Source: Rhodospirillaceae bacterium
Lineage (GTDB): Bacteria; Pseudomonadota; Alphaproteobacteria; Dongiales; Dongiaceae
Assembly (NCBI GenBank): GCA_008012315.1
Contig: SSEL01000003.1
Coordinates: forward strand, 1-64,000
Length of the DNA: 64,000 nt
Direction: 5' to 3'
Part shown: positions 1-64,000 of the stretch, piece after piece
Layout of the letters: each line of letters starts with the position of its first letter
Numbering within the stretch: position 1 is the stretch's first letter
Program-made: the position numbers and the translations under genes
The notes under the pieces: generated by a model
Seen by the model: the letters and a program-made list of their open reading frames with translations, nothing else
What the model was told of the DNA's origin: nothing
Database searches by the model: none

Positions 1-435
<435 letters not shown>

Positions 436-718
436 CCTGCCAAATCCGAAGACCCGGCAAATCAACGAAGATCCTTACACAAACACGTTCTTGCTTACTG
501 TCCGGACATATCATCCATCCCCGATCAGCCAGATCGCTCCAGCCAACCCAGAAACAGACAACAAGTCCGTTCTTAAGAAGACACGCATTCGGCAATGATC
601 TCAAATACCAGGCCTAAGCCCAATCAAGATCCGCCGCCCGCGTATCCCTTCTCTTCTATCAACGATTTCAAAAAGCAGAGGCGTTTAGTTCCGGTCAGTC
701 CGTCGTTCACGCCGTCGG
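436..718 (-). other. rrn operon leader (5' external transcribed region)
   Basis: This stretch lies between the mature 16S start and the transcription start expected from the promoter at 726-754, giving a leader of about 285 nt. It has no convincing gene; short ORFs here have no family features. By analogy with other rrn operons it should hold antitermination (boxB/boxA) and RNase III processing sequences, but I did not identify a specific boxA with confidence. Confidence 0.6.
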
Positions 719-725
719 GAGCGGG

Positions 726-754
726 CTTATACGCCGGGGCCGGAAAGGCGTCAA
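726..754 (-). promoter_or_regulatory. rrn promoter, -35 TTGACG / 17 nt / -10 TATAAG
   Basis: On the minus strand TTGACG (754-749) is followed after exactly 17 nt by TATAAG (731-726), a near-consensus housekeeping sigma promoter. An A/T-rich tract lies just upstream of the -35 (about 760-803, with runs of T and A), as expected for an UP element of a strong rRNA promoter. Transcription would start around 718-719 and run into the 16S gene. Confidence 0.8.
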
Positions 755-1180
755 CGGCTTTATTGAAGTTTTTTTTGCCGTTCCCGTTATTTTTTATTTA
801 AATCACTGAAAAGGCCCGAGATTTTTTAAATCCCACTTTCACATACCGTTGAAGGCACCGATGATTTCAAGCAGGTCAGGACTGCTGCTAGGATCGATTT
901 AGGCAGGCACTGACCAGAATCCAGCCCCGGCCACCCCTCACGTGAGGGGGAGCTGCCGGACCCGGCCATTAAAATGCTTAACAAGAGGTTGCCGGGAAAA
1001 CCGGCCGTTAATCACATAATATTCTGATCTGATTGCAGAATTTATGGTTGACACCGCCCGCTTCGGAAGGTCATCGTGAGCCTGGGGGTCGGAAAAAGGC
1101 GACTCGTTTACCAAGAGTTCACCATCCGACTTTAGGCATATTCCTGAACACCGCGTTGCGTTCCGCTGGGGGATAACCTT
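755..1180. other. intergenic region between rrn promoter and M23 peptidase gene
   Basis: No gene is supported here. The rrn-proximal end is A/T-rich (UP-element-like). A perfect 16-bp palindrome, CCCCTCACGTGAGGGG, sits at 934-949. A TTGACA hexamer on the plus strand at 1048-1053 has no matching -10 at normal spacing, so the promoter of the downstream peptidase gene is not located. Confidence 0.5.
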
Positions 1181-3079
1181 TTGTTGTATAGTCGTTGCCA
1201 AGTTTGGGGCAGGCTGAAGCATTACCTGATGTACACAGCCGCCGGCTTTGTCGCATTAGGCGGCTTTGGTGCTGTCTGGTCCGCGCGGCCACCACTGGTC
1301 GATCAAGTCCAGGCCTCGCAATTCTCTGGCGCCAAAGCCAGCACTGCCTTCGAACAGAAAGTTCATACCGGCCCAAGTTGGTCGCAGCGCCTGGTCAATG
1401 ACCTGAATGAGCGCGCATCCTCGGCCGCAGATCCACTGACGAAACCGCAGACCCTGCAACGCCTGGCCGCCAATAAGCTGGCCACCCGCGATGACCGGGC
1501 CGCTCCGGCAGGCCAGACCGGATCACCGGCCCTGACACCCGAGACTGCGACATCCGCAACACCGACATCCCAGACATCGGCAGCGTATGTGCAGACGGCT
1601 TCCGCTCCCACGGCATCGCCGCAGATACCTGCGCCGGTCCTGACATCGCCCTGGAACCAGCCGGTCACCATTAAGCCGGCAGGCACGGAAGCGATCAAAG
1701 CCGATACAGCGAAAGACGGCACGGCAACGCAGACCGCGGCCGCAACGGCCGCCTCCATCTGGACCTCTATCGATAGCCCGCGCGATGATCGCGCCGACTT
1801 GCCCAGCCTGTCGATCGAAGAATTGAGCAGCGCCTTCAATCTGGGATCGCGTCCCAATCCGCCGCGCAGTTGGGCCAATTCGGGTAGCGACGACCAGGCA
1901 GGCAACGATACCCAGCGCACCATCGAGATCCGCCGGGGCGAAACGCTGTTCGGTGTCCTGGTCGATGCCGGCATCGATTATAACGAGGCCCAGGATGCGG
2001 TCGGCGCGCTGTCCGACGTGTTCTCGCCCCGTGCCCTGCAGGCCGGCCAGGAAATCACCCTCGATCTGAGCGATGCGACCGCCTCGGGCGATGACGATGC
2101 CGCCCCCAAGCTGGTTGGTTTGTCCTTCGAACCCAGCGTCACCAAGGACGTGACCCTGGAGCGCAGCGAAAGCGGCGATTTCGTCGCCAAGGCCATCGAC
2201 AAGCCGCTGGACAAGCAGGTGACGCGCGTTTCCGGGTCGATCGACAGCAGCCTGTTCGAGGCGGCGCGCGAAGCCGGATTGCCGGTTGCCGTGGTTTCCG
2301 ACGTCATCAAGACGTTCTCCTATGACGTCGACTTCCAGCGCGACATTCATGGCGGCGACACGTTCGAAGTGCTGTATGAGCGCTATGAGAACGCGGACGG
2401 CGCCTTCGCCAAGGCCGGCAAGATGCTCTATGCGTCGCTGACCCTCGGCGGCAAGAAGATCCCGATGTATTATTTCGAACATGACGGCGAGGGTGAGTTC
2501 TTCAATTCCCTCGGTGAAACCGTTCGCAAGTCGTTGCTCCGGACGCCGATCGACGGCGCCAGGATCACCTCGGGCTTCGGCATGCGGATGCATCCGTTGC
2601 TGGGCTACAGCAAGATGCATAAGGGCATCGATTTCGGCGCGCCGACCGGCACGCCGATCTTCGCCGCCGGTTCGGGCGTTGTGGTTGATGTCGGCCGGAA
2701 GAATGGCTACGGCAATTACGTCCGAATTAAGCACAATGCGACCTATAGCACGGCTTATGCCCATATCAGCCGCTTCGCCGCGGGTCTGCATAAGGGCGAG
2801 CGGGTGAAGCAGGGCGAAGTCATTGCCTATGTCGGCCAGACGGGCCGCGCCACCGGGCCGCATCTGCATTACGAGATCCTGGTGAACAGTCAGCAGGTCA
2901 ATCCATCGAAGGTGAAGATCGCCGACAGCAACAAGCTGGCCGGCAAGCAACTGGCAGCCTTCAAGGCCCAGGTCGAGAAGGTCGATGGCGAGCTGGCCAA
3001 GCAGCGCCGCAATACCTTCATCGCCGAAACGCCGGGCGCCGGCCTGGATTGCACCGGCCCGAATGGCTGCGAGAACTGA
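1181..3079 (+). CDS. M23 family murein metalloendopeptidase with OapA/LysM-like domain
   Basis: A periplasmic peptidoglycan hydrolase of the MepM/NlpD-like M23 class, 632 aa if begun at TTG 1181. An N-terminal membrane segment (about residues 16-34) is followed by a long Ala/Pro/Thr-rich linker (to about 200). A LysM/OapA-like module with 'RRGETLFGVL' lies at about 250-300. The C-terminal M23 domain has its zinc-ligand motifs intact: 'MHPLLG...HKGIDF' near 470-484 and 'HLHYE' near 561. Both HxxxD and HxH are present, so it is expected to be active rather than a degenerate amidase activator. The TTG start has a GGGGGA stretch about 7 nt upstream; an ATG at 1229 is a good alternative that keeps the membrane segment. 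A bidirectional terminator follows. Confidence 0.88.
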   Translation: MLYSRCQVWGRLKHYLMYTAAGFVALGGFGAVWSARPPLVDQVQASQFSGAKASTAFEQKVHTGPSWSQRLVNDLNERASSAADPLTKPQTLQRLAANKLATRDDRAAPAGQTGSPALTPETATSATPTSQTSAAYVQTASAPTASPQIPAPVLTSPWNQPVTIKPAGTEAIKADTAKDGTATQTAAATAASIWTSIDSPRDDRADLPSLSIEELSSAFNLGSRPNPPRSWANSGSDDQAGNDTQRTIEIRRGETLFGVLVDAGIDYNEAQDAVGALSDVFSPRALQAGQEITLDLSDATASGDDDAAPKLVGLSFEPSVTKDVTLERSESGDFVAKAIDKPLDKQVTRVSGSIDSSLFEAAREAGLPVAVVSDVIKTFSYDVDFQRDIHGGDTFEVLYERYENADGAFAKAGKMLYASLTLGGKKIPMYYFEHDGEGEFFNSLGETVRKSLLRTPIDGARITSGFGMRMHPLLGYSKMHKGIDFGAPTGTPIFAAGSGVVVDVGRKNGYGNYVRIKHNATYSTAYAHISRFAAGLHKGERVKQGEVIAYVGQTGRATGPHLHYEILVNSQQVNPSKVKIADSNKLAGKQLAAFKAQVEKVDGELAKQRRNTFIAETPGAGLDCTGPNGCEN

Positions 3080-3102
3080 GCCCTTCGAAACACGAACAAA
3101 CG

Positions 3103-3132
3103 AAAACGGCCGGACAATTGTCCGGCCGTTTT
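3103..3132. terminator. bidirectional rho-independent terminator
   Basis: A perfect 30-nt palindrome: an A4 run, a CGGCCGGACAATTGTCCGGCCG core, and a T4 run. It can form an 11-bp GC-rich stem flanked by A and T runs, so it would work for the rightward M23 gene. In the minus direction it could also serve transcripts leaving clpB. Confidence 0.85.
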
Positions 3133-3152
3133 GCTTTGCGAGACAGTAAAGC

Positions 3153-3292
3153 CTAGAGCGCGATGGTTTCAAGTTGAGGCAAGCCTGCTTCAACTTGAAA
3201 GCTGAATCGCCCTCTATCTTGTTGAAGAGAGACGGATTCAGATCACAGGTGAAATCGCTCAAGCGATTGCACCTGTGATCATCCGGCTCTAG
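3153..3292 (+). repeat. CTAG-ended three-hairpin intergenic repeat, copy A (full length)
   Basis: Full-length member of the dispersed family described under findings. The ends CTAGAGCGCGAT and ATCCGGCTCTAG pair with each other (10 of 12). Arm 1 is TTTCAAGTTGA with TCAACTTGAAA; arm 2 is CTGAATC with GATTCAG, enclosing CCTCT/AGAG; arm 3 is ATCACAGGTG with CACCTGTGAT, enclosing AATCGCT/AGCGATT. The element lies between the M23 terminator and the 3' end of clpB, in no gene. It is most similar to copy F (55152-55291). Confidence 0.85.
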
Positions 3293-3301
3293 GCCGCACC
3301 G

Positions 3302-5896
3302 TTAGGCGGCATCGGAGAGTTTCTGTCCATCGATCGTCAGGCCGTCCTTGCCGGCGCTGACACGGATCGTTTCACCCGGCTTGAACTTGCCTTCCAGCAG
3401 CAGCACCGCCAGCGGATTCTGCAATTCGCGCTGAATGACCCGCTTCAGCGGCCGGGCGCCATAGACCGGATCATAGCCGGCATCGCCCAGCCAGGTCTTG
3501 GCTTGGTCGTCCAGTTCCAGATCCAGCTTGCGATCGGCCAGCAGCGCCTGAAGACGCTGCAACTGGATATCGACGATGCCGGTCATATCGCCGCGCGACA
3601 GGCGATGGAACAGCACGATCTCATCCAGGCGGTTGAGGAATTCCGGCCGGAAGGCCTGGCGCACCACATCCATCACCAGGCTGCGCGCATCCTCGACCGT
3701 CTCGCCGTCCTTCAGATTGGCAAGATAATCGCTGCCGAGATTGGAGGTCAGCAGGATCAGCGTGTTCTTGAAATCCACCGTCCGGCCCTGACCATCGGTC
3801 AGACGACCGTCATCCAGTACCTGCAGGAGGATGTTGAAGACATCCGGATGCGCCTTTTCGACTTCATCGAACAGGATGACCTGATAGGGCCGGCGCCGCA
3901 CCGCCTCGGTCAGCAAGCCGCCTTCCTCGTAACCGACATAGCCCGGCGGTGCGCCGATCAGCCGCGCCACGGCATGCTTTTCCATGAATTCCGACATGTC
4001 GATGCGGACCATGGCCTGATCGTCGTCGAACAGGAAGCCGGCCAAAGCCTTGCTCAACTCGGTCTTGCCCACGCCGGTCGGGCCCAGCATCAGGAAGGAA
4101 CCGATCGGCCGGTTGGGATCCTGCAGTCCCGCCCGTGCACGCCGCACCGCATTGGCGACGGCGACGACCGCTTCCTGCTGGCCGATCACGCGCCGGCCGA
4201 TGACCTGCTCCATCTGCAGCAGCTTGTCGCGTTCGCCGGTCAGCATTTTATCGACCGGAATGCCGGTCCAGCGCGAGACGACGGCGGCGATGTCTTCCTC
4301 GCTCACCACTTCGTTCAGCATGCGATGTTCTTCCGCCTGCTCCGCCTGCTGCAGACGCTGCGTGAGATCGGGAATGATCGAATAGGTCAATTCCCCGGCC
4401 CGGGCAAAATTGCCGTTGCGCTGCGCTGCTTCCGCCTCGCTGCGGGCCTGGTCGAGCTGCTCCTTCAGCTTCTGGGCATCGGCAAGCTTCTGCTTCTCCG
4501 ATTTCCATTTCTCGGTGAGACCGCGCGATTCCGTCTCCAGCGCTTCGATCTCCTCGATCAGATGCGCCAGGCGCTCTTTCGAGGCCGGATCGGTTTCCTT
4601 CTTCAACGCCTCTCGCTCGATCTTCAACTGGATCAGGCGGCGATCGACTTCATCGATCTCTTCCGGCTTGGAATCGACCTCCATGCGCAACCGGCTGGCC
4701 GCTTCGTCCACCAGATCGATCGCCTTGTCCGGCAGGAACCGATCGGTGATGTAGCGGTTCGACAGGGTGGCCGCCGAGACGATCGCACTGTCGGTGATAC
4801 GGACACCGTGATGCAGCTCGTATTTTTCCTTGAGGCCGCGCAGGATCGAGATGGTTTCCTGCACGCTGGGCTCGCTGACGAAGACCGGCTGGAACCGCCG
4901 CGCCAGGGCCGCGTCCTTTTCGATGTATTTGCGGTATTCGTTCAGCGTGGTCGCGCCGACACAATGCAATTCGCCACGCGCCAAGGCGGGTTTCAGCATG
5001 TTCGACGCATCCATCGAGCCCTCGGAAGCACCGGCACCGACCAGCGTATGCAATTCGTCGATAAAGAGGATGACCTCGCCCGCCGCTGCGGAAATTTCCT
5101 GCAGCACGGCTTTCAGCCGTTCCTCGAATTCGCCGCGGAACTTGGCACCGGCGACCAGGGCGCCGAGATCGAGCGACATCAATTTCTTGTTGCGCAACCC
5201 TTCCGGCACATCGCCATGGACGATGCGCAGCGCCAGGCCTTCGACGATCGCGGTCTTGCCGACGCCGGGCTCGCCGATCAGCACGGGATTGTTCTTGGTG
5301 CGGCGCGACAGCACCTGGATGGTGCGGCGGATTTCCTCGTCGCGGCCGATGACCGGATCGAGCTTGCCCTCCTGCGCCTGGGCCGTGAGGTCGCGCGCAT
5401 ATTTCTTCAGCGCGTCATAGCCGTCTTCCGCACTGGCGCTTTGTGCCGTGCGTCCCTTGCGAAGATCATTGATCGCCGCATTGAGACCCTGCGCGGTGAC
5501 ACCGGCTTCTTTCAGGACTTTGCCGGACGGCGTTTCGGCCGCCAGGGTCAAGGCCAGCAGCAAGCGTTCGACCGTGACATAGCCGTCGCCCGCCTTGCTC
5601 GCCAGCTCCTCGGCTTGCGCCAGGACACGCGCCAATTCCGGCGACATATAAACCTGGCCAGCACCGCTGCCTTCCACTTTCGGCAGCTTACCTAGCTCGC
5701 GATCGATGCCGGACAAAGCCCGGGCGGGATCTGCGCCGGCGGCGGTCAATAAATTGGCCGCCAAGCCTTCCTTATCGTCGAGTAGAACTTTCAGCAGATG
5801 TTCCGGCGACAAGCGCTGATGTCCCTCGCGCAAGGCCGTGGTTTGCGCAGCCTGCAGGAAGCCACGCGATCTTTCGGTGAACTTTTCTAAATCCAT
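3302..5896 (-). CDS. clpB: ATP-dependent disaggregase ClpB
   Basis: A hexameric AAA+ chaperone that works with DnaK to pull apart protein aggregates in the cytoplasm. The 864 aa length is normal for ClpB. The order is: Clp N-domain (1-145), first AAA+ module with Walker A 'GEPGVGKT' and Walker B 'ILFIDELHT' (about 200-280), the long coiled-coil M-domain (about 405-525) that separates ClpB from ClpA, and a second AAA+ module with '[10 protein letters not shown]' and '[12 protein letters not shown]', then the D2 C-terminal domain. The start at 5896 has a purine-rich GAGAGAGGG ribosome-binding site. A heat-shock-type promoter lies about 140 nt upstream (6040-6068), so the gene is probably under RpoH control. 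Confidence 0.98.
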
Positions 5897-6039
5897 CGCT
5901 TTGCCCTCTCTCGGCTGCGTCCTTCAAGAGGCCCGCCGCCTTGGATGCTGATCGGGATCCGTCCCCGGAACAAACCCGCCAAAGCGCACCGGGAACGGTG
6001 CCATTGGCCAGCAGGCTTGGTCTGGGTAACCCCAACAAA

Positions 6040-6068
6040 AATATGGGTGTGGCGCGATGGTAAACAAG
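6040..6068 (-). promoter_or_regulatory. sigma-32 (RpoH)-like promoter of clpB
   Basis: On the minus strand CTTGTTT (6068-6062) is followed after 14 nt by CCCATATT (6047-6040). This fits the heat-shock sigma pattern CTTGaaa / 13-14 nt / CCCATnT, and clpB is a classic RpoH target. The implied 5' untranslated region is about 130-140 nt. Position and function are inferred from pattern only. Confidence 0.6.
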
Positions 6069-6121
6069 AGGCCGTCGGCTCGAGGAGCTGACGACCTGCA
6101 ATTCCCTATTATCCTAGGCAC

Positions 6122-6149
6122 CTGGCCAGCCGGTTACACGGCCGGCCAG
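6122..6149 (-). terminator. GC-rich hairpin after the DUF4167 gene
   Basis: Arms 6122-6132 (CTGGCCAGCCG) and 6139-6149 (CGGCCGGCCAG) pair with one mismatch around a 6-nt loop, directly downstream of the DUF4167 stop codon at 6158. No clear T run follows in either direction, so it is a possible but not typical terminator. It separates this gene from the clpB promoter. Confidence 0.4.
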
Positions 6150-6157
6150 GGCTGATA

Positions 6158-7078
6158 TCAGTCGCCTGTTTCGGCCGGCGCAGCGGCGGGCGCCGGAGCC
6201 TCCGAGTCGCCGCCGGCAGCCGCACGGGGCCGCCGGTTGGTCGATCCGCGAGGGCGGCCACGGCCACGGCGCGGGGCCGGTGTCTCGGCACCATCTGCCG
6301 CCGACGCGGGCTCGGCGGCGGGCACGAAATCCAGGCTGGGCTGCGCCGCGGGCGCGGCAGCCGGCGCAGCCGTCGGCAAAAGCTCAGTCGGGTAATCGGG
6401 CTGCTCATCGCCAACGACCGGCGCGGGCGCAGCTGCGGCGCGCGGCGCGCGGCGCGGTGCCGGCGCGCTTTGGCCCTCGCCGCTGCTTTCGCGCGCGGTG
6501 GACATATCGCGGCTATTGCCGTCTCGGGCCGCGTTGTCTTCGCGAACGGACTCGCGGTTCACGCCGGGGCCGCGTGTCGTGCCCCGATTGCCGCCGCCGT
6601 TTTCGTAAGCATTGAACCGACCATTGCCGTCGCCAGCATAGCTACCGTTCGCGGCAGGCGCTGCCGCCTGTTCACCGGCGATGTCACCGTCGCTATTCAT
6701 GCCCATATTGCTGGCCGAACCGGAATAGAGCGCCGCGGAAAGACCCTGGCTCACATTCTGTACATTGACATCGGCCACCGACAATTCGCGACCGGCGACG
6801 CGGGGACGCTGTCCTTCCGTCTGGGCCGCAATGACTCGGTAATAATGCTCGGCATGCTGAAGATAATTCTCTGCCGCGACTCGGTCGCCGGCGGAACCCG
6901 CGTCGCGGGCCATCTGAAGATACTTTTCCAAAACCTGGTGGGCATTGCCGCGAACACGAATTTCGGGGCCGTTGCTGTCAAAGGTCTGATTGCCTTTGCT
7001 CATCCCGCCGCCATGTGGACCGTGCGGCTTACGCGGCCCACGGCCACGACCACGGCGATTGTTATTGCCTTGTTTCAT
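6158..7078 (-). CDS. DUF4167 domain-containing protein
   Basis: A protein of about 306 aa. The first 25 residues are very basic and Gly/Arg/Asn-rich ('RRGRGRGPRK'), like an RGG nucleic-acid-binding tail. The conserved DUF4167 block follows ('GNAHQVLEKYLQMARDAG...NYLQHAEHYYR', about 38-85). The rest is low-complexity Ala/Pro/Arg with a basic C-terminus ('RRGRGRPRG'). The start at ATG 7078 is chosen because family members begin just before the basic tail; an in-frame start at 7177 would add 33 unrelated residues. The function is not established. RNA binding is an inference from composition. It follows prmC in the same direction after a 303-nt gap. Confidence 0.85.
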   Translation of the reverse strand: MKQGNNNRRGRGRGPRKPHGPHGGGMSKGNQTFDSNGPEIRVRGNAHQVLEKYLQMARDAGSAGDRVAAENYLQHAEHYYRVIAAQTEGQRPRVAGRELSVADVNVQNVSQGLSAALYSGSASNMGMNSDGDIAGEQAAAPAANGSYAGDGNGRFNAYENGGGNRGTTRGPGVNRESVREDNAARDGNSRDMSTARESSGEGQSAPAPRRAPRAAAAPAPVVGDEQPDYPTELLPTAAPAAAPAAQPSLDFVPAAEPASAADGAETPAPRRGRGRPRGSTNRRPRAAAGGDSEAPAPAAAPAETGD

Positions 7079-7381
7079 TGCATTATCACTTCGTCGTTCC
7101 GAAAGATCGGGCATCGGTATCGCAGAGATCCGGCCGCCAGCGGCACGGAGTGCCGCATCACCGACCAGGACGCGCAAAGTCGCCGTCCTTCGCGATTCCC
7201 CACTGACTATGTCCGGAGGCTACTTTCGGGGGGCGCCGGCCAGGAGCATTGCCCGGTCCGCGTCATATCAACCCCGACTGCCGGAGCTGACCCTAAACCG
7301 TTCTGGTCCGCTTTTCCAACAGTTTTTTTGCCGCCGGTGAGGCATGTAAAAAACGCTCGGCAAGGCCCTGTTTTCCGCAAG
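7079..7381 (-). other. gap between prmC and the DUF4167 gene
   Basis: About 300 nt with no supported gene. In the minus direction it begins with runs of T (near 7340-7350 and 7320-7328) just after prmC. These could belong to a terminator, but I see no strong stem before them. A promoter for the DUF4167 gene should lie here; I could not pick one out. Confidence 0.4.
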
Positions 7382-8248
7382 TTATCGGAACATGACGATG
7401 CGTTCGTGACCTTGCAGATCGCTTTCAGTCCCGATGTGTTGCAGGCCCGCCGACACCATGATGTGACGAACATCATTCGCCTGTCCGGCACCGATTTCGA
7501 AGGCTGCAAAACCACTTGACGCCTTCACCCTGATCGTCGCCTGGGCGAGGGCGCGATAGGCATCCAACCCATCCATGCCGCCATCGAGGGCGAGGTGTGG
7601 TTCATAGCGCGCGACCTCGGGCTGCAACGTCGCTATTTCAGCCGACGGAATATAAGGTGGATTGGACAAGACGATGTCGTAACGCGCATCGATGCCGCGA
7701 TCCCAGTCGCCGCATTGGAAGCGCACCCGTTCGGCAAAGCCAAGCCGCCTTGCATTCGACGCCGCCACGGCAACCGCGCCAGGATTGATATCGATGCCAA
7801 GACCCTGCGCCATCGGCAATTCGCTGAGCAAAGCCAGCAACAGGCAGCCGGTGCCGGTGCCAAAATCGATCAAGGACCATGCGTGACGGCGATACGCCGC
7901 ATTGTCCGCCGACAATTGGCGCAGCACCGCCTCGATCAACGTCTCGCTATCGGCGCGCGGATCCAGCGTGTCGCCCGTGACGGCAAAATCCAGCGACCAG
8001 AATTCACGCCGGCCGACAATATGCGAAAGCGGCTCGCGTGCGGCGCGGCGTTGCACCACCTGTTCGAATCGCTCGGCCTCCGGCGCGGCGACCAGACGCT
8101 CGCCGAAGGCGATCTGCGTCGCGACGGGAATGGCCGCCGCATATTCCAGCAGTAACCGCGCTTCGCGCGCAGCCCCGTCGATTCCGGCGTGGCTCAGCTG
8201 CTCGGTGGCGCGACGCAGCAAGGCCGCGATGTCGGTCGCCTGCACCAC
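7382..8248 (-). CDS. prmC: Release factor glutamine N5-methyltransferase PrmC (HemK)
   Basis: Methylates the glutamine of the GGQ motif in peptide-chain release factors using S-adenosylmethionine, which speeds translation termination. The 288 aa length is usual. The N-terminal helical domain (1-90) is followed by the Rossmann methyltransferase fold with motif I 'DFGTGTGCLLLAL' (about 125-137) and the diagnostic catalytic 'NPPY' (about 192-195). The start is GTG, only 5 nt after the prfA stop, so substrate and modifying enzyme are co-transcribed, as is common in bacteria. Confidence 0.96.
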   Translation of the reverse strand: MVQATDIAALLRRATEQLSHAGIDGAAREARLLLEYAAAIPVATQIAFGERLVAAPEAERFEQVVQRRAAREPLSHIVGRREFWSLDFAVTGDTLDPRADSETLIEAVLRQLSADNAAYRRHAWSLIDFGTGTGCLLLALLSELPMAQGLGIDINPGAVAVAASNARRLGFAERVRFQCGDWDRGIDARYDIVLSNPPYIPSAEIATLQPEVARYEPHLALDGGMDGLDAYRALAQATIRVKASSGFAAFEIGAGQANDVRHIMVSAGLQHIGTESDLQGHERIVMFR

Positions 8249-8253
8249 GCGAA

Positions 8254-9327
8254 TTATTCGACCTCCGCCAGGCGTTCGGCCTGGTCATGGGCAATCAGCG
8301 CCTCGATGATTTCATCGAGCTCGCCCTCAACGATACGGTCGAGCTTGTACACCGTGAGATTGATGCGGTGATCGGTGCAGCGGCCTTGCGGAAAATTATA
8401 GGTGCGGATCCGTTCGGAACGATCGCCGCTGCCGACCTGGGTCCTGCGGTTGGCGGCACGTTCGGCATCCTTGCGGCTGCGTTCGAGATCGTAGAGGCGG
8501 GCCCGCAGAACTTTCAGCGCCTTCGCCTTGTTCTTGTGCTGCGATTTCTCATCCTGCTGCTGCACCACAATGCCGGTCGGCAAATGGGTGATGCGCACGG
8601 CGCTGTCGGTGGTATTGACCGACTGGCCACCCGGACCGCTGGAGCGAAAGACATCGATGCGCAGATCCTTTTCATCAATCTGCACATCGACTTCCTCGGC
8701 CTCCGGCAGCACCGCGACGGTTGCCGCCGAGGTATGAATGCGGCCCGAGCCTTCGGTCTCCGGCACGCGCTGCACCCGATGGACGCCGGATTCGAATTTC
8801 AGCCGGGCAAAGACATTGCGTCCGGTGATCGAGGCGGTCGCTTCCTTATAGCCGCCAAGCCCGGTCTCGTTCACATCCATCACTTCGAAGCGCCAGCCAT
8901 GCAAGGCGGCATAGCGGGCATACATGCGGAAGAGCACGGCGGCGAACAAGGCCGCTTCCTCGCCACCGGTGCCGGCGCGAACTTCGAGGATGGCGTTGCG
9001 TTCATCGGCTTCATCGCGCGGCAGCAGCAGCAGCTTCACCTGCTGCTCCAGCGCCGGCAGGTTTTCCCGCGCCGCGACGAGTTCCTGCTCGGCCAATGTC
9101 CGCATCTCCGCGTCACCGGCGGTATCGGCCGCCATGGCTTCGAGATCGCCGATTTCCTGCTGCATCTGCTGCAGCTTGCGCACCGCTTCCACGACCGGCG
9201 TGAGCTCGGCATATTCCTTGGATTGCTTGGCAAAATCCTGCGGCTCGTTCTGGCTGGGGCTTGCCATCAGGGCCGCCAATTCGTCATGCCGCTTCACAAT
9301 CCGTCTGAGCTTATCGTCGAGACTCAC
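8254..9327 (-). CDS. prfA: Peptide chain release factor 1
   Basis: Recognises UAA and UAG stop codons and triggers peptide release on the ribosome. It has the catalytic '[14 protein letters not shown]' motif near the middle and the RF1/RF2 N-terminal coiled region. The protein is about 357 aa from GTG 9327. That start is chosen because GAGGAG lies 5 nt before it and it falls 1 nt after the hemA stop; an upstream GTG at 9345 would overlap hemA. It is followed by prmC, which modifies its GGQ. RF1 rather than RF2 is supported by the lack of a programmed frameshift and by overall sequence; the position of the PxT tripeptide was not resolved. Confidence 0.95.
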
Positions 9328-9328
9328 G

Positions 9329-10624
9329 TTACTCCTCGTTTCCACGCAAATCGAATAGGCGCCGCACCAGGTTTTCCAGGGCCGGATCGCCGGCTTGTTC
9401 CTTGAGCGCGACGCTTGGCTGATGCAAGAGCCGGTTGATCAAGCGCCGCGTCGCCTCTTCCGCATCCAGGGCCGCGCCCTGGGCCAGGACTTCGAGGCGG
9501 TGGGCCTCGAAGGCACGGCGCAGATCGGCGATCAGCGGCACCACCTGCAGCGCCTGGCGCTGATTGGCAAAACCCGTCAGCGCCTCCTCGATGATCGCCC
9601 AGGCGGCGGCGGTCGCATCCTGGCGCTGCTGCCGGCCCGCCATGGCCAGGCGCTCGAGATCGTCGAGGCCATAGAGGAAGGCATCATAGATATCGTTCAC
9701 TGACGGGTCGATATCACCCGGCACGGCGGCATCGATGAACAGGATCGGCCGGCGGCGGCGTGCCTTCAAGGCCGTCTTGACCATGGCCGGATCGATGATG
9801 AAGCGGGCGGCATCCTGTGCCGCGATTACCAGATCGCCGACGGCGAGCGCCTCGGCAAGCTCCGACATCGGCCGCCAGTGGCCGCGCTGGCGCTCCGCCC
9901 AGGCACGCGCCAGGCGCTCGTGATGATGCAGGACGGTCCAGCGGTTGAGGCCGGCGGCGCGCAGATGTTCCACCATCAGCTCGCCCATATCGCCATCGCC
10001 GATCAGCAGGCCGTTGATGGCATCGAGACCGCCATGCATCTGCCGCACCACGGCAACGACGCAGGCCGCCATCGACACGGATTGTGCGGCGATCGCGGTC
10101 TCGCTGCGCACCCGTTTTGCCGCCTGCACGGCAGCTTCCAGCACGCGGTCGAGATCGGGCCCCGCGAGTCCCGCCTTGACCGCCAGCTGATGCGCCGCCT
10201 TGACCTGGCCGAGCACCTGGGGCTCGCCGATTACCTCGCTTTCCAGCGAGGCGGCAACGGCGAAGGCATAGCGCCAGGCATCCGCATCTTGCAGATGATG
10301 CAGATGAACGCCGATCGCCGCCGCATCGAGATCGGCCGCCTCGCCGATCAACGCGGTGATGCGCTGTTGCGCGTCATCGGCGGAAGCCGGCGGCACGGCG
10401 CACCAGATCTCGCAGCGATCACAGGTGACCAGCGCCATGGCTTGGTCGAAGCCGCTTTCACGGCACCGCAGCAGCAGGCGAAAAACCTCGGTCTCGTCGC
10501 CCTGCAGGCGGTCGCGCAGCAGATCGGGCGCCGTCTTGTGGTTGACGCCGACAACCAGGAATGTGCGCTCGCCTACCCCATCTCGGCCTGCTCGATCTGC
10601 GGCGATGTCAGCGATAGAGTTCAA
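9329..10624 (-). CDS. hemA: Glutamyl-tRNA reductase
   Basis: Reduces glutamyl-tRNA(Glu) to glutamate-1-semialdehyde with NADPH, the first committed step of the C5 route to haem and cobalamin. Family marks are '[10 protein letters not shown]' near the N-terminus, the catalytic Cys in 'VTCDRCE' (family usually S-T-C-N-R), '[13 protein letters not shown]', and a Rossmann segment '[13 protein letters not shown]'. The NADPH glycine motif is slightly diverged. The start is uncertain: the reading frame is open to TTG 10693 inside hisS, TTG 10624 overlaps the hisS end by 17 nt, and no ATG precedes the conserved N-terminus. The downstream prfA start is 1 nt away. A C5 pathway is notable because many alphaproteobacteria use ALA synthase instead. 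Confidence 0.88.
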
Positions 10625-11852
10625 GTGTGTGCGGCAGCGCGTCGAATGGCACTTCGCGCTGCTCGCCGCTATCGAGATCGCGCAAGGTGGCAACGCCCTT
10701 GGCCAATTCGTCTTCGCCGAGGATCACCGCCGCCCGCGCCGCCAGCTTGTTGGCGCGCTTCAGGCGCTTGCCCATATTGCCGCTATAGCCGAGATCGACC
10801 GCCAGGCCGAGACGGCGCAGGCGTTCGGCCAGTTGCAGGGCCGGCAGTTGCGCGGCCTCGCCGGCCGGCACCACGGTGATCGGACGGCGCGCCGCCGCAA
10901 CCTCCTTGAGCAGCAGGCCGCAGCGTTCGATGCCGCTGGCCCAGCCCACGCCCGCCGTTTCCGGGCCGCCCATCTGGCCGATCAGGCCGTCATAGCGGCC
11001 GCCGGCCAGCACGGTCTTCTGCGCGCCGAGTTCGTCGCAGGTGATCTCGAAACAGGTATGGCAATAGTAATCGAGGCCGCGCACCAGGCGCGGATTAAGC
11101 TTGTAGGCGATGCCCAGCGCATCGAGGCCGGCGCGCACCGCGGCGAAGAAATCGCGGCTCGCCTCGTTCAGGTAATCGCTATAGACCGGGGCGTCGGCGA
11201 CCAGGCGCTGATCGCCCTCATCCTTGGAATCGAGAATGCGGAGCGGATTGCGTTCCAGCCGCTCCTGGCTATCCTTGCTGAGGCGGTCGCGATGGCCGCT
11301 GAAATACTCGACCAGGATGCGGCGATAATTTTGCCGGCTCTCGGCATCGCCGAGCGTGTTCAGCTCGAGGACACAGCGATCCCAGGCGCCGAGCCGGCGC
11401 AGGAATTCGACGCCGGTGGCGATGACCTCGATATCGCCCTGCGGCTCGTTGACGCCGAGCAGTTCGATGCCGGTCTGGTGGAACTGGCGCAGGCGGCCCT
11501 TCTGCGGCCGCTCGTAACGGAACATCGGGCCGGCATAGAAGAATTTCAGCGGCAGATGCTGCGACAGCCCGCCGGAGATGAAAGCGCGGGCGACACCCGC
11601 CGTCCCTTCCGGCCGCAAGGTGACGGTCTCGCCGCCGCGATCGGTGAAGGTGTACATCTCCTTGGTAACGATATCGGAGGTATCGCCGAGGGTGCGCTTG
11701 AAGACATCGGCGAATTCGAAGATCGGTGTCGCCACTTCGAGAAAGCCGTAGCATTCGGCAGCCAGCCGCGCCGTCTCGGCAACCTGGCGGTAGCGGCGCA
11801 TCTCTTCGGGCAATAGGTCATGCGTGCCGCGAACCGGCTGCAAATCTGACAC
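10608..11852 (-). CDS. hisS: Histidyl-tRNA synthetase
   Basis: Class II aminoacyl-tRNA synthetase that charges tRNA(His). The 414 aa length is normal. It has class II motif 2 ('FYAGPMFRYERPQKGRLRQF', about 105-124), the histidine-binding 'RGLDYY' box and the 'GGRYDGLI' box, then a C-terminal anticodon-binding domain (about 315-414) ending close to the family end. It begins 24 nt after ispG and overlaps the likely start of hemA, so the genes ispG to prmC look like one operon. Confidence 0.97.
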   Translation of the reverse strand: MSDLQPVRGTHDLLPEEMRRYRQVAETARLAAECYGFLEVATPIFEFADVFKRTLGDTSDIVTKEMYTFTDRGGETVTLRPEGTAGVARAFISGGLSQHLPLKFFYAGPMFRYERPQKGRLRQFHQTGIELLGVNEPQGDIEVIATGVEFLRRLGAWDRCVLELNTLGDAESRQNYRRILVEYFSGHRDRLSKDSQERLERNPLRILDSKDEGDQRLVADAPVYSDYLNEASRDFFAAVRAGLDALGIAYKLNPRLVRGLDYYCHTCFEITCDELGAQKTVLAGGRYDGLIGQMGGPETAGVGWASGIERCGLLLKEVAAARRPITVVPAGEAAQLPALQLAERLRRLGLAVDLGYSGNMGKRLKRANKLAARAAVILGEDELAKGVATLRDLDSGEQREVPFDALPHTLELYR

Positions 11853-11876
11853 GGGGTTGTTCCTCTGATACGGGGG

Positions 11877-13010
11877 TTATTCGGCAGCAGCCGCAGCTTT
11901 TTTCGCAGCGGCATCGGCGGCATCAAGCTCGGCGGCGCGCTTCTCGATCATCTGGCCGAGATGCTCGACGATGTCTTCATCCTTGATGCGATGATGCTGC
12001 TCGCCATCCATATAGACCATATGCGTGTTGTTGCCGCCGCCGGTCAGGCCGATCATGGTCTCGCGGGCTTCACCGGGGCCATTGACGACGCAGCCGATCA
12101 CGCTGACCGTCATCGGCGTGGTGATATGGGCAACGCGCTTCTCCAGCGCTTCGACCGTCTTGATGACGTCGAAATTCTGCCGCGCGCAAGACGGGCAGGA
12201 GATCAGGTTGACGCCGCGATGGCGCAGGTTCAGCGACTTCAGCATCTCGAAGCCGACGCGCACTTCCTCGGCCGGTTCGGCTGAGAGCGAGACGCGGACC
12301 GTGTCACCGATTCCCGACCACAGCAGCATGCCAAGGCCGATCGAGGACTTCACCGTGCCGGTGCGCAGGCCGCCAGCTTCGGTGATGCCGATATGCAGCG
12401 GATAGTCGCAGGCCTCGGCCAGACCCTGATAGGCGGCGACGGCGAGGAAGATGTCGGAAGCCTTCACGCTGATCTTGAATTCGCGGAAGTCGTGGTCCTC
12501 GAGGATCTTCGCATGGGTCAGCGCAGACTCGACCAGGGCTTCCGGGCAGGGCTCGCCATAGCGTTCCAGCAGTTCGCGTTCGAGGCTGCCGGCATTGACG
12601 CCGATCCGCATCGAGCAACCGTGATCCTTGGCCGCCTTGACCACTTCGCGGACCCGGTCCGAACTGCCGATATTGCCGGGATTGATGCGCAGGCAGGCAG
12701 CACCGGCCTCGGCCGCTTCGATGCCGCGCTTGTAGTGGAAGTGGATGTCGGCGACGACCGGCACGTTCACTTCGCGCACGATCTGCTTCAGCGCCTTGGT
12801 CGAATCTTCATCGGGACAGGAAACCCGGACGATATCGACACCCGCCGCTTCGGCCGATTTGATCTGCTCGATGGTCGCCTTGACATCGGTGGTCAGGGTA
12901 TTGGTCATGGTCTGCACCGAGATCGGCGCATCGCCCCCAACCAGCACCGATCCGACGCGGATCTGGCGGCTCTTTCGACGCATGATATCTCGATAGGCAC
13001 GAACGCTCAT
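11877..13010 (-). CDS. ispG: (E)-4-hydroxy-3-methylbut-2-enyl-diphosphate synthase IspG (GcpE)
   Basis: A [4Fe-4S] enzyme of the methylerythritol phosphate pathway of isoprenoid synthesis. It converts the cyclic diphosphate MEcPP to HMBPP. The protein is about 377 aa from ATG 13010, which has an AGGAAAG site 8 nt upstream; longer in-frame starts add an unrelated tail. The cluster cysteines are visible in 'ISCPSCARQ' and '[11 protein letters not shown]' in the C-terminal half, and the N-terminal TIM-barrel opens with '[15 protein letters not shown]'. The C-terminus is Ala/Lys-rich and variable. It lies between the rodZ-like gene (192-nt gap) and hisS. Confidence 0.97.
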
Positions 13011-13202
13011 GACGGGATCTTTCCTGGCAGTTGGCACAGCCATCCCGACCGCTTGGCGCCCTTCAGGCGCGCGGCCCGGCAATGACCGGATATATAGGCC
13101 TCAAGATGCGCTGCGGAGGGCAAAAGATCAAGCCTCAAGCCCTGCAGTCAACACATTGTAAAATCACGGCAAAAGCTGTGCCACACCGCCGCAGCGGCCG
13201 GT

Positions 13203-14414
13203 TTAGTCGCCGGAATTGTCGCGACCGCCTGATGCCGGGGCGGGGCTTGGCGTCTTCAGGAAGGCCGCGCCGCTCGCCAATTTGTCCGGATCGAGGGGAA
13301 TATTGCGGCGAACCAGGCCGACAGCGCCCAAATTCTGCAGCGGCTTGCCGTCGAGCAGCATTTCGATGCCGCCGGCATTGCCGGTGCTCATGACGAGGCC
13401 GGCCTCATCGGGCACGGAATAAGTCTCTCCGGCCCGCAACACGCGGGACAGGATAGGTTTTCCGTCCTTATCGACGATCTGCACCCAGCTTTCGAGCTTG
13501 GCGCGAATATTGACGCGGGTCGCGGTGCTGGCAGCCGCGGCGGCCACATCGGCCGAGGCCGTGCCATTTTCCGCCGGTGCCGCCGCCGTCTGGTTCGCTT
13601 CGCCCGAAGCCCCCGCTGCGGCGGAATCGGCCGGCGCCGGGGATCCCGTTCCCTCCGTCGACGGCGCCGAAGAAGCGCTGTTGCCCTCGGTGCCGGCCTG
13701 GGCGGCGGCATCACCGGTCGCAGAACCAGTATTCGAATTGGTCGGCGCTTCGCCGGCCGCACCCGTTTCCGGCGTTGTTGCCGTCGAGCCGTCGGTGGTG
13801 GCGGGCGCGGAATCGGTCGAGGAGTTCGCCGCCCCTTCGCCAGCCGGTCCTTCAGGAGCGGTTCCCTCGCCAGCCGTTGCCGGCGCCGTCTCGGCCGTTT
13901 TGGGCGCCTCGGCCGGCTGGCTAGTCTCCGCCTCGCCGCTGTTCTTCTTCAGATAATCCGGCACCGATTCGATGAGGCCGGCACCGGTCGGCGTGTTCGA
14001 GAGGTAATACCAGCCGCCATAGCCGATACCGGCCAGGATCAGGCAGACGATCAACAGCTTGCCGCCGGGGAAATGGCTTTCCCGCTCTTCCATGCGCCAG
14101 CTGACCGGCTCGGTCCGGGTCCGCTGGCCCAATTCGTCGCGGTAATCGGCAACCACGATATTGCCGTCGAAACCGAGGAAATCGGCATAGGTCCGGACGA
14201 AACCGACTGCATAGGCGGTGCCGGGAAGGTCCTGCAACCGCCCCTCTTCGATGGCCCTGATATAGATCGCACGGATCCGCAACTGGCGGGATACGGCTTC
14301 GATATCCTGGCCTAACTCCTCGCGCCGCTGACGCAGCAGCGAACCGACACCCAAACCTGCGTTTTGAACCATGCTTCTTACCGGTTGCGCCGGCTCATCC
14401 GTTAATGCTGACAA
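13203..14414 (-). CDS. RodZ-like helix-turn-helix membrane protein (DUF4115 C-terminus)
   Basis: A bitopic inner-membrane protein of the RodZ type, which links the MreB cytoskeleton to the wall elongation machinery. Residues 25-90 form a cytoplasmic Xre-like HTH_25 domain ('LLRQRREELGQDIEAVSRQL...IRAIEEGRLQDLPG...FVRTYADFLG'). A single membrane segment lies at about 125-145 ('LLIVCLILAGIGYGGWYY'). A long Ala/Gly/Ser/Thr low-complexity periplasmic linker runs to about 295, and a DUF4115 domain lies at 300-385. TTG 14414 has GGAG 6 nt upstream; ATG 14372 is an alternative. Its place upstream of ispG matches the rodZ-ispG-hisS order seen in many proteobacteria. Confidence 0.88.
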   Translation of the reverse strand: MSALTDEPAQPVRSMVQNAGLGVGSLLRQRREELGQDIEAVSRQLRIRAIYIRAIEEGRLQDLPGTAYAVGFVRTYADFLGFDGNIVVADYRDELGQRTRTEPVSWRMEERESHFPGGKLLIVCLILAGIGYGGWYYLSNTPTGAGLIESVPDYLKKNSGEAETSQPAEAPKTAETAPATAGEGTAPEGPAGEGAANSSTDSAPATTDGSTATTPETGAAGEAPTNSNTGSATGDAAAQAGTEGNSASSAPSTEGTGSPAPADSAAAGASGEANQTAAAPAENGTASADVAAAAASTATRVNIRAKLESWVQIVDKDGKPILSRVLRAGETYSVPDEAGLVMSTGNAGGIEMLLDGKPLQNLGAVGLVRRNIPLDPDKLASGAAFLKTPSPAPASGGRDNSGD

Positions 14415-14583
14415 GCATCACTCCAAGATCGGCCAGGCCACTTAACAAGCGGTTAGCAAAGGCGAGTCTTGCCTAAAAAAGCCGCGAATCAAGAGTTTTA
14501 GGATCGATCATCCATTGGTCGCTGGTTATATCGGGACCGGCCTGAGGAGGCAATGCATATCGGCCTGGAGCGCGATCGTGACC

Positions 14584-16854
14584 TCAGATGGCAATATCGC
14601 GGTCCCGGGCGAAATGCTCCAGGGCGCTGCGCACGGCCACGCCCGGCAGGCCAACCAGCCGCGTCCAGTAATCGCAAAGCTGCCCCAGATGCAGGCTGCG
14701 AATCATCACGCGCATCGGCCCGACGGAAGGCGGCGTCATCGAAAGATTGCGATAGCCGAGACACATCAGCGCCATGGCGCCGACCGGGTCGCCGGCCATT
14801 TCACCGCAAAGGCTGAGCGAGGTTCCTGTCGCCAGGCTGGCTTCCGCAATCTGCCCCAGCAACCGCACCATGGCGGGCGACAGCAGGTCATAGCGGTCAT
14901 TGACGCTGGGCGTCGACCGGTCCGCGGCATAGATGAATTGCTTGAGGTCATTGCTGCCGACCGAAATGAAATCGACCCGCTGCAGCAACTCATCGAGCTG
15001 CCAGAGCAAAGCCGGTACCTCAACCATGGCGCCGACCTGCAGGGAAGCGGGCAGCTTGACCTGTCGCTCGCCGGCGCGCTGCAATTCGAGATCCAGCAAG
15101 GTCCGGCAGGCATCGAACTCAGCCACTTCAGTGACCATCGGGAACATGACCCGCAGATCGCGTCCGTCGGCCGCCAGCAGCAGTGCCCGCAATTGCTGCC
15201 GCAACAGTGCCGGCCGATCGAGGGCGATACGGATCGCCCGCCAGCCCATCGCCGGGTTTTCCTCCTCGGCGCGCTGCCAATAGGGCAGCACCTTGTCGCT
15301 GCCGATATCGAGCGTACGGAACACCAGCGGCTTGCCCTCGGCGGCATCCAGCGCCTTGCGATAGATCTCGGCCTGGCGATGGGTATCGGGAAATTCATGC
15401 GCCACCATGAACGGAATCTCGGTGCGGTAGAGCCCGATCCCGGCAGCACCCGTGACCGCCAGTTGCGGCACATCGATCAGCAGGCCGGCATTGATATTGA
15501 GCGCGATCTCGACCCCGTCGCGGGTCACGGCCGGCAGATCCTTGACGGCGGCATAGGCTTCCTGCCGCAAGGCCCGCTGGCGCAGGCTGTTGGCAAAGAC
15601 CTGATGGATGTCTTCCGGTGGCCGCACGAAAAGCTGGCCGTGATCGCCTTCAAGGGCCAGTGGATCGCCTTCGCTGACCCGCGACAGCAATCCGGCGCAC
15701 CGGCCCAGCACCGGAATATCCAGCGCCCGGGCAACGATCGCCACATGCGAGCCCGCCGCCCCTTCCTCCAAGGCAAGGCCGCGCAGCTTATGGCGATCGT
15801 AATCCAGCAGTTCGGCCGGGCCCATGTTGCGGGCGATGACGATCGCGTCATCCGGCAGCTGACGCACGGCATCGGCCGAATCGCCGCCGATCAAATGCTT
15901 CAGCAGACGGTTGGCGAGATCGTCGAGATCGCTGAGCCGCTCGCGCAGATAGGGATCGCTGATATCGCGCATCCGTGCGCGGGTATCGTTCTGCACCTTC
16001 TGCACCGCCGCTTCTGCGGTGAGGCCGGTATTGATCGCCTCGACCTGGCGGTTCACCCAGCCCTTGTCCTCGGCGAACATGCGATAGGTTTCGAGGACGT
16101 CGCGATGTTCGCCGCCGGCCGCCAGATCGCTGGAGGCCATCAGGCGGTCGATGGCATCGCGCATTTCGTCGATGGCGCGATGCAGACGCTCGACTTCCTG
16201 GTCGGTATCCTCGGCCACCAGTTGCTGCAAGCGCAGTTCCGGCGCGTGCAGCACGGCGGTGCCGAGCGCGAGGCCGGGGCTGAGCACCAGGCCCTCCAGG
16301 CGCAGCGGCAACAGCGCATTGCCATCGCCGGGACGCAGTTCCTCTGGACTGATCAGTTCGCCGCCGGCCAGCAATTCCGCCAGCACCATGGCGACGGTTT
16401 CCAGCGTCTCGACTTCCTCATCGGCATATTGCCGGCGGGTCTTGTTCTGGATGACCAGGACGCCGAGCACCCGGCCGCCGCGCAGAATGGGAACGCCCAT
16501 CAGCGACTGATAGATTTCTTCACCGGTTTCCGGGCGATAGGCATAGAGCGGATGATGCTGGGCATCGGCCAGCGCCAGCGGCCGCGCATGGCTGGCGATG
16601 TCGCCGACCAGACCTTCGCCGACGCGCAGCCGGGTCTTGTGGACGGCTTCCTGCTTCAGGCCTTCGGTGGCGAAAAGCTCGAGGACCTCGCCGGCCCGCA
16701 TGACATAGATCGAGCAGACTTCCGCCACCATATCGGCAGCGATCAGCTTCACCACCTGGTTGAGGCGCTGCTGGGCCGTGCCGCCGCGCGCCATGACGTT
16801 GCGCAAGCGTTTGAGCAACATGCGCGCGCCAGATTGCCCCAGTGCCTGGTTCAT
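14584..16854 (-). CDS. ptsP: Phosphoenolpyruvate-protein phosphotransferase PtsP (EI-Ntr)
   Basis: Enzyme I of the nitrogen-related phosphotransferase system: it passes phosphate from PEP to NPr, a regulatory chain rather than a sugar transporter. The 756 aa order is: GAF domain (about 15-165), EI N-terminal domain, the swivelling phospho-histidine domain with 'GSHVAIVARALDIPVLG', then a PEP-binding barrel with 'GIGLYRTEIPFM', 'FISVGSNDLKQF' and the active-site Cys in 'LCGEMAGDP'. The GAF domain separates PtsP from the sugar enzyme PtsI. Its ATG overlaps the stop codon of the upstream nitronate monooxygenase-like gene by 1 nt, which suggests coupled translation. Confidence 0.95.
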   Translation of the reverse strand: MNQALGQSGARMLLKRLRNVMARGGTAQQRLNQVVKLIAADMVAEVCSIYVMRAGEVLELFATEGLKQEAVHKTRLRVGEGLVGDIASHARPLALADAQHHPLYAYRPETGEEIYQSLMGVPILRGGRVLGVLVIQNKTRRQYADEEVETLETVAMVLAELLAGGELISPEELRPGDGNALLPLRLEGLVLSPGLALGTAVLHAPELRLQQLVAEDTDQEVERLHRAIDEMRDAIDRLMASSDLAAGGEHRDVLETYRMFAEDKGWVNRQVEAINTGLTAEAAVQKVQNDTRARMRDISDPYLRERLSDLDDLANRLLKHLIGGDSADAVRQLPDDAIVIARNMGPAELLDYDRHKLRGLALEEGAAGSHVAIVARALDIPVLGRCAGLLSRVSEGDPLALEGDHGQLFVRPPEDIHQVFANSLRQRALRQEAYAAVKDLPAVTRDGVEIALNINAGLLIDVPQLAVTGAAGIGLYRTEIPFMVAHEFPDTHRQAEIYRKALDAAEGKPLVFRTLDIGSDKVLPYWQRAEEENPAMGWRAIRIALDRPALLRQQLRALLLAADGRDLRVMFPMVTEVAEFDACRTLLDLELQRAGERQVKLPASLQVGAMVEVPALLWQLDELLQRVDFISVGSNDLKQFIYAADRSTPSVNDRYDLLSPAMVRLLGQIAEASLATGTSLSLCGEMAGDPVGAMALMCLGYRNLSMTPPSVGPMRVMIRSLHLGQLCDYWTRLVGLPGVAVRSALEHFARDRDIAI

Positions 16855-17933
16855 CAGGGCCGCGACGTGGCCTGCCGGCCGATAAGGGCTTGAAGGGCTT
16901 CGTCGACCAGTTCCTGCAGGATCTCCTGCGTCGGTTGTTCGCGGGTCACCATGCCGACACTTTGCCCCGCCATCAGCGAGCCGTTCTCGACATCGCCGTC
17001 GATCACCGCACGGCGCAGGGCACCGGCCCAGTAATGTTCGATCTCAAGCTGCGCCGCCTTCTGGTCGAGCTCGCCGCGATTGAAGCGGTCGATCACCTGG
17101 CGCTGCATCTCCATGAAACGCTTGGTGCCTTCATTGCCCAGCGCCCGCACCGGAATGACCGGGAAGCGCGGATCGAGCTGAACCGAGGGCGTCGCGTCGC
17201 GCGCCGCCGCCCGGATGAAGGCCTGTTTGAAATTCGGATGGGCGATCGATTCGGTCGCGCAGACGAAACGGGTGCCAAGTTGGACGCCGGCGGCACCCAT
17301 ATCGAGATAGCCGAGCATGGCCTGGCCGCGCCCGATGCCGCCGGCAACGAAGACCGGCACATCACGGATGACGGGGAGGATTTCCTGTGCCAGCACGCTG
17401 GTCGAAACCGGGCCGATATGGCCGCCGGCCTCCATGCCTTCGACGACGATCGCATCAGCACCGGCCCGGACCAGTTTCTTGGCGATGACCACGGCCGGCG
17501 CGAAGCACAGCACTTTGGCACCGCCTTCCTTCAACCGGGTGATCGCCGCGGCAGGCGGCAGGCCGCCGGCCAGCACCACATGCCCGACCTTGTGATCGAG
17601 GCAGACATCGACCAGTTCCAGCAGGCGCGGATGCAGGGTGATGAGATTGACGCCGAAGGGGGCGCCGGTCAGCTTGTAGGTCGCCTCGATTTCCGCTGAC
17701 AGCAATTCGGGCGTCATCGAGCCGGACGCGATTACGCCGAACCCGCCGGCATTGGAAATCGCCGAGACCAGATGGCGTTCGGAAACCCAGGTCATGGCGC
17801 CGCCCATGATGGCATAGCGGCAGCCGAAGAACTCCGTCCCGCGGCGCCACAGGCGGTCGAGTTCCTTCAGCGCGAGCTGGCGCTCGCCTGATCTGGACTG
17901 ACCTTCCGCTGCCGGGTCCTGGTTGCGATCCAT
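16854..17933 (-). CDS. Nitronate monooxygenase family (2-nitropropane dioxygenase-like) flavoprotein
   Basis: An FMN-dependent TIM-barrel protein of the NMO/NPD family, 359 aa. Diagnostic stretches are 'GCRYAIMGGAMTWVSERHLV' near the N-terminus, 'SNAGGFGVIASGSM', 'VVEGMEAGGHIGP' and 'VPVFVAGGIGRGQAMLGYLDMGA' (phosphate-binding). Family members oxidise nitronates such as propionate-3-nitronate, but many relatives have other or unknown substrates, so the exact reaction is open. Stop and start codons overlap with ptsP (TGATG). A functional link with EI-Ntr is not obvious. Confidence 0.88.
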   Translation of the reverse strand: MDRNQDPAAEGQSRSGERQLALKELDRLWRRGTEFFGCRYAIMGGAMTWVSERHLVSAISNAGGFGVIASGSMTPELLSAEIEATYKLTGAPFGVNLITLHPRLLELVDVCLDHKVGHVVLAGGLPPAAAITRLKEGGAKVLCFAPAVVIAKKLVRAGADAIVVEGMEAGGHIGPVSTSVLAQEILPVIRDVPVFVAGGIGRGQAMLGYLDMGAAGVQLGTRFVCATESIAHPNFKQAFIRAAARDATPSVQLDPRFPVIPVRALGNEGTKRFMEMQRQVIDRFNRGELDQKAAQLEIEHYWAGALRRAVIDGDVENGSLMAGQSVGMVTREQPTQEILQELVDEALQALIGRQATSRP

Positions 17934-18003
17934 CTAGTCGGTCGTTCTCTTTCGCGTCCTAAAGCCGCTCACTATTCGCAATCGATCTTAATCGAAGCGG
18001 CGC

Positions 18004-19257
18004 TCAGGCGGCATCCAAACCGTAGGCCGTATGCAGGCTGCGCACGGCCAATTCGGTATATTCTTCCGCCACCAGGACGCTGATCTTGATTTCCGACGTC
18101 GAGATCACCTGGATGTTGATGCCCTTTTCCGCCAGGGCCTTGAACATGCGCTGGGCGATACCGGCATGGCTGCGCATGCCGACTCCGATCACCGAGACCT
18201 TGACCACGTTCGAATCGGCGATCAGGCCAGTATACTGCAACTCGCCCTTATTCGCCTCGATAACCTGCTTGGCGCGCTGGAAGTCGCCCTTGGAAACGGT
18301 GAAGGTCATGTCGGTGGCGTCGCCGCCTTCCGAGATGTTCTGCACGATCATGTCGACATTGATATTGGCATCGGCAAGCGGGCCGAAAATCGCCGCCGCG
18401 ATCCCCGGACGGTCCGGCACGTGCAGCAAGGTGATCTTGGCCTCGTCTCGACTATAGGCGATGCCGCTGACCAACTCTTGTTCCATGATCTCTTCCTCAT
18501 CAACCACCATGGTGCCCGGCTTGTCCTCGAAACTGGAGAGGACCTGGAGGCGGACACGGTGTTTCATCGCCATTTCCACCGATCGGATCTGCAGCACCTT
18601 GGCGCCGAGCGACGCCATTTCCAGCATTTCCTCATAGGTGATCTTATCAAGCTTGCGGGCTTTGGCCACGATTCGCGGGTCGGTCGTGTAGACGCCGTCG
18701 ACATCGGTAAAGATATCGCAGCGATCCGCCTTCAAGGCCGCGGCCAAGGCCACCGCCGAGGTATCCGAGCCGCCACGCCCCAAGGTCGTCACCCGGTTAT
18801 CCGAGCCGAGGCCCTGGAAACCGGCAACCACCGCCACCTGACCCTGGGCCAGGCGGGTTTCCATATCGGCGGTTTTGATCTGGGTGATGCGCGCTTTGCC
18901 ATGGGCATCATCGGTCAGCATGGGAATCTGCCAGCCCAGCCAGGACCGGGCATTGACGCCGGCTTCCTGCAAGGCGATGGCCATCAAGCCGCAAGTTACC
19001 TGTTCGCCGGAGGCGACCACCGCGTCGTATTCCCGCGCATCGTGCATCGGGGACAATTCGCTGCACCAGGCGACCAGCTGATTGGTCTGCCCCGACATGG
19101 CGGAAACCACGACGGCAACTTCGTTACCCTCTTCCACTTCGCGCTTGACGCGCTGCGCCACCGCCTTGATACGCTCAATCGTTCCGACCGAGGTCCCGCC
19201 GAATTTCATGACCACGCGGGTTTTCTTCTTCGATTCAGTCATTTGAGGCGCATTCAT
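18004..19257 (-). CDS. lysC: Aspartate kinase
   Basis: Phosphorylates L-aspartate in the first step to lysine, threonine and methionine. The 417 aa size fits the monofunctional class. The kinase domain starts with 'VVMKFGGTSVG' (about 15-25) and contains 'TLGRGGSDTSAVALAAALKAD' and 'VYTTDPRIV'. Two ACT domains for allosteric feedback follow ('LLHVPDRPGIAAAIFGPLADANINVDMI' and 'SVIGVGMRSHAGIAQRMFKALAEKGINIQVI'). ATG 19257 has AAGGA 13 nt upstream; ATG 19242 is an alternative. It is divergent from ubiG, and the 145-nt space between them should hold both promoters. Confidence 0.97.
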   Translation of the reverse strand: MNAPQMTESKKKTRVVMKFGGTSVGTIERIKAVAQRVKREVEEGNEVAVVVSAMSGQTNQLVAWCSELSPMHDAREYDAVVASGEQVTCGLMAIALQEAGVNARSWLGWQIPMLTDDAHGKARITQIKTADMETRLAQGQVAVVAGFQGLGSDNRVTTLGRGGSDTSAVALAAALKADRCDIFTDVDGVYTTDPRIVAKARKLDKITYEEMLEMASLGAKVLQIRSVEMAMKHRVRLQVLSSFEDKPGTMVVDEEEIMEQELVSGIAYSRDEAKITLLHVPDRPGIAAAIFGPLADANINVDMIVQNISEGGDATDMTFTVSKGDFQRAKQVIEANKGELQYTGLIADSNVVKVSVIGVGMRSHAGIAQRMFKALAEKGINIQVISTSEIKISVLVAEEYTELAVRSLHTAYGLDAA

Positions 19258-19402
19258 AACGAGCAGCAGTCCTTAACCGACGCATCGCGGTAGTGACAAA
19301 GACATTGAGTTACCGGCGGCGCGTATCCATACTCATTTGCGACCGGCGAAGCAAGCACAGTGCCGGATTTTCCCCTCTTTATTACGGCTGTATAGCAAAG
19401 CG

Positions 19403-20260
19403 ATGACCACCGAATATGCCTTTCCCCGACGCGCCGGCGGCGCCAAGCTGAGTACAGCCGATGCCAATGGCTGGTCGGGAGGACCTCGGCCCGGTAGCGG
19501 CTCCCCAGCGGGCAACGGCACAGTGAGCGGCAGCACGGTCGATCTGGAGGAAGTGGCGAAATTCTCGGCCATGGCCGAGGCCTGGTGGGATCCGCGTGGC
19601 AGTTTCCGTCCGCTGCACCGCCTGAATCCGGTCCGTATCGGCTATATCCGCGACATGGTTGAGCGGCATTTCGGCAAGAACCGGGAGCAGTCGACAAATC
19701 AGCCGCTGGCCGGATTGAGCGCGCTGGATATCGGCTGCGGCGGCGGCCTGTTGTCGGAACCGCTGGCCCGGCTGGGCGCGGCAACGACCGGCATCGATGC
19801 ATCGGACCGGAATATCGCCATTGCCCGCACCCATGCGGCGCAAACCGGCGTCAAGGTGACCTATCTGCCCTGCGCGGCGGAAGACCTGGTCGCCACCGGC
19901 CATCGCTATGACATCGTCCTTGCCATGGAAGTGATCGAGCATGTCAGCGACCCCGCGGTCTTCCTGCGCACCGCCGCCGAATTGATGAAGCCGGACGGCA
20001 TCATGTTTGTCGCGACCCTGAACCGGACGCTGAAATCCTATGCTTTCGCCATTGTCGGGGCGGAATACGTGCTGCGCTGGCTGCCGCGCGGCACCCATGA
20101 CTGGAACAAGTTTCTGCGTCCGTCGGAAATCGCCCGGCCGTTGCGACAGGCGGGGCTAAGCATCCGCGATCTCTCCGGCGTTGCCTATCAGCCGATCAAT
20201 GATCGCTGGGATCGCAGTCGCGACACGGATGTGAATTACATGCTGTGCGCCAGCCGCTAG
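19403..20260 (+). CDS. ubiG: Ubiquinone biosynthesis O-methyltransferase UbiG
   Basis: A SAM-dependent enzyme that makes both O-methylations in ubiquinone synthesis. The protein is about 285 aa. After a Gly/Ser-rich N-terminal stretch the UbiG block begins at about 50 ('EEVAKFSAMAEAWWDPRGSFRPLHRLNPVR'), then motif I 'LDIGCGGGLLSEPLARLGA' and 'IEHVSDPAVFLR'. It ends with the family's 'VNYMLCA'. ATG 19403 is preferred over a TTG at 19337, but no strong ribosome-binding site is visible. The lysC-ubiG divergent arrangement is common in alphaproteobacteria. Confidence 0.95.
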   Translation: MTTEYAFPRRAGGAKLSTADANGWSGGPRPGSGSPAGNGTVSGSTVDLEEVAKFSAMAEAWWDPRGSFRPLHRLNPVRIGYIRDMVERHFGKNREQSTNQPLAGLSALDIGCGGGLLSEPLARLGAATTGIDASDRNIAIARTHAAQTGVKVTYLPCAAEDLVATGHRYDIVLAMEVIEHVSDPAVFLRTAAELMKPDGIMFVATLNRTLKSYAFAIVGAEYVLRWLPRGTHDWNKFLRPSEIARPLRQAGLSIRDLSGVAYQPINDRWDRSRDTDVNYMLCASR

Positions 20261-20283
20261 AACGGCCGGCAATCATAAAAGGC

Positions 20284-20307
20284 CGCCAGGCACCGAGCCT
20301 TCTGGCG
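20284..20307. terminator. hairpin between converging ubiG and DUF1178 genes
   Basis: CGCCAG (20284-20289) and CTGGCG (20302-20307) form a 6-bp stem that can extend inward with a GGC/GCC pair. It lies in the 55-nt space where two genes converge, so it could end transcripts from both sides. T runs are weak. Confidence 0.4.
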
Positions 20308-20315
20308 CTATAGCC

Positions 20316-20741
20316 TCAGGCATCCGAGCGGGGCAGCCAGGGAATCCGGGCGACCTCGATGCCTTCATCGGAGAGCGAGTCGAATTCGCTGTCGCTGGCC
20401 TCGCCATAGATCCCGCGCGCATCGGCTTCGCCGTAATGGATCTTGCGCGCCTCATCGGCAAAGCGATCGCCGACATAGTCGCAATTCTCTTCGACCTTGC
20501 TGCGGATCTGCTGCAGTTGCTCGCGCATCGCGGCAGCGGCCACCGCCATCTGGCGCTTCTCTTCCTGGAGTTTTTCCTGATTGCCGATCCGGGGCGCCAT
20601 CAGCGCCTTCGACACGGATTTACTGCCGCAGACCGGGCATTCGAGGGTTTTGCGCGCAAGTTGCCGATCGCAGGTCTGGCCGTCCTTGAACCAGACGTCG
20701 AATTCGTGATCCTTTTTACACTTCAACTGATACCGAATCAT
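20316..20741 (-). CDS. DUF1178 family protein (zinc-ribbon-like N-terminus)
   Basis: 141 aa, matching the small alphaproteobacterial DUF1178 family. The N-terminus 'MIRYQLKCKKDHEFDVWF' followed by 'TLECPVCGSKSVSKALMAPRI' gives a Cys layout (C8; CPVC at about 36-39) that looks like a zinc ribbon. A charged coiled stretch and the family's 'DYVGDRFADEARKIHYGEADARGIYGEA' block follow. Function unknown. The gene converges on ubiG and diverges from the next methyltransferase gene. Confidence 0.9.
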   Translation of the reverse strand: MIRYQLKCKKDHEFDVWFKDGQTCDRQLARKTLECPVCGSKSVSKALMAPRIGNQEKLQEEKRQMAVAAAAMREQLQQIRSKVEENCDYVGDRFADEARKIHYGEADARGIYGEASDSEFDSLSDEGIEVARIPWLPRSDA

Positions 20742-20863
20742 GGTCCACTTGCGCTTTCACGGTCGATCCGGGCCGTCAAACAGCCAAGCCGAGCGATCTT
20801 GTTGTGCCCTTTCGTTAACAGATGTGCAATATCGGCGATAACTGCAAGTGTTGCGGAGCTGCC

Positions 20864-21409
20864 ATGACAGCTTCTTCAAGTTCTTCCTGCCATTTCTCGG
20901 CCCCCTCCCCCTGGGTCAGCCGCTTCGCGACCGCGATTCACCGCCCGGGCCCGGTGCTGGACCTGGCCGCCGGTCGAGGTCGGCATGCGAGATATTTCAA
21001 AGGGTTAGCCTATAAGGTCGTCGCCCTCGACCGGGATATCGACGGCCTCGCTGACCTGTCAGGTGACCCGGCGGTCGAAATCATCGCTGCGGATCTGGAG
21101 GACGGTTCCCCCTGGCCTCTGGCGGAACGCCAATTCCCCGGCATCGTTGTCACCAATTACCTGCACCGGCCGCTGATGCCGCGCCTGGCCGCCGCCTTGG
21201 CACCAGGCGGCGTGCTGATTTACGAAACCTTCGCCTTGGGCAATGAGCGTTATGGCCGGCCCAGCAATCCGGATTTCCTGCTGCGCCCGGAAGAGTTACG
21301 AGATTATGCCCAGCAACATGGGCTGACGGTGCTGGGTTATGAACAGGTGGAAATAAGAGAGCCGAAACCCGCCGTCATCCAGCATCTGGCCGCGCGGCGC
21401 GATGGCTGA
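20864..21409 (+). CDS. Class I SAM-dependent methyltransferase (TehB-like)
   Basis: About 181 aa with the Rossmann methyltransferase core: motif I 'VLDLAAGRGRHARYF', the acidic residue ending strand 2 ('VVALDRDIDGL'), and 'YETFALGNERYGRP' near the C-terminal half, typical of the small TehB/UbiE-like group. The substrate is not predictable. ATG 20864 is chosen because GGAG lies 6 nt upstream; ATG 20822 would add a short Cys-containing tail. Divergent from the DUF1178 gene. Confidence 0.85.
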   Translation: MTASSSSSCHFSAPSPWVSRFATAIHRPGPVLDLAAGRGRHARYFKGLAYKVVALDRDIDGLADLSGDPAVEIIAADLEDGSPWPLAERQFPGIVVTNYLHRPLMPRLAAALAPGGVLIYETFALGNERYGRPSNPDFLLRPEELRDYAQQHGLTVLGYEQVEIREPKPAVIQHLAARRDG

Positions 21410-21426
21410 GGCGGAAATCTGAAGGA

Positions 21427-22290
21427 TCAGCTTGGCGTCGCGAAAGTGCGGATGATCGGCTCGGCAAAAGGCCGGTCATGGCGCAAGGCGGGAACCGCGC
21501 CGCGTGCCGCCGCCACCTTCGCCGTATCGATGTCGGCCAGGATGAAACCAGGTTCGCTGCCGGCATCGGCCAGAATCTCGCCCCAGGGAGCGACGATCAA
21601 GGAATGGCCATAGGTCCGGCGTCCTTCGGCATGGGTACCGCATTGCGCCGCGGCGAAGACGAAGCAGCCGGTTTCGATCGCCCGCGCCCGCAGGAGCACG
21701 TGCCAATGGGCTTCTCCGGTGGGCACGGTAAAGGCCGCTGGCACGGTCAGGAAGGCCGCACCCGCCTGGGCCAGCGCCCGGTACAGATAGGCAAAGCGCA
21801 GATCGTAACAGATAGTGAGACCCAGCTTGCCCCAAGGGGTTTCCGCGATCACCGCCTGATCGCCCGGCTGCATGGTGGCGGATTCCCGGTAAACCTCGCC
21901 ATTGGGCAGATCGACATCGAACATGTGGATCTTGTCGTAGCGCGCCCGCAGCAATCCATCAGGTCCGAACAGGAAGCTGCGATTGGCCAGCTTCCTGTTA
22001 TCCAGGCGGATCGCCATGGAACCGATCGACAGCCAGATGTTCAAGTCACGCGCCAGATCGGCGAAGAGCGGCATGCCGGGATGCGCGGCCTCGGGGAAAG
22101 CCTTTTTGACCGCCAGAGACTTATCCGGCTCGATGATGCTGGTATTTTCCGGCGTCATCACGACTTGTGCGCCGGCCGCCGCCGCCTCGCGGATCAGTGC
22201 CGCCGCCTGTTCCAGATTGGGCAGCATCTCGCGCCCCGCCGTTATCTGGATGCAAGCCGCTTTGAAGCCTGTGTTGTCAGCGACGGTCAT
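21427..22290 (-). CDS. Carbon-nitrogen hydrolase (Nit1/omega-amidase-like)
   Basis: A nitrilase-superfamily amidase, 287 aa. All three catalytic residues are visible: Glu in 'TPENTSI' (about 48), Lys in 'YDKIHMFDVDLPNGE' (about 115), and Cys in 'LTICYDLRF' (about 160). The form 'DKIHMFDV' with 'YRESATMQPGD' fits the Nit1/Nit2 group that removes amide from deaminated glutathione or alpha-keto acid amides; the exact substrate is inferred. It sits 15 nt downstream of grxC, a pairing widely kept in alphaproteobacteria and consistent with glutathione housekeeping. Confidence 0.92.
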   Translation of the reverse strand: MTVADNTGFKAACIQITAGREMLPNLEQAAALIREAAAAGAQVVMTPENTSIIEPDKSLAVKKAFPEAAHPGMPLFADLARDLNIWLSIGSMAIRLDNRKLANRSFLFGPDGLLRARYDKIHMFDVDLPNGEVYRESATMQPGDQAVIAETPWGKLGLTICYDLRFAYLYRALAQAGAAFLTVPAAFTVPTGEAHWHVLLRARAIETGCFVFAAAQCGTHAEGRRTYGHSLIVAPWGEILADAGSEPGFILADIDTAKVAAARGAVPALRHDRPFAEPIIRTFATPS

Positions 22291-22305
22291 GCGATCAACA
22301 TCCGA

Positions 22306-22569
22306 TCAGCCGGCCTGGCTCAGCATCGGGGCCAGCTCGCCCTGGCGGTCAAGCGCATAGAGATCGTCGCAACCGCCGACATGCTTGCCGTTGATGAAGA
22401 TCTGCGGCACCGAGGTCCGGCCACCGGCCCGCTCCGTCATGGTCGCCCGGAGATTCCTGTCAGCCATGACATCGATCTCGGTATAGGCCGCTCCCTTTGC
22501 TTCCAGCAGCCTCTTCGCGCGGACGCAATAGGGGCAGATCATCGTGGTGTAAATCTCAACCTTGGCCAT
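22306..22569 (-). CDS. grxC: Glutaredoxin 3
   Basis: A small cytoplasmic thiol-disulfide oxidoreductase that uses glutathione. It is 87 aa with the dithiol active site 'CPYC' at residues 12-15, the cis-Pro segment 'RTSVPQIFINGKHVGGCDDL' and the glutathione-binding 'GG'. It is followed by the nitrilase gene. A perfect CRP-type palindrome lies about 150-170 nt upstream. Confidence 0.96.
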   Translation of the reverse strand: MAKVEIYTTMICPYCVRAKRLLEAKGAAYTEIDVMADRNLRATMTERAGGRTSVPQIFINGKHVGGCDDLYALDRQGELAPMLSQAG

Positions 22570-22721
22570 GATGGTCCAAACGACTCCAGTTGTTCAAAAT
22601 GACCACAGGGTAACATCTGGCGGTTAAGGCATTCTTCGCAAGGCCCGCCTGTCTGCATTGATCGCAGGGCAGCGTTGCCGTCCTATTCTTAACCTTTCCC
22701 GAGCAAATTAGGGGCCGAAAA

Positions 22722-22739
22722 TTGTGACCGGCATCACAA
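22722..22739. promoter_or_regulatory. CRP/FNR-type palindromic operator
   Basis: TTGTGA, 6 nt, TCACAA: a perfect inverted repeat matching the classic CRP core TGTGA-N6-TCACA. It lies in the 194-nt gap between comF and grxC, both read leftwards, so grxC is the more likely target. No regulator of this family is in the window. Confidence 0.5.
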
Positions 22740-22763
22740 ATCGACCCGCCTCTCATGGGGTTC

Positions 22764-23567
22764 TCACGGCGCCGTTACAATGCGTGGTCGGATCACCTGC
22801 GCCAGGGCCAGGACATCGACGGCAGCGGCCCCGCCGTCCAACAGGAGCCGGGCACAGCTTTCCACCGTGGCGCCGGTGGTGATGACATCGTCGATCAGCA
22901 CCACACGTTTGCCGTCCACCAGGGATTGGTATTTTTCCGGCAGCCGGAAAGCCCCTTGAACGTTGCGCCGGCGGGCACTGCGACTGAGATGGCCCTGTTT
23001 GGGCGCGGCACGGTGGCGGCGCAGCAGATCCGGCCGCACCGGCCGGCCGGCAAGCCGCCCGATGGCGATCGCCAGCAAGGCCGCCTGGTTGTAGCGGCGA
23101 AACAGCAGGCGGCGCCAATGCAGCGGCACCGGTGCGATAAGATCCGCCTCCGCCAGCAAGTCAGCGCCGGCCCGTGTCATCCAGCGGGCAAAGGGCACCG
23201 CCAGGTCGGCGCGGTCGGCATGCTTGAAAGCGAGGATGAGATCGCGGCTGCCATCGTCATAGGCGAGCACCGATCGCGCCCGGGCGTAGCGCGGCGGCTG
23301 CGCCAGACAGGCCGCGCAGAGCGCCACGCCGAGATCGCTGTCGAACGGAAAGCCGCAACAGGCGCAGCAGGGCGGCGCCAGCAGACGCAGTTGCGGCCAG
23401 CAGGTCAGGCAGAGACTGCCCTGCGCCTCGACCAGCACCCCGCATTTCAGGCAACGGGGCGGCAGGACCGCATCCACCAGCCGGCCCGTCAACCGGCCGG
23501 CCGCCGATTGCGAGACGGCGGCAAGACGGGACCATAAAGGCGCGGCGCGGGATGCAGGTGACGGCAT
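22764..23567 (-). CDS. comF: ComF family protein (zinc ribbon plus phosphoribosyltransferase fold)
   Basis: About 267 aa. The N-terminal half has two Cys clusters ('CLKCGVL...CLTCW' and 'CCACCGFPF...CAACL') typical of the ComF double zinc ribbon. The C-terminal half is a PRTase domain with the PRPP-binding motif 'VVLIDDVITTGATVESCARLL'. ComF helps move single-stranded DNA during natural competence in Gram-negatives, while many homologs have no known role. ATG 23567 gives the usual N-terminus; the frame is open much further upstream. Divergent from the BioC-like methyltransferase. Confidence 0.92.
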   Translation of the reverse strand: MPSPASRAAPLWSRLAAVSQSAAGRLTGRLVDAVLPPRCLKCGVLVEAQGSLCLTCWPQLRLLAPPCCACCGFPFDSDLGVALCAACLAQPPRYARARSVLAYDDGSRDLILAFKHADRADLAVPFARWMTRAGADLLAEADLIAPVPLHWRRLLFRRYNQAALLAIAIGRLAGRPVRPDLLRRHRAAPKQGHLSRSARRRNVQGAFRLPEKYQSLVDGKRVVLIDDVITTGATVESCARLLLDGGAAAVDVLALAQVIRPRIVTAP

Positions 23568-23682
23568 GCGGTCTATTGATGGGCTGCACGCAATGATTGT
23601 CAATGCCTTCCGCATCGAAAGGATCGGAACCAACACGGCGCTATCCGATTGCATTACCGTCGCCGCTTTGCATACTGCCGCC

Positions 23683-24648
23683 ATGACCGATGACACCAGG
23701 ACCGACCAGCCCACCGATCAGAAGCCGAGCAGCCTGTCCGCCGGTCTGCGCGACACCGTACCGGCCAAGGCGCAGGTCTTCGATCGCGACTTGCTGCGCC
23801 GGCGCCGCGACCGGCAGGCCGGCGGCTTCGGCGCCCATGATTTCCTCATGGCCGAAGTGGCTGAACGCCTGCTGGACCGCCTGGATGACGTGACGCGCAG
23901 CTTCCCCCTGGCGCTCGATCTCGGCAGCCATGACGGGTTGCTGGCGCGCTTGCGCCAGGGCCGGGGTGGCGTCGAAACCGTCTTACAGGCTGATCTTTCG
24001 GCGGCAATGGCGGGCCGGGCGCGACGGACGGGCAATCCGGCTTTCGTCGCCGATGAGGAATGGCTGCCGGTCAACGCCGCGGTGATTGATCTCATTCTCA
24101 GCAATCTCAATCTGCATTGGGTGAATGACCTGCCCGGCGCCTTGCTGCAAATCCACCGGGCGCTGAAACCGGACGGCTTGTTCCTGGGTGCGATGTTCGG
24201 CGGCAACACGCTGCAGGAACTACGCGACTGCCTGATGCGGGCAGAACTGGCGGAGACCGGCGGCGTCAGCCCGCGGGTCTCGCCTTTTGCCGATGTCGCC
24301 GATGCCGCCGCCTTGATGCAGCGGGCCGGCTTCGCTTTGCCGGTGGTGGATAGCGAGACGATCACCGTCACCTATCCGAACATGCTGAAACTGCTGGCCG
24401 ATCTGCGCGGCATGGGCGAAGCAAATCTGGTAGCCAACCGGCTGAAGCGCCCGACGCGGCGCGCGGTGATCGCCCATGCGGCGGCGCTTTACGCCCAGGA
24501 TCACGCCGGTCCGGACGGGCGGCTGAAAGCGACCTTCCAGATCCTGTTCCTGACCGGCTGGTCACCGCATCAGTCGCAGCAGCAGCCACTGAAGCCCGGC
24601 AGCGGCCAGACCAGCCTGACCGATGTCTTCGGCGGCGGGTGTCATTAA
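23683..24648 (+). CDS. BioC/NDUFAF5-like SAM-dependent methyltransferase
   Basis: About 321 aa. It opens with 'VFDRDLLRRRRDRQAGG', the N-terminal signature of the group that includes mitochondrial NDUFAF5 (complex I assembly arginine hydroxylase) and BioC. A class I methyltransferase core follows with motif I 'ALDLGSHDGLLARL' (weaker glycines than usual) and 'DLILSNLNLHWVNDLPGALLQIHRALKPDGLFLGAMFGGNTLQELR'. In alphaproteobacteria this gene next to comF is common, and a respiratory complex role is inferred from the NDUFAF5 resemblance. ATG 23683 is preferred; an ATG at 23566 would overlap the divergent comF start. Confidence 0.85.
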   Translation: MTDDTRTDQPTDQKPSSLSAGLRDTVPAKAQVFDRDLLRRRRDRQAGGFGAHDFLMAEVAERLLDRLDDVTRSFPLALDLGSHDGLLARLRQGRGGVETVLQADLSAAMAGRARRTGNPAFVADEEWLPVNAAVIDLILSNLNLHWVNDLPGALLQIHRALKPDGLFLGAMFGGNTLQELRDCLMRAELAETGGVSPRVSPFADVADAAALMQRAGFALPVVDSETITVTYPNMLKLLADLRGMGEANLVANRLKRPTRRAVIAHAAALYAQDHAGPDGRLKATFQILFLTGWSPHQSQQQPLKPGSGQTSLTDVFGGGCH

Positions 24649-24669
24649 GGCAGAAGGACTGATCCCGGC

Positions 24670-25656
24670 TTAAAGCAGGTCCATCAGCACGGGGATCAGC
24701 GGCTCATCGGCCGGCGGCATCGGATAGGCGCGCAATTGTTGCGGCCGGACCCAGGCCAGCTTCTGCCCCTCGCGCGCGCTCACCTGGCCGTTCCAGCGGC
24801 GGCAGACATAAAGCGGCATCAGCAGATGGAAGCTGTCATAGCTGTGCGAGGCGAAGGTCAGCGGCGCCAGGCAGCTCTGCTTGACATCAATGCCGAGCTC
24901 TTCGTGCAATTCGCGGATCAGCGCCGCTTCCGGCGTTTCGCCCGGATCGATCTTGCCGCCGGGGAATTCCCACAGGCCGGCCAGCGACTTGCCTTCCGGC
25001 CGCTGCGCCAGCAGGACGCGGCCATCGGCATCGACCAGGGCGACCGCGACCACGGTGAGGATGCGCAAGGCCGGCTTCGGCGGCCAGTTCTCCCGATCGA
25101 CCCGGCGCAGGATGACCTGCAGCGGATGGCCGCGGGCCGGGGCGGCGATTTCATCGGCGCCACTGGCGAGCAGGCCGTTTTTTTCCAGCACGCGATGCGA
25201 GGCCCGGTTGGTGGGAACCGCGCTGGCGAGGATGCGCCGCAGGCCGAGATCGGCAAACGCGAAATCGATCAGCAGGCGCACCGCTTCGGTGGCATAGCCC
25301 TGCCCCCAGAATTCCCGGCCCAGCCAATAGCCCAGCTCCGCTTCGTCGGCCTCGTCGGCGCGGATGAGGCCGATGCAGCCCATCAACTGGCCGTCGGATT
25401 TGCGGGCGATCGCCAGATTGAACGGTCCCCGGCGCGGCAAGGCGGCCTGCGAGGCGATGAAATCCACCGCCATCTGGCGCTCATAAGGAAAGGGGATCAT
25501 GGCGGTATAGCGCACGACGTCCCAGTCATTGACATGGCGGGCAATCGCATCCGCGTCACGCGGATGCAGGGCACGCAGGATCAGACGGTCGTTTTCCAAA
25601 ATAAGAGTGTCGATGGTATCGGCGGCGCCGGGGCCAGCCATGATCTGTTCAGCCAT
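24670..25656 (-). CDS. GNAT acetyltransferase / MutT NUDIX hydrolase fusion
   Basis: 328 aa with two enzymes in one chain. Residues about 20-190 are a RimJ/RimL-type GNAT domain ('RLILRALHPRDADAIARHVND', acetyl-CoA loop 'EFWGQGYATEAVRLLI', 'NRASHRVLEKNGL'). Residues about 198-328 are a MutT-like NUDIX domain ('VVAVALVDADGRVLLAQRPEGK', with NUDIX box 'GGKIDPGETPEAALIRELHEELGI' split over about 232-255). MutT removes 8-oxo-dGTP; the acetyltransferase target is unknown. The same join is known from other alphaproteobacteria as an annotation type, so it is not a frameshift artefact. Confidence 0.9.
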   Translation of the reverse strand: MAEQIMAGPGAADTIDTLILENDRLILRALHPRDADAIARHVNDWDVVRYTAMIPFPYERQMAVDFIASQAALPRRGPFNLAIARKSDGQLMGCIGLIRADEADEAELGYWLGREFWGQGYATEAVRLLIDFAFADLGLRRILASAVPTNRASHRVLEKNGLLASGADEIAAPARGHPLQVILRRVDRENWPPKPALRILTVVAVALVDADGRVLLAQRPEGKSLAGLWEFPGGKIDPGETPEAALIRELHEELGIDVKQSCLAPLTFASHSYDSFHLLMPLYVCRRWNGQVSAREGQKLAWVRPQQLRAYPMPPADEPLIPVLMDLL

Positions 25657-25743
25657 TCCATGCCTTGAATCATCGTTATCGAGGCAAGGTACTAGATCAG
25701 ACCCGGAAAACTCAATCCGCCTTGCCGATCGGCGCCATGGGCG

Positions 25744-26406
25744 TCACGGCAGCGGCCGGATCCGGATGCGGCTGGGGCAGCCGCGGGTCGCATCCGCGAT
25801 CATCGAGACCGGACAGGCGCGGAATTTGCCATTCGCCGCCTTGGTGAAGCAGAGGCGAAGCTCGCTGAGGCGATTGCCCTTGCAGGCCAGCACGACGCCA
25901 TCCGGCGGCAGACCGGGATTGGCCGAGAGTACGGCCCGCCGCAGGTCTCTCGCTGGGAGCGACTGGGCCTTGTCCGGCTGTTGCAGCGGCGCCGGTGCCT
26001 GGAAACGCTGGTACAGCCGGCGCGTGAAGTCGAGATAGGCCGCGGGCGAAAGGCCGGAACAACTGCCATGTTCCCGCCATTCATGGCGAAAGAGATTTTC
26101 CGTCGGATAGACCGCCGTCACCCCGGGCGGCAGTTTGCGCAGACGCGAAACGGGGCAATTGGCCGGCCAATCGGCGCCGTTGCGCGATGCCTCGTATTGC
26201 GGCCAAAGACCGTGCACGACCAAACCGAGCTGCCGGTCGAGGCCGCATTGCGCCTTGTCATCCCGGTTGGCGGCGCAATATTCCGGCGACCAGGAGAGGC
26301 TGAGGACATACAGATCAAAATCGCCCGCCGTGTCATCGGCCTTGACCGCCGGCACGCCACACAGGCTGCTGGCCAGCAGCAGGGCCGCGATCAGCAATCG
26401 CCTCAT
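25744..26406 (-). CDS. Secreted ribonuclease T2 family protein
   Basis: About 220 aa with an N-terminal signal peptide ('LLIAALLLASSLCGVPAVKA'). Both catalytic boxes are present: CAS1 'VHGLWPQYE' and CAS2 'RHEWREHGSCSG'. Several Cys could form the family disulfides. It should cleave RNA non-specifically via a 2',3'-cyclic phosphate, in the periplasm or outside. ATG 26406 has GAGGGGAAATCG before it; GTG 26430 is an in-frame alternative. It diverges from the oxygenase gene across a 14-bp inverted repeat. Confidence 0.92.
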   Translation of the reverse strand: MRRLLIAALLLASSLCGVPAVKADDTAGDFDLYVLSLSWSPEYCAANRDDKAQCGLDRQLGLVVHGLWPQYEASRNGADWPANCPVSRLRKLPPGVTAVYPTENLFRHEWREHGSCSGLSPAAYLDFTRRLYQRFQAPAPLQQPDKAQSLPARDLRRAVLSANPGLPPDGVVLACKGNRLSELRLCFTKAANGKFRACPVSMIADATRGCPSRIRIRPLP

Positions 26407-26441
26407 CGATTTCCCCTCGATCCGCAGCACCGGTTCCCAAC

Positions 26442-26482
26442 TGTCGTCTATACCGGGCTCAAGACAAGCGGTATAGACGACA
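26442..26482. promoter_or_regulatory. 14-bp perfect inverted repeat between divergent genes
   Basis: TGTCGTCTATACCG (26442-26455) and CGGTATAGACGACA (26469-26482) are perfect complements around a 13-nt spacer. The element sits in the 110-nt region between the leftward RNase T2 gene and the rightward 2OG-Fe(II) oxygenase gene. A two-half-site operator for a shared regulator, or a hairpin in the 5' untranslated region of either transcript, would both fit. Confidence 0.6.
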
Positions 26483-26516
26483 TCCGATCGATTGTCGCCT
26501 AAACCGGATCGCCGCG

Positions 26517-27299
26517 ATGCCTGCTTTATCTGCCATGCTACCCCGGGAATTCGAAGACCTGCTGACGCCGGCAGGGCGGCGGGTGCTGGCCGGCCGGGAT
26601 CCCGCCATCTGCCAGGCCTTGGCCGATCCCCGGCGGCGTTTCATCGCGCTGGACGGCATGGTGGCACCGCGCAAGGCGGAGGCTTTACGCAAGCTCCTGG
26701 AAGCCGCGATGCTGCCGCATCTCAGCCGCATGGAAGCGCCGATCCCGCCGGAAACTATCTGGGAGATGCAGGCGGATTACGAAGAATGGCTGCCGAAGAC
26801 TGCGCGGGTGATGACCGCCTATCTGGAGAACCGCCGCAGCAGGGCCCTGGCGGTGGCGCGGGAGATCGGCCTCATCGATCTCCTGACCAGCGAGAGCTTC
26901 GTCGCCTTCGCCGAGCAGGTCGCGGGCCGCAGGCTCGACCGCAAAGGCGGCCAGCAGGTGCTTTGCTACGGGCCGGGCGATTATGCCGGGCCGCATAACG
27001 ACCATCATCCCGGGAATGCCCGCGCCGCCAAAGGCTATCTCGATATCCACCTGTCGCTCGCCAACCGCTTCGTGCAGCACCAGTACCTGGTCTATGCCAA
27101 AGGCGGCCATTTCACCGAGATCGTCCCGGTGCATAGCTTGGGCGGCCTCACCATCTACCGGCTGCCCTTCTGGCACTACACGACGCCGCTGACGGCCTTG
27201 CCCGGCAAGGAGGCGCAGGCGCGGCGCTGGCTGCTGCTCGGCACCTTCCTTTTTGCCGATACCAAAACGAAAAGACGCACGCGAGCCGGATCGTTTTAG
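26517..27299 (+). CDS. 2OG-Fe(II) oxygenase-like protein
   Basis: 260 aa, read as a double-stranded beta-helix dioxygenase. The iron-binding pattern is visible: 'GPHNDHHPG' gives H160-x-D162, 'FWHYTTP' gives a distal H220, and an Arg (about 236) in 'ARRWLLLGTF' suits 2-oxoglutarate binding. The N-terminal 130 residues are helical. I cannot name the substrate; prolyl hydroxylase-like and hypothetical members share this pattern. The last five codons and the stop (TAG 27297-27299) lie inside the intergenic repeat copy B, so its C-terminus has been altered by that element. Confidence 0.7.
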   Translation: MPALSAMLPREFEDLLTPAGRRVLAGRDPAICQALADPRRRFIALDGMVAPRKAEALRKLLEAAMLPHLSRMEAPIPPETIWEMQADYEEWLPKTARVMTAYLENRRSRALAVAREIGLIDLLTSESFVAFAEQVAGRRLDRKGGQQVLCYGPGDYAGPHNDHHPGNARAAKGYLDIHLSLANRFVQHQYLVYAKGGHFTEIVPVHSLGGLTIYRLPFWHYTTPLTALPGKEAQARRWLLLGTFLFADTKTKRRTRAGSF

Positions 27300-27416
27300 A
27301 CGGAATCGCTTGGCGATTTTGCCTAAAACGTGAATCCGCCTCTGATTAATAAGATAGAGGGCGATTCACGTCTGTGATCGAAGCACAATGCTGCCATCAA
27401 AGACGATCGCGCTCTA
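27284..27416 (-). repeat. three-hairpin intergenic repeat, copy B (inverted, overlaps two stop codons)
   Basis: A member of the CTAG-ended family on the minus strand. Arm 3 (GTTTTAGGC with GTCTAAAAC, enclosing AATCGC/GCGATT) and arm 2 (ACGTGAATC with GATTCACGT) are well kept; arm 1 (GTCTTTGAT with ATCACAGAC) is imperfect. The outer CTAG is changed at both ends. The left end supplies the stop of the oxygenase gene and the right end supplies the stop (TAG 27416-27414) of the YetF-like gene, so it joins two converging genes with no other spacer. Confidence 0.8.
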
Positions 27417-27902
27417 ACCGCGCTTGATCACCGAAATGCTGCCATTGGTCTCCAGGACCGCGAGACGCACCTCCTCGGCCCGCTCGCAACCATTGCGCCG
27501 CAAGGCCGCCATCAATTCATCGCGGGTGATGCCTTCCTGCACCATCACCGCATGATAGACATGGCCGTCGCTGATCAGCACCCGTGGCTGGCCATCGACC
27601 AGGCGCTCCAGTTTCGGATGGATGCTGGTGAGGCGGCCGACCAGGGTGTTCAAGCCGACCAGCGTGACCGCTGAGATCAGTCCGCCGAGCAGCGAGTTGT
27701 CGCCGCCATTCATCGAATTCTGCACGGCATTGCTGAGGATCAGCAGCAGCACCAGGTCGAACGGCGTCAACTGGCCGACCTGGCGCTTGCCGGTGAGACG
27801 CAGGGCGACCAGCAGGAAGACATAGACGACGAGCGCCCGGAGCACGAACTCCCACCAAGGGAGGCTGATCGCCAGCAATGACGAAAGCCGGTCGGCGCTC
27901 AT
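27414..27902 (-). CDS. YetF-like membrane protein (DUF421)
   Basis: 162 aa. Membrane segments are at about 15-35 ('WEFVLRALVVYVFLLVALRL'), 45-62 and 70-90, followed by a small cytoplasmic domain containing 'DGQPRVLISDGHVYHAVMVQEGITRDELMAALRRNG', the DUF421/YetF signature. YetF-type proteins of Bacillus belong to a family linked to spore-germination and stress proteins, but the biochemical role is unknown. The stop codon is the TAG at the end of repeat copy B. Confidence 0.9.
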   Translation of the reverse strand: MSADRLSSLLAISLPWWEFVLRALVVYVFLLVALRLTGKRQVGQLTPFDLVLLLILSNAVQNSMNGGDNSLLGGLISAVTLVGLNTLVGRLTSIHPKLERLVDGQPRVLISDGHVYHAVMVQEGITRDELMAALRRNGCERAEEVRLAVLETNGSISVIKRG

Positions 27903-27922
27903 CTCTTTCGGGCGCCGTTATC

Positions 27923-28660
27923 TCACGGCGCCATCACCGATTGCTTGGGCATGGTGCCGCCGGCCGCCTTGACGGCCCGGGCATAGGCGCGCTCGGATTT
28001 GTAGATGCCGATGCGCGGCAGATCCTCGCGCTTCAACGGCACGATGCCCTTGCCGCCCGGCAGCACCTTCAGGAAGCCGCCTTCGCGGGCGATCAGCACA
28101 ATCGGCCGCTTCAACCGGGTGAAGGTACGGCGATGGGTCGCGGAATGCTGCTTCATGGTCTCGAATTCCGCCGGATCCTTCTCGAACAGGAATTCATAGG
28201 CAGCGATGAATTCCTGGAGAAAATCGCGCTCCACCACCTGCATGTTGGAAATCAGCCAGCAGCGGTCCTCATAGATCCAATAGGTGCCGAGCCCGATGAA
28301 CGCGCCTTCGCGGGTGATATACGGGTAGAAGGGAAAGGCGCGGCAAGCCAAGGTGCGGTTGTCGCGCTCGCAGAAACGCGCGCCCTTGCATTCGATGGCG
28401 CAGCAGGAACTGCCGAGCTCGTTGACGATCTTGCGGGTGGTGGCGTCATAGGGCTTGAAGCGGTGCCAGAGATCGGTGCGGCTCTTCAGCAAGGTCCATT
28501 CCGGCTTTTCCACCACCGGCACCGCATGCTGGGTCGAGCAGCAGACCGGCGAATCGCCGTTGATCGGCCCGCAGAAACGGCCGCAATCGTAGCGCGACAC
28601 GTTCGCTTGAAACATGTCGTAGAGCTCGCCGAAGTCTTTCGGCTGCATACCTTTGGACAT
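27923..28660 (-). CDS. Cysteine-rich conserved protein (possible metal or Fe-S cluster binder)
   Basis: About 245 aa, no named family recognised with certainty. The N-terminal half has many Cys: 'CGRFCGP', 'SPVCCS', 'SSCCAIECKGARFCERD' and 'LACRAFPFYPY'. The Cys-x3-Cys and paired-Cys spacing, ending in 'CRAFPFYPY', recalls the YkgJ-type zinc- or iron-chelating proteins. The C-terminal half is charged and has no Cys. ATG 28660 has GGGAGAG 5 nt upstream; the frame is open to 28708. It is the neighbour of the YetF-like gene (20-nt gap) and diverges from the DUF4170 gene. Confidence 0.75.
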   Translation of the reverse strand: MSKGMQPKDFGELYDMFQANVSRYDCGRFCGPINGDSPVCCSTQHAVPVVEKPEWTLLKSRTDLWHRFKPYDATTRKIVNELGSSCCAIECKGARFCERDNRTLACRAFPFYPYITREGAFIGLGTYWIYEDRCWLISNMQVVERDFLQEFIAAYEFLFEKDPAEFETMKQHSATHRRTFTRLKRPIVLIAREGGFLKVLPGGKGIVPLKREDLPRIGIYKSERAYARAVKAAGGTMPKQSVMAP

Positions 28661-28815
28661 TCCAACTCTCCCTTGACCGGCCTGCCTGCAATCTGCGGTA
28701 GCTGGCATGCCGTTTTTGAATACATTCCCGACTCGGAAGATAGCTTAGACTGATAGCCCGTGATATTCGATCCGGCAAATGCGTTTCTGGTGGCCATATT
28801 GAGGTTTTTGCGATT

Positions 28816-29220
28816 ATGAAACGTTACTGGGTGGTTGGCGGGCTTTATGCCGACACCAACTTTGATCGCCTCCAAGATGGCGGCAAGGAACACCGATACG
28901 GACCGTTTCCGACTTACCAGGATGCCAAGACGGAATGGCAGAAGCGGGCCTGGGAAAGCGTCGATCAGGCCAATGCCCGCTTCCGCATCGAAGAGGAAGG
29001 CGCCACGACCTGCTACTGGGTGGTCGGCGGGCCCTACTGCGATACCAGCTTCAGCGAACCGGCACCGGGCGGCGGCGAACAATGGTTCGGTCCGTTCGAC
29101 GATTATGACAGCGCCAAGATCGAATGGTCGCGGCGCGCCTGGTCAAGCGTGGATGATGCCATGTGCCGCTACCGGATCGAGAAGCTGGCGACCGGCGAGC
29201 ACCCCCGCAAGAAACGCTAA
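28816..29220 (+). CDS. Tandem DUF4170 protein
   Basis: 134 aa made of two copies of the DUF4170 unit. Residues 4-60 ('YWVVGGLYADTNF...GPFPTYQDAKTEWQKRAWESVD') and 66-122 ('YWVVGGPYCDTSF...GPFDDYDSAKIEWSRRAWSSVD') align closely. This small alphaproteobacterial domain resembles SPOR/Tudor-like small folds, but its function is unknown. The stop codon overlaps the end of the MOSC gene on the other strand by 4 nt. Confidence 0.88.
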   Translation: MKRYWVVGGLYADTNFDRLQDGGKEHRYGPFPTYQDAKTEWQKRAWESVDQANARFRIEEEGATTCYWVVGGPYCDTSFSEPAPGGGEQWFGPFDDYDSAKIEWSRRAWSSVDDAMCRYRIEKLATGEHPRKKR

Positions 29221-29978
29221 ACCACCCGGCTTGCCGCACCCAGCCGCACCGTGCCGGCCTGGGCAACCGTGGCATAGCCGCCGGCGAAGGTGCGGTTCAT
29301 CTGGGTGACGGTATGGAGGATGCGGGGATCCTTCGGCAAGTCGCCCTGGGCCCGCACCGTCATCACGCAGCGCACACAATTATCGACCACACGGAAGCGC
29401 AGATCGCCGCAAGCGAGATCGCGCCCGATCCAATCCTGTTCCGGAAAGCCGCTGGCGGTGCCGCAATCAAGCAGCACATTGGGCCGGAAACGCACTGGCT
29501 CGAACGTGCCTTCGGGATAGCCTTTGCGCAATTCGGCCAGGGTCGCCGTCGTCAGAAAATGACAGGGAGAGAGTTCGTAGCGCATCTTGGCGACGCTGCC
29601 GTCATTGACGACCAGCCGCACCTGCTTGCCGAGCCGATCCGACAGCACCCTGTCGCAATCGGGATCATCACTGCGCAAAGTGGCGCCGTCGGGAAAGGCG
29701 ATCTCGGCCGGCGGCAAGGCCGCACCCGCGACGACCGGGGCGAGATAGCGCGCCTGCCAGGTGATGAGATCGTTCCAGCCGGGCCGCGACGATCCAACCA
29801 CGGTGCCGCTCGCAATATCGGCAATGCCATAGCCGCGATCGCCCCGCAAGCCGGTTTCCGTGAAGACGGCCTCCTGCAGCGCCTCGCCGCGCAGGCTCTG
29901 CACCGGGTAGCGCCAGAGGCCGCTGACGGCCATCTCGGCGATCGCGGCGGATTTGGTGCCTCCCATGATTGTCATCAA
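29217..29978 (-). CDS. MOSC domain protein (YcbX-like)
   Basis: 253 aa. MOSC_N-like start ('VSGLWRYPVQSLRGEALQEAVFTETGLRGDRGYGI') and MOSC beta-barrel with 'VDNCVRCVMTVRA', holding the conserved Cys (about 202-205) that binds molybdenum cofactor in relatives. YcbX-like proteins detoxify N-hydroxylated bases. It ends inside the 3' end of the DUF4170 gene (4-nt overlap). Confidence 0.88.
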   Translation of the reverse strand: MMTIMGGTKSAAIAEMAVSGLWRYPVQSLRGEALQEAVFTETGLRGDRGYGIADIASGTVVGSSRPGWNDLITWQARYLAPVVAGAALPPAEIAFPDGATLRSDDPDCDRVLSDRLGKQVRLVVNDGSVAKMRYELSPCHFLTTATLAELRKGYPEGTFEPVRFRPNVLLDCGTASGFPEQDWIGRDLACGDLRFRVVDNCVRCVMTVRAQGDLPKDPRILHTVTQMNRTFAGGYATVAQAGTVRLGAASRVV

Positions 29979-30000
29979 TCGAGCCCTTCCTGCAGTCGCT

Positions 30001-30684
30001 TCACGGCATCAGCCGCCAGACGATGGTTTCTCGTTCGGTGCGGTCTTCCAACTCCAGGCTGGTCGGCACACGGTAGCGCGCCACTTCCACCAGGCCGCTG
30101 CCCGGCAGATAGGCGCGGCCCGGATCGCCCATCAATATGGTGACGCCGCGGCCGGCCAATTGCCGGAACCAGGCGATAACCCGTTCGGCCATCGGCTTTT
30201 CATAGCAGACATCACCGGCGAGGACGACATCCCAGCGGCCTTCCTGGCCGATCAGATCGTCCATCACCACCCGCACATCGGCGGCATTCGCCGCCGCGTT
30301 CAATTCAATCGCGGCAATGGCGACGGCATCGATCTCGGCTGCCTCCACCAATTCCGCCCCGGCTTTCGCGGCGCCGATCGCGCTGAGCCCGCTGCCGGCG
30401 GCAAAATCGAGAACCCGCCGGCCCCGCACCCAGTCGGGATGGTCCATCAGATGGCGGGTCAGCGCCTGGCCACCGGGCCAAGCGAAGGCCCAATAAGGCG
30501 GCGGGATATTACGCTTGGCCAGGGTCTCCTCGGTCGCCTCCCAGATCGGCGTGATCTCGGTGGCGAGATGAAGGCGGATCTCCGGCGTCAAGGGCGGCGC
30601 GACCAACGTCGTCTGCTGGCGGATGAAGGCCTTGGCATCCTGCACCGATATCGGTTCGACCGCCGTCATCCCAGCCGCCGTCAT
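30001..30684 (-). CDS. EtfB lysine methyltransferase-like class I methyltransferase
   Basis: About 227 aa. Methyltransferase core: '[41 protein letters not shown]' (motif I through strand 2; about 80-120), '[17 protein letters not shown]' and '[12 protein letters not shown]', matching the family 16 (METTL20/EtfBKMT, NNMT-like) group. Human METTL20 methylates electron transfer flavoprotein beta; that target here is inferred. ATG 30684 overlaps the ubiA stop (ATGA), so the pair is translationally coupled. Confidence 0.85.
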
Positions 30685-31592
30685 CCGAGCCACCGCCCGA
30701 AGATGATACCGAGCAGCAGCAGCAAGCCGAGATCGCGGTTGCTCTTGAATTTCGCGAGACAATCCTTCGGCTTGTCGAGATCGGCATTCTTGAGCTGCCA
30801 GACGAGATGTCCCGCCACCACGAGAAGGCCGAGATAAGCCGGCCAGCCGAGCTGCGCCGCTTTGAAGGCGATGGCGATCAGAAGCACCATGGCGGCGGCG
30901 AAGCCCGCCAGCCAGGCCTTGGTGTCGTCGCCGAAACGCAAGGCGGTGGATTTGACGCCGACCAGGAGATCGTCGGCCTTGTCCTGATGGGCATAGATCG
31001 TGTCATAGACCAAGGTCCAGCAGATGCCGGCGAGATAAAACGGTATGGTTACCGGGCTGAATTCATCGCGCACCGCCGCCCAGCCGAGCAAGGCGCCCCA
31101 GTTGAAGGCGAGGCCGAGGACGACCTGCGGCCACCAGGTGATGCGCTTCATGAAGGGATAGATGACCACCAGCGACAGTGAGGCGATGCCGAGCCAGATG
31201 GCGGCCTTGGTCAGGGAGAGGAGAACAATAAGGCCGATCAGCAATTGCAGGCCGAGAAAGATCACGGCCTGGGTCATCGTCAAGGCGCCGCTGGCGAGCG
31301 GCCGCGTCGCCGTGCGCGCCACTTTGATATCGATATCGCGGTCCGCCATGTCGTTGATGGTGCAGCCGGCGCCACGCATGACGAGGGCGCCGATGGCGAC
31401 CAGGACCATCGCCCGTATATCCGGCCCCGCGCCCGGCTGCGCGGCCATGGCGATCGACCATAAGCAGGGCAGCAGCAGGAGCCAGGTGCCGATCGGACGG
31501 TCGAGCCGGGCCAAGCGCAGATAAGGCCGCCATCCTGCCGGCATGTAGCGGTCGATCCAATCGCCGCTGTGAATGTCGGATGCACTATACAT
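30681..31592 (-). CDS. ubiA: 4-hydroxybenzoate polyprenyltransferase UbiA
   Basis: A membrane enzyme that attaches the polyprenyl chain to 4-hydroxybenzoate in ubiquinone synthesis. About 303 aa. The two Asp-rich prenyl-diphosphate motifs are '[23 protein letters not shown]' and '[24 protein letters not shown]', within 7-9 hydrophobic segments. ATG 31592 with AGGAAG 10 nt upstream is preferred over the longer open frame to 31709. It is divergent from rsmE and coupled to the following methyltransferase. Confidence 0.96.
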
Positions 31593-31746
31593 GACGGATG
31601 ACTTCCTCGTTACGCTGACGGCCGGTTCCTTGCCCCGCTCACATCTTGCGGGCTTCTTGCAAGGAAGGCATGGCTGCGGCACTTTAGACCGCCATGCCAA
31701 TGCCCACAAGTTCAGCCATGCCCCATTTGCACGCTGCGGTGATCCG

Positions 31747-32556
31747 ATGATCCCGCGCCTTTACGTTACCGCCGATCTGCAACCTGACGGCGTCGTCGCC
31801 ATCGATGAGCGGGCGACGCATTACCTGCGCAACGTCCTGCGCCGCCAGGCCGGCGATCCGGTAGTGGTCTTCAATGGCCGCGACGGTGAATTCAACGCCG
31901 AGATCACCGCGCTGGACAAGCGCGCCGTGCAACTGCATCTGACGGCGCGCAAGCGGGAACAGGATTCCGTCCCCGATCTGTGGCTTTGTTTCGCGCCGCT
32001 GAAAAAGGATGCGGTGGATTTCCTGATCGAAAAAGCAACCGAGCTCGGCGTCGCCGCTTTCCGGCCGGTCTTTACCCAGCATACCGCCGCCACCCGGCTC
32101 AACCTCGACCGGCTGGCCGCCAACGCCATCGAAGCCGCCGAGCAAACCGAAAGACTGACCCTGCCGGAGGTTCATACCCCGGTCAGCCTGGATCAATTGC
32201 TGCAGAACTGGCCGGCCGAACGGCGCATGATCCTGTGCGCCGAGGCCGGCCCGGCTCTACCGATTGCAGACGCGTTACAACGTTTCACAACCGCCCCCGA
32301 GAAATCTCACCCGTCGGGTGAAAAAGGCGCAAAACCGTCCAGTTGGGCTATCCTGTGCGGACCGGAGGGCGGCTTTGCACGTTCCGAGCTTGACCGGCTT
32401 AATAAACTGCCCTTTGTTACGCCCGTCGGCCTGGGCCCCCGAATCCTGCGCGCCGATACGGCAGCGTTGTCGGCGCTGGCGATCTTTCAGGCGGTTCTCG
32501 GGGATGGGAATCTAAGACCGCCGCCATCGATGATGCCGATCGGCCAACGGGCGTAA
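31747..32556 (+). CDS. rsmE: 16S rRNA (uracil(1498)-N3)-methyltransferase RsmE
   Basis: Methylates U1498 of 16S rRNA. About 269 aa, SPOUT class. Marks: '[22 protein letters not shown]' near the N-terminal PUA-like domain; '[20 protein letters not shown]'; the knot region '[13 protein letters not shown]' and '[16 protein letters not shown]'. ATG 31747 matches the family N-terminus ('IPRLYV'). The stop codon lies in the loop of a small hairpin (32549-32561). Confidence 0.95.
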
Positions 32557-32561
32557 CGCCC
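32549..32561 (+). other. hairpin enclosing the rsmE stop codon
   Basis: GGGCG (32549-32553), loop TAA (32554-32556, the rsmE stop), CGCCC (32557-32561). A 5-bp GC stem with a 3-nt loop; no T run follows. Confidence 0.4.
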
Positions 32562-32600
32562 TCTGGGGGCAGGCGGCCAGAGTAGTAATTGGGAGACCTT

Positions 32601-33965
32601 ATGTCGGCACCACCGAAGTCGCTGGGCGCACCGATCACCTCCAAGCGGCAGCTGATCGAATATATCGAAGCCGGCAACAAACCGCGCGAGGCTTGGCGCA
32701 TCGGCACCGAACACGAGAAATTCGTGTTCGACCTGAAGACCTTGCGCCCGGTCAGCTATGAAGCCGCGAACGGGATCGGCCCGCTGCTGAACGGTTTGAA
32801 GCGGTTCGGCTGGGAGCCGGTCGACGAGAACGGCAACACCATTGCCTTGACGATGGATGGCTGCAGCATCACCCTGGAACCGGGCGGCCAGTTCGAATTG
32901 TCCGGCGCGCCGCTGGAGACCATCCACCAAACCTGCGCCGAAGTCGGCACGCATCTGCGCCAAGTGAAGGAAGTCGGCGCGGAACTGGGCATCGGCCTGC
33001 TCGGCATGGGCTTCCAGCCGAAATGGTCGCGCGCCGATACGCCCTGGATGCCGAAGGGGCGTTACAAGATCATGCGCGACTACATGCCGAAGAAGGGCAA
33101 GCTTGGCCACGACATGATGCAACGCACCTGTACGGTGCAGACCAATCTCGATTTCTCCAGCGAAGCTGACATGGTGAAAAAGCTGCGCGTCTCCATGGCG
33201 CTGCAACCGGTGGCGACTGCTTTGTTCGCCGATTCGCCCTTCACCGAAGGCAAGCCCAATGGCTTCATGAGCTATCGCAGCCATATCTGGACCGATACCG
33301 ACCCGGATCGCTGCGGCACGCTGACCTGGGTCTTCGACGAGGGCATGGGCTTCGAGCGCTGGGTCGATTACATGCTCGATGTGCCGATGTATTTCGTCTA
33401 TCGCGACGGCAAGTATATCGATGCCAGCGGCCAGTCGTTCCGCGATTTCATGCAAGGCAAATTGCCGGCGCTGCCGGGCGAAACGCCGACCAGCAGCGAT
33501 TGGGCCGATCACTTGACCACCGCCTTCCCGGAAGTGCGCCTGAAGCGCTTCCTGGAAATGCGCGGCGCCGATGGTGGTCCGTGGGAACGGCTCTGCGCCT
33601 TGCCGGCGCTCTGGGTCGGCCTGCTCTATGACGACCAGGCGCTGGATGCCGCCTGGGATCTGGTCAAGAACTGGACCTCGGAAGATCATCTCGGCCTGCG
33701 CCGCGACGTGCCGCGCATGGCGCTGAAGACCCCGTTCCAGGGCCGGACCATGCGCGAGCTTGCCCTGGATGTGCTGAAGATCGCGCGTGCCGGCCTGCAG
33801 CGCCGCGCCGCGCTCGACAAGGTCGGCAGTGATGAGAGCGGTTTCCTGAATGTCATCCAGGAGATCGCCGAAAGCGGGATCTGCCCGGCCGAGGAAAAGC
33901 TGGCCCGCTATCACGGGAAGTGGGAAGAAAGCGTCGATCCGATTTTCACTGAATACGCCTATTGA
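32601..33965 (+). CDS. gshA: Glutamate-cysteine ligase (GshA, plant-type GCS2 family)
   Basis: First enzyme of glutathione synthesis: joins glutamate and cysteine with ATP. About 454 aa. The signature '[12 protein letters not shown]' lies at about 36-47 and '[13 protein letters not shown]' follows; this is the class shared by alphaproteobacteria and plants. ATG 32601 has GGGAG about 5 nt upstream; an in-frame TTG at 32589 is less likely. It lies 44 nt after rsmE in the same direction and may be co-transcribed with it. Confidence 0.96.
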
Positions 33966-33978
33966 AGCGATACCGGCC

Positions 33979-34404
33979 GTGACGACGATCGGCGTTTTCG
34001 CCAGCATCTTCGACACGGCCGGACATGCTCTCTGTATCCGGCAGAATTACGGCGCGCGTTATTGGACGACGCCCGGTGGACGCCTGGAAACCGGCGAAGC
34101 ACCGGCCGATGGGCTGATCCGGGAAGTGCGCGAAGAGATCGGCGCGGAGATCGCCATTGCCGGTCTCATCGGTGCTTATGCCAATCCCTATAAGGACGAT
34201 CTTATCCTGTGTTTCGCGACGAAGCTTCTCACCTCCCTGAAAGGTTGGCGACCACATGCGGAGATCGACGCCTTGGATTTCTTTCCGTTGGATCGCCTGC
34301 CGCAGCCGATGACCGCCAATACCCAATGGCGGCTGCGTGACGGTGCCGCCGGCCGGCGCGGCCTGTATCGCGTCTTCGATGGGCCGGACCAGCTGAGAGC
34401 TTAG
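33979..34404 (+). CDS. NUDIX hydrolase
   Basis: About 141 aa. NUDIX box 'GGRLETGEAPADGL...REVREEIGAE' (G-x5-E-x7-R-E-x2-E-E-x-G) is complete and sits at about 32-55. No substrate clue. The start is uncertain: GTG 33979 is preferred because the earlier in-frame ATG (33850) lies inside gshA. Only 13 nt separate the gshA stop from the proposed start. Confidence 0.82.
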   Translation: MTTIGVFASIFDTAGHALCIRQNYGARYWTTPGGRLETGEAPADGLIREVREEIGAEIAIAGLIGAYANPYKDDLILCFATKLLTSLKGWRPHAEIDALDFFPLDRLPQPMTANTQWRLRDGAAGRRGLYRVFDGPDQLRA

Positions 34405-34423
34405 TGTTGCTGAGAGCTTAGTG

Positions 34424-34939
34424 TTATTTCGGCTGATCGTCCGCCGGTGGCCGGCCGTCATCGCCACGTGGCGCCAGCCAGCGTTTCGCCCAACGCTGGC
34501 GCATCTCCGGGCTGAGCTTCGGCGCCGCTTCGACGATCAAACCATGCATCATCTGTTGCGCCAATTGCCCCTGCTGCTGCATGGCGTTCAACGCCTGCTC
34601 GAAGGCCGCCGGATCGAAAGGATCGGCCGATAGCTGCTTCGCAACCTCGGCACGCGCCAGGCGCATCGCATCGCGCATCTTGTCGATCTCAGCCTCATGC
34701 GGCGCCAGCACGTCCTTCAGTTCCTTGCTAATCTCCGGCGGCACGGTCATGAAGCCGATCTTGCTGGGCTCGCCGGATGACGGCCTGTCATCGGCTGCCA
34801 TCGGCCTTGGAGGGCCCCAGCCATGATGCGGCCCATGCCACAATCCGCCTACCAGCAACCCGATCAAAAACAGGTTGAGGCAGAGCGAAACGATCCCGCC
34901 GACGGTAACGATGACGGCGTTGCGACCGCTCAACGTCAT
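34424..34939 (-). CDS. Periplasmic heavy-metal sensor-like protein (CnrX/ZraP class)
   Basis: About 171 aa. A membrane anchor at about 8-33 is followed by a His-rich segment ('WHGPHHGWG' at about 34-42). A helical domain follows ('AEIDKMRDAMRLARAEVAKQL', 'AFEQALNAMQQQGQLAQQMM') typical of the Spy/ZraP/CnrX 'metal_resist' superfamily. In CnrX-type systems such a protein senses metal and signals through an anti-sigma partner. Here it is the last gene of a leftward set after an ECF sigma and a one-TM protein. Which metal, if any, is unknown. GGGGGA precedes ATG 34939. Confidence 0.75.
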   Translation of the reverse strand: MTLSGRNAVIVTVGGIVSLCLNLFLIGLLVGGLWHGPHHGWGPPRPMAADDRPSSGEPSKIGFMTVPPEISKELKDVLAPHEAEIDKMRDAMRLARAEVAKQLSADPFDPAAFEQALNAMQQQGQLAQQMMHGLIVEAAPKLSPEMRQRWAKRWLAPRGDDGRPPADDQPK

Positions 34940-34997
34940 GACAAATCCCCCCGCATACGCACCTGGCCCACCATCTTCCTTTTTACCTCGCCGCCCA

Positions 34998-35486
34998 TCA
35001 CGGCAATACGCCCGGCAAATCGGCTGCCGCATAGATCATCGCAACATTGTCATCACCAAGCATTGCGACATCGCTGCCGGTCGCATCCGCCGATGTCGTT
35101 CCGTCATAGGCCGTATCGGCAACCTGCTGCTGATCGGTCGATTGTTGGGTCAGGCCAAGCTGATCGGAGACAACATTGGCGCCGAGGAAGAGGCCGAGCA
35201 ACAATGACGCCGCCGCTGCCGTAAGGCCCGATGTCAGGCCCCAGGCGAAAGGCCGGCGCAAAGCGGTCATCTTCCCCGATATCGACCGATCGGCCGAGAG
35301 ATGGTCCAGGCCGTCCCTCTTCTTCTGGTGCGATTGAAATCGGATGACCGTCCCGGTCGCTTGCTGCTGATGCTCCAGCGGAATACGCGACAAACGCTGC
35401 TGTAAGCTCGCCGGCATCTCAACCGGTGCCATCGCCTGCGCCAGGTCCCGTTCCAGATCGAATTCTTTCTCCGTCATTTCCATCAC
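34998..35486 (-). CDS. Putative membrane anti-sigma factor
   Basis: 162 aa from GTG 35486 (ATG 35483 and ATG 35477 are in-frame alternatives). An acidic and helical cytoplasmic N-terminus ('LERDLAQAMAPVEMPASLQQRL') is followed by one membrane segment (about 81-103) and a small periplasmic tail of about 55 residues rich in Asp and Gln. No family name can be assigned. The role is inferred from position: it lies between the ECF sigma gene and the periplasmic sensor, the place and layout of an anti-sigma factor. Confidence 0.55.
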   Translation of the reverse strand: MMEMTEKEFDLERDLAQAMAPVEMPASLQQRLSRIPLEHQQQATGTVIRFQSHQKKRDGLDHLSADRSISGKMTALRRPFAWGLTSGLTAAAASLLLGLFLGANVVSDQLGLTQQSTDQQQVADTAYDGTTSADATGSDVAMLGDDNVAMIYAAADLPGVLP

Positions 35487-35509
35487 CTCATCCCAACAGG
35501 CTTGTCCAT

Positions 35510-35554
35510 CCCTGCCATAGCTTTCCCTGCGCTAGCTTTCCCTGCCATAGCTTT
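35510..35554 (-). repeat. three 15-bp tandem repeats between sigma and anti-sigma genes
   Basis: CCCTGCCATAGCTTT, CCCTGCGCTAGCTTT, CCCTGCCATAGCTTT follow one another without gap. They lie in the 91-nt space downstream of the sigma gene (stop 35578) and just upstream of the putative anti-sigma start. The copy number could vary between strains and change translation spacing of the downstream gene. Confidence 0.85.
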
Positions 35555-35577
35555 CCTAGGTGCCTGTACGTTATCGG

Positions 35578-36165
35578 TCATAGCGGCTCACCCTCCGTCG
35601 CCGCGAGCTGATCGCGCAGGGTTCGCTTGGCGCGTACCAGCAATCCCTCAAAAGCTTTCACCGACATCTCCATGACGGCCGCGGCCGCCGCGTTCTTCAA
35701 TCCGGTCGTATAGGTCAGCGCGATCGCCGCCCGTTGCCGTTCCGGCAGATTGGCCACCGCCGCCACCAGCGCGGCATTGCGTTGCGCCGTTTCCATATCC
35801 TGCAAGGCATCGGCCGTCGGATCCGCCGGCTCCTCGATCGCCGCGATATCGGCCGTCCTCGGCCGGCGCTTCAAATCGAGGCAGCGATTGACGACCACGC
35901 GGTAGAGCCAGGTGCTGAATTTGGCCCGTCCTGCCTGCCATTGGCCGGCCCGCGTCCAGACCTGCAGAAAGGCATCCTGCACGACATCCTCCGCATCGCC
36001 GCGCCGGCCCAGGATGCGGAAGGCAAGGCTGTAGGCACGGCTGGCATGATGCGACATCAATTGTGCAAAAGCCGATTGGTCCCCGCCGGCAATTGCCGCC
36101 AGCAGGGCATCATCATCCACGACGTTCGAGGCCAGCCGGGCGCCGGCTGAAACATCATCGGCCAT
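35578..36165 (-). CDS. ECF-family RNA polymerase sigma factor
   Basis: About 195 aa. Region 2 shows 'AYSLAFRILGRRGDAEDVVQDAFLQVW' with 'FSTWLYRVVVNRCLDLKRR' (region 2.4), and region 4 shows 'LPERQRAAIALTYTTGLKNAAAAAVMEMSVKAFEGLLVRAKRTLRDQL'. There is no region 1 or 3, as in ECF sigmas. It heads the sigma / putative anti-sigma / periplasmic sensor run. A possible own-type promoter, GGAAT-N17-CGACA, lies at 36225-36251 on the minus strand, about 60 nt before ATG 36165. The EF-hand gene is upstream. Confidence 0.93.
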   Translation of the reverse strand: MADDVSAGARLASNVVDDDALLAAIAGGDQSAFAQLMSHHASRAYSLAFRILGRRGDAEDVVQDAFLQVWTRAGQWQAGRAKFSTWLYRVVVNRCLDLKRRPRTADIAAIEEPADPTADALQDMETAQRNAALVAAVANLPERQRAAIALTYTTGLKNAAAAAVMEMSVKAFEGLLVRAKRTLRDQLAATEGEPL

Positions 36166-36224
36166 CCTTTGGCGCCCCCACCCTGTCACGCATGCGACCA
36201 CCGTTTTTGGCTCCCTTCGGCGAT

Positions 36225-36251
36225 TGTCGCGCATTTACCCGGCCGGATTCC
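36225..36251 (-). promoter_or_regulatory. candidate ECF-type promoter of the sigma operon
   Basis: Minus strand GGAAT (36251-36247), 17 nt, CGACA (36229-36225). ECF sigmas often use GGAAC about 16-17 nt from a CGT-type -10. This fits an autoregulated promoter but the match is partial and not repeated elsewhere in the window. Confidence 0.3.
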
Positions 36252-36385
36252 AGATATTCCTGCCCTGCGATGCGCCTTGCCCTCATCACCTTCCGGAAAA
36301 ACATGTGTGTGGATCTGTGTCTCTTCCGGGAGGCGGTCCAGGCCGCGACCGCCGATCGCGGCCTGGATGTGCTCGTATGATCGCC

Positions 36386-36982
36386 TTACTGCTGCGTCGG
36401 TTCCGTCTTCTGCGTCGCATCCGACGAAGCCGGCTTATGATGCCAGCGCGCTTTCATCTCGTCCGGCGATACCTTGCCGTTCTTGTCGGTATCCATCCGG
36501 GCGAAACGCTGATCGCCAGCAGCCTGCCACTCGCTGGCCGAAATCTGGCCATCCTTGTTGGTATCCATTCGCTCGAACCATTTCTGCGAACGTTCGGCAG
36601 CGTGCTCCTGGCGCTGCTTTGTCTTGTCGTTCGTCGCCTCGGCGGTTTTATCGCCCGTCGCCTTGTCAGCGGTGCCGTTCTGCGCCGCCTTCTTGGCCAT
36701 CGCGTCGTGCATGCGCTGGTGCATCTTTTCCTGCGCTGCCTTCCATTCATCGGCGCTGATCTGCTTATCGCCATTGGTATCGATGCCGGTGAAGATCGAC
36801 TGACGCGATGCGTCGAATTCGGGACGATCGATGGCGCCATCGCCATTCTTGTCAATCTTGGCAAACCAGCCGGTCTTGCCCGCCCCGCTATCGGCCGCGG
36901 CCGGCAAGGCATTCAGCGTCAGGGCCAAGGCAGTGCCACCGACGACGACCGAGAGAATACGCAGGGAAACAAAACGTTGCAT
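36386..36982 (-). CDS. Secreted EF-hand protein with four calcium-binding loops
   Basis: 198 aa with a signal peptide ('LSVVVGGTALALTLNALPAAADS', about 10-32). Four EF-hand loops of 12 residues are visible, each starting with Asp and ending with Glu: 44-55 (DKNGDGAIDRPE), 68-79 (DTNGDKQISADE), 140-151 (DTNKDGQISASE), 164-175 (DTDKNGKVSPDE). A Lys/Thr/Ala-rich linker divides them into two pairs. Calcium binding is very likely; the role is unknown. GAAAGGA precedes the start at 36982. It is 220 nt upstream of the ECF sigma gene, in the same direction. Confidence 0.88.
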   Translation of the reverse strand: MQRFVSLRILSVVVGGTALALTLNALPAAADSGAGKTGWFAKIDKNGDGAIDRPEFDASRQSIFTGIDTNGDKQISADEWKAAQEKMHQRMHDAMAKKAAQNGTADKATGDKTAEATNDKTKQRQEHAAERSQKWFERMDTNKDGQISASEWQAAGDQRFARMDTDKNGKVSPDEMKARWHHKPASSDATQKTEPTQQ

Positions 36983-37168
36983 GAAATGTCCTTTCTTTTG
37001 CCAGGCGATCCGTGTGCCTGTCGAAAGATAGAACGGGGGCGGCAGGGGAATCCTGCGCGGCCCCTGCAGGCGTATCTCTCACGAAACGGTGAGGGCGGCC
37101 GCACCGGCAGCGCCGGACGGGGAGCCCAGCGGCGGCTAAACCGGTGTTTTCAGGCCGACAGGCTGCCG

Positions 37169-37265
37169 GAGCGCGATCGTGCTCTATCTTAATCTTATGG
37201 ATGAGAGGCGGATTCACGTCTTAGACAAAATCGCAAAGCGATTCCGTCTAAAACGATCCGCTCTA
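37169..37265 (+). repeat. three-hairpin intergenic repeat, copy C (arm 1 deleted)
   Basis: A shortened member of the family: the left end GAGCGCGATCG and right end GATCCGCTCTA remain. Arm 1 is missing and the left half of arm 2 is shortened; arm 3 (GTCTTAGAC with GTCTAAAAC, enclosing AATCGC/GCGATT) is intact. It lies just before the accA stop on the plus strand side. Confidence 0.75.
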
Positions 37266-37275
37266 ATCGACTGCC

Positions 37276-38235
37276 TCAGCTTGAGAGGCCCTGGCGACCC
37301 ATTTCGAGGAATTTGTCGCGCCGCTGGTCGCGGATATCGAGGCCGGACATGCCGCTGAACCGCTGCAAGGCGCGGTCGATCGCCTCGCTCAGGCCGTCGA
37401 TGATTTGCGGCTTGCCGCGATGGGCGCCGCCCAGAGGCTCGGCGACGATTTCGTCGATCACGCCAAGCGAGCGCAGATCTTCCGAGGTCAGCTTCAAGGC
37501 CTCGGCGGCGTCGCGGGCCTGTTCGCCACTGCGCCAGAGGATCGAGGCGCAGCCTTCCGGCGAGATCACCGAATAGACCGAATGTTCCAGCATGATGATG
37601 TGATTGGCAGCCGCCAGCGCAATGGCGCCGCCGCTGCCGCCTTCGCCGATGATGGCGGAGATGAGCGGCACCTGCAGCTTCAGGCAGGCTTCGATCGAGC
37701 GGGCAATGGCTTCCGCTTGACCACGTGCTTCTGCTTCGACACCGGGAAAGGCGCCCGGCGTGTCGACCAGGGTGATGACCGGCAATTGGAATCGTTCGGC
37801 CAATTCCATCAAGCGGATCGCCTTGCGATAGCCCTCGGGCTTGGCCATGCCGAAATTGTGGCGCATGCGGCTGGTGGTATCGGCGCCCTTCTCATGGCCC
37901 ATGATGACGACCGGCTGGCCCCGGAAACGGGCAAGGCCGCCGAGGATTGCCTTGTCATCGGCAAAATTGCGGTCGCCGGCCAAGGGCACGTAATCGGTGA
38001 CAAGGCCGGCGACATAGTCGATGAAATGCGGCCGCTCGGGATGACGGGCGACCTGCGTCTTCTGCCAGGCGGTCAGCTTGCCATAGGTCTGGCGCAGCAT
38101 CCGTTCCGCCTTGCCCTGCAGTTTGGCGACTTCCTCGGCGATGTTCATATCATCGCCGTCCGACAGATGCCGAAGCTCGGCGATCTTGCCTTCAAGCTCC
38201 GCGATCGGCTTTTCGAAATCCAGGAAAGTCGCCAT
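37276..38235 (-). CDS. accA: Acetyl-CoA carboxylase carboxyltransferase subunit alpha
   Basis: Half of the carboxyltransferase that makes malonyl-CoA for fatty acid synthesis. 319 aa, the normal length, opening with the family's '[19 protein letters not shown]'. 'GGNAD'-type variants are absent; the crotonase-fold core shows '[31 protein letters not shown]', '[28 protein letters not shown]' and '[39 protein letters not shown]'. It converges with nothing nearby and is followed on the right by the malyl-CoA lyase gene. Confidence 0.97.
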
Positions 38236-38255
38236 TTACTGCATCAACCTTTTTG

Positions 38256-39236
38256 TTATTTCGCTGCCGAAATCTGTTTCGCCTTGGCGACCAGGACTTC
38301 GGCCTGACGGATCGAGGCCAGATCGATCAGGCGGCCATCCAGCGAGACGGCACCCTTGCCTTCGCGCTGCGCCTGGGCCATGGCTTCGAGAATGCGTTCC
38401 GCCTTCTTCACTTCCGCGTCGCTCGGCGTGAAGAGCTGGTTGGCAAGCTCGACCTGGCTGGGATGGATCGCCCATTTGCCTTCACAGCCGAGCACACCGG
38501 CACGATTGCCGCCGGCCTTGTAGCCTTCGGGATCGGAGAAATCGCCAAACGGGCCATCGACCGGACGCAGGCCGTTGGCGCGCGCCGCCACCACCATGCG
38601 GGCAATGGCATAGTGCCACATATCGCCCCAATGGATGTCGCGGTTGCCGGCCTCATCCTTGTCGGGGAGGATCGAATAGGCCGGATTGGCGCCGCCGATA
38701 TTGGTGGTCCGCGCCTTGGTCGAGGCGGCGTAATCGGCGACACCGAAATGCAGGCTCTCATTGCGCTTCGACGCGGCGGCGATCTCGTGCACGTTCTGCA
38801 TGCCGAGCGCGGTTTCGATGATCATTTCGAAACCGATATGCTTCTTGCGGCCGACCGCCGCTTCGCATTGGGTGACCAGCATGTCGACCGCATAGACGTC
38901 GGCGGCGGTACCGACCTTCGGGATCATGATGAGATCCAGGCGTTCGCCGCCCTGCTCGATCACATCGACCACGTCCCGGTACATATAATGGGTATCGAGT
39001 CCGTTAATACGCACCGACATCGTCTTGGTGCCCCAATCGATGTCCCGAAGCGCCGCGATGATGTTCTTGCGGGCCTGCGCCTTGTCATCCGGCGCAACCG
39101 CGTCCTCAAGATCCAGGAAAATCACATCGGCAGCAGATTTTGCTGCCTTTTCAAAGAGTTGCGGCTGACTGCCGGGAACGGCCAATTCACTGCGATTGAG
39201 GCGCGCCGGCGCTTGTTCGACGATCTTGAAGCTCAT
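38256..39236 (-). CDS. mcl1: L-malyl-CoA / beta-methylmalyl-CoA lyase (CitE/HpcH family)
   Basis: 326 aa. Close in pattern to Rhodobacter Mcl1: 'NRSELAVPGSQPQLFEKAAKSAADVIFLDLEDAVAPDDKAQAR', 'SVRINGLDTHYMYRDVVDVIEQ', 'IMIPKVGTAADVYAVDMLVT', 'GPFGDFSDPEGYKA', 'GKWAIHPSQVELANQLFTPS', 'SIRQAEVLVAKA'. Mg-binding Glu/Asp sit in 'DLEDAVAPDD'. It cleaves malyl-CoA and beta-methylmalyl-CoA to glyoxylate plus acetyl- or propionyl-CoA, key to the ethylmalonyl-CoA pathway. A meaB gene at 56898 fits the same metabolism. No other pathway gene is in view. Confidence 0.93.
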   Translation of the reverse strand: MSFKIVEQAPARLNRSELAVPGSQPQLFEKAAKSAADVIFLDLEDAVAPDDKAQARKNIIAALRDIDWGTKTMSVRINGLDTHYMYRDVVDVIEQGGERLDLIMIPKVGTAADVYAVDMLVTQCEAAVGRKKHIGFEMIIETALGMQNVHEIAAASKRNESLHFGVADYAASTKARTTNIGGANPAYSILPDKDEAGNRDIHWGDMWHYAIARMVVAARANGLRPVDGPFGDFSDPEGYKAGGNRAGVLGCEGKWAIHPSQVELANQLFTPSDAEVKKAERILEAMAQAQREGKGAVSLDGRLIDLASIRQAEVLVAKAKQISAAK

Positions 39237-39317
39237 GCCTGTACCTGTCCAATGGCGGTTGCAGAACGCCCCCTCCGTCTTCGGCAGGCAGTTTTTGGCC
39301 CGACCGGGCCGACGCTG

Positions 39318-40349
39318 TCAATCTTTAGCTGCGTCATCCTTTGGTCGGTACCGTTGCCTGAGGGCTGGCCCGGCGGGTTGCTCCGGCGGACCAGACGAGA
39401 CGGAATTGGCCAGAGGATGATGCCGGGCGACGAGATCCTTTAACCGACCGGAAACGACATGTGTATAGATTTGTGTCGTCGTTATATCGGCATGGCCGAG
39501 CATTTTCTGCAGCGCCCGCAGATCGGCCCCGTGATCCAGCAGATGGGTGGCGAAGGCATGGCGGATCACATGCGGCGAGAGCCGGGCCGGATCGATACCC
39601 GCTTTCACCGCGATTTCCTTCAGCATCTGCCCGAAACGCTGCCGCGTCAGATGGCCGGCGGCACCGCGCGAGGGAAACAGCCAGGGTGAAGCCTTGACCG
39701 GTGCACCCTTCTTGTCCTTTGGAAGGAATTCCGGCCTGACTTCCAGATAAGCCGCCAAGGCCGCCTTGGCCGATTGATTGAGCGGCACCATGCGCTCCTT
39801 CGATCCCTTGCCGCGCACGATCAGGAAGGGCTGGTCCCGCAGGGCCGCCGCCAATGGCAAAGCGACCAGTTCGGACACCCGCAGCCCGGCGGCATATAGA
39901 AGTTCTGTCAGTGCGGTGAGCCTTGCGCCCTCGGCGCCATCCAAGGCAACGCAGGCCTGGATGAGCCGCGCCATCTCATCCTCATCGAGCAGTTTCGGCA
40001 AAGGCCGGCCGAGCTTTGGACTATCGAGGGCGGCGGTGGGATCGTCGCTGCGCCAGCCTTCACCGACGACGAATTTGTAATATTGCCGGAGCGCGCTCAG
40101 CCGGCGGGCGGCGGTGCTGGGCTTCGCATCGGCGGCGGCCAGCATGGAGAGATAAGCGCTGAGATCTTCCGAGGCGGCGCCGGTCAGATCCTTGCCGCGC
40201 TTCGCCAGGAAGATGCCGATCTCTTCGAGATCGCGGCGATAGGCGGTCTTGGTATTGGGCGCGGCGTTGCGTTCCGCCGTCAGCATTTCCAGAAAAGCAT
40301 CGAGATGGCCGGCGGTGAGGCGGCTCGCGGTGAGGTGGCTGGCGGTCAT
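39318..40349 (-). CDS. xerD: Tyrosine recombinase XerD
   Basis: 343 aa. The N-terminal SAM-like core-binding domain runs to about 105. The catalytic domain has Arg in 'YAAGLRVSELVALPL', His-x2-Arg in 'SPHVIRHAFATHLLDHG', a His in 'MLGHADITTTQIYTHV' and the active Tyr just after. It resolves chromosome dimers at dif with XerC. About 25 extra residues (Pro/Gln/Arg-rich) extend past the usual end. The gene begins 14 nt downstream of a large secreted-protein gene in an operon read leftwards. Its conserved neighbours (aroK-aroB, accA) argue against a phage integrase. Confidence 0.92.
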   Translation of the reverse strand: MTASHLTASRLTAGHLDAFLEMLTAERNAAPNTKTAYRRDLEEIGIFLAKRGKDLTGAASEDLSAYLSMLAAADAKPSTAARRLSALRQYYKFVVGEGWRSDDPTAALDSPKLGRPLPKLLDEDEMARLIQACVALDGAEGARLTALTELLYAAGLRVSELVALPLAAALRDQPFLIVRGKGSKERMVPLNQSAKAALAAYLEVRPEFLPKDKKGAPVKASPWLFPSRGAAGHLTRQRFGQMLKEIAVKAGIDPARLSPHVIRHAFATHLLDHGADLRALQKMLGHADITTTQIYTHVVSGRLKDLVARHHPLANSVSSGPPEQPAGPALRQRYRPKDDAAKD

Positions 40350-40363
40350 CGGACCGGACCGTC

Positions 40364-42319
40364 TCAGAGGCCGGCGAGGATGGCGGCTTCGGTACCGATG
40401 CGGCGCGCATCCTGTTGCAGGCCGACAGCGGTCAGGCCGCCCAAGGATTGCGCCAAAGCGGCGCCATCGGCCTGGACCAGTTTCTTGCCGTTGCCGTTGA
40501 GGGTGACCAGGGCCAGCAGCACGGTTTCGCCACGCCGGCCAGCTTGCGCCGCCGTGGCAATGTCAGGATTGCCGCCGGCGAAGGTCGTCGCATCGCGGCC
40601 GCCGACACTTTCGCCGAGCCCCGCCAGGATGCCATAGAGCCGCTGCGCTGCTGCGTCGTTTGCTCCGCTGCCTTGCGCCTGAAGCCAATCGGCGACCGGA
40701 TCGGTGCCGGCATCGCGGCTGCCATAAAGCCCGGCGATGCGTCCCAGCAGGCGCAGACCGGCGGCTTCCCGCGCCGCCTGGGTCGTCGCACCAAATTGCG
40801 CGTTGCTGCCGGGACCGGTCGCCAGATTGAGCCAGAAGCCGGCGCGATCTGTATTGCCGGCGGCGAACAAGGCGCGCGCCGCTTCGGGCGCGAATTGCGC
40901 CAGACCTGGATTGGGCGTCATCTGTTCAAGCAAGGGCGCATAAAGCGCCACGGCGCTGAAATAGTCGCCGCGCGCCCGCGCTTCGCGCAAGGCCTGCGTC
41001 ACCCATTGCAAGCGGCTTTCCGGCATCTGCCCCTGCTGCGCGCGCTGATAGAGCCTGGCGCGATGCTCCGGCGCATCGGCACCCGCCAGTTCGGCATCCG
41101 AGGCGGCGGGCTTTACCTGCTGATAAAGGCCGGTCAGTTCATCGGCCGGAATCAGTCCGGTGGCGAAAGCGGTTTCCCCGGCCTGCAGACGTTCCGGCAA
41201 CGGTTTGCTGCCATCGCGCGCCGTAGCGGCGGCCAAGGCAGCGCCGACCGGCTTGGGCGATCCGCTGCCCTCGGCGCCCGGCAGCTTCGCCTGTTTCATC
41301 ATCGCCGCCAGCAACGGATCGGGATTGGCGATCGGCTTCTTGAGACTCTGCGCCTTACTATCGCCCAGCAAGACCGAGGCCACGGCGATGAAATCCTTCG
41401 TCTGCGGATCACCGGCCGCCTGTTCGCGCAACAGATCGACGCCGATCGAGGCCTGGTCCGTATCGCCCTGCAGGATCTGGCAGAAGACCAGAGCCCGGCG
41501 CCAATAAGGTTCGATGGATTGCTCGCCCGCGACTTGCATCTGCACTTGGCTGCAGGCGCCGTTCTTGTCATCGCTGATCCAGAGCCGGTCGACCGCTTCG
41601 CGCGGATCGCGCACCACGCCAGGTGCGCTCAGTTGCCGGGCCAGTTGCAGGGCCTCGGCATCGAAGCCCATGACATGCAGGCGGTCGGCCCGCAACGGCA
41701 CCAGGCTGTCGATCCCGGCCGCGGTGGTCGGGCCGGATGCCTGGGTCAGCAGCAGGCGGAGCTGCAGGTCGCGCAAGGCAGGCTCGGTCACCGGCGCCGG
41801 CAATTGCGGCAGCAACGCCGTCAGCTTGACGACGCTGGAGCCCTGCCACATGCGAGCGCCGAGGCCGCCTTGCCGATCATCGATCAGGCCGGGGGGGGCC
41901 TGAGATGTGGTTGCGTTGGTCGAATTGTCCGGCGCGGCATTGGAAATGGTCTCGCCGGGAACAGCCGGCGCAACCTGGCCATCGCCCGATATCTGGCCCG
42001 GTGTCATTTGATCCGGCGCTTGGCTCGCAGTCCCACCCGGCAAGGGCGGCAGCGGCGTCGCTGTGATGCCGCCTGCATTGTAATTGGGTTGATCCTTGCC
42101 AGTGTCGTCCACCGACTGGCTATCATTTGATTGCGCGCTGGTTGACAACGCACCGGTCGATTGCGGACTGGAAGGCAGGCCCAGTTGAACCGGCGCGCCG
42201 GTGGCAGTCTGTGCCAGGGCGCCGATCGGCAGGAGGCCAAAGACGCAGGACAGCACCGCGACCCGCCAGGTCGGGATCGGCGGGGGAATCCGCGCGTTAT
42301 TGGAGCGAGAGGCGATCAT
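40364..42319 (-). CDS. Large secreted/periplasmic protein, probably TPR-like, unknown function
   Basis: About 651 aa, not recognised by name. ATG 42319 is followed by a signal-like hydrophobic segment ('VAVLSCVFGLLPIGALA', about 22-40). A low-complexity stretch rich in Gln/Thr/Pro/Asn (about 45-150) follows, then a long Ala/Leu-rich helical region with TPR/SEL1-like character ('ALVFCQILQGDTDQASIGVDLLREQAAGDP', 'ALYQRAQQGQMPESRLQWVTQALREARARGDYFSAVALYAPLLEQ', 'ARALFAAGNTDRAGFWLNLA'). It overlaps the end of a 47-aa membrane-protein gene by 23 nt and is 14 nt before xerD. It may be an envelope scaffold; function unknown. Confidence 0.75.
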   Translation of the reverse strand: MIASRSNNARIPPPIPTWRVAVLSCVFGLLPIGALAQTATGAPVQLGLPSSPQSTGALSTSAQSNDSQSVDDTGKDQPNYNAGGITATPLPPLPGGTASQAPDQMTPGQISGDGQVAPAVPGETISNAAPDNSTNATTSQAPPGLIDDRQGGLGARMWQGSSVVKLTALLPQLPAPVTEPALRDLQLRLLLTQASGPTTAAGIDSLVPLRADRLHVMGFDAEALQLARQLSAPGVVRDPREAVDRLWISDDKNGACSQVQMQVAGEQSIEPYWRRALVFCQILQGDTDQASIGVDLLREQAAGDPQTKDFIAVASVLLGDSKAQSLKKPIANPDPLLAAMMKQAKLPGAEGSGSPKPVGAALAAATARDGSKPLPERLQAGETAFATGLIPADELTGLYQQVKPAASDAELAGADAPEHRARLYQRAQQGQMPESRLQWVTQALREARARGDYFSAVALYAPLLEQMTPNPGLAQFAPEAARALFAAGNTDRAGFWLNLATGPGSNAQFGATTQAAREAAGLRLLGRIAGLYGSRDAGTDPVADWLQAQGSGANDAAAQRLYGILAGLGESVGGRDATTFAGGNPDIATAAQAGRRGETVLLALVTLNGNGKKLVQADGAALAQSLGGLTAVGLQQDARRIGTEAAILAGL

Positions 42320-42440
42320 TCGGGATTTGCACTTCCATCTGCGCGGTCGGCGCCGGCAAGTCCCAGGCGGCCAATACGGCCACGGCGCCGCCAATGATCA
42401 CGATGACTGCGATGAGAAGGCCTAAAAGTGCTTTGTGCAT
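42297..42440 (-). CDS. 47-aa single-span membrane protein overlapping the secreted-protein gene
   Basis: A short ORF: 'MHKALLGLLIAVIVIIGG' opens a single membrane segment (about 4-25) and a short tail ('WDLPAPTAQMEVQIP', ending 'NDRLSLQ') follows. AGGG lies about 10 nt before ATG 42440. The stop at 42297 lies 23 nt inside the next gene, so translation of both is likely coupled. The tail pattern (Trp-Asp-x-Pro-Ala-Pro) looks conserved in kind with small alphaproteobacterial proteins at this locus, from memory only. Function unknown. Confidence 0.65.
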   Translation of the reverse strand: MHKALLGLLIAVIVIIGGAVAVLAAWDLPAPTAQMEVQIPNDRLSLQ

Positions 42441-42629
42441 TAACCGAATTCCCTAAGCAACCTGGCGGCAAGGCCGGTTGCGCCTGTGCCATTCGTGCGA
42501 CCCGGACCGTCTGTAGAACAGCAGTGCGACTCGCCTCGATTTGACCGCTAACTTGCCACAGGGCTTGAGAATTATGCTAGTGTTCAATTATGGCGGAAAA
42601 GCGTCGCAGGATCGAAAGGTTGGGTATCG

Positions 42630-43292
42630 ATGACCGGGTTGCCGACAGAGGCCGAAAGTCGGGATGAGGAGGCCGCTGCCGGGCGGGCGGCAAACGGGGC
42701 TTTGCCGGCTTTGACGCAGCCGATCGACCGCACCGTCGTCCTGGTCGGCTTGATGGGCGCCGGCAAGAGCTGCATCGGCAAGCGCCTGGCCGCCCATTTG
42801 CGCCTGCCCTTCACCGATGCCGATCGCGAGATCGAGGCGGCGGCCGGCTGCAGCATCTCCGACATTTTCGCCCGGCATGGCGAGCAGGCCTTCCGCGACG
42901 GCGAACGCCGCGTCATCCAGCGGCTGCTCGGCAATCCGGTGCATGTGCTGGCGACCGGCGGCGGCGCCTTCATGGACCCCAATACCCGCACCTTGATCAA
43001 GGAACGCGCCCTCTCGATCTGGCTGCGCGCCGATCTCGACCTGCTGGTCAAACGGGTCGCCCGCCGCAATGAGCGGCCGTTGCTGCAGAATGTCGATCAG
43101 CGCCAGAAGCTGGCCGAGCTGATCGACATCCGCTACCCGGTCTATGCCGAAGCCGATCTGATCGTGGATTCCACCGACGGCCCGCCGGAAGCCACCCTGG
43201 CCCGGGTGATCGCCGCGTTGAACGATCACGCGCTGAAGAATCATCAGGCCGCCGACCTTTCGGCTCGCGCGCAACGCAAGGTGGCGCCATGA
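42630..43292 (+). CDS. aroK: Shikimate kinase
   Basis: Phosphorylates shikimate in aromatic amino acid synthesis. 220 aa with an N-terminal extension of about 30 residues before the P-loop 'LVGLMGAGKSCIGKRLA'; then 'DADREIEAAAG' (shikimate and Mg binding), 'FRDGERRVIQRLL', 'VLATGGGAFMDP' and the lid 'RRNERPLLQ'. The stop overlaps aroB's ATG by 4 nt, the common aroK-aroB operon. Confidence 0.97.
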   Translation: MTGLPTEAESRDEEAAAGRAANGALPALTQPIDRTVVLVGLMGAGKSCIGKRLAAHLRLPFTDADREIEAAAGCSISDIFARHGEQAFRDGERRVIQRLLGNPVHVLATGGGAFMDPNTRTLIKERALSIWLRADLDLLVKRVARRNERPLLQNVDQRQKLAELIDIRYPVYAEADLIVDSTDGPPEATLARVIAALNDHALKNHQAADLSARAQRKVAP

Positions 43293-44413
43293 GCCGGATC
43301 GACCAGGCTGAGACCGTTCGTGTCGACCTCGGCGCCCGCAGCTACGATATCGTGGTGGGACGCGGATTGATCGGCCGGGCCGGCCAGTTCGCGGCACCGT
43401 TGCTCAGCCAGAAGCGCGTCATCATCATCACCGATGACAATGTCGCCCGCCATCACCTGGATGCCCTGGACCAGGCCTTCGTGCAGGCTGGAATCGCGAC
43501 CCAGCGCATCGTGCTGCCGGCCGGTGAACAGACCAAGAGTTTCGCGCAACTGGAGGAGCTGTGCGGCCGCCTGCTCGACCTCAAGGCCGAGCGCAGCACC
43601 ACGCTGGTGGCCCTGGGCGGCGGGGTGATCGGCGATCTCACCGGCTTCGCCGCCTCGATCCTGCTGCGCGGGGTTGATTTCATCCAGGTGCCGACGACCT
43701 TGCTCGCCCAGGTCGACAGTTCGGTCGGTGGCAAGACGGGCATCAACATGGCGCAGGGCAAGAACCTGATCGGCAGCTTCTACCAGCCGCGCTTGGTGCT
43801 GGCCGATACCGCCGCACTCGACACCTTGCCGAAGCGCGAATTGCTGGCCGGCTATGCCGAAGTGGTGAAATACGGCTTGATCGACAATCCCGATTTCTTC
43901 ACCTGGCTGGAAGGCCATGCCGCCGGCATGATCGCCGGCGATGAAACCGCCAGGCGGCAGGCGATCATCGCCAGCTGCCGCGCCAAGGCCGCCATCGTCG
44001 GCGCCGACGAACGGGAATCGGCACAGCGCGCCTTGCTCAATCTCGGCCATACCTTCGGCCATGCGCTGGAAGCCGAATGCGGCTATACCGACGAATTGCT
44101 GCATGGCGAGGCGGTGGCGATCGGCATGGTCATGGCCTTCGATCTTTCCGCCCGGCTGGGCTTGGCGCCGCTGGAAGATGCGGCACGGCTGCGCCGGCAT
44201 CTCGCCAGCCTCGGCCTGCCGACCGATCCCGGCTGGGTCGAGGGACGGAGCTGGGCCGCCGAACGGCTGATCGAGCACATGGGCAAGGACAAGAAGGTGA
44301 AAGACGGGCGGATCGGCTTCGTCCTGGCGCATGGCATCGGCAAGGCTTTCTCGCCGGCCTATGTCGATCTCGCCGAGGTCGCCACCTTGCTGGAAGTCAG
44401 CATCGCCGCCTGA
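43289..44413 (+). CDS. aroB: 3-dehydroquinate synthase
   Basis: Converts DAHP to 3-dehydroquinate with NAD and a metal. 374 aa. Marks: 'VIIITDDNVARHHL', 'LPAGEQTKSFAQLEELC', 'LVALGGGVIGDLTGFAASILLRGVDFIQVPTTLLAQVDSSVGGKTGIN' (NAD and phosphate site), and 'LNLGHTFGHALEAECGYTDELLHGEAVAIGMVMA' with the metal-binding His. ATGA overlap with aroK. Confidence 0.97.
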   Translation: MSRIDQAETVRVDLGARSYDIVVGRGLIGRAGQFAAPLLSQKRVIIITDDNVARHHLDALDQAFVQAGIATQRIVLPAGEQTKSFAQLEELCGRLLDLKAERSTTLVALGGGVIGDLTGFAASILLRGVDFIQVPTTLLAQVDSSVGGKTGINMAQGKNLIGSFYQPRLVLADTAALDTLPKRELLAGYAEVVKYGLIDNPDFFTWLEGHAAGMIAGDETARRQAIIASCRAKAAIVGADERESAQRALLNLGHTFGHALEAECGYTDELLHGEAVAIGMVMAFDLSARLGLAPLEDAARLRRHLASLGLPTDPGWVEGRSWAAERLIEHMGKDKKVKDGRIGFVLAHGIGKAFSPAYVDLAEVATLLEVSIAA

Positions 44414-44471
44414 GGTCGCCGCCGCCATCCGATAATCCACCACTTTCCAACCGGCAGAAATTTCTGGGGAG

Positions 44472-45848
44472 ATGACCGTGACGCCGACGACGGTGATGAT
44501 TCTCTATATTGCGCTGTTGATCTGCCTGATACTCTGCTCCGGTTTTTTCTCCGGCTCGGAAACCGCCTTGACCGCCGCCTCGCGGGCGCGGATCCATGCG
44601 CTGGTCAGCCAGGGCAATCCGCGCGCCAAGACCGTCGCCAAGCTGCATGGCCGCATGGAGCGGGTGATCAGCACCATCCTGCTCGGCAACACCGCACTCA
44701 ACAGCGCCACCGCCGCGCTGATGACGCTGCTGATGGACCAATATGTCGGCCATAGCGGCATCGCCTTCTGGGTTGCCACGATCGCCGCGACCAGCGTGCT
44801 TTTCATCTTCGCCGAGGTGATGCCGAAAACTTTCGCGATCAACAATGCCGATCGCTGCGCCTTGCTCACCTCGCCGCCGCTCTCGCTGCTGGTCCGCCTT
44901 GCTTATCCGATCACCCAGGTGACGCAGCTCATCGTGAACGGCCTGCTGCGGCTGTTCGGTGTCCAGGTGGCCACGACGCCCGGCGCCGAGGAACGGCTGG
45001 AAGAGCTGCGCGGCGCCATCGACCTCCATTCGGAATCGACCGAGGAGATTCGCGAAGCGAATGCCATGCTGCATTCGATCCTCGATCTCGACGACGTGCC
45101 GGTCTCAGACATCATGGTGCACCGCCGTAACATGGTGATGATCGAAGTTACCCAGCCGCCGGCCGAGATCGTCCGCGAGGTGCTGGCGAGCCCGCATACC
45201 CGCATTCCGCTGTGGCGCGACGAGCCCGACAACATCATCGGCGTGCTGCATGCCAAGGCGCTGCTGCGCGCCATGGAAGCCAATGCCTGGCAGGTCGAGG
45301 GGCTCGATATCGAAAGCCTGGCTGCCAAGCCTTGGTTCATTCCCGATAGCACCAGCCTGCTGGCGCAGCTCGAAGCCTTCCGCAAAAGACGCGAGCATTT
45401 CGCCATCGTGGTCGATGAATACGGCGCGCTGATGGGGATCGTCACGCTGGAAGACATTCTCGAGGAGATCGTCGGCGATATCGCCGACGAGCACGATGTC
45501 AGCGTCGAAGGCGTGCATCCGGAAGAAGACGGCAGCTATCTGGTCGATGGCAGCGTGACCCTGCGCGATCTCAACCGAGAATTCGGCTGGCGCCTGCCCG
45601 ACGAGGAAGCCTCGACCGTGGCCGGCCTGGTGCTGCATGAAGCGCGGCAGATTCCGCTGCCGGGCCAGGTCTTTGTCTTTTACGGCTTCCGTTTCGAGAT
45701 TCTCGAGCGCCAGCGCAACCAGGTGAAACGCCTGCGCCTCACCCCGGTCAATCCGGAAGGAGGTTCCGACGGGCAGAACGGCAATGGCGAATCGACGGTC
45801 CTGCTGGACGGCCCGAAAGGCGACCGCCAACGGCACCAATCGCATTGA
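44472..45848 (+). CDS. CNNM/CorC-type membrane protein (DUF21, CBS pair, HlyC/CorC domain)
   Basis: 458 aa. DUF21 membrane domain at about 5-170 ('LLICLILCSGFFSGSETALTAASRARIHALVSQGN', 'VMPKTFAINNADRCALL'), two CBS motifs ('DIMVHRRNMVMIEV', 'FAIVVDEYGALMGIVTLEDILEEIVGDI'), and the CorC_HlyC domain ('LVDGSVTLRDLNREFGWRLPDEEASTVAGLVLHEARQIP'). Linked to Mg/Co transport or export. GGGGAG lies directly before ATG 44472, so GTG 44478 could be the true start. It follows aroB by 58 nt in the same direction. Confidence 0.92.
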   Translation: MTVTPTTVMILYIALLICLILCSGFFSGSETALTAASRARIHALVSQGNPRAKTVAKLHGRMERVISTILLGNTALNSATAALMTLLMDQYVGHSGIAFWVATIAATSVLFIFAEVMPKTFAINNADRCALLTSPPLSLLVRLAYPITQVTQLIVNGLLRLFGVQVATTPGAEERLEELRGAIDLHSESTEEIREANAMLHSILDLDDVPVSDIMVHRRNMVMIEVTQPPAEIVREVLASPHTRIPLWRDEPDNIIGVLHAKALLRAMEANAWQVEGLDIESLAAKPWFIPDSTSLLAQLEAFRKRREHFAIVVDEYGALMGIVTLEDILEEIVGDIADEHDVSVEGVHPEEDGSYLVDGSVTLRDLNREFGWRLPDEEASTVAGLVLHEARQIPLPGQVFVFYGFRFEILERQRNQVKRLRLTPVNPEGGSDGQNGNGESTVLLDGPKGDRQRHQSH

Positions 45849-45865
45849 CATGAGAACAGGATCGC

Positions 45866-46516
45866 ATGACCAGCTATCCCACCGACCTGCCCCTGCCGGC
45901 ACCGCGCGAAGAGATACATCAGCGCAACTATGATTTTCGCGGCTTCCACCGTGCCGATGGTCTCTATGACATCGAAGGACGGATGACCGACGTCAAGACC
46001 TATGACTTTCCCAACCAGTGGCGCGGCACCATCCCGGCGGGCGAGCCCTATCACGACATGCGCATCCGCCTGACATTGGATGACGATTTCGCCATCGTCG
46101 AGATTGCTGTGGTAACGGCGGCCAGCCCCTATGAAATCTGCCCGGCGATCAACCCGGCCTTCCAGCAGTTGCGCGGCGCCCGCGTCGGCCCCGGCTGGAG
46201 CCGCGTGCTGCGGCAGCATTTCAGCGGCAGCCATGGCTGCACCCATCATGTCGAGATGCTGCGCGCCATGGGCACGGTGGCGTTCCAGACGATCTACAGC
46301 CAGCGCGAACGGATGAAGCGCGCGCAAATAAAACATGCGGGCGGCGAAAGCAAGGCGGAAGGCCCGCCGGCCGATCCCGGCGATGCGAGTGGCGGCACGC
46401 GGCGCAAGCCCGGCTTCCTCGATACCTGCCACGCCCTCGCATCGGATGGCGAGATCGTCCGCCAGCACTGGCCGGAATTCTATACCGGGCCGGCCGAGAC
46501 GGATCGCGACTGCTAG
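45866..46516 (+). CDS. DUF2889 family protein
   Basis: 216 aa, family of unknown function. Recognised by 'LPLPAPREEIHQRNYDFRGFHRADGLYDIEGRMTDVKTYDF', 'GEPYHDMRIRLTLDDDFAIVEIAVVTAASPYEICPAI' and 'GCTHHVEMLRAMGTVAFQTI'. Conserved His and Cys ('HGCTHH', about 125-131) could bind metal. The stop is the TAG of repeat copy D (46514-46516), so the last codons reach the repeat edge. It follows the CNNM gene by 17 nt. Confidence 0.86.
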   Translation: MTSYPTDLPLPAPREEIHQRNYDFRGFHRADGLYDIEGRMTDVKTYDFPNQWRGTIPAGEPYHDMRIRLTLDDDFAIVEIAVVTAASPYEICPAINPAFQQLRGARVGPGWSRVLRQHFSGSHGCTHHVEMLRAMGTVAFQTIYSQRERMKRAQIKHAGGESKAEGPPADPGDASGGTRRKPGFLDTCHALASDGEIVRQHWPEFYTGPAETDRDC

Positions 46517-46650
46517 AGCGCGATCGTCTTTGATAGAAGCACTTTGCTTCCATCAAAGACGTGAATCGCCCTCTACCTTATGGATGAGAGGCGGATTCAC
46601 GTTTTAGACAAAATCGCAAAGCGATTCCGTCTAAAACGATCCGGCTCTAG
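46513..46650 (+). repeat. three-hairpin intergenic repeat, copy D (full length)
   Basis: CTAG-ended at both ends. Arm 1 is GTCTTTGAT with ATCAAAGAC, enclosing GAAGC/GCTTC; arm 2 is ACGTGAATC with GATTCACGT, enclosing GCCCTCT/AGAGGC; arm 3 is GTTTTAGAC with GTCTAAAAC, enclosing AATCGC/GCGATT. Compared with copies A and F, arms 1 and 3 differ in sequence but still pair perfectly. The 5' CTAG supplies the stop codon of the DUF2889 gene. Confidence 0.88.
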
Positions 46651-46675
46651 CCGCCAGTCTTGATACTGCGCCGTC

Positions 46676-47170
46676 TTAGGGCTGCTTTGTGGCCGGCGCG
46701 TCGGGGATCGCAAGCGCGCCCGCCGCTTTGATCACCCGCAATGCGAAATTCGAGCGGATATCGGCGATCATCGGCAGGACCAGCAGCCGATCGGATAACA
46801 GGCGCTCATAAGCGGCGAGATCCGTCACCGCCAGTTCCACCAGGAAATCGGCGGCGCCGGAAACCATGCAGCAGGAGACCACTTCCGGGATGGCCAGCAA
46901 GGCCGCGGTCAGCTCATCGGCATTGCTGCGGGAATGCCGCTCCACCTTGATCTCGACGAAGACCGTCAGGCCGAGCCCCACCTTGCCCCGGTCGATCTCC
47001 GCCCGGTAGCCGGCAATGACGCCGGCCGCTTCCAGCCGCCTGGTTCGCCGCAGACAGGGCGAGGGCGAGAGATTGATACGATCGGCGAGATCGACATTGG
47101 CCAGCCGGCCATCCGCCTGCAGGGCCCGCAGGATTCGTATATCTGTCTCGTCTAACTCCTCTTTTGGCAT
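46676..47170 (-). CDS. Lrp/AsnC family transcriptional regulator
   Basis: 164 aa. N-terminal HTH ('ELDETDIRILRALQADGRLANVDLADRINLSPSPCLRRTRRLEAAGVI', 4-52) and C-terminal RAM ligand domain ('FVEIKVERHS', 'VSCCMVSGAADFLVELAVTDLAAYERLLSDRLLVLP'). Such regulators sense an amino acid. It is divergent from an EamA transporter gene at 47303, a pairing usually taken to mean the transporter is its target. The shared region of 132 nt holds the hairpin at 47272-47292. Confidence 0.94.
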   Translation of the reverse strand: MPKEELDETDIRILRALQADGRLANVDLADRINLSPSPCLRRTRRLEAAGVIAGYRAEIDRGKVGLGLTVFVEIKVERHSRSNADELTAALLAIPEVVSCCMVSGAADFLVELAVTDLAAYERLLSDRLLVLPMIADIRSNFALRVIKAAGALAIPDAPATKQP

Positions 47171-47271
47171 TTTATGCCTTTCAACTCGGAAAAATAGCGT
47201 GATGATTGCGCCATCTTCGCCTCACCGGCCTTGCTTGGCAAGGACATGCCTCGCCTTTCCGGCACATCATC

Positions 47272-47292
47272 TTCCGGTCTTTTTCACCGGAA
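47272..47292 (+). promoter_or_regulatory. hairpin touching the EamA gene ribosome-binding site
   Basis: TTCCGGT (47272-47278) and ACCGGAA (47286-47292) form a 7-bp stem around a T-rich loop. The right arm runs into the AAGGAG ribosome-binding site (47291-47296) of the gene starting at 47303, so a folded leader could mask it. Function unproven. Confidence 0.45.
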
Positions 47293-47302
47293 GGAGTGGG
47301 CC

Positions 47303-48274
47303 ATGTCGTCACTGGAAGGTGCTGTCCCGGCAGCGCAGGCAACCGGTTTACACCCCGGGGCGTTACGCCACCGGGCGATCGGCCTGGCGGCGGCGTTGCT
47401 GACCGTCGTCATCTGGTCCGGCTGGATCCTGGCCACGCGATATTCCGCCGAAACGGATCTCGGCCCGATCGATATCGGCCTGCTGCGCTATGGCCTGCCC
47501 GCAATCGTCCTGGCACCGGTCTGGTGGCGCTGCCGGCCGCTGCCACGCAAGGTGCCGCTTTGGCCGCTGGTGATCATGATCGGCGGTTCGGGGGCCCCCT
47601 TCCTGCTGATTGCCGCCGCCGGCATGCGCTTTGCCCCGGCCGCCGAGATCGGTGCCTTGCTGCCCGGCACCATGCCACTTTGGGCGGCGCTGATCGGCTG
47701 CCTGCTGGGAACGGCGCGGTTCGGCCGGACGCAAATACTGGGTTATCTCCTGATCGCCATCGGCATCGCCGCCATTGCCGCCGGCGACTTGCATCAGGCG
47801 CAGCGAGCCGCCCAGCCTGTCGGCGGCGCGGCTTCGTCGCCGGCCTGGCTCGGCCATGGCCTGTTCCTGATCGCGGCAATGTTCTGGGCGGCCTATAGCC
47901 ACGCCTTCAAGAAAAGCGGCCTGACCGCCTTGGAGGCAGCCGCCGTCACCGCTTTCTGGTCATTCCTGTGCCATGTCGCGCTGGCGCTCATCTTCGGCAG
48001 CCGGATCGGCGAGATCGGCGTTGCAACCTGGCTGCCGCAGCTCCTGATCCAGGGCGGTCTTTCCGGTCTGATCGCGATTATCGCCTATGGCATCGCGGTG
48101 CGCCGGCTGGGCGCGACCCGCGCAGCGGCGTTCAGCGCCCTGGTTCCAGCGCTGACCTTACTCGGCGGACTCTCCTTGCTGGGCGAAACCGTGCAGCCGC
48201 TCGCTGTGCTTGCGACAGCCTGCGTCACGCTCGGCGTGGCACTGGCGGCCGGCCTTCAGCGCAGCGGAAAATAA
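47303..48274 (+). CDS. EamA/DMT-family membrane transporter
   Basis: 323 aa with about 10 membrane segments in two EamA repeats ('LAAALLTVVIWSGWILATRYSA', 'LPAIVLAPVWW', 'GTMPLWAALIGCLLG', 'HGLFLIAAMFWAAYSHAFKKSGLTALEAAAVTAFWSFLCHV', 'AAFSALVPALTLLGGLSLLGETV'). Probably exports an amino acid or small metabolite. ATG 47303 has a strong AAGGAG 6 nt before it. Divergent from the Lrp-type regulator. Confidence 0.93.
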   Translation: MSSLEGAVPAAQATGLHPGALRHRAIGLAAALLTVVIWSGWILATRYSAETDLGPIDIGLLRYGLPAIVLAPVWWRCRPLPRKVPLWPLVIMIGGSGAPFLLIAAAGMRFAPAAEIGALLPGTMPLWAALIGCLLGTARFGRTQILGYLLIAIGIAAIAAGDLHQAQRAAQPVGGAASSPAWLGHGLFLIAAMFWAAYSHAFKKSGLTALEAAAVTAFWSFLCHVALALIFGSRIGEIGVATWLPQLLIQGGLSGLIAIIAYGIAVRRLGATRAAAFSALVPALTLLGGLSLLGETVQPLAVLATACVTLGVALAAGLQRSGK

Positions 48275-48302
48275 CCCGCCGCAAATGGCGCGGAACCACC
48301 CT

Positions 48303-48644
48303 TCAGTCGGCGCGGCGTCTCGGCAATCGGCCATGCCCTGCACTGCGATGACCGCGTTCGGTCGCCGCCGTACGGAAATAGGCCAAGGCATAGGCGCGGA
48401 TCGAGGCCGTGAGGCTCGATTCACCCCGGTGGCGATTCACTTCGGTGCAGAGTTGATGCAGCGACAGGCTTTCCCGCGTGCCGATTTCAACCAGCGCATC
48501 CCACATTTCCGGTTCCAGCCGAAGACTCGTGCGCCGGCCGGCTACCGTAACGTTGCGGGCGATCATTGTTCTGTCCGATCCCAGTTGCACAGAACTTCCC
48601 CCCGACATCAGACCGTCGGGTACGGCTTTTTGTGATCCCTTCAT
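48303..48644 (-). CDS. Ribbon-helix-helix protein (RHH_4, PF13467-like)
   Basis: About 113 aa. The RHH_4 domain at about 28-95 shows 'RNVTVAGRRTSLRLEPEMWDALVEIGTRESLSLHQLCTEVN', the family pattern, then 'SSLTASIRAYALAYFR'. It is a DNA-binding-like protein; some relatives regulate rather than act as enzymes, though databases give them varied names. ATG 48644 has GGGGGAAGG about 14 nt upstream; the frame is open to 48710. It converges on the EamA gene. Confidence 0.85.
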   Translation of the reverse strand: MKGSQKAVPDGLMSGGSSVQLGSDRTMIARNVTVAGRRTSLRLEPEMWDALVEIGTRESLSLHQLCTEVNRHRGESSLTASIRAYALAYFRTAATERGHRSAGHGRLPRRRAD

Positions 48645-48916
48645 AACGGCAGTCCACCCTTCCCCCAAAAGAGCTTGTGCGTATATTCCCAAGCAGCTAG
48701 CGTCAGACAAGTCAATAATTTTTACTAAAATTTAGCTTAATTTGGAATTATGGGAAAGGACGCCTGTAGGGTTTCGCTGTCTCAGCCGCCCAAGGTTGCG
48801 ACAATCTATCGCAGCACAGCAGAAACGAGAATCCAATCTTAGACCGCTTTGCCGGCCGGTCGGTCTTTCCCGGGTTTATTCCCCGAGGTTATTCTCCGGC
48901 ACCATTCCCCACGCAC
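48645..48916. other. intergenic region with an A/T-rich tract
   Basis: No gene supported. The part 48711-48753 is much richer in A and T than anything nearby and lies just upstream of the RHH gene start, so it is probably its promoter or a site for an A/T-preferring protein. TTGACT and TATACG occur on the minus strand but not at ideal spacing. Confidence 0.5.
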
Positions 48917-49186
48917 TTATTCCCCAGGCGCCCGGGTCACCAAGGAGAGCGCATGGACAGGATTGTTCATGTCATCGGCCAAGGTCGCATAGACCAGTCG
49001 CTGACGTTCGACCCGCGATTTACCGGCAAAAGCCGCAGCCGTGATTTCGATCCGGAAATGGGTTTCGCCGCTTTCACGCCAGCCCGCATGACCGTGATGC
49101 TCGTTGGTCTGGTCGATGACCGCAAGCGCCTCGGGCTGAAAAGCCGTGCGCAGCTTTGCTTCCAAACGATCGGCGACCTGCCCCAT
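48917..49186 (-). CDS. bolA: BolA family protein
   Basis: About 89 aa. BolA fold with 'LEAKLRTAFQPEALAVIDQTNEHHGHAG' (the His/Gly pattern of the metal-binding loop) and 'THFRIEITAAAFAGKSRVERQRLVYATLADDMNNPVHALSL'. BolA proteins pair with monothiol glutaredoxins in iron regulation. ATG 49186 has GGAG 8 nt upstream. It lies divergent from a J-domain protein gene, then cobS-cobT, an arrangement common in alphaproteobacteria. Confidence 0.95.
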   Translation of the reverse strand: MGQVADRLEAKLRTAFQPEALAVIDQTNEHHGHAGWRESGETHFRIEITAAAFAGKSRVERQRLVYATLADDMNNPVHALSLVTRAPGE

Positions 49187-49374
49187 GATAAATACTCCAT
49201 TCATCGAAGATGGCCAGCTTGCCCGACATCATGTGATGGAGCACAAGCGGCGGCCGCAAGGATGGTTACGGAGAAGTTCCGCATTTGACAAGTCCGTCGC
49301 GCACAGCGCTGTTCCTTATGCAAGGTGGCCGCGCGATACTTGCCTTAGCAGCGCCGAAAACCCATACTATTGGC

Positions 49375-49968
49375 ATGCCGAAATCCATGAACCAACGATA
49401 TCGGCGCCGAGACTCGTTCGAGGACGCGCAGCCGCAGGCCACCCTCTGCAACCATCCCGGTTGCACCGAGGCGGGGGTTCATCGCGCGCCGAAATCGCGG
49501 CAGAAACTGAACGAATATTACTGGTTCTGCCTGGAGCATGTGCGGGCTTACAACAAATCCTGGGACTACTATGCCGGCATGAACCAGGCCGAGATCGAGC
49601 GGCAGACGCGCCAGGACATGGTCGGACAACGGCCGACCTGGCCCTTGGGGCGTCTTGGCGCGCATCACCGATACGGCGTCAAAGGCGATTTCATGCCCGA
49701 TGATATCGCCGAAGCCGTGAACGGCGAAAAAGCGAAGCGGGAACGGCAGCAGCGTGCCAAGGCCGCCACTTCGCCGGAAGAACAGGCCTTGGCCGTGTTC
49801 AACCTCACCTGGCCTGCAAGCTTCGATGAGGTCAAGCTGCGCTATAAGAGCTTGGTGAAAACGCTCCATCCCGATGCCAATGGCGGCGATAAAACGGCGG
49901 AAGAGCAATTGAAATTGGTCAATCAGGCTTATAGCACGTTGAAAGCCGCAGCCATCGCTGGGGCCTGA
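49375..49968 (+). CDS. J-domain protein with N-terminal zinc-binding-like motif
   Basis: About 197 aa, an atypical DnaJ-like protein. Near the N-terminus 'LCNHPGCTEAG' and 'WFCLEHV' give a Cys/Cys/Cys/His set (about 25-57). A middle linker follows, and the J-domain is at the C-terminal end (about 135-197), with the key His-Pro-Asp in 'SLVKTLHPDANGGD'. It would recruit DnaK. It diverges from bolA and precedes cobS by 341 nt. ATG 49375 is preferred over 49285, which overlaps the intergenic region of bolA. Confidence 0.88.
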   Translation: MPKSMNQRYRRRDSFEDAQPQATLCNHPGCTEAGVHRAPKSRQKLNEYYWFCLEHVRAYNKSWDYYAGMNQAEIERQTRQDMVGQRPTWPLGRLGAHHRYGVKGDFMPDDIAEAVNGEKAKRERQQRAKAATSPEEQALAVFNLTWPASFDEVKLRYKSLVKTLHPDANGGDKTAEEQLKLVNQAYSTLKAAAIAGA

Positions 49969-50141
49969 TCGCCTATTTGCCGGTCCGCATGTCGCGAAGC
50001 GGACCTCGATGCAGCTTTATTCCGGTCCTTTCACGAACGACGCGAGCCGGCGACACACATGCCAGCGGCATGCACATATGCTGGTCACACAGAGCAGGAT
50101 TGCGCATATTGTCACCCCATCGTCGTTCTCTGCGCTGCAAC
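49969..50141 (+). other. gap after the J-domain gene, with a hairpin
   Basis: No gene supported. GGTCCGC (49982-49988) and GCGGACC (49999-50005) form a perfect 7-bp stem just past the J-domain stop, a possible terminator without a T run. No cobalamin riboswitch core was found before cobS. Confidence 0.5.
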
Positions 50142-50239
50142 CTGGAGCGCGATGATTTCAAACAGGAGCAAGTTTGCTTCTATTTGAAAGCTGAATCGCC
50201 CTCTATCTTGTTGAAGAGAGCCGGATGATCCGGCTCTAG
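50142..50239 (+). repeat. three-hairpin intergenic repeat, copy E (arm 3 deleted)
   Basis: The left end is CTGGAGCGCGAT (CTAG changed to CTGG), the right end ATCCGGCTCTAG is intact. Arm 1 is TTTCAAA with TTTGAAA; the left part of arm 2 (CTGAATCGCCCTCT) remains but its right part and all of arm 3 are gone. It lies between the J-domain gene and cobS, about 70 nt before cobS. Confidence 0.78.
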
Positions 50240-50309
50240 CGCAATCCACCTATAATCGAGTAGAAATTGCCAACGACGCAGTAATGTAACGAAAGCGGAT
50301 CACTTTATC

Positions 50310-51302
50310 ATGGCAGCCACCAGCGCGGCGGCGGAAAAGACCGCCACCCCCGATATCTCCATCTCCGTCAGCCAGGTTTTCGGCCTGGAATCCGACATGC
50401 AGGTGCCGGCCTTCAGCCAGCGCACTGAACATGTGCCGGATGTCGACGAATCCTATCGCTTCGATCATGACACCACGATGGCGATCCTGGCCGGCTTTGC
50501 CTATAACCGCCGCGTCATGATCCAGGGCTATCACGGCACCGGCAAATCGACCCATGTCGAGCAGGTCGCGGCGCGCCTCAACTGGCCTTGCATCCGCATC
50601 AACCTGGACAGCCATATCAGCCGTATTGATCTGATCGGCAAGGACGCCATCGTCCTGAAGGACGGCAAGCAGGTCACTGAATATCGCGAAGGCCTGTTGC
50701 CCTGGGCCCTGCAGCATCCGACCGCCTTGGTCTTCGACGAATACGATGCCGGCCGCCCCGATGTGATGTTCGTCATCCAGCGCGTGCTGGAAGTCGAAGG
50801 CAAGCTGACCTTGCTGGACCAGAATAAGGTGATCCGGCCGCATCCGGCCTTCCGCATGTTCGCCACCGCCAATACGATCGGCCTCGGCGATACGACCGGC
50901 CTCTATCACGGCACCCAGCAGATCAACCAGGGCCAGATGGACCGCTGGAACATCGTCGCCACGCTGAACTATTTGCCGCATGACGACGAAGTGAATATCT
51001 GCGTCTCCAAGTCGCCGACCTATGACAACGATGCCGGCCGCAAGACGATCGGCGCCATGGTGGCTTGTGCCGAGCTGACCCGTGCCGGCTTCATCAACGG
51101 CGATATCTCCACCGTCATGAGCCCGCGTACCGTCATCACCTGGGCCGAGAATGCCCGCATCTTCAACGATATCGGCTTCGCCTTCCGCGTGTCGTTCCTC
51201 AACAAATGCGACGAACTGGAACGGCCGATCGTGGCGGAATATTACCAGCGTTGCTTCGGCGTCGATCTGAAGGACAGCGTCACGCGGGCGCAACTCGTTT
51301 GA
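50310..51302 (+). CDS. cobS: Aerobic cobaltochelatase subunit CobS
   Basis: AAA+ component of the cobaltochelatase that inserts Co into hydrogenobyrinic acid a,c-diamide, working with CobT and CobN. 330 aa. Walker A is '[15 protein letters not shown]' (about 74-88); Walker B is '[16 protein letters not shown]'; sensor-like '[13 protein letters not shown]' follows. CobN is not in the window. The gap to cobT is 17 nt, so they form one operon. Confidence 0.96.
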
Positions 51303-51319
51303 AGCACTGAGGCATCGCC

Positions 51320-53167
51320 ATGTCCAGCCCCCTGAATCCGCTGGAAGAGTTCCGCCGCGTCACCGGTGCGACCATGCGCGCCATCGCGGAAAAGAACGAT
51401 GTGCAGGCAAGCTTCTCGCCTGGCCCGGCCAATCTGCTGGGCAGCGAGGCGCGCCTGCCATTGCCTGCACGCCATCTGCCGGAAGCAGAGGTTGCCTATG
51501 CCCGGGGCGAAGCTGATGCGATCGCGTTGAAGCTGCGCTATCACGACACCAAGCTGCATGCGCGTGAATGCCCGAAAACGCCGCTTGCCCGAGAAGTCTT
51601 CAATGCAGTGGAACAGGCTCGCGTCGAAGCCCTGGGCAGCCAGCGCATGGTCGGTGTCTCGGAAAACCTGAATGCAGCGCTGAACGAGCATTGCAAATTG
51701 AAGGGCTTTGCCCGGATCAATTCGCGCCAGGAAGGCAATCTCGCCGATGTCATGCGCCTGCTGGTGCGTGAGGCGATCACCGGCCAGCCAGTGCCGGACA
51801 GCGCCAAGGCGATGGTCGATCTGTGGCGCGCCGATCTCGACCAGAAGGTGCGCGGGGACATCGCCCATCTGCGCGATGAATTGCACGATCAGCGCGCCTA
51901 TGCGAAAGCCGTGCGCCGCCTGCTCGCCGATTTGGAGATGGAAGCGAGCGACGAGGATTTCGATTCCAGCGACGATCAAAGCGACGAGCAGGACGATCAG
52001 CAGAACCAGCCCGACGACCAGCCGCAGCAGCAGGGCGGCGAACAGGGCGAAACGGATCAGCCGCCGCCGATGGACAAATCCGCTGCCGAGGGCGAAGCCG
52101 AAGCCGAGGAGATGGCCGGCAGCGAAGACGAAATGGACATGCCGACCGAGGACGGGGAAGAACAACCCGGCAAACCCGGTCGCCGCCAGGAAAACGATCT
52201 CGGCCGCAATCGGCATGACCCGGCCTATAAGCCGTTTACCAATCAATTCGACGAAGTGATCGGCGCCGAGGAGCTGTGCGACCCGGATGAGCTGACGCGC
52301 CTGCGCCAGATGCTGGACCAGCAGCTCGTCAATCTGCAGGCCGTGGTGGCGAAGCTTGCCAACCGGCTGCAGCGGCGATTGCTGGCCAAGCAGAACCGGT
52401 CCTGGAACTTCGATCTGGAAGAGGGCCTGCTGGATGCCGCGCGGCTGCCGCGCGTCATCGTCAATCCGGAATTGCCGCTGAGCTATAAGCAGGAAAGCGA
52501 TACCGAATTCCGCGATACCGTGGTCACCCTGCTGATCGACAATTCAGGCTCGATGCGCGGCCGGCCGATCACCGTCGCCGCGATGACCGGCGATATCCTG
52601 GCGCGAACCCTGGAGCGTTGCGGCGTGAAGGTCGAGATCCTCGGCTTCACCACCCGCATGTGGAAGGGCGGCCAGTCGCGCGAGGCCTGGATCGCCGCCA
52701 ACAAGCCGGGCAATCCCGGCCGCCTCAACGATCTGCGCCACATCATCTATAAGGCGGCGGACACGCCCTGGCGGCGGGCCCGGAAGAATCTGGGGCTGAT
52801 GCTGCGCGAAGGCATCCTGAAGGAAAACATCGACGGCGAGGCCTTGCTCTGGGCCCATAGCCGGCTGATCGCCCGGCCCGAACAGCGCAAGATCCTGATG
52901 GTGATTTCCGACGGCGCGCCGGTCGACGATTCGACGTTATCGGTCAATCCCGGCAATTACCTGGAACACCATCTGCGCGAAGTGATCGACTGGGTCGAAA
53001 CACGCTCGGCGGTGGAGATCGTCGCCATCGGCATCGGTCATGACGTTACCCGTTATTACCGCCGTGCCGTTACCATCGTCGATGCCGAGCAACTGGGCGG
53101 CACGGTGCTGGAACAATTGGCCGCCTTGTTCGAGGAAGACCATCAGCCGCGCAGGCGGCGCCGCTAG
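51320..53167 (+). CDS. cobT: Aerobic cobaltochelatase subunit CobT
   Basis: 615 aa, forms the ring complex with CobS. The N-terminal region (1-215) is helical. A very acidic Asp/Glu/Gln-rich linker (about 215-300) follows. The C-terminal VWA domain has the MIDAS set '[11 protein letters not shown]' (Asp-x-Ser-x-Ser), about 405-415, plus the '[10 protein letters not shown]' strand. The C-terminus is Arg-rich. Directly after cobS. Confidence 0.96.
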
Positions 53168-53378
53168 CAGGCGGCGCCGATAAGTGCGGCATCGAAACGG
53201 GGTGCCCTTAGGAAGGGGCAGCCTGTTTCGTCGGCATTTCCCATCGAACGGAATATCCACAAGCAAAGCGTCCTATCGGGATGCTGTCTTTCCCAAATAG
53301 GTGCTTCCGGCGGCCTGTTTTCGAGGCGGGGCGCGTCGTGATACGCTGACATGTCATGTTGGAAAGGGTGAGGCGCAT

Positions 53379-54305
53379 ATGACAGGGCATCAGCACGGTT
53401 CGACACGGCCTGCGCGCTGGTTCGGTGCGGGCTGGTTGGCTTCCGTGCACCGGATCGGCCTGGCCATCGGCACGGCGGCTATCCTCATTCCCTTATTAAG
53501 CCCGGCATCGCCGGTCCGAGCCGATACGGTCGAGGCGTTGAAGCAACGCAAGTCGATCATCCTCGGCGTCCGCGCCGATCAACCGCCTTTCTCGCAAATC
53601 AAGGACGGCAAGCCGGACGGTTATGCCGTGGCTTTGTGCCAGGAAATCGTCAAGACCTTGCGCGAGACCCAGAACATGCCGGACCTCGGCATCAGCTACG
53701 TGACGGTCAGCGCCGATTCCCGGTTTGACGATCTGGCCACCGGCAAGATCGACATGCTTTGCGAGGGAACCTCCGAGACGATCCAGCGCATGCAGAAATT
53801 CGACTTCACCCTGCAAATCTGGGTCTCCGGCACCGGCCTGATGACGCGGTCCGGCAGCGACGTCGCCAATATGCGCGACCTGGAAGGCGAACGGATCGGT
53901 GTCGTCGGCAACACCTCGACCGAGGCCATGCTGCGCGCAACCCTGCATCGGCTGCTGATCACCAGCGATGTGGTGACTTTCGAGAATCATCTCTCCGCCC
54001 TGAAGGCGCTGGAGGACAAGAAGATCGCCGCCTATTTCGCCGACCGCGACACGCTGGTCGTGTTGCGCGCCCAAAGTAAGGACCCCGACAGCCTGCGGGT
54101 CGCCGATGAATCACTCAGCCTGGAGCCTTTCGCTTTCGCGCTTCGCCAGAATGACGACCGCCTGCGGGTGATCGCCAATCTTGCTTTGTCGCGGCTTTAT
54201 CGCTCCGGTAAGGCGCAGGAATTGTTCCATGTCTATTTTCCGAATTCGGAACCCAGCGCCCTGCTGAAGGCACTCTTCATCCTGCAGGCGATCCCGGAAA
54301 TCTAG
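53379..54305 (+). CDS. Periplasmic amino-acid-type solute-binding protein (SBP_bac_3)
   Basis: About 308 aa. After a signal-like segment (about 25-45, 'IGTAAILIPLLSPASPVRAD') comes a family 3 solute-binding domain: 'ILGVRADQPPFSQIKDGKPDGYAVALCQEI', 'DLATGKIDMLCEGTSETIQRMQKFDFT', and 'ERIGVVGNTSTEAML'. No permease or ATPase is next to it, so it may use a distant partner or act in sensing. ATG 53379 is preferred over 53301. 210 nt separate it from cobT. Confidence 0.88.
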   Translation: MTGHQHGSTRPARWFGAGWLASVHRIGLAIGTAAILIPLLSPASPVRADTVEALKQRKSIILGVRADQPPFSQIKDGKPDGYAVALCQEIVKTLRETQNMPDLGISYVTVSADSRFDDLATGKIDMLCEGTSETIQRMQKFDFTLQIWVSGTGLMTRSGSDVANMRDLEGERIGVVGNTSTEAMLRATLHRLLITSDVVTFENHLSALKALEDKKIAAYFADRDTLVVLRAQSKDPDSLRVADESLSLEPFAFALRQNDDRLRVIANLALSRLYRSGKAQELFHVYFPNSEPSALLKALFILQAIPEI

Positions 54306-54331
54306 ACCGGACTCCGACGCTTACCGTTGCC

Positions 54332-55108
54332 TCAACTGCCGATGGTCTGGTGCAGGAAGGCGACCGTGCGATCCCAGGCCTGCCGCGCTTCCGCCGCCTC
54401 GTAATTCTGGCCGGTCGGATTGGCGAAGGCGTGATTGGCATTGTAGCGATAGATGGTCGCCGTCTTGCCGATCTTCTTCAGCCGTGCCTCGAAGGTGTTC
54501 ACGGAATCAGGCGTGATCGATTGGTCGAGATTGCCGAAATGGCCGAGGACCGGTCCTTTCAGTTTCTGCAAGGCGGCTTCATCCGGCGTGACGTCGCCGT
54601 AATAGATGACGGTCGCCTCAACCGGCCGCGCCAGTGACGCCCGCAGCGACCAGCCGCCGCCGAAACACCAGCCGATCATCGCCAGCTTGCCGGTGCATTC
54701 CGGCCGCTTGCGCATGTAGTCGATCCAGGTCGTCAGCGTCTCCGTCGCCTGGTCCGGCTGCATGGCATCCTTCAACTGGCGCGCCGTCGCCGCATCGCTC
54801 GCGACCTTGCCGTTATAGAGGTCGCTGGCAAGCGTGAGATAACCGATCCTGGTCAGTTCCGCCGCCACGCTCTTGATCTGGTCGTTGAGGCCCCACCATT
54901 CCGGCACCAGCACCACTGCCCCGGCCGGCGTCTTCGCCGGCACGCCCAGGGCGCCGGAGATGTCGCGGCCGCTCGGTGTCTTCGTGGTGACGGTGGTCAG
55001 GCTTTCCGCCGCGGCGGCAACCTTGACCGGATCGGCGAGCAGCGTCGCCAAAGAGAGCCCGGCGAGGCCGGTCATGACATGACGGCGTGGAAGATCGTTC
55101 ATCGGCAA
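54332..55108 (-). CDS. Dienelactone hydrolase family protein, probably exported by Tat
   Basis: 258 aa. Early 'LPRRHVMTGLAGLSLATLL' has a twin Arg before a hydrophobic stretch, suggesting Tat export. The alpha/beta hydrolase fold shows 'VLVPEWWGLNDQIKSVA', the nucleophile Cys in 'IGWCFGGGWSL', Asp in 'HFGNLDQSITPD' and His in 'YNANHAFAN': the Cys-Asp-His set of the DLH class. Substrate unknown. It converges on the solute-binding protein gene. Confidence 0.9.
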   Translation of the reverse strand: MPMNDLPRRHVMTGLAGLSLATLLADPVKVAAAAESLTTVTTKTPSGRDISGALGVPAKTPAGAVVLVPEWWGLNDQIKSVAAELTRIGYLTLASDLYNGKVASDAATARQLKDAMQPDQATETLTTWIDYMRKRPECTGKLAMIGWCFGGGWSLRASLARPVEATVIYYGDVTPDEAALQKLKGPVLGHFGNLDQSITPDSVNTFEARLKKIGKTATIYRYNANHAFANPTGQNYEAAEARQAWDRTVAFLHQTIGS

Positions 55109-55151
55109 CCTCCATTTTCAGCGATCGTCATCAGCATGCGCGAATGACAGT

Positions 55152-55291
55152 CTAGAGCGCGATGGTTTCAAGTTGAAGCAGCTTTGCTTCAACTTGAAAG
55201 CTGAATCGCTCTCTATCTTATTGAGTAGAGGCGGATTCAGCTCACAACTGCAATCGCCCCAGCGATTCCACCTGTGAGCATCCGACTCTAG
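55152..55291 (+). repeat. three-hairpin intergenic repeat, copy F (full length)
   Basis: CTAG at both ends. Arm 1 is TTTCAAGTTGA with TCAACTTGAAA; arm 2 is AGCTGAATC with GATTCAGCT; arm 3 is TCACAACTG... with ...CACCTGTGA around AATCGC/GCGATT, less perfect than in copy A. Lies upstream of the dienelactone hydrolase start and downstream of the queuosine transporter stop. Confidence 0.84.
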
Positions 55292-55372
55292 CACCCGTGC
55301 CGGATCGATCCAGACGGAATCCCATCCGCATCGATCTGAGCGCATATCGTCATCGATCCGTCATAGCGCCGG

Positions 55373-56209
55373 TCAGGCCGTCGCTGTTGTCGCCGCGGTC
55401 AGTGGCGATGGCAGATCTTCCCGCCGGTAGCGCTGGCGATCCTCGGGCGGCAGGAACCGGCCGGCGAGATAGATGAAAGGCGCTTCCACTACCGCCATCG
55501 CCAGGCGGATCCAATAGGTGCCGATGATATAGGTGAAGATGAGCGCAGCGAGGCCGAGCGGCTGTTCACCGAGCAGCCAGGGAAAGACCACCCAGGCCAG
55601 GCTGTTGAAGATGATGTTGTCGATCAGCGCCGAGATCGCCGTCGAGCCGCCGGCCCGAAGCCACATATGGCGGGTGCCGGTCCAGGCACGGATCTTCTGG
55701 AACACCATGACATCGTTGAACTGGCTGATCAGATAACTGGTCATGCTGGCCGCCAGCAAAGTCGGCGCCGGCAGGAACAGGGCCATGATGTGATCGTGAT
55801 TGGGCAGTGCCCAGGCCATCGCCTCGCCCGCCTCGGCCGGGGTCATCGGCCGATATCCCATCGCCAGCATCATCATGCAGGTCATCAGCAGCATGGCGGC
55901 AAAGCCAAGCCAGATGCCGCGCCGCGCGGTCGCCCGGCCATAATATTCCGTCAACACATCGGTGCAGAGATAGGCCGAGGCCATCAGCACGGTGCCAAGT
56001 GCCGTGGGGTCGCTGAAGATGGCGAATTTGACCGCCTTCAAGACCTGGATATTGGCGCCGACAATGGCGATGGCGATATAGACGAACATACCGGCCGGAC
56101 CGAACAGTCGCAGCATTACAGGGATCAGGCTGAAACAGACCAGCATCTCGACGATCAGCATGATCTCAGGCGGCAGGGTGTTCAGATAGGCGATGAAATC
56201 GGACAGCAT
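55373..56209 (-). CDS. Queuosine precursor transporter (YhhQ / DUF165)
   Basis: About 278 aa with 6-7 membrane segments. Family marks: 'CTDVLTEYYGRATARRGIWLGF', 'SYLISQFNDVMVFQKIRAWTGTRHMWLRAGGSTAISALIDNIIFNSLAWV'. It imports preQ0/preQ1 for tRNA queuosine. ATG 56209 has AGGGATATC 5-8 nt upstream; the frame is open to 56275. The leader contains a duplicated 20-nt-plus element (56226-56360). Confidence 0.93.
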   Translation of the reverse strand: MLSDFIAYLNTLPPEIMLIVEMLVCFSLIPVMLRLFGPAGMFVYIAIAIVGANIQVLKAVKFAIFSDPTALGTVLMASAYLCTDVLTEYYGRATARRGIWLGFAAMLLMTCMMMLAMGYRPMTPAEAGEAMAWALPNHDHIMALFLPAPTLLAASMTSYLISQFNDVMVFQKIRAWTGTRHMWLRAGGSTAISALIDNIIFNSLAWVVFPWLLGEQPLGLAALIFTYIIGTYWIRLAMAVVEAPFIYLAGRFLPPEDRQRYRREDLPSPLTAATTATA

Positions 56210-56225
56210 CGAGATATCCCTTCCT

Positions 56226-56360
56226 CGGTGATCGGGAAGATGCCCGGGCGAGTTGAAAGGTTGCGTTACCGGCACCTCATGTCGGAAGACAACGGTGCAC
56301 GATGGAACGACCGCTCAGCCGGTGACCGGGAAGATGCCCAGGCGGCTGATGGATTGCGAT
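56226..56360 (-). repeat. direct duplication in the leader of the queuosine-precursor transporter gene
   Basis: A 20-nt unit (plus-strand cggtga-y-cgggaagatgccc) is at 56226-56245 and 56320-56339, 19 of 20 identical, 94 nt apart. Weaker similarity continues for another 20-odd nt (ggcg...tga...ttgcg). Each copy can form a small stem (CGGG, CATCTT loop, CCCG) on the minus strand. They lie between the rpmB terminator and the transporter start. Confidence 0.7.
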
Positions 56361-56381
56361 CGGCAGTAATCATAAACGACG

Positions 56382-56405
56382 AAAAACCCGCGACAAGCGC
56401 GGGCT
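56382..56405 (-). terminator. rho-independent terminator of rpmB
   Basis: On the minus strand CCCGCG, loop CTTGT, CGCGGG, then TTTTTC: a strong stem with a U run, starting about 60 nt after the rpmB stop. Confidence 0.85.
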
Positions 56406-56464
56406 TCTCAGTATTCATCCGGCGAGGTCAACCGGGCGAATGGGCCCGGGACAGCGCGGCAATC

Positions 56465-56758
56465 TTAGGCCGCGGCCTTGGCGGCAGCCTTTTCGATCCG
56501 GCGCTTCAGCTTGCGGGCTTCGTCCGTCAGCTTCGAATCGGCGGTGCCGAGCAGGAAGGAATCGAGACCGCCATTATGCTCAATGGTGCGGATCGCATTG
56601 ACGGTCAGGCGGAGCTTCACCGACTGATTGAGTGTGTCCGAGGTCAGCGAAGTTTCCTGCAGATTGGGCATGAAACGACGCTTGGTCTTGTTATTGGCAT
56701 GGCTGACATTATTGCCAACCTGAACACCCTTGCCGGTGATGGCGCAACGACGAGCCAT
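56465..56758 (-). CDS. rpmB: 50S ribosomal protein L28
   Basis: About 97 aa: '[33 protein letters not shown]' is the L28 N-terminus and '[22 protein letters not shown]' the typical second half. ATG 56758 follows AAGGATTTGGTC. Flanked by a terminator on each side, so it is transcribed alone. Confidence 0.98.
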
Positions 56759-56796
56759 GACCAAATCCTTTTCTTTTCAGATACTTGTCTAAATCA

Positions 56797-56823
56797 AAAC
56801 GGCCGGATGAACCTTTTCCGGCC
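56797..56823 (-). terminator. rho-independent terminator upstream of rpmB
   Basis: On the minus strand GGCCGG (56823-56818), an 11-nt loop, CCGGCC (56806-56801), then GTTTTGATTT. It would end transcripts of the meaB operon. Another perfect 10-bp stem without a T run lies just after the meaB stop (56869-56891). Confidence 0.7.
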
Positions 56824-56897
56824 AAGTCGCGGCGGTTCTACCGGTTTAAGGCCGTTTGGTCAAGGCGATTCCGGCCGGCTTCCGGCCGGAACCCGCC

Positions 56898-57881
56898 TCA
56901 ATTGCCTTTAAAGAACTGTGCCAGCAGCTCCCGTGCGGCGGCCCCCGGCGTGGTTTTGCCGGCGACGACCCGGCCTTCGAGCTCGGCCAGCCGCTGGGCG
57001 ACACCCGGATGCGCCTTCAGGCTTTCCAGCAGGCTGTCCGACAATTCCCGCCAGAGCCAGGTCCGTGCCTGGTCGCGGCGCCGCGCGGTTAATTCGCCGC
57101 TGGCCGCCATCTGGCGTTCGAAACCGGTCACCTTGTCCCAGATCTCCGTCATGCCGGTGCCCTGCAGCGCCGAGGCTTGCACGACCTCGGTGGTCCAGGC
57201 GCGGTGCAGCGGATGCATCAGGCGCAGAGCATTGGCGTAATCCGCCGCGGTCCGGCGGGCGGCGGCGGCCAGGTCGCCGTCGGCCTTGTTGACGATGACG
57301 AGATCGGCCAGTTCCATGATGCCGCGCTTGATGCCCTGCAGGTCGTCGCCGCCCGAGGGCAGCAGCAGGAGCAGGAACATATCGACCATCTCGGCAACTG
57401 TGGTTTCCGACTGGCCGACGCCGACCGTCTCGACGATGATGAGATCGAAACCCGCCGCCTCGCAGACCAGCAGCGCCTCGCGGCTGCGCCGGGCGACACC
57501 GCCCAAAGCCATGCCGGCCGGCGTGGGCCGGATGAAGGCTTCCGGCCGGCGCGACAATTCGGCCATGCGGGTCTTGTCGCCGAGGATCGAGCCGCCCGAG
57601 ACCCGCGAGGAAGGATCGACGGCCAGCACCGCCGGACGCCGGCCCTGACCGATCACGAACTGGCCGAAGGCTTCGATGAAGGTGGATTTACCGACACCCG
57701 GCGGGCCGGAAATGCCGAGGCGGATCGACTTACCCGTCGCCGGCAGGAGCCGGTCCAGCAAAGCCTCGGCCGAGCGGCGATGATCGGCCCGGTCGGATTC
57801 CACCAGGGTGATGGACCGCGCCAGCGCCCGGCGGTCACCCGCCAGCACCCGGTCGGCCAGGGCAGCGACATCGACCGTCAT
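56898..57881 (-). CDS. meaB: Methylmalonyl-CoA mutase-associated GTPase MeaB
   Basis: A G-protein chaperone that loads and guards the B12 cofactor of methylmalonyl-CoA (or ethylmalonyl-CoA) mutase. 327 aa. P-loop 'GISGPPGVGKSTFIEAF' (about 57-73), 'RTPAGMALGGVARRSREALLVCEAAGFDLIIVETVGVGQSE' (switch regions and G3), 'LVIVNKADGDLAAAARR' (G4). ATG 57881 directly follows the ABC exporter stop (0 nt). No mutase gene is nearby. With cobST and the malyl-CoA lyase it fits B12-dependent acyl-CoA metabolism. Confidence 0.96.
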   Translation of the reverse strand: MTVDVAALADRVLAGDRRALARSITLVESDRADHRRSAEALLDRLLPATGKSIRLGISGPPGVGKSTFIEAFGQFVIGQGRRPAVLAVDPSSRVSGGSILGDKTRMAELSRRPEAFIRPTPAGMALGGVARRSREALLVCEAAGFDLIIVETVGVGQSETTVAEMVDMFLLLLLPSGGDDLQGIKRGIMELADLVIVNKADGDLAAAARRTAADYANALRLMHPLHRAWTTEVVQASALQGTGMTEIWDKVTGFERQMAASGELTARRRDQARTWLWRELSDSLLESLKAHPGVAQRLAELEGRVVAGKTTPGAAARELLAQFFKGN

Positions 57882-59774
57882 CTAAACCGGCTCCCGCTGC
57901 GGCTGCGGCTTGGCGCCGTCCTGATTTGCCATCAGGGCAGCATCATGCGCCGCCGCTTCCTGCTGGCGGCGCCACATCGCGGCATATTTGCCGTTGGCGG
58001 CCAGCAGCTCCGGATGCCGGCCGCGTTCGGCGACACGGCCATCCTCCAGCACGATGATTTCATCGGCATCGATCACCGTCGACAGGCGATGGGCAATGAC
58101 CAGGGTGGTGTGATTGCGCGCCATGTCGCGCAGATTGGCCTGGATGTCCCGCTCGGTCTGGCTATCCAGCGCCGAGGTCGCCTCGTCGAAAAGCAGGATC
58201 GGCGGCGCCTTCAGAATGGTGCGGGCGATGGCGACGCGCTGCTTCTCGCCGCCGGACAATTTCAGGCCGCGCTCGCCGACCTTCGTGTCGTAGCCATCCG
58301 GCAGTTTGGCGACGAAAGAGTGGATCTGTGCCAGCCGCGCCGCCTCCTCGATCTCTGCCCGGCTGGCGCCGGGCCGGCCATAGGCGATATTGTATTCGAC
58401 CGTGTCGTTGAAGAGCACGGTATCCTGCGGCACGATGCCGATGGCGGCGCGCACCGATTGCTGCTGCACGTCGCGCAGGTCCTGGCCGTCGATGGTGACG
58501 CGGCCGTCCTGCACGTCATAGAAGCGGAACAGCAGCCGCGAGATGGTCGATTTGCCGGCGCCGCTGGGGCCGACGATCGCCAAGGTGCGGCCGGGTTCGA
58601 CCTTGAAGCTGACGCCCTTCAGGATCGGGCGGCGCGGATCGTAGCCGAAATAGACATTCTCGAAGGCGACCGAGCCGGCGGCGATCTGCAAGGGCGGTGC
58701 GCCCGGTCTGTCGGCGATATCGACATCGACCAGCAGCAGCGCGAACATCGCTTCCATGTCGATCAGCGACTGGCGGATTTCGCGATAGACCGTGCCGAGG
58801 AAATTGAGCGGCAGGTAAAGCTGGATCAGATAGGCATTGACCAGCACGAAATCACCGACGGTGAGATGCTTGTCGACGACGCCGCTGGCCGCCAGAGCCA
58901 TCATCAGCGTGACGCCGGTGGCGATGATGAAGGCCTGGCCGATATTCAAGGTGGCGAGGCTGGTGCGGCTCTTGACCGCCGCCTCTTCATAGACCTTCAG
59001 CGCCACGTCGTAACGCCGCGACTCATGTGCCTCGTTATTGAAGTATTTGACCGTCTCGTAATTGAGCAGGCTGTCGACCGCCTTGGTATTGGCCGCCTGG
59101 TCGGATTCGTTCATCACGCGGCGGTACTTGATGCGCCATTCCGTCACCATCAGCGTGTACCAGATGTAAAGGCCGATGGTGGTCGCGGTGATCGCTGCGA
59201 AGCGCCAGTCATAGAGCTTCCACAGGATGATGCAGACCAAAGCGATTTCCAGCAGGGTCGGCAGTACGTTGAAGAGGATGAAGAAGAGCAGGAATTCGAT
59301 GCCCTTGGCGCCACGCTCGATCGCCCGGCTGAGACCGCCGGTCTGCCGGTCGAGATGGAATTTCAGCGACAGAGCATGCAGGTGCCGGAAGGTATCGAGT
59401 GCCACTTCGCGGATCGCCCGCTGCGCCACCTTGGCGAAGATGCCGTCGCGCAGTTCGGCGAAAGCCTGCGAGAGGACGCGGGCGATGCCGTAAGCGAGCA
59501 GCAGGCCAAGCGGCACGATCAGCAGCGTCGCCATGCCGGGCTTCAGCGTCAGGTCGTCGACCATGTGCTTGAAGAGGATCGGCACATAGATATTGGCGAT
59601 CTTGGCAATCACCAGGCAGGCAATCGCCAGCAGAACGCGGGCGCGCAGGTTCCACTGGCCGGCCGGCCAGAGATGCGGCAGCAGCGACTTGAAGGCATAC
59701 CACTGGCCGGCCTTGGGTGCGGGCGCCGGCTCGTGCATCGGGGCCGGCTGGGGCGTCGTCACCCGATCAGACAT
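57882..59774 (-). CDS. Atm1/HMT1-type ABC exporter (permease fused to ATPase)
   Basis: 630 aa half-transporter. N-terminal membrane domain (about 40-330, six helices), including 'FLDRQTGGLSRAIERGAKGIEFLLFFILFNVLPTLLEI', typical of the Atm1/HMT1 heavy-metal/glutathione-persulfide class. ATPase domain: Walker A 'GPSGAGKST', signature 'LSGGEKQRVAIAR', Walker B 'ILLFDEATSALDS', H-loop 'VIAHRLSTV'. Such proteins export glutathione-linked sulfur or metal complexes. The start is 29 nt after the coiled-coil gene's stop; next is meaB without gap. Confidence 0.94.
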   Translation of the reverse strand: MSDRVTTPQPAPMHEPAPAPKAGQWYAFKSLLPHLWPAGQWNLRARVLLAIACLVIAKIANIYVPILFKHMVDDLTLKPGMATLLIVPLGLLLAYGIARVLSQAFAELRDGIFAKVAQRAIREVALDTFRHLHALSLKFHLDRQTGGLSRAIERGAKGIEFLLFFILFNVLPTLLEIALVCIILWKLYDWRFAAITATTIGLYIWYTLMVTEWRIKYRRVMNESDQAANTKAVDSLLNYETVKYFNNEAHESRRYDVALKVYEEAAVKSRTSLATLNIGQAFIIATGVTLMMALAASGVVDKHLTVGDFVLVNAYLIQLYLPLNFLGTVYREIRQSLIDMEAMFALLLVDVDIADRPGAPPLQIAAGSVAFENVYFGYDPRRPILKGVSFKVEPGRTLAIVGPSGAGKSTISRLLFRFYDVQDGRVTIDGQDLRDVQQQSVRAAIGIVPQDTVLFNDTVEYNIAYGRPGASRAEIEEAARLAQIHSFVAKLPDGYDTKVGERGLKLSGGEKQRVAIARTILKAPPILLFDEATSALDSQTERDIQANLRDMARNHTTLVIAHRLSTVIDADEIIVLEDGRVAERGRHPELLAANGKYAAMWRRQQEAAAHDAALMANQDGAKPQPQREPV

Positions 59775-59803
59775 GTCGCAGCTCCAGCTGCACCGTCAGG
59801 CGA

Positions 59804-62800
59804 TCAATGTTCGACGGCACGACCCAGACTGTTGGCCATGACGAGATAAAGCTTGCCGACATCGGCGGTAATGAAGGTGGCATCGAGAACGGCCTCCGGA
59901 TCTGCGCTGCGGGACTGGGACAGCAGATCCTCGAATTTCTGAATATAGCGATCGACCATATCATGGAAGCGTTCATCGCGCTGATAACGCTGTTCGATCG
60001 CCGGGATGACATAGGAATCCTTCATGCGGAACAGCCGGCGGGCGAAGACCGACTTTTCGCCATCGCGATACCGCTTCCAGACCTCGTCGGGAATTTCGGT
60101 ATCGAGCAGGTTGTGAATGTCGAGCGCCAGCCCGTTCAACTCGTCGATCATCACCCCGGCGGCCCGCAGGAAGGCATCCCGCGTCGCATTGTGCTGGGTC
60201 TGGCGCAACTGTTCCAGCCGCTCCAACGCCAGACCGGAGCTTTGCGCCAGATCGGCGCTGTGGCTGCGGAAGGCCTGGCCGAGCTGATCGGCCTTGCTGC
60301 TGGCATCGGCGATCGCCCGCTCCAGGGCGCCGGCCTGGGTTTCGAACTGCTTGCCGAGGCTCACGGCGCGCTTCATCGCCTGATCGGCAGCACCCTGCAT
60401 GCCGGTCATCCGCTGGTCCAGATCGCTCGTCACCTCGGTGAGATGCGCCTTCATGCGATCGGCCGCCTCGCCCAGCATGGTGACCTGGCGGGCCAGCATG
60501 GTGGTGGTGGCGGTGGCATCGCTGCGCGCCGCATCGCTGCTCTGGCGCACCGATGACGCGGCAGCGGCAAAATCCGCCATCTGCGTGCGAAGCTGGGTCT
60601 GGACCGCTGCCGCCAGATCACCGACCTCCTTGCTGAGGATCGTGAGATCGCCGACCTGATCGCGCAAGGCCTCCTTTATTCCGCCAACCTGGTTCATCGA
60701 CGCCTGGGTGACGGTGCTGAGCGCATCGGCGCCTTCGCGGAACGACTGCACGATGCCCTGGGCCTGGCGGGCCGTTTCCTGGGTGGTGTTGCGCAGCAGC
60801 TTGACCAGCGTTTCGATCGAGGCGCCGAGCTGGCCGATCTGTTCCTCGCCGGCCTTGCCGGCATCGCCGATGGCGGCGACGCGGTTGTTCAGCCCGCGAT
60901 GCACATCGTCCTGCCGGGCCACGGTCTGATCGATGATCGTGACCAGGGCATCGGCGCGCTGTTGCAGCACATCGCCGACCTCGGCCAGCTTCCGCTTCGC
61001 CGCCTCGCTGCCCTCGCCGAGCTGGCGGACATGGGTCTGATAGAGCGCCGCCAGATCACCGCCACGCGTCAGGCTGTCATCGAGCGCCGCCTGCAGGCTG
61101 CCGCATTGCTGCTCGATCGACTGGCGTGCCGCCGCGGCCTTGTCGAGCGCCAGGCGCGCCGCCTCATCGAGGACGGTGAGATGCTTGCGCAGCGATTCCT
61201 GCAGATCGCCCGCACCACCGGTCGCCTTGGCCGCCGCCTCGGTCAGCGTCGCCGCTTCGGTGCGGAAGACGGTGCCGATCACCTGGGCCTCCATCGTCAC
61301 CTTCTCGGCGACATCGCGCAGATCCTGGATCTGGGCGCGCAAAGCCTGGCGGATGCTCTCGGTGGTCTCCGAGGTTTCCTGCATCGCCGCCTTCAGATCG
61401 TCATGCTGGCGCCCGAGCGATTGCGCCAGGGTCACCGCCTGGGCGGCCGACGCCTCGCTGGCAGCCTGGATGCCGGCGGCATGGCTCGACATGATCGACC
61501 GGACCGCATCCGCCAGTTCGGTCGCATGGGCCTGCAAGTGCCGCCCCGCTTCCGCCGCCCGTTCGTTGATTTCCAGGCCGGCACGGTTGGCCGCCTTGGA
61601 CTGGGTGACCAAGGCATCGCGCATGGTGATGGCCGCCTCGGTTGCCTGGGCGGTCGCCTTGCCGAGGGTGACGGATTGGGCATCGGCCGCCGCCGCCATC
61701 TGGCGGCCCTGCTCGGCGATGCCTTCGAACAGGCCGGCGATCCGGGTGTTTTCCGCTTCCAGCACCTGGCGCAGCTGCGTCGCGGCGGTCTCGCCGGTCG
61801 CCTGCATGGCCGCCGTCTGTTCCCGGCCGACAGCGCCGATCCGGCTGACGCCATCCTTCAAGGTCGCGGCGATCTGCTCGGCCTGGATGCGTGCCGCACC
61901 GGCAAGGCCCTCGCTCTCCTGCACCGCCGCCGCCGTCGCCTTGGCGATGTCGCGGGCATGCTTCTGCAAGGCGGTCTCGAACAGGCCGGCGGCGTCGGTC
62001 GCCACCTTGATCAACGCCTCGCGCTGCTCTGTCGTCGCTGCCGTGAGGGCTGTCGTCTTCTCGCCCACCGCATCGACGGTCGATTGGAAGGCCGCCGATT
62101 GCTGCCCCAGGAGCTCCTTGAACTTGTCGGCCGCCGTTTCGGCCAAAGCCGACAATCGGTCGCTTTCGCCATGCAAGGCGGATTGGAGATCGCGGCTGCG
62201 CTGTTCCAGTTGCAGGATCCCGGCATCCTGCGCCGCCGATTGCCGGGCGATCTGCTCTTCCAGGCGCTTGGCGGTGGTCTCGCTGACCTGTTCCAGCATC
62301 TTCGCCTGCTCGCCCATCTTCTCGGCGAAATGCGTCGATGAGGATGTCAGCGTTTCAGTGAGTTTGCCGGTGGTTTCGCCGGCCAGGCTGTTCAAGCGGC
62401 CGCTTTGCGCCTCCAGCAGCGCCTGCAGATCGCGGCTGCGCTGTTCCAGCTCGGCGGTCGCCGTTTCCTGGGCAGCGGCATGGCGGGCGATCTCGGCCCG
62501 CAGCCGTTCCGCCGTGGCCGCGCTGAGCTGCTCCAGGGTCGTACCCTGCTCCGAAAGATCCGAAGCGAAACGGGATGTGGTTGCCCGCAGCAGCTGCGTC
62601 AGCCTGGTCGTCGCCTCGCCTGCCGTGTCGTTCAGATGCGCGCTTTCCACCTGCAACGCCGCCTGCAGGTCCTTGGCCCGCTCGGCGAGATCGGTAATGG
62701 CCTTTTCCTGGGCCGCCCTCTGCTCAGCGATCTCGGCGCGCAGGCGCTCGGCAGCAGCGCTGCTGGTTTCATCCAGGTGATGCCCCTGGCGGGCGACATC

Positions 62801-64000
62801 CTCGGCAAAGCGGGTGGAAGCCGCCTGCAGCAACTGATCAAGATTTTCGGTGGCGCTGCCGGCCGCAGCTTTCAGGCTTTCACCTTGGGCCTGCAAGGCC
62901 GTCTGCATCTCCCGGGCACGCTGGATGAGATCGGCAATCGCCTTTTCCTGGAGGGTGACCTGTGCGGCGATTTCCTCACGCAGCCTGGACGCCGTCGTCG
63001 TGCTGGTTCCGGCGAGACGCTGGCCGTGCCGGGAGATATCCTCGGCGAAGCGGGCAGAGGTTGCCTGCAGCAAGCGATCCAGCTTCTCCGTCGCGCTATC
63101 GGCAGCGGTGTTCAGGCCATCGCTCTGCGCCTGCAGGGTCGCCTGCATCTCCGTCACGCGCTGTGCGAGATCGGCAATGGCCTTTTCCTGCTCGGCAATA
63201 TGGTTGGTGACTTCCGCGCGCAGTTTCGCCGCGGTAGTGGCGCCGGTTTCCTCGAGACGCTGGCCTTCCCGGGACATATCCTCGGCAAAGCGCGCGGAGG
63301 CTGCCAGCAGCAGGTGATCGAGCTTCTCGGTCGCCGCGCCGGCCGAGGCATTGAGGCTCTCGCCCTGTGCCTGGACGGCGGAACGCATCTCGGCCGCCTG
63401 TCGTTCGAGCTCGGCAAAGACCTGCTTCTGCGTGACGAGCTGCTGGGCGATCTCCGCCTGCAAGCGGGCGATGGCGGCGCTGCCGCTTTCTTCGATGCTC
63501 TTTCCCTGCTCGACGACTTTCCCGGCAAAGCGGGTCGAGGCCGCCTGCAGGGACTGATCGAGCTTGAGTGCCGCCTCGTTTGCCGCTGTCCCGAGCCGGT
63601 CTCCCTGGCTCTGCAAGGCAGCCTGCATTTCGCGCAGGCGCTGCTCCAATTCGCCGATGGTCTTTTCCTGGGCGGCAATCTGCTGGACGATCTCCGACCG
63701 CAGTCGGATCGAGGCCGAAGTGCTGGCCGCATCCAAAGCCTCGCCGTGGCGGGTGACATCGCCGCTGATGCGCGCCGCCGAGGATTGCAGGAGCTGTTCC
63801 AGCCGCGCCGCTTCAGCATCGACCGTCGATGCGAGATCGCGTTGCCGGCGATCGGCGAGATCGCCGATTTCCGCCAGGCGCTGCTCATGCGCTTTCAAAT
63901 GATCGAGGAAGCGCTGGCCGGCCTGATCGGCCGCATCATCCAGACGCTGCCCCTGCTGGTCGATCAGCGCGGTAAGCTCGCCATTGCGGGCTTCCGTCTC
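59804..64000 (-). CDS. Giant coiled-coil protein with 80-residue repeats (5' end cut by the window edge)
   Basis: The frame is open without a stop to position 64000, so the annotated 1364 aa (from TTG 63898) is only a minimum; at least 1398 codons are visible and the start lies beyond the window. Seven 80-aa repeats (about 66-625 from the TTG) are of the form L-R-A-E-I ... E-K-A-I-A-D-L ... Q-A-Q ... A-T-E-K-L-D-x-L-L ... S-A-R-F-A-E-D. Further Ala/Gln-rich coiled coil follows, ending in a conserved unit at about 1230-1364 ('LNGLALDIHNLLDTEIPDEVWKRYRDGEKSVFARRLFRMKD', 'FITADVGKLYLVMANSLG'). No signal peptide or membrane segment is visible in this part. It resembles apolipoprotein/SMC-like coils; function unknown. 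Directly upstream of the ABC exporter. Confidence 0.85.
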   Translation of the reverse strand, partial: ETEARNGELTALIDQQGQRLDDAADQAGQRFLDHLKAHEQRLAEIGDLADRRQRDLASTVDAEAARLEQLLQSSAARISGDVTRHGEALDAASTSASIRLRSEIVQQIAAQEKTIGELEQRLREMQAALQSQGDRLGTAANEAALKLDQSLQAASTRFAGKVVEQGKSIEESGSAAIARLQAEIAQQLVTQKQVFAELERQAAEMRSAVQAQGESLNASAGAATEKLDHLLLAASARFAEDMSREGQRLEETGATTAAKLRAEVTNHIAEQEKAIADLAQRVTEMQATLQAQSDGLNTAADSATEKLDRLLQATSARFAEDISRHGQRLAGTSTTTASRLREEIAAQVTLQEKAIADLIQRAREMQTALQAQGESLKAAAGSATENLDQLLQAASTRFAEDVARQGHHLDETSSAAAERLRAEIAEQRAAQEKAITDLAERAKDLQAALQVESAHLNDTAGEATTRLTQLLRATTSRFASDLSEQGTTLEQLSAATAERLRAEIARHAAAQETATAELEQRSRDLQALLEAQSGRLNSLAGETTGKLTETLTSSSTHFAEKMGEQAKMLEQVSETTAKRLEEQIARQSAAQDAGILQLEQRSRDLQSALHGESDRLSALAETAADKFKELLGQQSAAFQSTVDAVGEKTTALTAATTEQREALIKVATDAAGLFETALQKHARDIAKATAAAVQESEGLAGAARIQAEQIAATLKDGVSRIGAVGREQTAAMQATGETAATQLRQVLEAENTRIAGLFEGIAEQGRQMAAAADAQSVTLGKATAQATEAAITMRDALVTQSKAANRAGLEINERAAEAGRHLQAHATELADAVRSIMSSHAAGIQAASEASAAQAVTLAQSLGRQHDDLKAAMQETSETTESIRQALRAQIQDLRDVAEKVTMEAQVIGTVFRTEAATLTEAAAKATGGAGDLQESLRKHLTVLDEAARLALDKAAAARQSIEQQCGSLQAALDDSLTRGGDLAALYQTHVRQLGEGSEAAKRKLAEVGDVLQQRADALVTIIDQTVARQDDVHRGLNNRVAAIGDAGKAGEEQIGQLGASIETLVKLLRNTTQETARQAQGIVQSFREGADALSTVTQASMNQVGGIKEALRDQVGDLTILSKEVGDLAAAVQTQLRTQMADFAAAASSVRQSSDAARSDATATTTMLARQVTMLGEAADRMKAHLTEVTSDLDQRMTGMQGAADQAMKRAVSLGKQFETQAGALERAIADASSKADQLGQAFRSHSADLAQSSGLALERLEQLRQTQHNATRDAFLRAAGVMIDELNGLALDIHNLLDTEIPDEVWKRYRDGEKSVFARRLFRMKDSYVIPAIEQRYQRDERFHDMVDRYIQKFEDLLSQSRSADPEAVLDATFITADVGKLYLVMANSLGRAVEH
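62024..63703 (-). repeat. seven tandem 240-bp coding repeats
   Basis: Within the coiled-coil gene, DNA repeats with a 240-bp period encode 80-aa units. The shared stretch 'cctcggcaaagcg' recurs at 62806, 63046 and 63286 with exact 240-bp steps. Divergence between units is moderate, so recombination between them could change repeat number. Confidence 0.85.

Follow-up and report, generated by a model that had tools for sequence, protein, structure and literature searches.

The window examined here, a stretch of 64,000 nucleotides taken whole, belongs to the draft genome of an alphaproteobacterium, 5.72 Mb in 93 contigs. It begins with a bacterial 16S rRNA gene on the reverse strand (1–434), truncated by the contig start, and carries six copies, A to F, of a short repeat that falls into two subfamilies, I and II. 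All six had been listed in the initial annotation and all were recovered, with the extents of copies B and C corrected to approximately those given here. Copy A (3153–3292, forward strand; subfamily I, full length, 140 bp, 156 bits) sits between the convergent genes for an M23 peptidase and clpB. Copy B (27281–27418, reverse strand; subfamily II, full length, 136 bits) supplies, through its terminal TA, the TAG stop of the reverse-strand gene at 27414–27902. Copy C (37166–37266, forward; subfamily II, 70 bits) is decayed, with a degenerate 5′ half from which arm 1 is gone and an intact hairpin 2, and lies upstream of accA, which is on the opposite strand. Copy D (46513–46650, forward; subfamily II, 138 bp, 153 bits) is again full length, and the TAG of its terminal CTAG (46514–46516) is the stop codon of the forward-strand gene at 45866–46516. 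Copy E (50142–50239, forward; subfamily I, 90 bits), upstream of cobS, has lost the arm of hairpin 2, the third arm of the initial annotation, while the closing stem AGAGCCGGAT/ATCCGGCTCT remains; in this copy and in another at L019:7496-7587 little or nothing of the arm is left beyond the closing stem, as though slippage had deleted the hairpin. Copy F (55152–55291, forward; subfamily I, full length, 140 bp, 149 bits) completes the set. The exact ends described as common to the six, CTAGAGCGCGAT and ATCCGGCTCTAG, hold for copies A and D, while B, C, E and F each differ from them in at least one end position. A search of the window against Rfam returned the 16S gene alone at the gathering threshold, a scan with the element gave weak chance hits only, and a literature search for its sequence found at most stray short strings.

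A covariance model built on 23 full-length copies from the same genome found at least 40 full-length copies scoring above 110 bits, together with no fewer than about 47 that are shortened or decayed (E ≤ 1e-6). The repeat is thus real and far beyond chance: a short, non-coding, multi-copy element of 105–141 bp with TAGAGC/GCTCTA termini that form terminal inverted repeats. Mean pairwise identity is 81% within subfamily I, 92.5% within subfamily II and 67% between the two, the tighter subfamily II suggesting a more recent spread. Copies of the two subfamilies can lie close together, as at L022:8910-9178 (contig C89:12409-12677 of this genome), where some 50 bases separate a shortened subfamily I copy from a full subfamily II copy and hold a GC-rich hairpin of classic form plus a T-run.

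The element consists of two imperfect hairpins in tandem, with a linker of 9–13 bases between them, and has the layout Y-TA-GAGC[NN]GAT-arm1-TGA-ATC[NN]YCTCTA, linker, AGAGR[NN]GAT-TCA-arm2-ATC[NN]GCTC-TA-R. In copy D, as parsed and as supported for both hairpins by covariation, hairpin 1 (46514–46575) is made up of TAGAGCGCGAT, arm 1 (46525–46561), the bulge TGA and ATCGCCCTCTA; after the linker (46576–46586), hairpin 2 (46587–46649) comprises AGAGGCGGAT, the bulge TCA, arm 2 (46600–46638) and ATCCGGCTCTA. The bulges create a GANTC site at the base of each hairpin, GAATC where TGA precedes ATC (46563–46567 in copy D) and GATTC where TCA follows GAT (46594–46598). Each of these sites is kept in 60 of 65 distinct elements from this and other genomes, though the adjoining blocks vary, and further GANTC sites occur inside the arms in 21/65 and 27/65 elements. 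The density is 21.7 per kb in the elements against 1.7 in the window. GANTC is the methylation site of CcrM in alphaproteobacteria (PMC2229807).

That the arms differ between copies while their pairing is kept, as originally proposed, is correct on both counts. In the copies from this genome 91% of cells are paired, against 32–40% when the partners are slid by 1–3 columns, and 120 two-sided changes are seen against a shuffle mean of 44, although the shuffles ignore relatedness and the split into subfamilies explains much of the count. Arms 1 and 2 (arms 1 and 3 of the initial annotation) are 93% paired over the 23 copies and contain 16 pairs with two-sided changes, which partly reflect the difference between subfamilies. 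Within subfamily I alone, 17 two-sided changes in arm cells keep the pairing and 2 disrupt it, alongside 31 one-sided changes, of which 15 are paired and 16 unpaired; for subfamily II the counts are 1 two-sided change against 26 one-sided ones. Compensated changes thus build up as copies age. What keeps the arms paired is probably selection on the hairpin, at the level of DNA or of a transcript, and/or repair of quasi-palindromes by template switching.

The element had been read as a cloverleaf or four-way junction closed by pairing between its outer ends. The outermost 5–6 bases do pair (GAGC/GCTC), and in the 23 full-length copies complementarity holds at 10 of 12 end positions, but the remaining two are invariant mismatches, G.G and C.C, in 23/23. 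GTGAATC and GATTCAC can also pair over the linker, and the two folds lie close in RNA energy in this genome, which made the cloverleaf a fair guess from six copies; with closing blocks that hardly vary and energies so close, the copies of this genome cannot settle the fold. Relatives can. A regular-expression parse of relatives together with our own copies, fixing only GAT/ATC and AGAG/CTCT and leaving the blocks between free, gave the 65 distinct elements, with 22 closing-block combinations. The two free inner positions pair within halves in 259 of 260 cases (64/65, 65/65, 65/65 and 65/65, with G-C, C-G, A-T and T-A types all present), as against 15/130 end to end (9/65 and 6/65) and 16/130 across the middle (10/65 and 6/65). 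The third, outer position of the blocks behaves differently: there the termini of the element are complementary to each other (C with G, 53/62) and a mismatch is kept within each hairpin, so that, read outward, the blocks end in GAGC at the termini and in GAGG or GAGA internally. RNA energies favour the tandem fold in 42 elements and, slightly, the cloverleaf in 22, including several subfamily II copies of the window genome; with DNA parameters the tandem fold is preferred in 65/65. We therefore consider it very unlikely that a cloverleaf, whether as RNA or as extruded DNA, is the selected shape.

The comparison of empty and filled sites proposed in the initial annotation was carried out by searching sister genomes for the flanks joined without the element, and the pairs obtained come from two genera other than that of the window. 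In Xanthobacter autotrophicus AM3 the filled site (L111:3496-3613) reads CATCCTCTAG[..]CTCTAGGGCGAGG, and in both X. oligotrophicus 29k and X. autotrophicus AM5 the same site is empty and reads CATCCTCTAGGTCGAGG, with a single CTAG; this copy just precedes a gene whose product starts MNHLKTAILLAGMTALFMAVGFAIGG, which is putatively HtpX-like. In the second genus (g134), the empty site is CTAG in three genomes (G236, G386 and G313) at locus L313 and in G236 at locus L194. At L310 it is CTC-TA-TGTG in G143 and becomes CTC-TA-element-TA-TGTG on filling, from which it follows that TA alone is common to both sides. At L173, the empty site in G236 is TTAA and the filled right flank CTAG, a pair that fits only with one later substitution; two further sites, L311 and L312, were unreadable. 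The element is thus mobile and inserts at a single TA, which is afterwards present on both sides. The TA is preceded by C or T in 64/65 elements and followed by G or A in 64/65, so the target is YTAR, mostly CTAG. Elsewhere in Xanthobacter, one locus is filled in both AM3 and AM5, the AM5 copy having an internal deletion, and at L138:7742-7973 two tandem elements have one CTAG in common, as expected if one had entered the terminal TA of the other.

The placement of copies relative to genes was assessed in 650 kb around them with a simple codon-based gene caller, whose starts are rough and whose stops are firm. All 48 places are intergenic, the largest overlap with a called gene being 20% of one copy, and 21 of the 48 copies lie in convergent gaps, a class that makes up 46 of the 316 gaps measuring 60 bases or more (p ~1e-6 when gaps are counted, 2e-5 when their length is used). 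In 15 of the 48, copy D among them, the terminal CTAG of the element is the stop codon of the neighbouring gene. Because the first base of the element is G, any insertion into the TA of a TAG or TAA stop would leave a TAG stop behind; with the stop regenerated, the 3′ ends of genes and the gaps between convergent genes would be tolerant landing sites.

Related elements are spread through the alphaproteobacteria in the wide but patchy way that a mobile element would give. At E ≤ 1e-10 the model has matches in 22 genomes, from 20 genera, out of 386 sampled evenly across the class. Of the window's own family, 4 of 17 genomes have matches, and a strict core pattern (GTGAATC..CTCTA..AGAG..GATTCAC), specific but insensitive, occurs in 7/386 with none for its reversed control. 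An exact-match scan of named genomes returned at least 101 stretches, all alphaproteobacterial where the record title is specific enough to tell (some titles give only Proteobacteria or bacterium); among the matches listed are Xanthobacter, Azorhizobium, Aquabacter, Magnetospirillum/Paramagnetospirillum, Phaeospirillum, Telmatospirillum, Acidocella, Terasakiella, Magnetovibrio, Tistlia, Thalassobaculum, Pelagibius, Elstera and others. A plasmid search with copy D of the window gave no match, and one with a Xanthobacter copy gave one 43% partial match, in Ancylobacter.

Judging from the terminal sequences, an IS630-type transposase is the most likely mover of the element. IS630-family (DDE_3, PF13358) insertion sequences of ~1,053–1,057 bp occur in Xanthobacter and in a second carrier genome (G043), in several copies with different flanks and with ends of the form Y-TA|GAGCG. 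One of these, from Xanthobacter AM5 (L259), encodes its HTH and DDE_3 frames in two overlapping halves. Its ends are GAGCGGTAGCCGATCATATTGGATCA and GAGCGGTAGCCGATCATATTGAATCG, and of 26 terminal bases 21 agree with the Xanthobacter element GAGCGCGATCCGATCAGATTGAATCA; in the 21-base tail after GAGCG the match is 16/21, a value that 0 of 200,000 shuffles of the tail reached. The ends of the window's own subfamilies match L259 at just 13–16 of 26 positions, and one subfamily end matches an end of a G043 IS630 at 18/26. No IS630 with GAGC ends was found in the window genome, where the sole PF13358 hit (L170, on the 19-kb contig C33) has no GAGC end within 1.5 kb on either side and, given a stated genome contamination of 3.71%, may be foreign. 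The driver there has accordingly been lost, was collapsed in the assembly or left unassembled, or is different; the number of contigs makes a collapse of IS copies possible.

IS5-family (PF13340) transposases are present in 8 of 8 carriers tested, some of them flanked by CTA, which makes a transposase other than IS630 a possible driver. As a partner for the element the IS5 family was rejected, as its detected ends begin with GGC or GGT and not with GAGC. Insertion sequences of this family (DUF4096) with CTA flanks and GGC-type ends were seen on contig C47 of the window genome (L241) and at five loci in G043 (L229, L237, L245, L251 and L257), and represent a different IS group on the element's target. 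A separate observation concerns an Acidocella copy (L090:299-438), against which GAGCGTTTTCCG, the start of another repeat, abuts directly at the common CTAG. The end of that repeat matches IS630 ends in Xanthobacter (L262 and L266), which hints that a second MITE family uses this target.

We suggest that the element is quite probably a non-autonomous, IS630-type MITE of alphaproteobacteria built of two tandem hairpins; the original view of a dispersed non-autonomous element whose arm changes preserve pairing is in that respect borne out. In this model an IS630-family transposase would recognise the GAGC outer ends and move the element in trans, and the internal block ends, which are GAGG or GAGA and not GAGC, would not act as transposition ends. 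The element lands at TA, mostly in CTAG between genes, with duplication of the TA, and a driving transposase is no longer visible in the genome of the window.

Two other accounts have to be weighed against an IS630-type MITE. The palindromes, the intergenic placement at gene 3′ ends and the mosaic half-copies all recall RIME and BIME repeats. BIMEs are linked to RAYTs, and a TnpA_REP (Y1) transposase that cuts and joins single-stranded hairpins could have produced a repeat of this kind, but the check for a RAYT suggested at the outset found no Y1_Tnp (PF01797) hit in the genome, with E. coli and Caulobacter positive controls detected, and insertion duplicates TA, so that we regard this origin as extremely improbable. 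The other account accepts a mobile origin and holds that copies were afterwards kept as a regulatory or terminator-like RNA or as a CcrM-linked chromosomal site, a domesticated function that would explain both the pairing and the GANTC sites. It could draw on the enrichment in convergent gaps (by gap count), on the presence of GANTC at both bases in elements of otherwise varied sequence and its high density, and on the long-term upkeep of pairs evident from the compensated changes in subfamily I arms. Tolerant landing sites, however, would give this placement too, many copies are decayed, the hairpins are followed by no T-run, and the differences in copies between sister species argue that individual copies are dispensable; we consider such domestication unlikely.

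The initial annotation recognised no named family, which was too strong, as a described family matches the element by anatomy. These are the CcrM-associated intergenic repeats of Caulobacter, CIR1–CIR4 (Chen and Shapiro, 2003, described in PMC2229807): alphaproteobacterial intergenic repeats of ~110 bp, with GANTC and with two inverted-repeat arms and a linker without end-to-end pairing. Compared by description, our element resembles them in size, in its two arms joined by a linker with no selected end-to-end pairing, in GANTC, in its strictly intergenic placement and in its occurrence in alphaproteobacteria. The conserved GANTC of CIRs is at, or partly in, the terminal loop of one arm, whereas in our element each hairpin has a conserved GANTC at its base bulge, and often there is another near an arm tip. 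TA duplication is shown here, while the mechanism of CIR mobility is unsettled, a 2007 review calling for more information on it (PMC2229807). Bru-RS1 and Bru-RS2 of Brucella, palindromic repeats of 103–106 bp linked to the YTAR-targeting, TA-duplicating IS711 (PMC2266754, PMC10800456), are likewise similar by description in size, palindromic structure and intergenic position, but they are hot spots for IS711 insertion, whereas our element itself inserts at YTAR. With IS630 (Tc1/mariner-like) MITEs the element has in common the duplicated TA, short terminal repeats that match an IS630 end, a lack of coding capacity and a high copy number. It differs from them in its two independently covarying hairpins, in outer ends (GAGC) that are not the same as its inner ones (GAGR), where such MITEs have a single simple terminal inverted repeat, in its conserved GANTC sites and in having no visible partner IS in the window genome. 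It is best filed as an element that works like an IS630-type MITE and is CIR-like by anatomy, and not as a proven member of the CIR or Bru-RS families.

Two-armed GANTC repeats have been known in Caulobacter and Brucella for about two decades without an established way of moving. For a repeat with CIR-type anatomy, empty sites now show insertion at a TA that is duplicated in the process, and the ends of the repeat agree with those of IS630s in carrier genomes. With its 22 closing-block combinations the element also provides a natural record of the compensatory evolution of hairpins. The GANTC sites at the hairpin bases may have a functional role. One tentative and rather doubtful form of it is that their CcrM methylation state, which changes with passage of the replication fork, gates access of the transposase or extrusion of the hairpins, a reading comparable to the gating of IS10 and IS50 by Dam. 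If this were so, the element would jump only within a window of the cell cycle, and transposition may thereby be linked to cell-cycle methylation.
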